Below, one piece after another: positions 1 through 43,318 of a stretch of DNA of 43,318 nucleotides (the stretch's first letter is position 1; each line of letters starts with the position of its first letter). A model generated the notes under the pieces. The model had not been told where the DNA came from. It saw only the letters and a program-made list of their open reading frames with translations, and searched no databases. The stretch is taken from contig NTKA01000012.1 of assembly GCA_002456975.1 (NCBI GenBank), forward strand, positions 1 through 43,318. Direction: 5' to 3'. Origin of the DNA: Halieaceae bacterium MED-G27. Its GTDB lineage: Bacteria > Pseudomonadota > Gammaproteobacteria > Pseudomonadales > Halieaceae. A program made the position numbers and the translations under genes.

Positions 1-137
1 CCGCCAATAGTAAACACCATCAAAAACCCTGACATTATTTTACCGCAGTAAAATCGATGCACTCCAAACACGCCGAGTACAAAACAGAGCGTTGCCACAA
101 GTAAGAAATTCTTATCACTTACTGCTGTCTGATTCAC
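1..137 (-). CDS. TM2 domain-containing membrane protein (partial, C-terminus cut by window edge)
   Basis: The first 45 codons of a minus-strand gene are present. The translation begins VNQTAVSDKNFLLVATLCF and continues with VLGVFGVHRFYCGKIMSGF, which has the GxFGxHRFYxGK pattern typical of TM2 domains: two membrane helices joined by a short turn. The start is GTG at 137, preceded by a GGGGG Shine-Dalgarno-like run; an in-frame TAA lies a few codons upstream, so the start cannot be far off. It begins 31 bases after the glmS stop on the same strand and could be co-transcribed with glmS. TM2 proteins are small membrane proteins of largely unknown role; no function is inferred. The rest of the gene lies outside the window. 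Confidence 0.7.
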   Translation of the reverse strand, partial: MNQTAVSDKNFLLVATLCFVLGVFGVHRFYCGKIMSGFLMVFTIG

Positions 138-168
138 CTTATCCCCCTTGTTTTATGTCGATTCTGTC

Positions 169-1989
169 CTACTCAACCGTCACCGACTTCGCAAGATTCC
201 TCGGCTTGTCAACATCCGTCCCTTTAGCAAGCGCTACATGATAGGACAACAATTGCAGTACCACGGTGTAGACAATTGGACCTGCGAGTTCTGATACCGA
301 GGGCACATCGATCACCGTTACTCCCGGCCCTTGTTCGTAAGCTAGCGCTTGATCGGCAAACACAAATAGCTGCCCACCGCGCGCTCGGACCTCCGCGAGG
401 TTAGAGCGTAGCTTCTCGAGCAGATCGTCTTTAGGAGCAACAGCAACAACTGGCATCTTCTCGTCGACCAGCGCCAAAGGTCCGTGCTTTAGCTCCCCTG
501 CGGGGTACGCCTCCGCATGTATATAAGAAATTTCTTTGAGCTTTAGAGCACCCTCTTTGGCAATCGGGTGATAGACGCCGCGACCCAAAAACAGAGCGTG
601 GTCTCTATTGATGAAATTAGTGGCAACCGCCTGGATAGCTTTATCTTTGGCAATGGTTGCCTCCACTGCCTGCGGTAACTCCGCCATGGCCTGTCGTAAC
701 GCCGACTCATCGAGTTCACTTTCGGGGTTGCGCCTAGCTAAACAAGCAGTGAGCACCAGAAGTGCCGCAAGCTGAGTGGTAAAAGCTTTGGTGGAAGCGA
801 CCCCAATTTCGGCGCCTGCCTGTGTCAAAAAGACAAGATCGCTGGCTCGCACAATAGCACTGTGATCGACATTGCAAATCGCCAGTTTCGCCAGCGCATA
901 ATCGTCGCCCAAGTGTTTAATGGCAGCCAGGGTGTCGGCCGTCTCGCCTGACTGCGAAATAGTGACCACCAACGTACCGGGCAAAGCAACGGACTTTCGA
1001 TATCGAAACTCTGAAGCCACCTCGACCTGACAGGGAATACCCGCCAATGCCTCGAGCCAATGTCGAGCCACTAAGCCTGCGTGATAGCTAGTGCCACAGG
1101 CAATAATTTGGACTGCCTGCACTTGATCAAAAACCGTGGTTGCCGCCTCACCAAAGAGCTCGTCTGATAACTCGGCAAATCCCAAGGTATCGCGCAGCCG
1201 ATCGGGTTGCTCATAAATTTCTTTGAGCATGTAATGCTCAAAACCGCCGCGATCACCCTGATCATCGGCTGAGGTCAGTCTTGTTGTAGCGCGCTCGATA
1301 GATTCACCAGCGACATCAAAGATCTCAAAACCAGCAGGCGTTAAGCGCGCCAGATCACCGTCCTCCAGGTACACGAATGTGTCAGTTACCTGTCGTAACG
1401 CCAAGGTATCGGAGCCAGCGAAGGTCTCACCAATACCCACCCCCAAAACCAGCGGGCTACCTTCGCGAGCCACTACGATCTCGTCATCATGATCAGTATC
1501 GACCACGGCAATAGCGTAAGCACCCTCGAGTCGGGCAACGGTTTCTTGCACCGCCGCAAATAACGATGCCCCCCGGCTTAAGGCAACGTCGACGAGATGA
1601 ACGATGACCTCGGTGTCTGTTTCTGAGCTAAAGACCACGCCATCGGATCGCAACTCTTCGCGCAACAGGGCATGGTTTTCGATGATGCCGTTGTGAACCA
1701 ATGCCACACGATGACTTGCGACATGCGGGTGTGCGTTAGTAGCGTTTGGTTCTCCATGTGTCGCCCAACGCGTATGCGCAACCCCGCGGTAACCCGTAAT
1801 TGGGTTTAGCTGATTCGCGTCCTCAAGCGCTTTCACTTTCCCGGGATATTTGTGGAGCTGCAAGGATTGCCCAGTATCGACTAACGCCATACCTGCAGAG
1901 TCGTAACCGCGATATTCGAGTCGACGTAAGCCCTCGAGTAAAATTTCAGAGACTTCTCGCTTAGCAGCAGCTGCCACGATTCCACACAT
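169..1989 (-). CDS. glmS: Glutamine--fructose-6-phosphate aminotransferase (isomerizing)
   Basis: GlmS makes glucosamine-6-phosphate from fructose-6-phosphate and glutamine in the cytoplasm, the first committed step to UDP-GlcNAc for peptidoglycan and lipopolysaccharide. The 606-residue protein starts MCGIVAAA, so Cys2 becomes the N-terminal nucleophile of the glutaminase domain (about 1-220) after removal of Met. Two sugar-isomerase (SIS) domains follow, with the sugar-phosphate-binding SQSGETADT motif near residue 345. The C-terminus DVDKPRNLAKSVTVE is the standard ending. Length equals the E. coli enzyme within a few residues. It lies 5 bases downstream of glmU, so the pair forms an operon for UDP-GlcNAc synthesis. 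No glmS ribozyme is expected or seen. Confidence 0.97.
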   Translation of the reverse strand: MCGIVAAAAKREVSEILLEGLRRLEYRGYDSAGMALVDTGQSLQLHKYPGKVKALEDANQLNPITGYRGVAHTRWATHGEPNATNAHPHVASHRVALVHNGIIENHALLREELRSDGVVFSSETDTEVIVHLVDVALSRGASLFAAVQETVARLEGAYAIAVVDTDHDDEIVVAREGSPLVLGVGIGETFAGSDTLALRQVTDTFVYLEDGDLARLTPAGFEIFDVAGESIERATTRLTSADDQGDRGGFEHYMLKEIYEQPDRLRDTLGFAELSDELFGEAATTVFDQVQAVQIIACGTSYHAGLVARHWLEALAGIPCQVEVASEFRYRKSVALPGTLVVTISQSGETADTLAAIKHLGDDYALAKLAICNVDHSAIVRASDLVFLTQAGAEIGVASTKAFTTQLAALLVLTACLARRNPESELDESALRQAMAELPQAVEATIAKDKAIQAVATNFINRDHALFLGRGVYHPIAKEGALKLKEISYIHAEAYPAGELKHGPLALVDEKMPVVAVAPKDDLLEKLRSNLAEVRARGGQLFVFADQALAYEQGPGVTVIDVPSVSELAGPIVYTVVLQLLSYHVALAKGTDVDKPRNLAKSVTVE

Positions 1990-1994
1990 GACGC

Positions 1995-3356
1995 TTAGTC
2001 CTTTGGCTCTTTAGTCGGTCGTTTCCAACCATCGATATTGCGTTGCTTTGCCCGGCCAACCGCTAACTGACTCTCTGCGATATCAGAGGTTACGGTTGAG
2101 CCTGCGGCCACAAAGCCGTCATCGGCAACCGTCAACGGTGCGACCAGCGTACTATTGGAACCGACGAAAACACGGTCTCCCAAAATGGTCTTGTGCTTAT
2201 TGGCACCATCGTAATTGCAGGTAATCGTACCGGCACCAATATTGGAGTTCGCGCCGACAGTAGCGTCACCGACATAAGCCAAATGATTAGCTTTAGCGCC
2301 CGCGCCCATGTAGCTGTTCTTCAGCTCGACAAAATTGCCAACCTTAACGCCCTCAGCGAGCTCACTTCCCGGCCGCAATCGCGCGTAAGGACCAATCTGG
2401 CAGTCGTTTCCAACGCTAGCGTCTTCAATATGGCTAAAAGAATTGACCAAGGTTCCACTCCCAATAGAACAATTTTTCAGCACAACATAAGGTTCGACTC
2501 TTACGTTATCGCCGAGTGACACCTCGCCCTCCAACACTACACCGACATCTAAGAACACATCCTGCCCAGCAGTGACGTTGCCACGAATATCGATTCGAGT
2601 GGGATCGGCTATACCGACCCCCGCGGCCATAAGCTGAGAAGCCTCGCGCGCTTGAAGCGCGCGTTCAACGTGAGCGAGCTGGACTCTGTCGTTGACGCCA
2701 AGCCACTCGTCGCTGCCTGTGGTCACCACCGACACGGATACTCCCTCGCGGATAGCAACCCCCAATACATCAGGCAGGTAATATTCGGCTTGGCTGTTGT
2801 CGTTATCGATTTGATTCAACCAACTAGCGAGTTGCTCGCCGGTCGCTGCTAGCACTCCGGTATTAATCTCGTTTAGCTCACGCTCTTGTTCATTGGCATC
2901 TTTATGCTCAACAACCCGAGCAAATAAACCCTGCCCGTCTCTGACGACACGACCGTAGCCGCTGGGGTCCTCGACTTTAGCCGCCAAAACGACAGGTCCT
3001 GATGCAGCCATTTCTACAACAGATGCGAGGGTGTGATGCGTTAACAACGGGACATCGCCGAACAAGACAATTACCGTGCTGTCAGGACGGCAGGCGGGGA
3101 TGGCCTGTTTGACAGCGTGCCCGGTTCCGAGCTGCTCAGTCTGTCGATGACAAGAAACGTCATGAGCACTAACGGCACTCTCAACCGCATCGGCATCGTG
3201 GCCAACCACGACATGAATTTTGGCAGCACCAATTTGCCTTGCCGTGTCGATAACGTGGTGAATAAGCGGCTTGCCCGCCAGATTGTGAAGGACTTTTGGC
3301 AGTGAGGAGCGCATTCGCGTGCCTTTGCCAGCGCCCAAAATAATTACTTCAAGCAT
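1995..3356 (-). CDS. glmU: Bifunctional GlcNAc-1-phosphate uridyltransferase / glucosamine-1-phosphate acetyltransferase
   Basis: GlmU acetylates glucosamine-1-phosphate and then couples it to UTP, giving UDP-GlcNAc. The 453-residue protein has an N-terminal nucleotidyltransferase domain with the signature LGAGKGTRMRSSLPKVLH (the usual second Ala is Gly here) and a C-terminal left-handed beta-helix built of hexapeptide repeats from about residue 250. The acetyltransferase active-site region GNFVELKNSYMG, followed by NHLAYVGDATVG and ITCNYDG, is intact. It sits directly upstream of glmS in the same direction. A 112-base gap separates it from atpC; that gap holds a GC hairpin touching the atpC stop but no T-tract, so read-through from the atp operon is possible. 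Confidence 0.97.
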   Translation of the reverse strand: MLEVIILGAGKGTRMRSSLPKVLHNLAGKPLIHHVIDTARQIGAAKIHVVVGHDADAVESAVSAHDVSCHRQTEQLGTGHAVKQAIPACRPDSTVIVLFGDVPLLTHHTLASVVEMAASGPVVLAAKVEDPSGYGRVVRDGQGLFARVVEHKDANEQERELNEINTGVLAATGEQLASWLNQIDNDNSQAEYYLPDVLGVAIREGVSVSVVTTGSDEWLGVNDRVQLAHVERALQAREASQLMAAGVGIADPTRIDIRGNVTAGQDVFLDVGVVLEGEVSLGDNVRVEPYVVLKNCSIGSGTLVNSFSHIEDASVGNDCQIGPYARLRPGSELAEGVKVGNFVELKNSYMGAGAKANHLAYVGDATVGANSNIGAGTITCNYDGANKHKTILGDRVFVGSNSTLVAPLTVADDGFVAAGSTVTSDIAESQLAVGRAKQRNIDGWKRPTKEPKD

Positions 3357-3468
3357 GATGTTGGTAGTGAGCCCAGATAGGTCGAAGATCTCATACCTGT
3401 GTGACAGTTGCTATGCAGGGGCGACAACAACGCGGCTAATGTGACAAAGGTGATGGAGGGGCGGGGGG

Positions 3469-3894
3469 TTAGCGCCCCGCTCGATTTTTCAGCTTACGCA
3501 AAGTCGCGAGCTGGGCAGCAGCCTCGGCGAGTTGCGCGGATGCTCTACCGTAGTCAAGCTCGCCGCTTTGATTGGCAAGCGCATCTTCAGCAGCTTGGCG
3601 AGCAGTCTCTGCCGCGGCTTCATCGAGATCACCACCGCGAATCGCTGTATTAGCCAATACCGTGACGACATCACCTTGGACTTCAAGGTAGCCACCGGAC
3701 ACATAAAACACGTCTTCATCTCCGCCCTGGAGTACAACACGAACAGTGCCTGGCTGGAGGGCAGTCAAGAGCGGCGTGTGCCCGTAGCAAATACCGAGCT
3801 CACCTTCGGAGCCACTGGCTACCAGGAGCTCCACTCGCCCTGAGAAGATCTGCTCCTCAGCGCTAACAATATCGCAATGAATGGTAAGTGCCAC
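3469..3894 (-). CDS. atpC: F1Fo ATP synthase subunit epsilon
   Basis: The epsilon subunit belongs to the central stalk of F1 and can inhibit ATP hydrolysis. The 141-residue protein has the N-terminal beta-sandwich ([19 protein letters not shown], then [16 protein letters not shown]) and a C-terminal two-helix segment rich in Ala and ending KLKNRAGR. The start is GTG at 3894. It is the last gene of the atp operon, 11 bases after atpD. Length and motifs are normal for gammaproteobacteria. Confidence 0.95.
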
Positions 3895-3905
3895 GCGAAT
3901 CCCTC

Positions 3906-5342
<1,437 letters not shown>

Positions 5343-5389
5343 TTACTAATGGAGCCCACCATTAAATTCCTAATTCTTTTGACTGCCGG

Positions 5390-6253
5390 CTATCCAATAG
5401 CCGCAGCGCCTCCAACAATTTCTGACAGCTCCTGCGTAATCGCTGCTTGGCGTGCCTTGTTGTAAACCAGCTGTAACTCGTCGATCAGCTCACCGGCGTT
5501 GTCACTCGCGTTTTTCATAGCAATCATCCGCGCAGCCTGCTCGCAAGCGCCGTTTTCGACCACTGCTTGATAAACCAGCGACTCGATATACCGCGCTAAG
5601 AGGCCATCGAGCAAATCGCGAGCATCGGGCTCGTAGATATAATCCCAATGATGCGAATATTGTTCCGCCTCCTCTGCTCGTAGCGGTAACAATTGCTGCA
5701 ACGTTGGGTTTTGCGTCATCGTATTTACAAAATCGTTAGACACCAGGTACAGCCGATCGATGGTGCCGTCGACATAGGCATCAAGCGTGTGCTTTACCGG
5801 GCCTATCAATTGCTCAACCGTTGGCTCTTCGCCAATGTCACGTACACTGGCCACCACATTGCCACCCACCGATGCGAAAAATGCCTGTCCTTTGGCACCT
5901 ACAAGGCAAAGGTCGACAGCATGACCTTCATCACTGTGAGTCTTCATCGACTGCAATGCACGCTTGAACAAATTAATGTTTAAGCCGCCACACAAGCCGC
6001 GATCCGAGGACACAATGATGTAACCAACACGCTTAATCTCACGCTCTTGCATATAGGCATGGCGATACTCAGCTGACGCATTGGCAATATGGCCGACCAC
6101 CGCACGCATTCGCTGAGCATAGGGCTTACCTAACTCCATACGATCTTGGGCCCGGCGCATTTTGCTCGCGGCGACCATTTCCATGGCGCTTGTGATCTTC
6201 TGAGTACTTTGAATACTCGTGATCTTAGTGCGGATTTCCTTACCAACGGCCAT
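5390..6253 (-). CDS. atpG: F1Fo ATP synthase subunit gamma
   Basis: Gamma is the rotating central shaft of F1. The 287-residue protein has the N-terminal helix [20 protein letters not shown] with the following [14 protein letters not shown], the DRGLCGGLN signature, and the C-terminal helix [20 protein letters not shown], which inserts into the alpha3-beta3 ring. The length matches E. coli (287). It lies 6 bases after atpA in the operon. Confidence 0.97.
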
Positions 6254-6259
6254 CGCGAA

Positions 6260-7804
6260 TTACCAGGTTTGCGTCGCGATAAACTGCTCGAGAGCACTTT
6301 TGAACGTGGCTTCGCGTTCGTCATTCCAGCCACCATCAGCTGCAATGTCTTGCATCACTGCGCCGTGCTCACTGTGCATATAAGACAGCAGTGCCGCTTC
6401 AAAGTCTGCGATTTTCTCGACCTCTACCGACTTCAAGAAACCCTCGTTGGCAGCAAACAACAACAGACCCATCTCAGCGATGGATTGCGGTGCATACTGC
6501 TTTTGCTTCATGAGCTCAGTGACACGCTCACCATGCTCGAGCTGCGCCTTGGTCGCATCATCCAAGTCCGAAGCAAACTGGGAAAACGCCGCCAGTTCGC
6601 GATACTGCGCGAGCGCCGTTCGAATACCACCGGACAACTTTTTGATAATTTTTGTCTGAGCGGCTCCACCCACTCGAGATACCGAAATACCCGCATTCAT
6701 CGCAGGACGAATACCCGCGTTGAACATATCGGCTTCCAAGAAAATCTGACCATCGGTAATCGAAATTACGTTGGTCGGTACGAATGCAGAAACGTCGCCG
6801 GCCTGCGTTTCAATCACCGGCAGCGCCGTCAGAGAGCCCGTTTGACCTTTAACTTCACCGTTAGTGAAGGCTTCAACATAATCAGCGTTAACCCGAGCCG
6901 CTCTCTCCAATAAACGAGAATGGAGGTAGAAAACGTCACCGGGATAGGCTTCTCGGCCAGGCGGTCGACGCAGTAGCAGCGAAATCTGTCGATAGGCAAC
7001 CGCCTGCTTCGATAAGTCGTCATAGATGATAAGCGCGTCTTCACCGCGGTCTCGGTAGTACTCGCCCATGGTGCAACCCGCGAAAGGGGCAAGATACTGC
7101 ATTGCCGCAGGATCTGAGGCGTTAGCAGCTACGACAATCGTATGCTCCATAGCACCGTGCTCTTCGAGCTTCCGAACCACCGACGCAACCGATGACGCCT
7201 TCTGGCCAACGGCGACATAAACACACTTAATACCAGTGCCTTTTTGATTGATGATGGCATCAACCGCAATTGCTGTTTTACCAATCTGTCGGTCACCAAT
7301 AATCAACTCACGCTGACCTCGGCCGATTGGCACCATGGCATCGATAGCTTTCAAACCAATCTGAACCGGCTGATCAACCGACTGTCGCGCGATCACACCG
7401 GGCGCAATTTTCTCAAGCGCGTCGGTCATTTTAGTGTCAATCGCACCCTTGCCATCTATCGGATTACCCAAAGCATCTACCACTCGACCCTGAAGCTCTG
7501 GGCCGACAGGCACCTCGAGAATACGACCTGTACAGCGACAAGTCTGACCTTCTGCAAGTTGCTTGTAATCACCAAGTACAACGGCGCCCACCGAGTCTCT
7601 TTCAAGGTTGAGTGCGAGTCCAAAAACGTTACCGTCAAACTCGATCATTTCTCCGTACTGAACTTCAGTAAGCCCATGGATTCGGATAATGCCATCGGTA
7701 ACGGAGACAATCGTGCCTTCATTGGTTGCCTGTGACGTTACATCAAGTTGCGAAATTCGCTGCTTGATAATGTCACTGATTTCTGAAGGGTTCAGTTGTT
7801 GCAT
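6260..7804 (-). CDS. atpA: F1Fo ATP synthase subunit alpha
   Basis: Alpha carries the non-catalytic nucleotide sites of F1. I place the start at the ATG at 7804 ([17 protein letters not shown]), giving 514 residues; E. coli AtpA is 513 and begins MQLNSTEIS. The open frame extends six codons further to a TTG at 7822, but the ATG has an AGAGGA Shine-Dalgarno sequence eight bases upstream and the family N-terminus. The P-loop GDRQIGKT is at residues 170-177. The arginine-finger region [13 protein letters not shown] is intact. The C-terminus ATQTW is short and normal. It lies 14 bases after atpH. Confidence 0.97.
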
Positions 7805-7818
7805 GAGGGTTTCCTCTG

Positions 7819-8355
7819 TCAAGATTTCAACGCGGTCGACAACTTATGAAGCCGCCCGCGGACTGAGCCGTCGATCACCAAATCGCCAGCTTTAATAATG
7901 GCCCCACCCAACAGGGAGGGATCTGTTTCAACCGTCATATCGACGGTTTTCCCCAAGCGCTCCGATAGGGTCTTGGACAGTAGCGCCGCCGTATCATCCG
8001 GCACATCGAAAGCACTGATAACAGCAACTTGGGCAGCTGCATCGAGAGCGGCCTTCAGCTCTGCGAATAAAGCGGAGACCTCTTGCGCCAATCCCAATCG
8101 GTTGTTTTCGGACATTACCGACACCAACGAAGCCATGCCCGCAGGAACAGAATCACCGAGTAGTACGTTAATAGCATCCGAGCGCTGCTGCGCAGTATTA
8201 GCCGGATCGTCCAAAACCGCTCTAACAGCCGCATCGCTGACAGCAACTGCCAAGACCTGAAGCGCGTCGTTCCAGGCGTCGACCTGTGATTGATCGACAG
8301 CATGCTGAAACGCGGCGCGCGCATAAGGCCTAGCGACTGTTGTTGGCTCGAGCAC
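7819..8355 (-). CDS. atpH: F1Fo ATP synthase subunit delta
   Basis: Delta links the top of F1 to the peripheral stalk b subunits. The 178-residue protein begins [19 protein letters not shown], the family N-terminus, and has the C-terminal signature [25 protein letters not shown] (given over its known span), matching the OSCP/delta motif. It follows atpF by 2 bases and precedes atpA by 14. Confidence 0.95.
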
Positions 8356-8357
8356 CT

Positions 8358-8828
8358 TTACTGCTCCTCAACCAACTGCTTTAGAAGGTTCGCGTGCTTA
8401 TCAGCATCGATTTCGGCAGCCAGCACTTTTTCCGCACCAGAGATCGCCAGCGCGCTAACTTGTGCCATCAACTGCTCTTTAGCTTGAGCCTTCTCGCGTT
8501 CCACTTCTGCATTGGCGAGCTCTTTAACACGATCCGCCTCAACAACAGCAGCCGCCTTAGCCTCGTCAATCAGAGTCGCTGCGCGCTTATTGGCAGAATC
8601 GACAATGCCAGCAGCTTCTTTCTTTGCTTCAGCAAGACGATCAACTGCTTCTTTTTGCGCGAGCTCCAAATCGTGACTAGCGCGATCTGCTGCGGCTAGA
8701 CCATCAGCAATTTTTTGCTGACGCTCTTCCATGGCAGCCATAATGGGCGGCCACACGTAGCGCATGCAAAAAGCTACGAACACGAGAAAAGCGACCATCT
8801 GCCCGATGAGCGTTAAATTAATGTTCAC
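8358..8828 (-). CDS. atpF: F1Fo ATP synthase subunit b
   Basis: Subunit b is the membrane-anchored peripheral stalk. The 156-residue protein (E. coli: 156) begins [20 protein letters not shown], a single membrane helix, then a long charged alpha-helical, coiled-coil region rich in Ala, Glu and Lys. The start is GTG at 8828, supported by a strong AGGAG Shine-Dalgarno sequence six bases upstream. There is a single b gene and no b-prime, as usual in gammaproteobacteria. Confidence 0.96.
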
Positions 8829-8887
8829 CGTATTCTCCTGATTGTTTAAGACTCACCGGCTGGGCCGATGAGATCGCAACAAGGTCG

Positions 8888-9124
<237 letters not shown>

Positions 9125-9154
9125 CTATTGAGTCTTTGTATGGAATCGTAAAAA

Positions 9155-10054
<900 letters not shown>

Positions 10055-10098
10055 CTACAGTGGTTTCCAGGCCCAAACCTTATGGGTCTGGTTTTTCC

Positions 10099-10461
10099 TT
10101 ACCGACGCCCTTGCCAGTAATAAATCCCGGGCGTCACTAAAAGCGCCAAAATAGCTCCGGCGAATAGGGCTCCCGGTGATGGCTCCGACGCTTTCGAAAA
10201 CCACACCGCGAACAACACCGCGCTTATGCTAAATTTTCCGATCCCCAGCAAGGTTGGTGCTGCTGAAAACCGGCTAAACAAACTGATTGCTAACCATGCT
10301 TGGGGAGCCGCAATAATCAGCGAACCAACTACAAAAGCCACGCCCCCTGCTTTACCCAAAAAAAGCGCTATCGGCACACTCAAACCGATCGCTAACCCCA
10401 CTGTCGCTCCCAAAGCGAGCGCCAACTGCTGAGCTAGCTGCTTACTGGAATAATCACCCAT
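10099..10461 (-). CDS. atpI: ATP synthase subunit I (AtpI/UncI)
   Basis: AtpI is a small membrane protein that helps assemble the c ring; it is not essential in E. coli. The 120-residue protein starting MGDYSSKQLAQQLALAL has four predicted membrane helices and ends YYWQGRR. The open frame runs 13 codons further to a TTG at 10500, but that TTG would lie at or upstream of the likely transcription start (possible promoter 10500-10528), so I prefer the ATG at 10461. The Shine-Dalgarno sequence is weak. AtpI sequences diverge, so the call rests on position at the head of the atp operon plus topology. Confidence 0.85.
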   Translation of the reverse strand: MGDYSSKQLAQQLALALGATVGLAIGLSVPIALFLGKAGGVAFVVGSLIIAAPQAWLAISLFSRFSAAPTLLGIGKFSISAVLFAVWFSKASEPSPGALFAGAILALLVTPGIYYWQGRR

Positions 10462-10499
10462 CGAACCCACTGTCACGGTGAGAGCGCCAGGCGGGCGCA

Positions 10500-10528
10500 A
10501 GTCTATTCGAATTGGAGAGCTGCATCAA
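10500..10528 (-). promoter_or_regulatory. Possible sigma70 promoter of the atp operon
   Basis: On the minus strand, TTGATG (10528-10523) and TAGACT (10505-10500) are separated by 17 bases, each matching four of six consensus positions. It lies in the 83-base gap between the parB stop and the atpI ATG, where the atp operon promoter is expected. The match is moderate. Confidence 0.4.
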
Positions 10529-10544
10529 CAAAGCATATTGCTAG

Positions 10545-11411
10545 TTATCGGATCTTGCGCAGTATTCCATCTAGCACATCTAAGCTTGGATACTGAATAA
10601 CAATCTTGCCTCGACCTTTTTTGTCGTCGATAGACACCTGTGTGCCAAGCATTTCCGATAATTCGCGAGATAGGCGTGCAATATTTGGATCAACCACGGC
10701 TTGGGCTACCTGGTCGGTTGCTTTAAGTAAGGCCTTGACCAAAGCCTCAGTTTGACGAACCGATAACTGACCATCGATCACTTGTTTAGCCGATTTTATT
10801 TGCTGTGTGCCCTCAAGCGCTAACAACACTTTTGCGTGACCTGTATCCAGCAGTCCGGCTTGTAAATGATCTAGCACCTCAGACTCAAGCGATAATAACC
10901 GCAATAGGTTGGCCACGACTGAGCGCGACTTACCAACAGCGGTCGCCACATCTTGTTGACTAAGCGAAAACTCTGTTTGCAGTCGGCGCAGGGCCATTGC
11001 TTCCTCGATTGGGTTTAGATTCTCGCGTTGAATATTTTCAATTAACGCCATAGCAATGGCTGCTTCGTCGCTGACGTCGCGCACTAGCGCCGGAATGTCG
11101 GCTTGACCCGCTAGCTGGCAAGCCCGCCAACGCCGCTCACCAGCGATAATTTCATAACGTTGATTTCCGATTTGTCGCACGACAATCGGTTGCATCACAC
11201 CTTGGGCTCTTATGCTGTCGGCTAGCTCTTGCAGTGCTTCCTGATCAAAATCTCGTCTTGGTTGGTATTGCCCGCGCTGCAAGAACTCTACGGGCAGCTG
11301 CTTTAGTTCGCTGTCGCCAGTCGCTGCGCTGCGCTCACCTGAACTCGGTGTTAACTCGGAACCTAGGAGAGCGTCTAATCCGCGATTCAATTTGCGCTTT
11401 CTTGTCGTCAT
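10545..11411 (-). CDS. parB: Chromosome partitioning protein ParB
   Basis: ParB is the CTP-dependent DNA clamp that loads at parS and spreads along DNA near the origin. The 288-residue protein has the CTP-binding motif GERRWRA at residues 91-97, the helix-turn-helix around residues 150-175 (LSQQDVATAVGKSRSVVANL) and a C-terminal dimerization domain ending LDGILRKIR. The N-terminus RKRKLNRGLDALLG is the ParA-contacting peptide. parA lies 7 bases upstream in the same operon. Two perfect parS sites are found in recF about 11 kb away in this window, which completes the system. Confidence 0.96.
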   Translation of the reverse strand: MTTRKRKLNRGLDALLGSELTPSSGERSAATGDSELKQLPVEFLQRGQYQPRRDFDQEALQELADSIRAQGVMQPIVVRQIGNQRYEIIAGERRWRACQLAGQADIPALVRDVSDEAAIAMALIENIQRENLNPIEEAMALRRLQTEFSLSQQDVATAVGKSRSVVANLLRLLSLESEVLDHLQAGLLDTGHAKVLLALEGTQQIKSAKQVIDGQLSVRQTEALVKALLKATDQVAQAVVDPNIARLSRELSEMLGTQVSIDDKKGRGKIVIQYPSLDVLDGILRKIR

Positions 11412-11418
11412 GTTCGTC

Positions 11419-12192
11419 CTAACTGTTATCTGTGTTGTTACGACGCATAAATTCGGCCGCTAATGCCATATAAGCTCTGGCACCTCGAGAATATCGGTCA
11501 TATAGAATACCGGGTACGCCGTGGCTCGGTGCTTCTGCTAATCGAATATTACGTGGTATCACCGTCCGATAAACCAAACTGCCAAAATGACTAAATAACT
11601 GTTCTGATACCTCGTTGGTGAGGGAGTTTCGAGGGTCGTACATAGTGCGCAGAATACCCTCAATTTCTAAGTCTGAATTCACCGTTTCATTAATGCGCCG
11701 AATCGTATTCAACAACGCCGATAAACCCTCGAGGGCAAAGTACTCGCACTGCATAGTGATCAAAATAGAGTCGCAGGCCACCATTGCGTTTACCGTCAAC
11801 ATATTTAGTGACGGTGGACAATCAATAATCACAAAATCAAATTGACTGTCTTTGGTTGCCAGCGCCTGCTTGAGACGAAGCTCTTTTTGAGGCACATCGA
11901 TAAGCTCTACCTCTGCCGCGGTTAAATCACCATTTGCTGGCACAACATGGAAACCAGTATCGCCTGCCGGCAATAAAGTTTCTTCAAGAGTCGCCTCGCC
12001 AAGTAATAAATCGAGTATTGAATAATCAACGCGGTTTTTTTCGATGCCAGACGACATCGTGGCATTACCCTGAGGATCCATGTCAACGAGTAATACTCGA
12101 ACGTCGAGTTGCGCCAAACAGGCGGCTAAATTGACGCTTGTCGTTGTTTTACCGACCCCCCCTTTTTGATTGGCTACTGCAATGATCTTCAC
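11419..12192 (-). CDS. parA: Chromosome partitioning ATPase ParA (Soj)
   Basis: ParA is the Walker ATPase that drives segregation of the ParB-parS complex. The deviant Walker A motif KGGVGKTT is at residues 10-17, followed by LLVDMDPQGNAT and VIIDCPPSL. I choose the GTG at 12192 (MKIIAVANQKGG), giving 257 residues, which is the family start. The frame stays open to 12240, but that would add 16 residues inside the end of rsmG with no family support. The GTG begins one base after the rsmG stop, with GGGAA upstream, so translation is probably coupled. It forms an operon with rsmG and parB. Confidence 0.96.
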   Translation of the reverse strand: MKIIAVANQKGGVGKTTTSVNLAACLAQLDVRVLLVDMDPQGNATMSSGIEKNRVDYSILDLLLGEATLEETLLPAGDTGFHVVPANGDLTAAEVELIDVPQKELRLKQALATKDSQFDFVIIDCPPSLNMLTVNAMVACDSILITMQCEYFALEGLSALLNTIRRINETVNSDLEIEGILRTMYDPRNSLTNEVSEQLFSHFGSLVYRTVIPRNIRLAEAPSHGVPGILYDRYSRGARAYMALAAEFMRRNNTDNS

Positions 12193-12193
12193 A

Positions 12194-12829
12194 TTAATGG
12201 TTCCCGTTAAGCGACAACACGAGAAGCTCTCTATTTTCACCTAACCCAGGCACGTTTAATTGGATACGTTGTCTAAGGTGAACCCATTCCGGTAAGCGCG
12301 CAAGTTCTGACTCTGTGTGTTGCGATTTCATAGCGTACCAACATCCATTAGGCGACAGCATATGTCTAGTCGAACAACACATATCAGACAGGTCTGCAAA
12401 TGCTCTGCTAATAATCCCGTCAACAGTCGACGCTAGCTCGCAGGCCTCGACCCTCATTTCATGAATACAGACATTGGTTAATTCGAGCTTGGCCTTCACT
12501 TGCGCCAAAAATCTGGTTTTCTTGCCATTACTGTCGACAAGATCAATTCGTTTATGAGGAAAGTAAATGGCTAAGGGTATCCCCGGGAAGCCGCCTCCTG
12601 TGCCGACATCACACAAAGAACCCTCAGGAATGTGTGGCACCACTGACAAACTGTCCAACAGATGCCTAATCACCACTTCCGAGGGTGTTTTTGTGGCTGT
12701 CAGGTTATAAGCGCGGTTCCATTTGAGCAGCAATTCAAAATACTGCATCAATTGTGGTTGTTTGCTTTGATCTAAAGCTAGCGTATCTAGCCCTTTTGCC
12801 AACAGCGTTTCAACTGCTGTCTCAGCCAT
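12194..12829 (-). CDS. rsmG: 16S rRNA (guanine527-N7)-methyltransferase
   Basis: RsmG (formerly GidB) methylates G527 of 16S rRNA using S-adenosylmethionine. The protein shows the SAM-binding motif [19 protein letters not shown] and the upstream [13 protein letters not shown] stretch typical of the family. I favour the ATG at 12829 ([10 protein letters not shown], 211 residues), which overlaps the end of mnmG by 8 bases; an in-frame GTG at 12844 would add five residues. It sits between mnmG and parA, the classic gid-par arrangement. Confidence 0.95.
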
Positions 12830-14723
12830 TGGCCACAGCCGCACGAGACTCTGTGCTTTGCTTCTTCACATAGACAAGCAGTAAAGAAAGGGCAGCGGGT
12901 GTGATACCTGGAATACGGCTGGCTCTAGCAATATTGGCTGGGCGCGCTTCGTTGAGTTTTTGACAAATTTCATTCGATAAACCAACGACGTTGTCATAAT
13001 TAAAGTCTGAGGGAATTTTCATCTCCTCGTGTCGCTTCAAACGATCAATTTCTTCCTGTTGTCGAGCTATATACCCCTCATATTTGATTTGAGTTTCGAC
13101 GTACTCTGCCGCGTCAGCAGACAGTACAGATGAACGTGTCTCAGCCAGCATTACATCAGCATATGTGAGTTCAGGTCTTTTGATGAGATCGAGCATGGAG
13201 TACTCACGTATCAGGGGTGATTTAAGTTTCTGCGCGAGCGTCTCTGCTGTCTTAGAACTTGGTTGCACATAGGTCGAGGCCAAATACACCAGCTCGCTAT
13301 CAATCTGCTGACGCTTTTCTTCAAACCACTGCCAATGATGATCATCGACAAGACGAAGCTCCCTGCCAACCGGCGTCAAACGCTGATCTGCATTATCCTG
13401 TCGAAGTTGCAGCCGGTACTCAGCTCGGGACGTAAACATCCGATAAGGCTCTTTAGTTCCCAAGGACACCAGATCGTCTATCAATACTCCGATATACGCT
13501 TCATCGCGCCGCGGCTCCCAAAATGGTAAGTCGGCGCATAAACGAGCAGCATTGATACCCGCTAATAAACCTTGTGCTGCAGCCTCTTCATAGCCCGTAG
13601 TGCCGTTGATTTGACCCGCGAAAAATAATCCTGTCATTTGAGAAGTTTGCAAACTGTGGCTCAAATCTCGAGGATCAAAATAATCGTACTCGATAGCATA
13701 GCCCGGACGCGTGATGTGAGCATTTTCTAAACCCGCGATCGAGCGAACAAAATTCTCTTGCACATCAAACGGCAAGGAAGTCGAAATCCCATTAGGATAG
13801 AGCTCTGAGGTATTCAGTCCCTCTGGCTCTAAAAATATCTGATGAGATGACTTATCGGCAAAGCGATGAATTTTGTCTTCAATACTAGGACAATATCGAG
13901 GTCCTGTGCCTTCGATCACGCCACTGAACATAGGTGATCGGTCTAAGCCATCGCGAATAAACTCATGAGTCTCTTCATTAGTATTAGTCATCCAACAACA
14001 AACCTGCTGTGGACACTGCGCGATGCTGCCCCGCTGCGACATAACCGGCCGGGGATCGTCTCCCCACTGCTCTTCCATGACGGAAAAATCAACCGAATTA
14101 CCGTCAATTCGGGGAGGTGTGCCGGTTTTTAAGCGATCAGTTCGCGGACATATTTCTTTCAAGCGATTAGCAAGCGTAGTAACCGCCGCGTCACCCATGC
14201 GACCGCCCGCTCGATTCTCCAAGCCGATATGAATCTTTCCGTTGAGAAAAGTGCCTGCCGTCAACACAACAGACACCGCTGTGAATCGAATACCACTGGC
14301 GGTAACCACACCAGCTACCCTGTCTCTATCGAGAAGAATGTCATCGACAGCATCTTGGAACACCGACAATCCAAACTGTGACATCAGTGTCTGTTGGATG
14401 GCATTTCTATATAGAGTGCGATCGGCCTGTGCTCTGGTAGCTCTCACAGCAGGACCTTTTCTTGCATTCAATACACGAAACTGAATACCTGCCTGATCAG
14501 TCGCTGCCGCCATGACACCACCAAGCGCGTCGATCTCCCGAACTAAATGACTTTTGCCGATGCCACCGATTGCTGGATTACAGGACATCTGGCCCAAGGT
14601 GTCGATAGCATGAGTTACGAGCAGCGTGTTCGCGCCCGCTCGCGCAGAAGCGAGCGCCGCTTCAGTACCAGCATGACCGCCGCCGACGACGATAACGTCG
14701 AACTGTCTGCTTCTATTTGTCAC
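12822..14723 (-). CDS. mnmG: tRNA uridine-5-carboxymethylaminomethyl synthesis enzyme, FAD-binding
   Basis: MnmG (GidA) works with MnmE to install the cmnm5 group on U34 of certain tRNAs. The 633-residue protein has the FAD-binding Rossmann motif [12 protein letters not shown] near residues 12-22, then [19 protein letters not shown], and the C-terminal helical MnmE- and tRNA-contact domain with [15 protein letters not shown] and [12 protein letters not shown]. The start is GTG at 14723 with CTGGAG seven bases upstream. Its partner gene mnmE is next upstream on the same strand, but separated by 609 bases holding an origin-like element. The + strand in mnmG is C-rich, unlike the G-rich + strand of mnmE. 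Confidence 0.97.
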
Positions 14724-14754
14724 TGGAAATCTCCAGATAACTTATGGGCGGCGG

Positions 14755-14760
14755 AGTATA
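14755..14760 (-). promoter_or_regulatory. mnmG: Possible -10 element of mnmG
   Basis: TATACT on the minus strand lies 32 bases upstream of the mnmG GTG and matches five of six -10 positions. No good -35 hexamer is visible 16-18 bases further upstream (CTTAAG at 18). In E. coli the mnmG promoter also sits between oriC and the gene, and its transcription affects initiation. Confidence 0.35.
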
Positions 14761-14984
14761 CGCGCTAAGTCGACGCAACTTAAGACCTCAAATGTATGAT
14801 CGACATAGCGCCCCTGTTACGCGACATCTCACGATATTGGTCAATGACACATAAATAATCGAGCCGTTTTGGCTACGCGAACCGACAACCACTGATCAAG
14901 ACAATCCTGATGTCATGGTCAACAAATGGAAAGATAAACTTACTCGAGCGTAGTGTTTCCAACGTGTTTATTGAAAGTAGGTTA

Positions 14985-15135
14985 ATCGTTAAGAACCTTA
15001 TTAAATAAATATATTATCTTAGAGAAGATAATTAGATGTTGTTGTTATTAGGGACGCTCGATTGTGTGGATAGATCAAGGAAAGGTAGTAAGCAGCGCAC
15101 TTAGCGTCCACTTGAACCGTGTGCGTATATATCGA
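14985..15135. other. oriC: Candidate replication origin (E. coli-type oriC core)
   Basis: An AT-rich stretch (about 14985-15050) is followed by TTATTA (15045-15050), a 14-base spacer GGGACGCTCGATTG, and TGTGGATAG (15065-15073), one mismatch from the DnaA box TGTGGATAA. In E. coli oriC the right 13-mer ends in TTATTAG and is followed after the same 14-base distance by box R1, TGTGGATAA. Read on the minus strand this is a DnaA box, a GC-richer spacer, then TAATAACAACAACAT, which resembles box plus DnaA-trio unwinding elements. The AT-rich side faces mnmG, as in E. coli. Plus-strand G/C skew changes sign across this gap. Only one GATC (15073-15076) lies in the core. Further DnaA boxes are poor. 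Origin activity itself is inference. Confidence 0.7.
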
Positions 15136-15332
15136 TAAGGTCTGCGTAGAGACAGTGCAAAAGGTGAGGACTGTTTCTAAGGGTTCTTCGGCGTCGCCGT
15201 GTTTTAGTGGTTATCTAGAATTTGTTTACAACTAATCCTCAGCTTACTGCGACCTTGTTGTTTTTGATGTGAAGTTTGTGGTTTCTAATACTCACGCAGT
15301 AACTGTTCTGTGGAGAATATGTGCAAAGACCG
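15136..15332. other. Gene-free remainder of the mnmG-mnmE gap
   Basis: I find no convincing open frame or RNA here. TGTGGAGAA at 15309-15317 is one mismatch from a DnaA box, and TTATCTAGA near 15211 is two mismatches away. These may belong to the origin region or be chance. No T-tract terminator for mnmE, which ends at 15333 on the minus strand, is apparent. Confidence 0.4.
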
Positions 15333-16676
15333 TTATTTTCCTATGCAAAAGGAGCTGAAAATTTGTCCTAGAATATCGTCACTTGTGATAACTCCTGTGA
15401 GTTCATCGAGTTGTGTTTGAACATTTTTTAAATCTTCAGACAGTAATTCCGCAGCCTGATGACTGCTGAAGTTCGTTAGTGATGTCATAAGAGTTGTTTT
15501 AGCCTCGTTCAAAGCAGTCACATGTCGATGGCGAGCACTAAACCGAGAGTTAGTCGTTGAGGATATCAATGCAGTCTCAGTAATGAGTTGCTGCAATTGA
15601 TCAAGCCCCTCCCCGGTGAGCGTGGAGATAGCAACAGTCGGAATTTCCGAATCCTTCGAAATGCCAGGATCACGTCCAGAAAGATCAATTTTATTAATAA
15701 CTCGGATGACGCGGCTTGGCGTTGCGATCTCGATTGGCGCGCCCGCCGCTTGAGCGGAATCGTCCTGTATTTCTAATATTAAGTCGGCGTTAGTTGCGGC
15801 ATTTTTTGCTCGTTGAATGCCTTCGACTTCGATCTCGTCGGTTGTCTCTCGCAGTCCGGCAGTATCAACAAGATCAACCCCTAAACCGTTAATCATGACG
15901 CTGCGAATGACAATATCCCGCGTGGTGCCTGCTTTCCTGGTAACAATAGCGACCTCCTCTTTTGCCAGCGCATTGAGTAGGCTACTTTTACCCGCATTTG
16001 GAGCACCCATCAGCGCAATATTAATGCCCTGACTCAGCTGTTGAGCGTTTGCTACTTCTTCTGTTAATTCGCGCAGGGTGTCGAGTAGTTTTTGAAGGCG
16101 ATCGACGACGTTGTGACGCGAAATGACATCGATGTCTTCTTCAGGAAAGTCGATAGATGCTTCGGTAAGGGCTCTCAGTTCTGTTAATTGCAGTGACAAC
16201 TCGCTGACGATCGCAGAAAACGAACCACTGAGCGATGAAGTGGCGAGGTGCGCAGCTGTCTCAGTTTCTGCTGCGATCAAGTCAGCAATCGCTTCAGCCT
16301 GAAGTAGGTCTATTTTTTCGTTGTGAAATGCACGCTCGGAGAATTCCCCTGGATTGGCAAGTCTTGCACCTCTGTTAAGACAGTCATTTAGCACGAAGCT
16401 TAAAACATATTGACCACCGTGGCCCTGCAGTTCGACGACATCTTCACCAGTAAAGGAATTTGGCGCGGGAAAGTAAAGGGTAAGACCTGAATCTAGGACG
16501 GTTCCATTTGTCGATTTGAAAGTGGTGAGGTGCGCATATCGAGCCTGCAGCGTTTTGCCTGTTAGCGCTTCTGCAATGGATCTCGCCTTTGGCCCACTCA
16601 ACCGAATGACGCCGATTGCACCATTACCACTAGCAGTGGCTATGGCCGCAATCGTGTCTGTTTCGAGCGCTCTCAT
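15333..16676 (-). CDS. mnmE: tRNA uridine-5-carboxymethylaminomethyl GTPase
   Basis: MnmE (TrmE) is the GTPase partner of MnmG in U34 modification of tRNA. The 447-residue protein has the formyl-THF-binding N-terminal domain (MRALETDTIAAIATASGNGA), a G domain with GAPNAGKSSLLNAL, the KAGTTRDI switch, DTAGLRE and the NKID base-recognition motif, and the essential C-terminal CIGK with Cys444. It follows yidC by 14 bases. Its plus-strand composition is G-rich although the gene is on minus, which suggests it lies on the lagging strand. Confidence 0.97.
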   Translation of the reverse strand: MRALETDTIAAIATASGNGAIGVIRLSGPKARSIAEALTGKTLQARYAHLTTFKSTNGTVLDSGLTLYFPAPNSFTGEDVVELQGHGGQYVLSFVLNDCLNRGARLANPGEFSERAFHNEKIDLLQAEAIADLIAAETETAAHLATSSLSGSFSAIVSELSLQLTELRALTEASIDFPEEDIDVISRHNVVDRLQKLLDTLRELTEEVANAQQLSQGINIALMGAPNAGKSSLLNALAKEEVAIVTRKAGTTRDIVIRSVMINGLGVDLVDTAGLRETTDEIEVEGIQRAKNAATNADLILEIQDDSAQAAGAPIEIATPSRVIRVINKIDLSGRDPGISKDSEIPTVAISTLTGEGLDQLQQLITETALISSTTNSRFSARHRHVTALNEAKTTLMTSLTNFSSHQAAELLSEDLKNVQTQLDELTGVITSDDILGQIFSSFCIGK

Positions 16677-16690
16677 CGGCGAGTTGAAAG

Positions 16691-18385
16691 TTACCCGGCT
16701 TGCTTCTCGATTTGTCGAGTGATGACGTATTGCTGTGCAAATGATAGGACGTTATTGCACAACCAATACAACACCAATCCAGCTGGGAACCACAACATCA
16801 AAAAGGTAAATGCTATTGGCATGTACTGCATGATTTTGGCTTGAATAGGATCCGGCGGTGCAGGATTTAACGATTGCATCAGATACATGCTGATGCCCAT
16901 AAGAATCGGGAGTACAAAGTAGGGATCCATCGCTGAAAGGTCTGTAATCCAGAGTACAAACGGCGCATGCCGCAATTCAACTGACTCCATCAACACCCAA
17001 TACAAAGCGAGAAACACTGGCATCTGAATTAGGAGTGGGAGACAACCTCCCATAGGGTTAATTTTTTCTTTTTTCCAGAGATCCATCATTGCTTGATTTA
17101 GCTTATTTCGGTCATCGGCATATTGGTCTCTGACTGCCTGTATTTTTGGCTGTACCGTTCGCATTTTCGCCATCGATCGGTAGCCTGCAGCTGACAACTG
17201 AAAGAAAGCCGCTTTGACCAAGATCGTCAGCAGGATGATGGCTGCACCCCAATTGACGACAAGAGCTTGTATTTGTGTGAGGAGCCAGAAAAGAGGTTTG
17301 GCGATCCACCATAAGAACCCGTAATCAATAACGAGATCTAGGTAGTCTGCAAGTTCGGCCAAAGCTGGTTGATCTTTGGGACCAATATACAGACGATTGC
17401 TTAAAACCACGGACTCACCGGGTGCAATCGAAGTCGCAGGATTTGTAAACCCGGCGACGTTATCACCGCTCGAATTTTTTCGAGTAAAAAAATAATGCGA
17501 TTGGGTTTGATTTGGAATCCAAGCAGACACGAAGTAGTGTTGCATCACCGCAATCCAACCACCTTCTAGCTGTTTTGAGAACGGCTCATCTGCGATGTCA
17601 TTGAAGTCAAATTTTGTGTAACGGTCCTCTGGTTGAGTGAGGGCTACACCTAGGAAAGGCTGCATGCCAAAGCCGGTGTTGCTATCGGGTGCGGGGCTGT
17701 TGTCACGTTTCAACTGAGCGAACGAGGTGACGTTTGCGGCGTTTGACCCGTTATTCGTAACCTGAAATGCGACGTCAACATAGTGGTGATTGTCGTAAGC
17801 AGTGAATATTTTTTGGACATCTAGATCAGAGCTACCAGTCCAATTTAGCGTTACTTCGGTCGAATTGTTTTCTGGGTCAATATTGGTAGCGACATAGCGG
17901 TAGTCAGCTCGCCCCGATGCACCGTCGATACCATCGGGTCCAATAAGACCGCTTTGTGCCACATATGTTCGCGTGGTGTTGTCTTCTAGCAGTAAAAACG
18001 GCTCATCAGGATTATCGAGCTGCTCCAAAAATTTTGGCAAAGATGCTCTAACGATGTCACCTCCGCGCAGGTCTATCGTTAAATCGAGAGAATCCGTTGT
18101 TAAGTCAATCAAGCTCCGACCCACTGTTCGAATCGTTGGCGTATCTGTGGATGGCTGGATTACAGTGGGTATATCGTCACTGTCATCAGCAGGGTTGGGT
18201 TCCAAGCTGTCGGTGCCAGTGATGGTGGAGTTCAAAGAAGCGGTAGAAGAGGGTTGGTCTGAGATAGCGAACCGGTCTGCTGCGTTGCTAACGCTTTGCT
18301 CAGCAGAAAACTCATTCCACTCGATAAGGAGTAGTAAGGTCAGCATTGCGCTTGTGCTCAGCAGAAGCAGTCTAGTCGGATTCAT
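16691..18385 (-). CDS. yidC: Membrane protein insertase YidC
   Basis: YidC inserts and folds inner-membrane proteins, including subunits a and c of the ATP synthase. I take the ATG at 18385 ([20 protein letters not shown]), giving 564 residues; the open frame extends 20 codons further inside yidD without family support. An N-terminal signal anchor is followed by a low-complexity Ser/Thr/Asp stretch, a large periplasmic beta domain, and five C-terminal membrane helices. The motif [15 protein letters not shown] carries the groove arginine, and [20 protein letters not shown] is intact. It overlaps the yidD end by 14 bases, so coupled translation is likely. Confidence 0.96.
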
Positions 18386-18638
18386 GGTTTGTCTCAGATT
18401 GGTTATTAGCCAAGTTTTGGGCCCCAGTTGATGGAACGGGATCATACCCCTCTGAACCCCAGGGATGACAGCGCAAGATGCGTTTTATGCCCAGATAACT
18501 ACCTTTTATTGCCCCGAACTTCTCGACAGCTTCGAGAGTGTAATTAGAGCATGTGGGTTGAAATCGACATCGTTGTCCGATCATGGGGCTGATTACGAGT
18601 TGGTAACACCTAATGCAGATTTTGATCAGTCGCTTCAT
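18372..18638 (-). CDS. yidD: Membrane protein insertion efficiency factor YidD
   Basis: YidD is a small inner-membrane-associated protein that assists YidC-dependent insertion. The 88-residue protein has the family pattern [20 protein letters not shown] with the following [12 protein letters not shown], then [14 protein letters not shown]. The cysteines at the usual positions are kept. It lies between rnpA (1-base gap) and yidC (overlap). Confidence 0.95.
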
Positions 18639-18639
18639 G

Positions 18640-19014
18640 CTATTGGCTAGTGTTCAGTGAGCGCTTCGATGCAACAAGTTTTCGCCACAAACTGTCTAGC
18701 TCGTAAGAAAACTGTTTTTTGCTTAGCCCTGTGCATGAGTGTCTGGCGAGAAAGACGTAATCAGCTGACTGTTCAAAAGATCTCAGACGAAAATCCTCTC
18801 TAACCAAGCGTTTTACTCGGTTGCGTTGAGAGGCCTGTTTTATCTGTCGTTTTGCAACGATGATTCCGATGCGCGCCTCTGGCAATGTTGTCTCTACACT
18901 GAGTAGTGTGCCAATTTTATTGGAAGCCTTCTCACTGCAGCCGTCAAACACGGCGGCATAAGAAGCTGGGTTAAGCAGACGCGACGTCTTTGAAAAAGTG
19001 TTTAGGCCGGGCAC
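18640..19014 (-). CDS. rnpA: Ribonuclease P protein component
   Basis: RnpA is the protein subunit of RNase P, which trims the 5' ends of pre-tRNAs. The 124-residue basic protein contains the RNR signature [14 protein letters not shown] near residues 62-76 and the [13 protein letters not shown] strand. The start is GTG at 19014 ([14 protein letters not shown]). It follows rpmH by 18 bases, the nearly universal pairing. The C-terminal tail KRSLNTSQ is not conserved. Confidence 0.94.
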
Positions 19015-19032
19015 ACAGTGCTCCGTTAGGCA

Positions 19033-19167
19033 TCACGCCGATAGGCGAACTCGGCCTCGAGCGCGACGGCGGGCTAGTATTTTACGGCCATTCTTTGTTG
19101 CCATGCGGGCTCTGAACCCGTGGTTTCTTTTTCGCTTCAATACGCTGGGCTGGAATGTACGCTTCAT
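19033..19167 (-). CDS. rpmH: 50S ribosomal protein L34
   Basis: L34 is a very small basic protein of the large ribosomal subunit. The 44-residue frame reads [20 protein letters not shown], then [20 protein letters not shown] and RLSA, a full match to the family pattern and length. The start is ATG at 19167 and the stop TGA at 19033-19035. A strong promoter lies just upstream (19206-19234). It heads the rpmH-rnpA-yidD-yidC-mnmE cluster, pointing away from dnaA. Confidence 0.98.
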
Positions 19168-19205
19168 GGCGAGACCTTGATCTCTCTTATACTAAAGGGG
19201 GCGCG

Positions 19206-19234
19206 ATTATAGGGGCGGAGTCCCTGATAGGCAA
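19206..19234 (-). promoter_or_regulatory. rpmH: Sigma70-type promoter of rpmH-rnpA
   Basis: On the minus strand, TTGCCT (19234-19229) and a perfect TATAAT (19211-19206) are 17 bases apart. Predicted transcription starts near 19199, about 32 bases before the rpmH ATG. The layout fits a strong promoter for ribosomal protein expression. Confidence 0.7.
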
Positions 19235-19379
19235 GACTCCAAGGAAATCCATTTGTTGCGGCCGACAAGATAGATTTTGTAAGTTTTTTCCATGTGAGCA
19301 ATTACTTACTCAATAACACCGGCACTAGAACCTTCATATGTGGTCTTTTACCCTTGTGTTTGCGAGTTTGGCACAACCC

Positions 19380-19530
19380 AATAACAAGTTATACACAGCC
19401 TATACACACCAAAGCCGTGCGCAAGGTGGTTTTCTCATTGTTTTTGTAGTAAGCGGCCATAGCTACAGTAAACTATTGATTTTTAACAACTATATATTTG
19501 TTGAAAGTTGATTAATTATGTGGATAACTA
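19380..19530. other. DnaA-box cluster upstream of dnaA
   Basis: TTATACACA at 19389-19397 is a perfect DnaA box of the TTATNCACA form. CTATACACA at 19400-19408 is one mismatch away, 11 bases further, so on the same helix face. TGTGGATAA at 19519-19527 is a perfect box on the other strand. An AT-rich stretch (about 19470-19520) lies between them. This is where Pseudomonas-type origins are placed, and also where DnaA autoregulates its gene. I cannot tell which applies; the skew evidence favours the mnmG-mnmE gap as the origin. Confidence 0.65.
19501..19528 (+). promoter_or_regulatory. dnaA: Possible dnaA promoter overlapped by a DnaA box
   Basis: TTGAAA at 19501-19506 and GATAAC at 19523-19528 are 16 bases apart, and the second hexamer overlaps the perfect DnaA box at 19519-19527. 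This would give a leader of about 160 bases and direct repression by DnaA. Both hexamers are only moderate matches. Confidence 0.35.
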
Positions 19531-19632
19531 TGCATCTCGACACGGTTTCGTCTTCTTAGTGAACGTTGGTGCGGTTTCAGTCGTGACGATTAAGCATAAC
19601 GAAGCGAGCATAAGTCCAATAACGATCATAAA

Positions 19633-19652
19633 GCGGCGTCGGGCTTCGCCGC
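19633..19652 (+). other. GC-rich hairpin in the dnaA leader
   Basis: GCGGCG (19633-19638) can pair with CGCCGC (19647-19652) around an 8-base loop. It ends 40 bases before the dnaA ATG, too far to mask the GGAG ribosome site directly. No T-tract follows, so it is not a classic terminator. Confidence 0.4.
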
Positions 19653-19692
19653 GATAAGGCCACAATACCAGCAGTGTAGGGCGGAGACTTGC

Positions 19693-21186
19693 ATGTCCAA
19701 TGGGTACAGCACAGCATCGAGTAACGTTAACAACGAAGCAGGCGACCTGCTGTGGGAGCAGTGTCTTAAACGCCTAAGATCAGCAGTACCCGAAGCACAA
19801 TTCAACACCTGGATACGCCCGCTTCAAGTAGTGGCAGACCAGTCTGATTTTGTTCTGGGTGCTCCTAACCGATTTATAAGAGATTTTGTTGAAGAGAAGT
19901 TCGGTGAGTCGATAGGGTTCTGTTTGAGAGATGCCTCTAACTCACAAATTGATTCTGCTGCTTTTATCGTGCAAGACGCCGGGTCACCAAGCGCCATTAT
20001 GCCGACGTTTCAGTCTTCGCCAATAGCAGGCGGGAAGGTGTCATCGGTGCCGAACCCGATTGCCGATGACGATGTCGCGGTTAGAACGTTGAGATCTGCG
20101 CCGCAAGTGATAGCGGGGACCACAGTGTCCAGCGCGCGAGACAATCGTTCCGTTGTGCCGTCCCATCAACATAACCTAGTCGATAATTATACGTTTTCAA
20201 ACTTCGTGGAGGGTAAGAGTAACCAGCTGGCGCTGGCAGCGGCGCAGCAGGTAGCAAAAAGCCCAGGTGATGCATATAACCCCCTGTTTTTATACGGGGG
20301 AGTTGGTCTTGGTAAGACGCATTTGATGCACGCGGTTGGGAACGCGCTTCGTTTACAAAAGCCCGATGCGAAGATCGTATACCTGCACAGCGAGCGGTTT
20401 GTTGCTGACATGGTGAAAGCTTTGCAGCTTAATGCTATCAACGACTTCAAGCGCTACTATCGCTCTGTTGATGCGCTGTTAATTGACGACATACAGTTTT
20501 TTGCAAACAAAGACCGATCACAGGAAGAGTTTTTTCACACTTTCAATGCGTTACTAGAAGGTGGTCAACAGATGATTTTGACTTGTGATCGGTATCCGAA
20601 AGAAATAGACGGCGTAGAGGAGCGGTTAAAGAGCCGCTTTGGCTGGGGCCTCACTGTTGCGGTTGAACCCCCTGAGCTGGAAACCCGGGTCGCGATTCTC
20701 AAGAAGAAATCTGAGCAGGCTGGTATCGATTTGTCGAATGATGCAGCGTTTTTCATAGCACAACGCATTCGGTCAAATGTCAGAGAGCTAGAGGGGGCAT
20801 TGAAGCGTGTCATCGCTAGCGCCAACTTTACTGGCAGGCCTTTTGACATTGATCTGATTAAAGAGAGCCTAAAAGACCTACTTGCACTTCAAGACAAGCA
20901 GGTATCGCTGGAAAACATCAAGAAAATCGTGGCTGACTATTATAAAATTAAGGTTGCTGATTTGATGTCAAAACGCCGTAATCGCTCTGTGGCGAGACCT
21001 AGGCAAATGGCTATGGCACTGGCGAAGGAGCTGACAAATCATTCATTGCCAGAGATTGGTGATTCATTTGGTGGTAGAGATCACACGACAGTGCTTCACG
21101 CATGTCGTAAGATAGTGGAATTGCGAGAGACAACATCCGATATTCGAGAAGATTATAAAAATTTGTTGCGCTCGTTAACGACCTAG
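19693..21186 (+). CDS. dnaA: Chromosomal replication initiator protein DnaA
   Basis: DnaA binds DnaA boxes and opens the origin. The 497-residue protein has domain I ([20 protein letters not shown] and NTWIRPL), a variable linker (about 90-160), the AAA+ domain with Walker [11 protein letters not shown] near residue 200 and Walker [10 protein letters not shown], and DNA-binding domain IV with the signature [19 protein letters not shown]. The start ATG at 19693 is preceded by GGAG. dnaN follows after 13 bases, forming the dnaA-dnaN-recF-gyrB cluster. DnaA boxes upstream suggest autoregulation. Confidence 0.98.
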
Positions 21187-21202
21187 TTCCTGGAGAGTAT
21201 TG

Positions 21203-22312
21203 ATGAAGTTTTCAGTTTCAAAAGACGAATTGATTAAGCCTTTGAATCTGGTAGCGGGGGTAGTTGAGCGGCGTCAGACACTGCCAATTCTATCTAATGT
21301 TTTACTGTCGTTAGATGGCCAGAATCTATCACTAACAGGCACCGATCTAGAAGTTGAATTGGTAGGCAGACTTGGTGTCACAGGAGCAGCTGATGGCGAC
21401 ATTACAGTGCCTGCCAGAAAGCTTGTAGATATTTGTAAATCCCTGCCCGACGGTGCTGATATCGAGTTTTCAGTCGAGGATGGTAGGGCCTTAGTGAAGG
21501 CGGGGCGCAGCCGCTTTACTTTATCGACATTACCGGCCTCTGAGTTTCCTACGGTTGAGGCAGATGTTGGTGATATTGAGCTGTCGCTGTCTCAAGCGCT
21601 GGTAAGGTCAATGATTGAGCGCACAGCGTTTGCTATGGCACAGCAAGACGTCCGCTATTATTTAAATGGTATGTACGTTGAGCTGGCTTCAGGCCGGCTT
21701 CGTTTCGTAGCTACCGATGGTCACCGACTGGCGCTCTGCACAGGGCCAGATCAGGTTGAAGTCGCAGACACGGCAGTGATTGTTCCTAGGAAAGGCATTC
21801 TGGAATTGGCGCGTCTACTCGACGGAGAGGGCTCTGTCAGTTTAGTGATGGGCAGTAATCATGTTCGTGCTGTGACCGAACAATTTACTTTCACCTCCAA
21901 GTTGGTTGATGGCAAGTTCCCTGATTACGAGAGGGTTCTGCCAAAATCGCCCGACAAATCGGTATCGGGTAATCGCTTAGAGCTGAAACAGGCATTCACG
22001 AGAACAGCGATCCTATCGAACGAAAAATACCGAGGCGTTAGATTGTCCTTGACTCCTGGCTCACTTGAGATAACCGCGAACAACCCCGAGCAGGAGCAAG
22101 CCGAGGAGTCGCTTGCAGTCGGTTATTCGGGTGACGTTCTAGAAGTAGGGTTTAACGTTAGCTATCTCTTGGATGTGTTGGGCGTATTGTCCGGCGAATC
22201 GATCCGCATGTCGCTATCTGACTCGGCCAACTCTGCTTTGATTGAAGAGGGTGAAAGTGCGAGCGCTGAGTCGGCCGAAGCCTTGTATGTCGTAATGCCG
22301 ATGCGCTTGTAA
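21203..22312 (+). CDS. dnaN: DNA polymerase III subunit beta (sliding clamp)
   Basis: The beta clamp encircles DNA and holds polymerase III and other factors on it. The protein begins MKFSVSKDELIKPLNLVAGV and consists of three clamp domains over 369 residues, ending YVVMPMRL, the family C-terminus. I choose the ATG at 21203, with TGGAGAG just upstream; a TTG directly before it would add one residue. It lies between dnaA and recF. Confidence 0.97.
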   Translation: MKFSVSKDELIKPLNLVAGVVERRQTLPILSNVLLSLDGQNLSLTGTDLEVELVGRLGVTGAADGDITVPARKLVDICKSLPDGADIEFSVEDGRALVKAGRSRFTLSTLPASEFPTVEADVGDIELSLSQALVRSMIERTAFAMAQQDVRYYLNGMYVELASGRLRFVATDGHRLALCTGPDQVEVADTAVIVPRKGILELARLLDGEGSVSLVMGSNHVRAVTEQFTFTSKLVDGKFPDYERVLPKSPDKSVSGNRLELKQAFTRTAILSNEKYRGVRLSLTPGSLEITANNPEQEQAEESLAVGYSGDVLEVGFNVSYLLDVLGVLSGESIRMSLSDSANSALIEEGESASAESAEALYVVMPMRL

Positions 22313-22330
22313 TCAGCTCGAGCCTGCTTT

Positions 22331-23419
22331 TTGTTATCGAGCCTTTCGATAAATCAGCTTCGAAACTTTGTGTCCTTGGAGTTGTCCCTGTCTCCGGGGA
22401 TGACTGTGTTTACTGGCGCTAACGGCGCGGGGAAGACAACTATTCTCGATGCGGTACACCTCATCAGCACTGGACGACCGTTCAGTACAACCAACATCAG
22501 GTCAGTCATTCAGTCAACAAAAGACGAATGCTCGGTGGTTGCCGGGATTAGAAAGGGTGTCGCTGCGACGGTGGTTGGTGTAAGCCGCAATCGGCGCGGA
22601 GCAGGACAAGCGAAAGTTGGGGGCGTTCATGTTAAGTCGCTTTCCCAGCTGGCAATCGAGCTACCCTGCGTGTTGGTGACATCAAATGTGTTGTCTGCGT
22701 TGTGGGAAGGTCCTGAGGCGAGGAGGAGGGTGGTTGATCAACTAATGTTCCACGTGGAACAACGCCGTTTTCTTTCACACACCCAGAACTATGCGCGAGC
22801 GATAAAGCAGCGCAATGCTGCGCTGCGGCATGGTATCCTAGAGGCGAGCGATAGTTGGGTAGAGGCTATTGTTGAGTCTGGTGAGGCGGTTACCGCGATG
22901 CGGCGCGAAGGAGTGGAGGCGCTGGCTGGTGAGTTGAGGGCTTTGCTCGATGAAATGGGGGTTTGTCTCCCCGATTGGCAGTTAGCGTTTCATCAAGGCT
23001 GGCACGATGACAAAGGCCTAGAGGAGGCGCTGTCCTCAGTAAAAGAGAGAGATGTTCAGCGCGGTTTCACAAGTGTGGGCCCACATCGCGCGGATCTTGT
23101 GGTTAGCACTGTTTACGGGTTGGCATCTGATTCGTTTTCCAGAGGGCAGATGAAGGTGTTTATGGCGGCTCTAAAACTCGCACAAGGCCGCCTACAATGC
23201 CGTCAAAGCGATACAGCGCCCATCTTTTTGGTCGATGATGTGGCGGCTGAATTGGATGATATACATGCTGAGGCTGTGTTTCGGGTTTTGGATGAGAGTC
23301 AGCAGCAGGTGTTAGCAACGATGGTAGACACTCATCAGTTGAGGAAGGCGAGCCTGAATAGCTTGTCGGGTGTGTTCCACGTGGAACACTCAGGTACTGC
23401 ATCACTTACTGCAGGATAA
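22331..23419 (+). CDS. recF: DNA replication and repair protein RecF
   Basis: RecF is an SMC-like ATPase that helps load RecA at single-strand gaps. The 362-residue protein has Walker A GANGAGKTT at residues 29-37, the signature-like SRGQMKVFMAALKLAQ, and Walker B FLVDDVAAELDD. The start is TTG at 22331, the only plausible initiation codon after an in-frame stop at 22310-22312 (the dnaN stop), and the ribosome site is weak, so translation may depend on coupling to dnaN. Two perfect parS palindromes lie within the coding sequence and encode FHVEQ and FHVEH. The last 15-20 residues, around the second site, extend beyond the conserved core. Confidence 0.95.
   Translation: MLSSLSINQLRNFVSLELSLSPGMTVFTGANGAGKTTILDAVHLISTGRPFSTTNIRSVIQSTKDECSVVAGIRKGVAATVVGVSRNRRGAGQAKVGGVHVKSLSQLAIELPCVLVTSNVLSALWEGPEARRRVVDQLMFHVEQRRFLSHTQNYARAIKQRNAALRHGILEASDSWVEAIVESGEAVTAMRREGVEALAGELRALLDEMGVCLPDWQLAFHQGWHDDKGLEEALSSVKERDVQRGFTSVGPHRADLVVSTVYGLASDSFSRGQMKVFMAALKLAQGRLQCRQSDTAPIFLVDDVAAELDDIHAEAVFRVLDESQQQVLATMVDTHQLRKASLNSLSGVFHVEHSGTASLTAG
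22746..22761. promoter_or_regulatory. parS: parS centromere site 1 (within recF)
   Basis: TGTTCCACGTGGAACA is a perfect 16-base palindrome of the parS consensus used by chromosomal ParB proteins. It lies in the middle of recF, about 7.7 kb from the origin candidate in the mnmG-mnmE gap and 11 kb from parB. Confidence 0.93.
23373..23388. promoter_or_regulatory. parS: parS centromere site 2 (near the 3' end of recF)
   Basis: This is a second exact copy of TGTTCCACGTGGAACA, 627 bases from the first. Here the palindrome extends one base on each side (GTG...CAC, 23372-23389). It lies in the variable C-terminal coding tail of recF, 59 bases before the gyrB start. Confidence 0.93.
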
Positions 23420-23438
23420 GCGCGGTTAATGCGATTAA

Positions 23439-25880
<2,442 letters not shown>

Positions 25881-25881
25881 G

Positions 25882-27252
25882 TTAGTCGTCGCCTGGCTCT
25901 TGGTTTACGGCGCTGGGCTCGTCGAGCGCCGCTCTGAGTTGTGCAGCATCAGTCGACTCAGGGAGTGTTTTAAGCGTATCGGGAAAGCTTCGGGACACCT
26001 TCGTAGAGAGTGCTTTGAAGCGGTCTACCTTTCCGTGCAGCCCCTGCCTTCCTACCAAGCTGGTGACGGTTTCGTTGTAGCGTTTATTGGTTTGTGTGAG
26101 CGCAGCACCGACGCTCTCGAGTCGCTCTGCAATCAGACACACGCTGTTGAAAATATCACCTGCGCGATCACTGATCGCCTGCGCCTCTTGGTTACTGCGT
26201 TCAACGATCCACAGGTTCGCCACGGTTCGTAAAATCGGCATCAGAGTGGTGTGCGATACTAAAATCACGTTTTTGGCGTATCCGTGGTTAAAAAGGTCGC
26301 GATGGTCACGCATTATTTCTATGAATGCGGGCTCTACAGGCATGAACATCAAGACAAAGTCGGGAGATTGCAGCCCCGGAAGGTTCGCGTAGTCCTTTGA
26401 GGATAGCTGATCGATGTGATTTTTGACGGCTTGAGCATGGCCTTTTAGTGCCGCAGTTCGCTCAAGATCATCACCGGCTGCAATTGCTCGCTCGTAGTCC
26501 ACCAGTGACACCTTGCTATCGATAACAATGTGCTTGTCTTGTGGCAGGTATAGGACAAAGTCAGGCTGTAAACGATCGCCGTCGTCGACTTTAAAGGATT
26601 TTTGGCTCTCGAAATGTTCACCTCTCTGTAAGCCTGCGAGTTCGAGCGTTCGCTCTAATTGCGCCTCACCCCAGTTTCCAACCAGTTTTTTGTCACCCTT
26701 AAGCGCCTGGCTCAAACTGTTTGCCTCGGATGACATTTCTAGTCCCACATCGTGGAGCTGCTTTATTTGCGTTTTTAAGGAGGCGTTTTGTCCGGTGAGA
26801 TCAGTATGAACTTGATTGACCCTCGTCTGGAAACCATCGATTTTTTCAGACAGCGGCTTCAATAACTGATCGAGCGACTCTTGGTTTTTTTGGGACAGGT
26901 TTGTTTCGCCCTGCTTCAGCAGCGCTTGCCCGGCCTGCTCAAACTCAAGCTTCAGCATTTTCTTTGCTTCATCGAGCAGTTTGAGTTGTGCCTCATGCTC
27001 TTCGGATTTGGCGGTGATAGTAGCCTTTAAGGCCGCCTCGCTGCCTCGCACATCAAGTAACTGCTGGTTGAGTCCATCAATTTGCGCTTTGAGGCTTTGA
27101 AGGTCCGCTTTTGCTATCTCGGCGGTAGTCAATTGGCCCGCTACCTGTTCTCTGTAGGTGCTGTGACGCCGCAACGATAACAACCAACCACCAGCACAGA
27201 CTATCAAACCGATAATCAACAGCGCCAGAACAGTGAACGAAGTGCTTAACAC
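25882..27252 (-). CDS. rmuC: DNA recombination protein RmuC homolog
   Basis: RmuC family proteins limit recombination between inverted repeats and have a nuclease-like fold; the mechanism is not well understood. The 456-residue protein has one N-terminal membrane helix (about 5-27), a long coiled coil (about 40-190), and the conserved core with NWGEAQLERTLELAGL, QPDFVLYLP and HIVIDSKVSL, the PD-(D/E)xK-like part. The start is GTG at 27252. It is convergent with gyrB and lies 8 bases after glyS on the same strand. Confidence 0.92.
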   Translation of the reverse strand: MLSTSFTVLALLIIGLIVCAGGWLLSLRRHSTYREQVAGQLTTAEIAKADLQSLKAQIDGLNQQLLDVRGSEAALKATITAKSEEHEAQLKLLDEAKKMLKLEFEQAGQALLKQGETNLSQKNQESLDQLLKPLSEKIDGFQTRVNQVHTDLTGQNASLKTQIKQLHDVGLEMSSEANSLSQALKGDKKLVGNWGEAQLERTLELAGLQRGEHFESQKSFKVDDGDRLQPDFVLYLPQDKHIVIDSKVSLVDYERAIAAGDDLERTAALKGHAQAVKNHIDQLSSKDYANLPGLQSPDFVLMFMPVEPAFIEIMRDHRDLFNHGYAKNVILVSHTTLMPILRTVANLWIVERSNQEAQAISDRAGDIFNSVCLIAERLESVGAALTQTNKRYNETVTSLVGRQGLHGKVDRFKALSTKVSRSFPDTLKTLPESTDAAQLRAALDEPSAVNQEPGDD

Positions 27253-27260
27253 GGTATGCC

Positions 27261-29324
27261 TTACCTTGCGAGAACTGCCAAGTCCGCAACCATCAGAAAC
27301 TGTTCGCGCAACTGCTTCAGAATCGTCAGCCGATTACGTTTTAACGCAGGATCATCAGCATTCACCATAACCTGATCGAAAAAGTCATCGATAGGATCGC
27401 GCAGGCTAGCTAGTTGCTCCAGCGCACTTGCGAACCGCCCGGTTGAGCAGGCTGTTACTATGTCTTCACTCACGCTTTGTAAGGCCTGAACCAGCCGCTT
27501 TTCGGCATTCTCAGTCAATAAGCTTAAGTCAATGCTCCCAAGCTCGGCATCGGATTTAGCCAAAATGTTCGCGACTCGCTTGTTGGCTGCCGCTAGCGAC
27601 TCGGCTAGCTCCGATCCCATGAAATCGACCAAGGCAAACAAGCGGTCTTCAATATCGCCAAAGGTGTCACTACCGGTTTCAAGGGCCGCTCGTAGGACAT
27701 CGACTCCTATGCCCGATTCCTCGTAGTGTGCTGGCAGGCGATCCAGCAAATAGGCAGTGACATTTTCGACGGTTTCGTTGGCAATCTGGTCGGTGTCAAA
27801 CTGCTCAGATCCAGCACTTAATAAAGTCCTTATTGGCATATCGCGCGCTGAATCGAGAGCCATTCGTATGACAGCCAATGACGCTCTGCGAAGGGCAAAT
27901 GGATCCTTTGATCCGCTCGGTATTTCTCCGATACCGAAAATACCCACTAGGGTGTCTATCCTGTCCGCTAATGCCACGGTCATGGCCTCTGGCGTCGAGG
28001 GTAAGGTGTCACCGGAATACTTTGGCCAGTAATGTTCCTCGATTATCGAGGCGACGAGTTCAGACTCACCATCGTGTTTAGCGTAATGGGCGCCTGTAAT
28101 TCCCTGTAATTCAGGAAACTCCAACACCATATCGGAAACGAGGTCACACTTAATCAGTCCACTAGCTCTGGTAACGATGTCGATATCAGCATTTAACGCC
28201 GGGGCAATTGCGCAAGCGATATTTTTGATTCGATGTTGCTTGTCGGCGAGTGAGCCAAGCTTTCCTTGAAACGTAACGCCAGTCAGTCGCTCACTCTTAC
28301 TTGAGAGAGATGTCTGTTTATCGGTTGCAAAGAAAAATGCGGCGTCGGCTAGTCGAGGTCTAATGACGCGCTCATTTCCCTTGATAACCGTGTCTGGTTG
28401 ACTGCTAACAATATTAGACACCGTAATAAAACTAGGGACCAAACTGCCATCCGCCTTTTCAAGGTGGAAATATTTCTGATGTTCACGCATTGACGAGATT
28501 AGCGCTTCGCGGGGCACCGACAAAAAATCCGGGTCGAAGCTTCCTCGTAGGGCAACTGGAAATTCGACCAAGCCACCGACTTCCTCTAACAACGAATCGT
28601 CGATAATGGCTGTTTCCCCTTCCTCGGCCAGTGCAGCAACCTCAGAACAAATAATCGCCTCACGCTCTGCCGCCGAGGGGATGACATGATGCGCTTTTAA
28701 CACGGATTCATAATCGTCGGCGCGTTCTAAGGACACGGTGCCCTGACTGTGGAAGCGGTGGCCAGCAGTGAGCCTGTCACTATTTAAATTAAAGAGTGAC
28801 AGCTCCAGTACTTCCTCACCGAACAACAGCATCAGCCATTGAACAGGGCGCAAAAACTCGTGACGTGCCCTACCCCAACGCATGCGCTTGGAAACAGGAA
28901 TCTGGCCAACCGCGGTTTCGATAATCGTGGGTACAACATCCGCTGCCAACTTACCCGGCAGCGCTTTCTGTAATCCCAAGCGTTCGCCCTTTGGGGTTGA
29001 TATAGCGATCAGCTTGTCGGGAGCGACCCCTTGCTTCTTAGCAAAACCGATAGCCGCAGGCGTCCATGCTCCATCATTGTCTGTTGCTGCCGCCACAGGT
29101 GGCCCCAATACTTCTGACGTGGTCGCCTCCCCCGCCTCCTGCAAACCAGAGATAACAACCGCCAAGCGTCTGGGCGTCCAAAAAGTCTTACTGTGCTCAA
29201 AGCTGAGCCCCGCCTCATTGATGCCTTTACACATTCCAGACTCAAGGCTAAGGGCCATTCCTTTTAGTTCGCCAGCCGGCAGTTCTTCCACGCCAAGTTC
29301 GAAGCATAGTGTTCGCGTACTCAT
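27261..29324 (-). CDS. glyS: Glycyl-tRNA synthetase beta subunit
   Basis: GlyS is the large subunit of the alpha2-beta2 bacterial glycyl-tRNA synthetase. The 687-residue protein (E. coli: 689) starts [18 protein letters not shown] and contains the conserved KRMRWG and [17 protein letters not shown] motifs and a C-terminal anticodon-binding-like region. Its ATG overlaps the glyQ stop (ATGA), so translation is coupled. No irregularity is seen. Confidence 0.97.
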
Positions 29325-30262
29325 GATGCAGCCTCGCTTTTTTCTCGCTGGGCGAGAGCCGCATCTGCTAAATCTTTATCTGCCATGGGAAAACCCAGTC
29401 TAGCCCGTGAATCGACATAGGCATGCGCGGCCATTCGTGCGAGCGTTCTTACGCGCAAGATGTAGCGCTGTCGTTCTGTCACGCCAATTGCATGTCTGGC
29501 GTCTAGTAGATTAAAAGCGTGTGATGCTTTCATCACAAATTCATAGGCTGGCAGTACTAACTGAAGCGATACCAACCTCTCGGCTTCAGTCTCACAGAAT
29601 TCGAAATAGTTAAGGAGCTGTGGAACGTCTGCATGCTCGAAGTTGAAATGCGACATCTCTACTTCGTTTTGATGAAAAACATCGCCATAGGTCACTGTGC
29701 CTGTGGGTGTTTCTGACCAGACAAGATCATAGACCGACTCTACGCCTTGCAAGTACATCGCCAGTCGCTCAATTCCGTAGGTAATCTCGCCAGTGACGGG
29801 GAAACACTCCAGGCCACCCGCTTGCTGAAAGTAGGTAAACTGCGAAACCTCCATGCCATTCAACCAAACCTCCCAGCCAAGTCCCCAAGCACCGAGGGTC
29901 GGCGATTCCCAGTTGTCTTCAACGAATCTCACATCGTGCTCTAAGGGGTCTAAACCGAGGCTACGCAAACTGTCGAGGTAGCGATCTTGGAAGTCTGCTG
30001 GGGAAGGTTTCATCACTACCTGAAATTGATAGTAGTGCTGAAGCCGATTGGGGTTCTCGCCATAGCGCCCATCACCTGGTCGGCGACTTGGCTGCACGTA
30101 GGCTGCATTCCAGTTCTCTGGCCCCAAGGCGCGCAGAAAAGTGGCCGGATGGAAGGTGCCAGCACCAACCTCTAGATCGAGGGGCTGTAAAACGACACAG
30201 CCGTTTTCACCCCAAAATCGTTGCAGTCCGAGAATGAGTTCTTGAAAGGTTAGTGATGACAC
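29321..30262 (-). CDS. glyQ: Glycyl-tRNA synthetase alpha subunit
   Basis: GlyQ is the catalytic small subunit that activates glycine. The 313-residue protein has the motifs [39 protein letters not shown] and [21 protein letters not shown] (shown in part), all characteristic. The start is GTG at 30262. It is divergent from the acyltransferase gene at 30371; the gap holds a -10-like TATACT on minus (30296-30291) next to a perfect inverted repeat. Confidence 0.97.
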
Positions 30263-30296
30263 GCGAGCTACCTAGTTTGGCGTAGGGCGCAGTATA

Positions 30297-30311
30297 CAGT
30301 GCTCAGCACTG
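30297..30311. promoter_or_regulatory. Perfect inverted repeat between divergent glyQ and acyltransferase promoters
   Basis: CAGTGCT (30297-30303) and AGCACTG (30305-30311) form 7-base arms around one base. On the minus side it abuts TATACT (30296-30291), a possible glyQ -10. On the plus side it abuts TGGCATAAT (30310-30318), an extended -10 candidate for the acyltransferase gene. It may be an operator; the binding protein is unknown. Confidence 0.4.
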
Positions 30312-30370
30312 GCATAATAAGGGGCAAGGTTTCCTATCGTGGTTCCAACTATATCTGAGGACTCATTTTT

Positions 30371-31282
30371 TTGCTGGTAGCGATCAAAAATTTAACAGCC
30401 GTGATGGTGGCGCGATTGGTGTTGAGAGCATCCGCTTGTGTGCCGCTGCACTGGGCGCGGTTGGTCGGTCGAGCGCTGGGCTCGATTATGCTGCGTCTCA
30501 ACCTCCGAACCGTGAGAATTGCGAGGCGAAATTTTGAGATTGCTTATCCCTTATTATCTAAAGCCGAGCGCGAACAACTTGTAAGACGGACCTTGCGTGA
30601 ACAAGGTGCGTTATCGGCCGAGATGGGGCATGTATGGCGACGACCTCACGACTATGTTCGGTCATTAATTTCGGTGAATGGTGGGGAGCATGTCGATCAA
30701 GCGCTGGCCGAAGATAAAGGGATTGTTGTTCTTGCCCCGCATCTGGGCAACTGGGAAGTACTGTCGCATCATCTCACCTCGCTGGGGGATTTGATGTGTC
30801 TGTTCGAGCCGCCAAAACTTTCTGCTATCGGTGATTTGGTATTGGCTGCTCGTCAGCGCGCGGGCGGCGAGTATGTTCCCACCACAGGAAGAGGTATCGC
30901 GAGGTTAGTCCGTCACTGTAAAACCGGTGGCATCACAGGTATTTTGCCCGACCAAGTCCCCGACCGAGATGTCGGTGCTGTGAATGCACCCTTTATGGGT
31001 GTGGATTGTAGTACGGCAAGTCTTGCTGTTAGCCTTATTCAGCGCTCGGGTGCGCGCGCGGTCATGGGTGTTGCTTGGCGCACTCAAAGAGGGTTTGAGA
31101 TCCAGTTTTATCCGGTGTCGGATGCGGTATACAGCGACCATCTCGAGTCGGCGTTGGCGGCGATGAACAGTGATATCGAGCAGCTACTTCGCGCTGATAC
31201 CACTCAGTATCAGTGGACCTACAAACGGTTCAGAACGACGCCTAGATCACTCGCGAACCATTACTTAGGCACCAAAGATTAG
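30371..31282 (+). CDS. Lipid A biosynthesis acyltransferase, LpxL/HtrB family
   Basis: The family transfers secondary acyl chains to lipid A at the inner membrane. The 303-residue protein has an N-terminal hydrophobic anchor, the catalytic HX4E motif HLGNWE at residues 124-129, and the later TGRGIARLVRHCKTGG and ILPDQVPDRDVGAVNAPFMG blocks typical of the family. The start is probably TTG at 30371 with TGAGGA upstream; the first ATG is at 30404. In Pseudomonas an htrB-like gene is likewise found near glyQ. Which acyl chain and position are used cannot be told from sequence. Confidence 0.88.
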   Translation: MLVAIKNLTAVMVARLVLRASACVPLHWARLVGRALGSIMLRLNLRTVRIARRNFEIAYPLLSKAEREQLVRRTLREQGALSAEMGHVWRRPHDYVRSLISVNGGEHVDQALAEDKGIVVLAPHLGNWEVLSHHLTSLGDLMCLFEPPKLSAIGDLVLAARQRAGGEYVPTTGRGIARLVRHCKTGGITGILPDQVPDRDVGAVNAPFMGVDCSTASLAVSLIQRSGARAVMGVAWRTQRGFEIQFYPVSDAVYSDHLESALAAMNSDIEQLLRADTTQYQWTYKRFRTTPRSLANHYLGTKD

Positions 31283-31302
31283 GCTCTAGCAGGCGGTGTG
31301 AT

Positions 31303-32118
31303 ATGAATTCAGTCGTCGCAGGCAAAATACTCGGTGTTTTTTTTGGCTACATCACCCTCGGTGTTGCTGGTGCATTAGTCGGCTTCTTCGTTGGTCACTT
31401 GTTCGATGTCGGTTTGTGGCGTGCCGTCAGGCTGAGTGGCCCCGATGGCCTGCGTGAATTACAGCAGGAGTTTTTTGACACCACGTTTGTATTGCTCGGC
31501 TATGTCGCAAAAGCAGATGGCCGGGTGTCAGAGGCCGAGGTGGCGCAGGCTGAATCGCTGTTTGTGCAGCTTCGCCTATCACCGAGGCAGCGCGAGAACG
31601 CCATCTCGCGTTTTAAACAAGGTGCGTCAGCTGATTTCGATGTGGCCCAGCAACTCCAGTTGTTTCGACGGGTGGTATTACTCAGACCCGCGACCACACA
31701 GACACTGTTGTTATTTCTGATCGGTATGGCGCTCGCCGACGGCCATTTGGATAGTCGTGAACGAGAAGCCTTAAGTGTCATATCAAGAGGCCTGGGGGTG
31801 TCAGATTCGCTACTGAGTCGTTTGATTTCCATGGTCACTGCTCAAAGCCAGTTTGGTCATAACGCTGGTGGTGGTAAGAGCTACACTCCTCCAAAACCAA
31901 GAAATCAACTAGCTGAGGCGTACCAAGCCTTGGGTATAAATTCGAGCGTTAGCGACAGCGATTTGAAGCGCGCTTATCGCAAGCTGATGAGCGAAAATCA
32001 CCCTGACAAGTTATCGGCGCGCGGCGTGCCTGAAGAGATGATCCAGATGGCGACTGAGAGGTCCCAGAAAATTTCTGCGGCTTACGATGTGATTAAAGAG
32101 TCGCGAGGGATGCGATGA
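31303..32118 (+). CDS. djlA: DjlA-like membrane-anchored DnaJ co-chaperone
   Basis: DjlA is an inner-membrane co-chaperone that stimulates DnaK through its J domain. The protein is 271 residues, the same length as E. coli DjlA. It has one N-terminal membrane helix with the Gly-rich pattern GYITLGVAGALVGFFVGHLF, a central TerB-like helical domain (about 55-175, FVLLGYVAKADGRVSEAEV), a Gly/Pro linker, and a C-terminal J domain (about 205-271) with HPD at 233-235. It follows the acyltransferase by 20 bases and is probably co-transcribed. Its TGA is immediately adjacent to the stop of convergent trkH. Confidence 0.92.
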   Translation: MNSVVAGKILGVFFGYITLGVAGALVGFFVGHLFDVGLWRAVRLSGPDGLRELQQEFFDTTFVLLGYVAKADGRVSEAEVAQAESLFVQLRLSPRQRENAISRFKQGASADFDVAQQLQLFRRVVLLRPATTQTLLLFLIGMALADGHLDSREREALSVISRGLGVSDSLLSRLISMVTAQSQFGHNAGGGKSYTPPKPRNQLAEAYQALGINSSVSDSDLKRAYRKLMSENHPDKLSARGVPEEMIQMATERSQKISAAYDVIKESRGMR

Positions 32119-33567
32119 TCAGGGGCGCCAGAAGGTCGCTGTAAACAGAATAAGAAGAGTAAAGATCTCGAGTCGACCTAATAGCATAGCGATACAAAGA
32201 ATCAGCTTTCCTGAATCAGTGACACCGGCGTAATTCGATGCGACTTCGCCGAGCCCTGGTCCCAGATTATTGAGGGATGCCATGACAGCGCTAACGGCCG
32301 ATAGGAAATCAAGCCCAGTGGTGAGCATTGCCAACACCAGTACGATAAAAGAGAACATATATACCGCGAAGAAGCTCCAAACAGCACTCACTACCTCGGG
32401 TCTAACGCGCCGATGATCGAGTTTCAGAGGGATCACGGCGTTGGGGTGAAGTAACTGACGCAGCTCGCGCATTCCCTGGCGAAAAATGAGCAGTATGCGC
32501 ATTGCCTTCATACCGCCTCCGGTGGAGCCGACACAAGCACCCATCACGCTGAGCATCAATAGAAAAATAGGTAGAAACGAGGGCCAAAGACTGAAGTCCC
32601 CACTGGTAAATCCCGTGGTTGTGGCGATTGAGACTGTCTGAAATAGGCCGTGAACCAATGAGTAATCAGTTGAGAACTGACCGCTAAACCCTAGCGTGAC
32701 GCAGCTAATTAAAACCGCCGTCGTGATCACCCAGGCGAAGAACTTGGTCTCCGAATCCTGCTTGTAAATGGTGACGTCGTGCTTCTGTAGCGCGATAAAG
32801 TGAAGGCCAAAGTTAACCGCGCTGATCAGCATAAAGCCGGATGCAATCAATAAGATTGGGTCGCTATTGAAGTAGCCCATGCTGGTGTCGTGGGTTGAAA
32901 ATCCGCCAATCGCTATGGTGGAAAAAGCATGGCTAATCGCATCAAAGGTTGTCATTCCGGCAAGCTTATAGGCGACCGCACAGGCCGCGGTAAGTCCCAG
33001 ATAGATCGAGAAGAGCGCCTTGGCGGTACTGGTAATTCTGGGGGTGAGTTTGCTGTCTTTTGAAGGGCCAGTGCTCTCCGCCCGATACAGCTGCACACCA
33101 CCAATTCCCAGCATAGGGAGGACTGCCACTGCCAGTACAATGATTCCTATGCCCCCAAGCCACTGCAATAATTGACGATAGAGCAGCAGTGATTGCGGCA
33201 GATCATCCAGCCCTACCAATACAGTGGCACCGGTGGTCGTAAGCCCAGACACCGACTCGAAGATTGCATCGGTTACTGACACCGAAATCGCTTCGGAAAA
33301 AATAAAGGGTAGAGCCCCGTAGCCACCCAGCACAATCCAGAACGCTGCGGTGATTAAAAAACCGTCGCGAATCTGCAGCTCGGTGTCGGTTTGGCGGGTG
33401 CTTAGCCAGAGAATGATCCCCGAGACCGCGGTGGTCACAAACGCTTTGCCAAATATTGCAGCAGTGCCGTCGTCGGCATTCAGACCCATCAACAGTGATG
33501 GCAAGGTGCCAAGGCTGAAAAGCATGAGGAGCAGTCCGACGACACGGATACACAACCCTATGTTCAT
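32119..33567 (-). CDS. trkH: Trk potassium uptake system membrane subunit
   Basis: TrkH is the potassium-translocating membrane subunit of the Trk system. The 482-residue protein has eight or more membrane helices in four pore repeats, with filter-like sequences SGLTTTGATVL, TIAIGGFSTHD, ATTTGFTSGDF and NNLGPGLG. The start ATG at 33567 overlaps the trkA stop by one base (TAATG), so the partner genes are translationally coupled. The C-terminus LEIFTLLILFTATFWRP is typical. Confidence 0.95.
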   Translation of the reverse strand: MNIGLCIRVVGLLLMLFSLGTLPSLLMGLNADDGTAAIFGKAFVTTAVSGIILWLSTRQTDTELQIRDGFLITAAFWIVLGGYGALPFIFSEAISVSVTDAIFESVSGLTTTGATVLVGLDDLPQSLLLYRQLLQWLGGIGIIVLAVAVLPMLGIGGVQLYRAESTGPSKDSKLTPRITSTAKALFSIYLGLTAACAVAYKLAGMTTFDAISHAFSTIAIGGFSTHDTSMGYFNSDPILLIASGFMLISAVNFGLHFIALQKHDVTIYKQDSETKFFAWVITTAVLISCVTLGFSGQFSTDYSLVHGLFQTVSIATTTGFTSGDFSLWPSFLPIFLLMLSVMGACVGSTGGGMKAMRILLIFRQGMRELRQLLHPNAVIPLKLDHRRVRPEVVSAVWSFFAVYMFSFIVLVLAMLTTGLDFLSAVSAVMASLNNLGPGLGEVASNYAGVTDSGKLILCIAMLLGRLEIFTLLILFTATFWRP

Positions 33568-34943
33568 TAGACGAGGTTAGTCCCGGGTGCGAAGAGTTTC
33601 TCGACCATGCTGATCTTTGAGGGATCGGTTAAAAACAGAATGACATGGTCATCTTCTTCCACCACGATGTGTCGGTGAGCAATCAGAACCTCTTCTCCTC
33701 TAAGCAACGCACCCACTGTTGCTCCAGGCGGAAGATCAAGTTCATCGAGCCGCCGGCCTACAACCTTTGAGGTTTTTGGATCGCCGTGGGCGGTGATCTC
33801 CAGCGCCTCTGCCGCTCCGCGCCGCAGTGAATGCACTGCGCTGATATCGCCTTTTCGTACATGGGTGAGTAGGCTGCTAATGGTGATTTGCTGAGGTGAG
33901 ATCGCGATATCGATCTCCTGCCCGACTAACTCGGCGTAGGCGGGGTTGGTAATCAGCGTTATGACTTTTTTCGCGCCCAAACGCTTGGCTAGCATCGACA
34001 TCATGATATTGGACTCGCCATTGTTGGTGAGTGCGCAAAATACGTCGGTGTTGGCGATATTTTCGCGGAGTAAAAGCTGCGTGTCGTTAGCGGTGCCGTT
34101 GAGAACAATGCTCTCTTCTAAGAGTTCAGACAGTGCACGACAACGGTCGTAGTTAAGCTCGAGCACTTTGACCTGATAATCACGTTCAAGTCTCAGCGCT
34201 AATGATGCACCAATTTTTCCTCCTCCTGCGATCATCACCCTTTTATAAGGCCTATCAAGCTCACGAAGCTCAGAAGTCACTGCTCTAATATTGTCCCTTG
34301 CAGCAATAAAGAAGGCCTCGTCATCAGGTTCAACAACGGTGTTTGCCTCGGGGATAATTGCGCTCTCAGAACGCCTAAAGATGGCCGCAACACGCGTATC
34401 CACGGCGGGCATGTGCTGTCGGATTTCTTGTAGTTCGCGCCCTACAATCGGCCCACCCTCGACAGCTCTCACCGCAACCAGACGAATTTTTCCTTGGGCG
34501 AAATCGAGTACCTGTAAGGACCCAGGGTTCAGAATGAGTTGGTGCAACGCGTCGGTGACAAGCTGTTCGGGGCTGATCACTACATCGACTGGAATCGCCG
34601 CCGACTGAAATAGCGCCGCTTCTTCCTTCAAGTAGTCGACGTCTCTCACCCGGCAAATCTTGGTTTTGGTTCCATAGAGCGTATAGGCAATGCTGCAGGC
34701 CAGCATATTGACCTCATCGCTGTCGGTGACGGCAATCAGCATGTCCGCGTCTGCGGCACCTGCATTGGCGAGAGTTGTTGGTTTGGCGGCATCGCCGACT
34801 AGGGTCCGGATATCTAGCCGTTCTTGAAGACGCCGTAACGCGGGCTCGGCATTATCCACGACAGTAACGTCGTTTTTTTCGTCGGCAAGATGCTCGGTCA
34901 ATGTGCCACCGACCTGCCCAGCACCCAAGATAATGATTTTCAC
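33567..34943 (-). CDS. trkA: Trk potassium uptake system regulatory subunit TrkA
   Basis: TrkA is the cytoplasmic nucleotide-binding (NAD/ATP) subunit that gates TrkH. With the GTG at 34943 as start (MKIIILGAGQVGGTLTEHLA) the protein is 458 residues, the same as E. coli TrkA. The frame remains open to 35069, but the extra 42 codons would overlap the 3' end of rsmB and have no family support. Two RCK halves are present, each with a Rossmann motif (GAGQVGGTL and MIAGGGKIGASLALRLE) and a TrkA-C domain. AGGA lies 11 bases upstream of the GTG, a long spacing. Confidence 0.95.
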   Translation of the reverse strand: MKIIILGAGQVGGTLTEHLADEKNDVTVVDNAEPALRRLQERLDIRTLVGDAAKPTTLANAGAADADMLIAVTDSDEVNMLACSIAYTLYGTKTKICRVRDVDYLKEEAALFQSAAIPVDVVISPEQLVTDALHQLILNPGSLQVLDFAQGKIRLVAVRAVEGGPIVGRELQEIRQHMPAVDTRVAAIFRRSESAIIPEANTVVEPDDEAFFIAARDNIRAVTSELRELDRPYKRVMIAGGGKIGASLALRLERDYQVKVLELNYDRCRALSELLEESIVLNGTANDTQLLLRENIANTDVFCALTNNGESNIMMSMLAKRLGAKKVITLITNPAYAELVGQEIDIAISPQQITISSLLTHVRKGDISAVHSLRRGAAEALEITAHGDPKTSKVVGRRLDELDLPPGATVGALLRGEEVLIAHRHIVVEEDDHVILFLTDPSKISMVEKLFAPGTNLV

Positions 34944-35004
34944 GACGTTGACATTCCTTAAAACGCAGCGCGTCAAACCGAGTCGTTGCTTAAGTGTATC
35001 CCTA

Positions 35005-36309
35005 TTACCGGCTCGCGTCAGATCCTTTAGGTTTTTTGAGGAGAGAATAGTAAAGCCCATCGCCGCCATCGCTATTTGGTATCAACTGCACCCCATAGGA
35101 TGTTGCTTCGCCCGGGACCGATGACAGTGTCTCAAGGGTAACGTCTGAGGTATTGGCCAAAAACTGTCCTATGACATCGTCATTTTCGCCGCGGAGAATT
35201 GAGCAAGTGACGTACAGCAAATGCCCGCCCGGTTTAAGCCGCGGCCATAATGCTGTCAGTAACTCCTGTTGTAAGGCTGAAAACTGAACAATGTCCTCGG
35301 GTGTTCTAATCAGCTTTACGTCAGGGTTACGACGTACAACGCCGGTGGCGGAACAAGGTACATCGAGCAGAATGCCATCGAACTCAGCTCCTTCGTGTTC
35401 GCCGCTTCGCGCATCATGGGCCTCGATATCGATCTTGAGTTTTAGTCGATCGCGGTTGGCGGTAACTTTCTCTAATCTCTCCTGCGAAATGTCCATCGCA
35501 ACTACTGAGGCCCCGAGCTCGGCAAGGTGGCAGGCTTTGCCGCCCGGTGCTGCGCAGGCGTCTAGTACCCTTATGCCCTCCTCATGATTCAAAGCATTGT
35601 TTAAGGATGGCGCCGCCCATTGTGCAGATTCATCTTGAATACTGCAGTAACCCTCGAAAAACCTCGGTAATTCTTCAACATTGCACGCGGTCTCAAGGGT
35701 GACGCCAAATGCCCCACCCCGCCGGACTGGGATTTCTGCGACCGTCAGTTGTTCCTTGTATTCCTCAAGCGAGACCTGCTGGCGGTTAATTCTGAGGCTC
35801 ATCGGCGGTTTTTGGCGTGATGCCTCGACAATTGTCTCGCAATGCTCTGGCCACTCGGCGCGGATTTTGTCGTAAAGCCACAGGGGGTACGCCGCTTTCT
35901 CGGCACTATTAAGCGACTCTTGCAGTCGAGCTCCTTCGCGCTGATAACGTCGTAAACAGCCGTTAACCAGGCCTTTGGCCCATTTCTTTTTTAGCGCGTT
36001 GACCGAATTAACCGCGGCTGAAACCGACGCGTAGTCTGGGGTGTCTCCGTGATCAAGTTCATAAAGTCCGAGAATCAAAAGCGCCTCGATATCGCTATCT
36101 TTGGTTTTCATCGGCTTGTTGACTAGTTGCCGATAAATTCCTCGATAGTAAGGCCACCAGCGAAGCGAGCCGTAGATGAGTTCTCTGAAAAAAGCGCGTT
36201 GATTGGTCTCGAGCTGATCAGCAGCTTGCTCGTAGTGTGTATTTAGCGACGCCCCGGCAGTGACCTTGGCAAGTAGTTGGGCTGCAGAGGCTCTTACGTC
36301 ACGCGACAT
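35005..36309 (-). CDS. rsmB: 16S rRNA (cytosine967-C5)-methyltransferase
   Basis: RsmB (Sun/Fmu) methylates C967 of 16S rRNA. The 434-residue protein has an N-terminal NusB-like helical domain (about 1-140), the SAM-binding motif LDACAAPGGKACHLAEL, and the two catalytic cysteine motifs DVPCSATGVVRRNPD and LLYVTCSI. Its start ATG overlaps the fmt stop by one base. It is part of the def-fmt-rsmB-trkA-trkH run on minus. Confidence 0.95.
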   Translation of the reverse strand: MSRDVRASAAQLLAKVTAGASLNTHYEQAADQLETNQRAFFRELIYGSLRWWPYYRGIYRQLVNKPMKTKDSDIEALLILGLYELDHGDTPDYASVSAAVNSVNALKKKWAKGLVNGCLRRYQREGARLQESLNSAEKAAYPLWLYDKIRAEWPEHCETIVEASRQKPPMSLRINRQQVSLEEYKEQLTVAEIPVRRGGAFGVTLETACNVEELPRFFEGYCSIQDESAQWAAPSLNNALNHEEGIRVLDACAAPGGKACHLAELGASVVAMDISQERLEKVTANRDRLKLKIDIEAHDARSGEHEGAEFDGILLDVPCSATGVVRRNPDVKLIRTPEDIVQFSALQQELLTALWPRLKPGGHLLYVTCSILRGENDDVIGQFLANTSDVTLETLSSVPGEATSYGVQLIPNSDGGDGLYYSLLKKPKGSDASR

Positions 36310-37286
36310 CAGTCAGTGCTTGACCCAAAGTGATTACCGATCGCTAGGAGCTCAGCATTGCCATTCAATGCGTCGGCCGCAGATACCGGACTTTTTCCCG
36401 GCAATTGCAATGACTGGATGACTAGCCGTGAGTCATCGCCACAATTAACTACTATGCCGCGCTTGCTTGATTCGACGATCTCGCCGGCTGTCGATGGAGG
36501 GTTGCTAGTGATACGTGAGCTTTCATCTACCTGAGCTAGCCAAAGCTTTACCCTTTGCCCGTTGAGAAAGCTGAAACAAACGGGCGCTGGGTTGAAGGCA
36601 GCGATTCGTCTGCAAATCACGTTGGCGGGTTCTGACCAATCGATTTCAGCTTCTGCTTTGCTGATTTTATGAGCATAGCTGACGCCGGAGTCAGGTTGTT
36701 GAACAGCCCTCGCTTGGTGGTGTTTAAGCGCCGACAATACCGTGTCCAGCGCATCGCTACCTAACACCGCTAATTCATCGGTTAGGGAACCGGTCGTATG
36801 GTCGTCTCTGATCGCGACACTGCTGGTTAACAGCATGTCTCCGGTATCGAGTCCTGCATCCATCTGCATAATGGTGACGCCTGTCGTTGCATCACCCGAG
36901 GCAATCGCTCGGTGAATCGGTGCCGCTCCCCGCCAGGCCGGTAACAGTGAAGCGTGGACATTAAGACAACCAAATCGAGGAAGCTCTAACACTCGCTCGG
37001 GTAATATCAAGCCATAGGCGACCACTACCATGACGTCAGGGGTAAGTGCCCGAAGCGCCTCCACTGCCTCGTCGTCTTTCAGCGAGTGAGGTTGCATAAC
37101 CGGAATCTCGTGAACCTCAGCAAGGCTTTTGACCGCTGAAGCCTGCAGTCGTTTGCCTCGACCCGCCGGTCTATCTGGTTGTGTCATGACACCGACAACG
37201 TTGTAGTCGCGCTCTACCAGCGATTGCAAATGGTTGGCGGCGAACGCTGGGGTGCCAGCGAAAATGATGCGCAACGGATTCGTCAC
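36309..37286 (-). CDS. fmt: Methionyl-tRNA formyltransferase
   Basis: Fmt formylates initiator Met-tRNA using 10-formyl-tetrahydrofolate. The 325-residue protein starts MTNPLRIIFAGTPAFAANHL. The catalytic set is present: Asn109 and His111 in NVHASLLP, and Asp147 in MDAGLDTGD. The canonical SLLPRWRGAAPI reads SLLPAWRGAAPI here, an Ala for Arg beside the active site. The start is GTG at 37286, three bases after the def stop. Confidence 0.96.
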   Translation of the reverse strand: MTNPLRIIFAGTPAFAANHLQSLVERDYNVVGVMTQPDRPAGRGKRLQASAVKSLAEVHEIPVMQPHSLKDDEAVEALRALTPDVMVVVAYGLILPERVLELPRFGCLNVHASLLPAWRGAAPIHRAIASGDATTGVTIMQMDAGLDTGDMLLTSSVAIRDDHTTGSLTDELAVLGSDALDTVLSALKHHQARAVQQPDSGVSYAHKISKAEAEIDWSEPANVICRRIAAFNPAPVCFSFLNGQRVKLWLAQVDESSRITSNPPSTAGEIVESSKRGIVVNCGDDSRLVIQSLQLPGKSPVSAADALNGNAELLAIGNHFGSSTD

Positions 37287-37289
37287 GTA

Positions 37290-37796
37290 TCAGGCCCGAC
37301 GTCGCTGTTCTTTTTCCAGCCGTTGTCTAATGCGCTGTCGCTTCGCTGGGCTCAAATAGTCGACAAAGAGCTTGCCTGCGAGATGGTCCATTTCGTGTTG
37401 CAAGCAAATTGCCAATAACCCCTTGAGGGTCTCAGTAAACTCGTTACCCTCGCGATCGAGGGCGCTCACTTTGACTATTTTTGGCCGCTCCACCGATTCA
37501 TTAAAGCCCGGTACCGAGAGGCAGCCCTCTTCAAACCCATCCAACTCGGGATCGATGACCTCGATTTTAGGATTGATAAAGACCCGAGGGTTTTCTTTAT
37601 TGTTGGAAAGGTCGATAACAATAACCTGCTCGTGCACATCCACTTGCGTAGCGGCAAGACCGATGCCATTTGCCTCATACATGGTTTCAAACATGTCATC
37701 GATCAGTTTGGTAATCCGCGAGTCCACAACATCGACCGCCGCAGCTCGTGTACGAAGGCGAGGATCGGGGAATTCAAGTATTTGTCTGATGGCCAT
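37290..37796 (-). CDS. def: Peptide deformylase
   Basis: Def removes the formyl group from new proteins. The 168-residue protein has all three motifs: GIGLAATQ at 44-51, EGCLSVP at 90-96 with the metal-binding Cys, and QHEMDH at about 133-138 with the two metal-binding His and catalytic Glu. It heads a minus-strand operon with fmt and rsmB. A good promoter lies about 100 bases upstream. Confidence 0.97.
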
Positions 37797-37891
37797 AGCG
37801 ATTGCGTCTTATTGGTCGGCAGTTACCCGCAAGTGATTGGTATTGCCCTATGTCGACTCTTGTCAGCAGAGCCAGCCGGGCGCACACTGCT

Positions 37892-37919
37892 ATTATAACG
37901 ACAGACGCCCGTCCGCCAA
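37892..37919 (-). promoter_or_regulatory. def: Sigma70-type promoter of def-fmt-rsmB-trkAH
   Basis: On the minus strand, TTGGCG (37919-37914) and a perfect TATAAT (37897-37892) are 16 bases apart. The leader to the def ATG would be about 90 bases. The gap 37797-37996 is shared with the divergent LysM gene. Confidence 0.6.
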
Positions 37920-37996
37920 TTTTGTCGTTTATTTGCTGGGTCAGATTGTCTAACTGGGATTTAAGGGGGTAAATAGTGGCGCGATAAAGCATTCGA

Positions 37997-39034
37997 TTGG
38001 TTCGAATCTTATGTGCTGCCGCAGTGTTAGCGTTCACGATGCCCGCAAGCGCAGATGATGCCCTGCCGGGTTTAGCGGCTAATGCGCCTGAAACCTATGT
38101 GGTAGAAGAAGGGGATACGCTGTGGGATATCTCGTCAGTTTTTCTCAATGAACCTTGGCGTTGGCCTGAATTGTGGCGCGTTAATCCGTCGGTGAGGGAT
38201 CCTAATCTCATCTTTCCGGGGGATACCTTGGTTCTGCGCTGGGAGAATGGTCGGCCCGGTGTTTACCTCGGTCGACCGACGGGCCCTGACGTCGTGCGCT
38301 TGTCGCCAGCAATGCGCAGCGAAGCATTGGGAATGGCAATCCCCCAGATTCCCAGGGATAAAATAGACCCGTTTATCAAGCGCCATCGCTTTGAAGCACC
38401 ATCGGTTATCAAAAGTGCGCCCCGAATTCTATCGGGTGACGGTGGCCGCTTGATTTCTGGTATCGGAGACATTGTATTTGTTGGCGGTAACCTCGATAAC
38501 AGTAGTGAGGCGTTTGAGGTGTTTCGGTCTGCCGGAGAGCTGGAAGACCCAGAGACTCGCGAGTCATTGGGTGTTCTGCTGTATTCAGTAGGTCGTGTAT
38601 CCCCCTCCGGTGCGATTCAAGCGGGGACCGCTAATAGAATGTCGGTGACGCGCGCTAACTCCGAGATGAGATCTGGTGATATTTTATTTCCAGTCAGTGA
38701 GGGTCGTGTCGATGCGTTTTTTCGGCCTAAAACGCCTGCTACCAAGGTAGGTGGCGCGGTCCTGGCGGTGGACGGCGGCGTCTCGCAAATTGGCAGTTTG
38801 GATATCGTAGCCACCAATGTTGGGGCACTCGATGGCGTTGAGGCTGGTGACCTATTATCGGTTTTGCAGCGAGGTCAGAGAATTCGTGATGAACAAGCGC
38901 GAAGGTGGCTAGAGCTGCCAGATACCCGAGCAGATCTTTTGATGCTCTTTGCGGTCTACGAGCAAGCTAGTTTTGGTTTGGTATTGAGCGCAAACCGTCC
39001 GCTTTCTGTGGGTGATAAGCTCGAAAACCCTTAA
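37997..39034 (+). CDS. LysM-domain secreted protein
   Basis: The 345-residue protein has a signal peptide (about residues 1-20, cleavage near PASA/DDAL) and one LysM domain at about 33-82 (VVEEGDTLWDISSVFLNEPW, then PELWRVNPSVRDPNLIFPGD), followed by a long region of unknown fold. LysM binds peptidoglycan, so a periplasmic or cell-wall location is inferred. The same kind of gene sits between def and dprA in Pseudomonas. The start is unclear: TTG at 37997 is the best available codon, with an in-frame TAA 12 bases upstream and no nearby ribosome site. Confidence 0.85.
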   Translation: MVRILCAAAVLAFTMPASADDALPGLAANAPETYVVEEGDTLWDISSVFLNEPWRWPELWRVNPSVRDPNLIFPGDTLVLRWENGRPGVYLGRPTGPDVVRLSPAMRSEALGMAIPQIPRDKIDPFIKRHRFEAPSVIKSAPRILSGDGGRLISGIGDIVFVGGNLDNSSEAFEVFRSAGELEDPETRESLGVLLYSVGRVSPSGAIQAGTANRMSVTRANSEMRSGDILFPVSEGRVDAFFRPKTPATKVGGAVLAVDGGVSQIGSLDIVATNVGALDGVEAGDLLSVLQRGQRIRDEQARRWLELPDTRADLLMLFAVYEQASFGLVLSANRPLSVGDKLENP

Positions 39035-39089
39035 TTAAGTTTTCTATTTGTCGCCAAGGATGGCGACTGCCGAGTTCAAGGATGAGCAA

Positions 39090-40194
39090 ATGGCTATTTT
39101 TCTGGGTATCGATCCACTGGTGGATGCGCGCTGAATCGCATACGCGAGATTTCTGTCGACTCAGGGTCTAGAGTCCCGGCGGCAGTTGTTGATGCAATTT
39201 CCAGACCCTGAGTCAATCTTGGTTGCTGGCCACAACCCTGAGCATCAGCCCTGGTTTCCTTCGTTGCAGACGACACTTACCAATGTCGAACCCGAGTCGA
39301 TTGAGACGGCATTCGCTGAGGATCACCAACCCTTTTTAATCAGGTTAACCGATGATGACTATCCGCCTTTACTCGCGGAATGCCACGATGCCCCCCCGAT
39401 TTTGTTTTGGGGTGGGTGATCCCGTCTGTTTATTGAGGCCCTCGATTGCCATGGTTGACAGCCGACGTCCTTCGGTCCACGGGGAGAGGGCCGCGCGGTG
39501 GTTCAGCCAAGAGTTGTCGGAGGCTGGTTTCACCATTGTCAGCGGGCTTGCAATGGGGATAGATGCTGAATCGCATCGCAGTTGCCTTGATTCGGGCGCT
39601 ACAACAATCGCCGTCGTTGCCACAGGCCTTGATCGCATTTATCCAGCTCAACATAGGGAGCTAGCGCAGGCTATTGCGGCCAGCGGCGTGGTGCTCACTC
39701 AGTTTTTCCCAGCGTCTGTGCCCCACCGATCCCACTTTCCGCGCCGCAATCGTACGATTTCTGGGCTCGCGGCAGCGACAGTTGTGGTTGAGGCCTCTGA
39801 TCCCAGTGGCAGTCTTATCACCGCCACTGCCGCCAATGATCAGGGTAGGGATGTCTTTGTCGTGCCTTGGTCACCCTGGCACAGGCAGGGGCGGGGCTGC
39901 TTGCGTTTGCTCAAAGAGGGGGCATTAATAGCGACCTGTCCCGGCGATGTCATTTTACAGTCTCAGTTCTCCTCCGCTGTGAGGCTAGCCGCAACGCCGC
40001 CCACAATGGATGCAGACTTTGAACCTATTTCTCGCGAGGGGAGATTATTGCGTGCTATCGGCGATGGACAGCACAGCCTAGACGCCTTAGCGTTAGCAGT
40101 GCGCGGCTCTCCTCAAGAAATCGCTACTGATTTGCTAAAGCTGGAGCTCGAGGGATTCATTCAACACCAAGATGGCGCTTACTTTGCTATTTGA
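39090..40194 (+). pseudogene. dprA: Frame-disrupted DNA processing protein DprA (Smf)
   Basis: DprA protects incoming single-stranded DNA and loads RecA during transformation. Here it is split. The first frame runs to DDYPPLLAECHDAPPILFWGG and then hits TGA at 39417-39419. The next frame continues the family sequence as GDPVCLLRPSIAMVDSRRPS, then TIVSGLAMGIDAESHRS, HFPRRNRTISGLA and SGSLITATAAN. Removing one G from the GGG at 39414-39416 would restore WGGDP and one frame. The N-terminal part is also unclear: an ATG at 39090 in the first frame is cut by a TGA at 39132-39134. Several conserved positions have changed, for example GSRNP to DSRRP and PGSP to PWSP, which suggests real decay rather than one sequencing error. 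Confidence 0.75.
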
Positions 40195-40282
40195 AAGGCC
40201 TAATACGTGACCTCGATCAGTGATCTCGATAGAATCACCCCCCTCTATTTATTCACCATATTTTTCCTGGGAGCTAAGCACT

Positions 40283-40786
40283 ATGTCTAAAGCATTTGTT
40301 GCTATTTTAATGGGGTCAGATTCTGATTTGCCCGTCGTAGAGGCGGCGTTTGACATCCTGAAGAAATTTGATATTCGCTTCGAAGCTAAAATTACGTCTG
40401 CACACCGTACACCAGAGGGTACCAAAGCCTACGTCAAGGATGCTGAAGCAAGAGGTTGTGGCGCGTTTATTTGTGCTGCAGGCATGGCTGCTCACCTCGC
40501 CGGTGCTGTCTCTGCGACTACCCTGCGGCCAGTGATTGGCTTGCCCATGAATGCGTCAATGGATGGGTTGGATGCTCTGCTCTCTACCGTTCAAATGCCG
40601 GCTGGCATCCCCGTCGCTACCGTTGCAATTGGTAAGGCTGGTGCGAAAAATGCGGCCTATTTGGCAGCGCAGATTTTAGCGACGGCCGACGATGACTTAT
40701 TTACTAAGCTACAAGCAGAGCGCGCAGATAACGCAACAGCGGTTGAAGCCAAAGACGCTGCGCTTCAGGCTCAGCTAAACGGCTAG
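40283..40786 (+). CDS. purE: 5-(carboxyamino)imidazole ribonucleotide mutase
   Basis: PurE converts N5-CAIR to CAIR in purine synthesis. I choose the ATG at 40283 (MSKAFVAILMGSDSDLPVVE), giving 167 residues; the frame is open 21 codons further upstream without family support. The GSDSDLP, SAHRTP and CAAGMAAHLAG motifs and GLPMNASMDGLDALLSTVQM (in part) are intact. The usual partner purK is not adjacent on the downstream side. It interrupts the dprA-tsaC order seen in Pseudomonas. A 6-base inverted repeat (GGCTAG 40781-40786, CTAGCC 40796-40801) spans its stop and the region before tsaC. Confidence 0.96.
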   Translation: MSKAFVAILMGSDSDLPVVEAAFDILKKFDIRFEAKITSAHRTPEGTKAYVKDAEARGCGAFICAAGMAAHLAGAVSATTLRPVIGLPMNASMDGLDALLSTVQMPAGIPVATVAIGKAGAKNAAYLAAQILATADDDLFTKLQAERADNATAVEAKDAALQAQLNG

Positions 40787-40806
40787 CCAAAAACACTAGC
40801 CAGCGG

Positions 40807-41367
40807 GTGAACAGCAAAGCTACCGCTTTTCAGACACGGCGGGTCGCAGCGGCACTGTCCTCAGGTGACGTTGTGGCTGTGCCTGCAGAAGCTGTCTGGG
40901 GTTTGTCTTGTGATCCGTGGTGCCTTGATGCGGTAGAGTCGCTCTGCGCAATGAAGCGAAGGGCGCTCGATAAGGGCCTAATCGTCGTTTCTTGGACGCC
41001 CCACCACTTTGAGCCGCTATTGCAGGCGTTGCCTGCAGAAGCAAGGCAGGAATGCCTCGACAGTTGGCCTGCCCCCATTACCTGGATTGTGCCGAATCAT
41101 GGTTATTTCCCGCCTTGGGTTACCGGCGATAGCAACGAGGTTGCTATCCGTGTGACGGCGGCGCCCGCATTGGTGGCGCTATCGAGAGCGCTTGATGGAC
41201 CAGTGGTCAGCACGAGTGCCAATGCCGCGGGTGCCCTGCCCGCTCGGCATGGGTTTCAAGTCACCCGCTATTTCGGTGAAAAATTAAAAAAGCTTCCGGG
41301 CACGGTTGACCTGATGGCGAAACCGTCAACAATTAAGCGAGTAACAACAGGCGACGTCTTGCGCTAA
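40807..41367 (+). CDS. tsaC: Threonylcarbamoyl-AMP synthase (TsaC/RimN family)
   Basis: TsaC makes threonylcarbamoyl-AMP for the t6A37 modification of tRNAs. The 186-residue protein follows the YrdC-like pattern: [40 protein letters not shown] and STSANAAG. Several normally conserved positions differ: PTEAV is PAEAV, GLGCD is GLSCD, and WPGPVT is WPAPIT. The start is GTG at 40807 with a weak ribosome site partly inside an inverted repeat. The position between dprA and hemF matches tsaC in related genomes. Confidence 0.88.
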
Positions 41368-41392
41368 TAACAGCGCCCGTCGGGGGAACGCT

Positions 41393-42298
41393 ATGGATTT
41401 GCCAGCAGTACAGAATTACTTGCAGCAGTTGCAAGCCCGCATTTGCAAGGAGCTCAGTGCCATTGACGGTAGTGCTGATTTTGAAACCGAAACCTGGGAC
41501 CGGCCTGAAGGCGGCGGTGGTATCACGCGCGTTTTGGCTGACGGTGCGGTATTCGAAAAAGGCGGTGTGAATTTCTCGTATGTAGAAGGCGGGAAAATGC
41601 CTGGCTCTGCGACCCAGCATCGCCCTGAGCTGGCAGGACGAAGCTTTAAGGCGATGGGTGTCTCGCTGGTAATGCACCCTGTTAATCCTTACGTCCCGAC
41701 ATCGCATGCCAACGTACGTTGTTTCGCAGCAGAAAAGCCCGGTGAAGATCCGGTTTGGTGGATGGGTGGTGGCTTTGACTTGACGCCCTATTACGGCAAT
41801 AAAGAGGATGTTGTTCACTGGCATAGCACTGCCAAGGCTGCCTGCGATCCTTTTGGCGAGGATGTCTACGACCGCTACAAGCAGTGGTGCGATGAATACT
41901 TTTTTCTGCCCCACCGAAACGAGCCTCGCGGAGTTGGCGGTCTGTTTTACGATGATTTGAACGAGTGGGGCTTTGAGAAGTCCTTCGGTTTTATGCAGTC
42001 GGTGGGCAATGCCTATTTAGATGCCTACATGCCCATCGTTCAGAACAACAAAGATCGCAGCTACGGTCAAAGAGAGCGCGATTGGCAACTGTATCGACGA
42101 GGCCGTTACGTGGAGTTCAATCTGGTTTTTGATCGCGGCACTTTGTTTGGACTTCAGTCCAATGGGCGCACCGAGGCGATATTGATGTCTTTGCCGCCAT
42201 TGGTTCGTTGGGAGTACGGATTAACACCTGATGCAGGCACTCCAGAGGCTGAATTGCTTGATGTTTATTTGAAGCCCACCGACTGGCTGGCAGCCTAG
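41393..42298 (+). CDS. hemF: Oxygen-dependent coproporphyrinogen III oxidase
   Basis: HemF performs the aerobic oxidative decarboxylation of coproporphyrinogen III to protoporphyrinogen IX in heme synthesis. The 301-residue protein has the family motifs [45 protein letters not shown] and [20 protein letters not shown] good GGGGGAA site precedes the ATG at 41393. It implies an organism able to use oxygen. It is followed 23 bases later by aroE. Confidence 0.97.
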
Positions 42299-42321
42299 AG
42301 CGTCGCGCATAAGCTGGCGAG

Positions 42322-43161
42322 ATGACTACTATGTCCGAGACAAGCCCATCGCAGGGGCGCTTCGCGGTCTTGGGAAACCCGATTGCTCATAGTATCTCCC
42401 CGCAAATTCACCACTCGTTTGCTCAACAATTTGAGCACGAAATCGACTATCAGCGCTTGCTGGTGACGCAAGGCCAATTTGAGTCGATAGCCAAGAGCTT
42501 TTTTGACCACGGTGGCCGCGGTTTGAATGTCACGGCTCCTTGTAAGGCAGACGCTTTTGCACTCGCTAAGTGGCCAACGCAGCGAGCCGCTGATGCGGGT
42601 GCGGCCAACTTACTCTGGGTCGATAGCACTGGCGATATACATGCCGACAATGTCGACGGATTGGGATTGGTGCGCGACATCGAGACGAACTTGGAGTGGC
42701 CGGTGCGTGACTCCAAGATTCTGTTGCTCGGTGCGGGCGGCGCGATGCGAGGCATATTGGGGCAATTGATCGAGGCGGGTCCCGCTAGTGTTCATGTTGC
42801 CAATAGAACGGTAGCGAATGCTCAGAGTCTGTGTGAGCTCTTCGGTGGGCGAGTCACGATGAGCGCTGGTGATTTGGCATCGCTGCCAGATGATGGCTGG
42901 GACCTTGTCATCAATGGACTCAGTAGTGGCTGGAGTTCGACGCAGCCTGAGCTTCCGACGATTGTGCCAAGCAGCCGAGCGCTGGCCTACGATATGCTCT
43001 ATGGCAAAGCGTCGACACCCTTTCTGCTGCAGATGCAAGATGCTGGCTTTTCACAGTCGAGCGACGGATTGGGCATGCTGGTTGAGCAAGCCGCTGACAG
43101 TTATGAGCGCTGGCAGGGTGTCAGACCTGACACTAGGTCGGTAATACAGCAGTTTCGATAG
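42322..43161 (+). CDS. aroE: Shikimate dehydrogenase (NADP+)
   Basis: AroE reduces 3-dehydroshikimate to shikimate in aromatic amino acid synthesis. The 279-residue protein has GNPIAHSISPQIHH, NVTAPCK with the catalytic Lys, DNVDG with the catalytic Asp, the nucleotide-binding GAGGAMRG, NRTVANAQ, and GLGMLVEQAA. DNTDG of most relatives is DNVDG, and the AVNT region reads AANL; catalytic residues are kept. The start is ATG at 42322 or the ATG at 42331, which has better spacing from GAG. It is convergent with the gene at the right edge. Confidence 0.95.
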   Translation: MTTMSETSPSQGRFAVLGNPIAHSISPQIHHSFAQQFEHEIDYQRLLVTQGQFESIAKSFFDHGGRGLNVTAPCKADAFALAKWPTQRAADAGAANLLWVDSTGDIHADNVDGLGLVRDIETNLEWPVRDSKILLLGAGGAMRGILGQLIEAGPASVHVANRTVANAQSLCELFGGRVTMSAGDLASLPDDGWDLVINGLSSGWSSTQPELPTIVPSSRALAYDMLYGKASTPFLLQMQDAGFSQSSDGLGMLVEQAADSYERWQGVRPDTRSVIQQFR

Positions 43162-43191
43162 CAGCTGGAAGGCGATCCATGCGTGAATAGT

Positions 43192-43223
43192 GACCGCAGA
43201 CCGCAGACCGCAGACCGCAGACC
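43192..43223. repeat. Short heptamer tandem repeat
   Basis: The unit GACCGCA is repeated four times exactly (43192-43219), followed by GACC. It lies in the 63-base gap between the convergent aroE and carbonic anhydrase-like genes. It is non-coding and likely a slippage-prone microsatellite. Confidence 0.95.
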
Positions 43224-43224
43224 T

Positions 43225-43318
43225 TTAGTCGTCCAAAAACGAGTCTTTTAAGCGAACGTAATTTGCTGCGCTGTAGGAGAGGAATTCGCGTTCCTTTCCT
43301 GTGATTTCGCGCAGAGGC
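43225..43318 (-). CDS. Probable gamma-carbonic anhydrase family protein, C-terminal fragment
   Basis: The last 30 codons of a minus-strand gene are present, reading PLREITGKEREFLSYSAANY then VRLKDSFLDD and TAA at 43227-43225. The pattern (R-E-L/I-T...E......SA..YV) resembles the C-terminal helix of YrdA-like gamma-carbonic anhydrases, and a gene of this family lies beside aroE in related genomes. The fragment is short, so the call is tentative. Confidence 0.55.
   Translation of the reverse strand, partial: PLREITGKEREFLSYSAANYVRLKDSFLDD

Follow-up and report, generated by a model that had tools for sequence, protein, structure and literature searches.

A predicted chromosomal replication origin in the gap between mnmG and mnmE of a Halieaceae genome

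The mnmG-mnmE gap and its core element

Where does replication of the chromosome begin in a genome in which an origin-like element lies beside mnmG and dnaA is only a few kilobases away? The question is raised by the window analyzed here, that is, the whole stretch of 43,318 nucleotides from Halieaceae bacterium MED-G27, which is an entire contig of a 2.02-Mb, 68-contig MAG that is 75% complete. On the plus strand its genes follow in the order parA, rsmG, mnmG, a gap, mnmE, yidC, the rnpA and rpmH region (rpmH being assigned by its position in the gene order), a second gap, dnaA, dnaN, recF, and gyrB. The gene calls agree with the initial annotation, which had placed mnmE on the right flank of the element and dnaA 4.6 kb away (start at 19693); the rpmH-dnaA gap lies 4.4 kb to the right of the mnmG-mnmE gap. 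We propose, with a probability of roughly 0.87, that the mnmG-mnmE gap serves this genome as its chromosomal origin of replication (oriC), because of its conservation, low duplex stability, position, skew switch, and E. coli-like core. The features to the left of yidC are as follows.

12822..14723, minus strand: mnmG (gidA), transcribed away from the proposed origin (TIGR00136)
14724..15332: 609-bp mnmG-mnmE gap, proposed oriC (from the gene calls; it contains the minimum of the cumulative GC skew of the contig, at 14907)
14985..15034: predicted AT-rich DNA unwinding element (minimum of duplex stability; TATAT and AGATA blocks partly conserved in 15 genus gaps)
15035..15050, minus strand: DnaA-trio-like tract TAATAACAACAACATC (its columns rank with the best conserved of the gap in the alignment of 15 genus sequences)
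15051..15064: 14-base spacer (13 to 17 bases in relatives)
15065..15073, minus strand: predicted DnaA box CTATCCACA, counterpart of E. coli R1 (conserved in the genus alignment)
15309..15317, minus strand: second, weaker predicted DnaA box TTCTCCACA, near mnmE (box scan)
15333..16676, minus strand: mnmE, transcribed towards the proposed origin (NF003661)

On the plus strand the tract ends in TTATTA (15045-15050), and the spacer is followed by a box that reads TGTGGATAG on the plus strand and CTATCCACA on the minus strand, with one mismatch to TTATCCACA; the AT-rich side of this core faces mnmG. The oriC of E. coli K-12 (L208) consists of TTATTA, 14 bases, and TGTGGATAA, with its AT-rich side likewise towards mnmG, and the order, spacing, and orientation claimed at the outset are thus matched exactly. 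The arrangement is beyond chance: TTATTA-N14-TGTGGATA with zero or one mismatch occurred once in the window and never in 100 first-order Markov shuffles of it, and with up to two mismatches there was one occurrence against 0.19 expected. DnaA boxes as such were not enriched across the window (21 matches to TTATNCACA with at most one mismatch, 29.85 expected). Within the mnmG-mnmE gap, two boxes with at most one mismatch to TTATCCACA were found against 0.14 expected, a number reached by 3 of 200 shuffles (P = 0.015). Against the origin reading counts the fact that two such boxes are fewer than many relatives have; in many genus mates the right half of the gap holds more of them.

Read on the minus strand from 15050 down to 15035, the sequence beyond the spacer is TAATAACAACAACATC, which gives the triplets TAA TAA CAA CAA CAT, conserved in the genus and with a central A throughout. 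Only the first two meet the strict form of the DnaA-trio consensus; triplets 3 to 5 start with C. The resemblance to unwinding repeats noted earlier is therefore borne out by the central A of all five triplets and, in the strict form, by TAA TAA.

Duplex stability was calculated from nearest-neighbour energies. Within the window it is lowest in the 50-bp segment starting at 14999 and in the 100-bp segment starting at 14951, both of which adjoin the core; the second least stable segments start at 19469 (50 bp) and 19432 (100 bp), in the rpmH-dnaA gap.

By analogy with E. coli and B. subtilis, DnaA, as DnaA-ATP, would attach to the box at 15065-15073 and to the weaker ones on its right, and a DnaA filament would extend over the 14-base spacer onto the TAATAACAACAAC strand. 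The AT-rich segment at 14985-15034 would then melt and helicases would load there, so that forks could leave both ways, with mnmG copied co-directionally and mnmE, yidC, and rnpA met head-on. To the right of dnaA, recF contains two perfect matches to the parS consensus TGTTCCACGTGGAACA, at 22746-22761 and 23373-23388, lying 7.7 kb and 8.3 kb away from the proposed origin; parS sites with up to two mismatches were absent from 100 shuffles.

Conservation and strand bias in the genus and family

We extracted 29 gaps from the genus and aligned the 15 closest, the window included, separately. MnmE is only 57 to 60% identical to that of the nearest relatives, so conservation outside genes is informative. 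The TATAT and AGATA blocks, GATGTTGTTGTTATTA, the spacer, and TGTGGATA-like boxes all lined up. A position weight matrix of the core was built from 11 of the 15 aligned gaps, among them the window (the other four were unfit for the extraction pattern), and both strands of 43 loci of the family, each 12 to 43 kb long, were scanned with it (43 of the 140 family genomes searched). The best match of the whole locus fell in the mnmG-mnmE gap, in the same orientation, in all 23 genus loci, which represent 23 of the 57 genomes of the genus and of which 14 lay outside the matrix. Among 20 loci from other genera of the family, 13 had their best match on the mnm side, counting L166, whose stretch lacks mnmG.

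A strict rule was then applied, requiring at least 8 of 9 positions in TTGTTATTA, at least 7 of 9 in TGTGGATAA, and a spacer of 13 to 17 bases. The strict core was present on the mnm side in 20 of the 23 genus loci (the exceptions being L153, L154, and L156) and on the dnaA side in none; the initial annotation had named a lack of conservation in close relatives as the finding that would speak against it, and the core is found in the same gap in these 20. The remaining 20 family loci divided into 7 with the core on the mnm side, none on the dnaA side, and 13 with neither, 3 of the 20 stretches being without dnaA. As background over all 83 loci studied, the strict rule was satisfied by 5 of 4,734 other 600-bp segments and, when the same regions were read on the opposite strand, in 0 of 226 cases. 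With a looser score (at least 15 of 18), 11 of the 23 genus loci would hold both sites, the dnaA-side part being mostly a perfect box; since 5.8% of opposite strands also pass this threshold, we did not count by it. The spacer was 13 or 14 bases long in most near relatives and up to 17 elsewhere, and a 14-base spacing can no longer be regarded as a special tie to E. coli.

The skew of two single-contig relatives was followed locally, over 200 kb around the gap (100 kb to each side) and not over whole chromosomes. The minimum lay inside the gap in G002 (602028, gap 602015-602581) and 157 bp outside it, within mnmG, in G004 (2482358); in both, dnaA was about 5 kb from the minimum. All 23 genus loci had a negative skew at third codon positions (GC3) in mnmG-rsmG-parA and a positive one in mnmE-yidC-rnpA; being related by descent, they should not be counted as 23 separate tests. 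The two groups of genes are on one strand, and any coding bias is therefore common to both sides. Only within the genus do left and right differ clearly: of the 17 other family loci in which the left side could be measured, 7 had a negative GC3 skew there, so that beyond the genus this side frequently fails to be negative. At fourfold sites in the window alone, single genes were too noisy to reveal the switch. The suggestion that an mnmG-linked origin has been kept beside a complete rpmH-dnaA block is thus one on which conservation, duplex stability, and GC skew all agree.

The rpmH-dnaA gap and the site of the core across the order

The second gap, whose features are given below, also has to be considered as a place where replication might start.

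19181..19692: rpmH-dnaA gap, a second AT-rich dip with boxes and without the TTGTTATTA core (from stability and 11 genus sequences; strict core in 0 of 23)
19389..19408, plus strand: predicted boxes TTATACACA and CTATACACA, upstream of dnaA (box scan)
19519..19527, minus strand: perfect DnaA box TTATCCACA, upstream of dnaA (sequence match)
19693..21186, plus strand: dnaA (TIGR00362)

The box pair, an A/T-rich stretch, and the perfect TTATCCACA are conserved in the genus (11 sequences, one of them anchored at a partial dnaA match), and the perfect box was on the minus strand in all 40 family loci that hold this gap. That the rpmH-dnaA gap is also conserved and AT-rich, with a better box, counts against an origin on the mnm side. 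Both a skew switch and the strict core were looked for at this gap in the genus loci and neither was there. It is probably a dnaA control region or a relic origin, most likely serves the control of dnaA and not as a start site, and perhaps assists the assembly of DnaA at the origin.

An origin divided between the two gaps, with unwinding at mnmG-mnmE and helper boxes at rpmH-dnaA looped across 4.4 kb, would be compatible with the proposed one and is, in our estimate, unlikely but worth keeping in mind. In its favour, conservation is seen in both gaps, and the two segments of lowest duplex stability in the window fall one in each. DnaA boxes upstream of dnaA are, however, also expected from dnaA autoregulation, and in none of the 83 loci did the strict core occur in the two gaps together. 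Origins in two parts have been described, mostly with dnaA in the middle, but they are reported to reach up to about 2 kb (PMC4285127).

That replication starts in the rpmH-dnaA gap as in Pseudomonas, the element at mnmG-mnmE being a relic or a control region of mnmG, is considerably less probable. The perfect box in 40 of 40 family loci, the second AT-rich dip, and the conserved A/T-rich stretch would suit such an origin, and the oriC of P. aeruginosa is described as adjoining dnaA and dnaN (PMC3642087). Yet in all 23 genus loci, as in the two single-contig relatives, the skew switches at the mnmG gap rather than at dnaA, and the dnaA side lacks the strict core in all 23. The reading of the block as just a conserved mnmG promoter region with an accidental likeness to oriC is very improbable, since, for all that the block lies upstream of mnmG, its one promoter-like match is on the other strand and at chance level (1.4 expected), the core stays with mnmE in three Halieaceae loci (L165, L166, and L175) in which mnmG is more than 5 kb from it or outside the fetched stretch, and it appears before dnaA in other families. 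Where mnmG and mnmE were apart in L223, L246, and L248, the core was with mnmG.

The preferred reading, an origin in the mnmG-mnmE gap, was then placed in the context of the order. The exact core pattern was found in 28 of 390 order genomes and its reversed control in 13, so that the presence of the pattern says little by itself. Placed by tblastn, 6 of the 28 loci adjoined mnmG, 14 were in the rnpA-dnaA region or by dnaA, and 8 were at neither or could not be placed among the genes tried, which gave a first indication of cores at both sites. We assembled 40 further loci of 27 other families, picked by dnaA or by a pattern match with coordinates and hence not a random sample. Eleven of them had the strict core on the mnm side and 8 on the dnaA side; none had it at both, and 21 had it at neither. 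Perfect cores (18 of 18 positions) stood before dnaA in families f29 and f37 and adjoined mnmG in f8, f17, and f42. On a four-protein tree (70 rows, quick method), the site of the core changed at least three times among the 34 labelled rows.

The GC3 skew of the block between the two sites was positive in all 36 measurable mnm-side loci, as it was in every one of the 25 mnm-side rows labelled on the tree. It was negative in 5 of the 8 dnaA-side loci. The other three, L228 and L242 (f37) and L219 (f20), have the core before dnaA and yet a positive block and so depart from the trend, which would be accounted for if the origin had moved recently. Loci without a strict core were also mostly positive (32 of 35, with 3 negative), and the phylogenetically independent pairs numbered three, two in the expected direction and one without a difference (p = 0.5). 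As most loci are positive whatever their label and there are only three such pairs, a link between core site and skew is unproven, and the association is suggestive only. Two genomes did not fit a simple rule that the core follows the skew: G204, with its core at dnaA, had its minimum over 200 kb 29 kb away and, roughly 1 kb from that core, no more than a shallow local dip, and G231, Pseudomonas-like by its clamp, had no usable minimum near either gap.

Two further arrangements bear on the two sites. In L221 (G159, family f21), both gaps share a 38-bp block with 89% identity (E = 1.8e-8) that includes the box and looks like a possible duplicate of an origin core; only 1 of the 22 genomes whose gaps were compared was so clear. 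We call f21 Pseudomonas-like because its sliding clamp best matched PDB 6ams, presumably the P. aeruginosa protein. In three f41 loci (L231, L232, and L247), the rnpA-yidC-mnmE block is inverted and runs in the direction of dnaA, away from mnmG; such a block would run with the fork and therefore fits an origin on the mnmG side.

Across the order, then, the core may alternate between the mnmG-mnmE and rpmH-dnaA gaps, about 4.5 kb apart, without ever occupying both, the strand bias of the intervening genes may tend to follow it, and the Halieaceae would be on the mnm side, with the dnaA box region as a core-less conserved relic or partner. We hold this picture tentatively, at somewhat under even odds.

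Comparison with known systems

The proposed origin provides a predicted replication start for a marine group represented mostly by MAGs in the records met here, and the position of the origin is needed for estimates of growth rate from read coverage. The same unwinding core in one of two nearby gaps is also a natural series in which the long-standing problem of how origins move relative to dnaA lends itself to a direct test. Among the matches listed in open-licence PMC papers, there was no account of origins in Halieaceae or of a core that switches from one of these gaps to the other. A query for a paper on the Coxiella origin likewise listed none.

With E. coli oriC the window shares mnmG as a neighbour and its orientation, the AT-rich side, TTATTA, the 14 bases, and the TGTGGATA box, in the same order and at the same spacing. 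It differs in having mnmE and not mioC on the right flank and dnaA only 4.6 kb off. The gap has just 3 GATC sites and no copy, within two mismatches, of the E. coli oriC 13-mer GATCTNTTNTTTT. SeqA was found in 0 of 29 genomes, including the 75% complete genome of the window, and among 14 control genomes only E. coli matched; sequestration in the E. coli manner is therefore unlikely. The label E. coli-type that had been given to the element accordingly suits its order, spacing, and mnmG side, and not its sparse GATC sites, the lack of 13-mers, or the SeqA result. DciA (PF05258) was found in 2 of 29 genomes and in 0 of the 19 of the genus of the window, with a model that may miss divergent forms.

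The block shares its gene order with the Pseudomonas rpmH-dnaA region (f21 loci), as well as the boxes in the rpmH-dnaA gap, but here both the strand bias and the position of the trio-like core favour the mnmG-mnmE gap. The remark that two origin-like regions flanking this block had been discussed for Pseudomonas can be traced in print as far as a mention of two autonomously replicating elements in P. aeruginosa (Gao 2015; PMC4403523), and no further.

The core resembles the BUS/DnaA-trio arrangement, at the level of sequence, in its box, its short spacer (14 here), and at least three following triplets with a central A; it departs from it in triplets 3 to 5, which begin with C and fall outside the strict consensus. 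A survey of such elements gives a spacer peak of 10 to 13 with a limit of 16, writes the trio as 3'-GAT-5', and rates the E. coli score as relatively weak (PMC8287927). For gammaBOriS, the hallmarks stated are TAATAATAA trio motifs and TTCTGTGGATA boxes (PMC7174414).

With the mnmG-adjacent gammaproteobacterial origins of DoriC, the window shares the rule of a location on the gidA side; the anatomy of the core and its conservation are described here. For some Gammaproteobacteria with two predicted origins, DoriC has taken in just the candidate next to gidA (PMC6323995). This kind of origin is already known, and the window is a well-supported further example of it.
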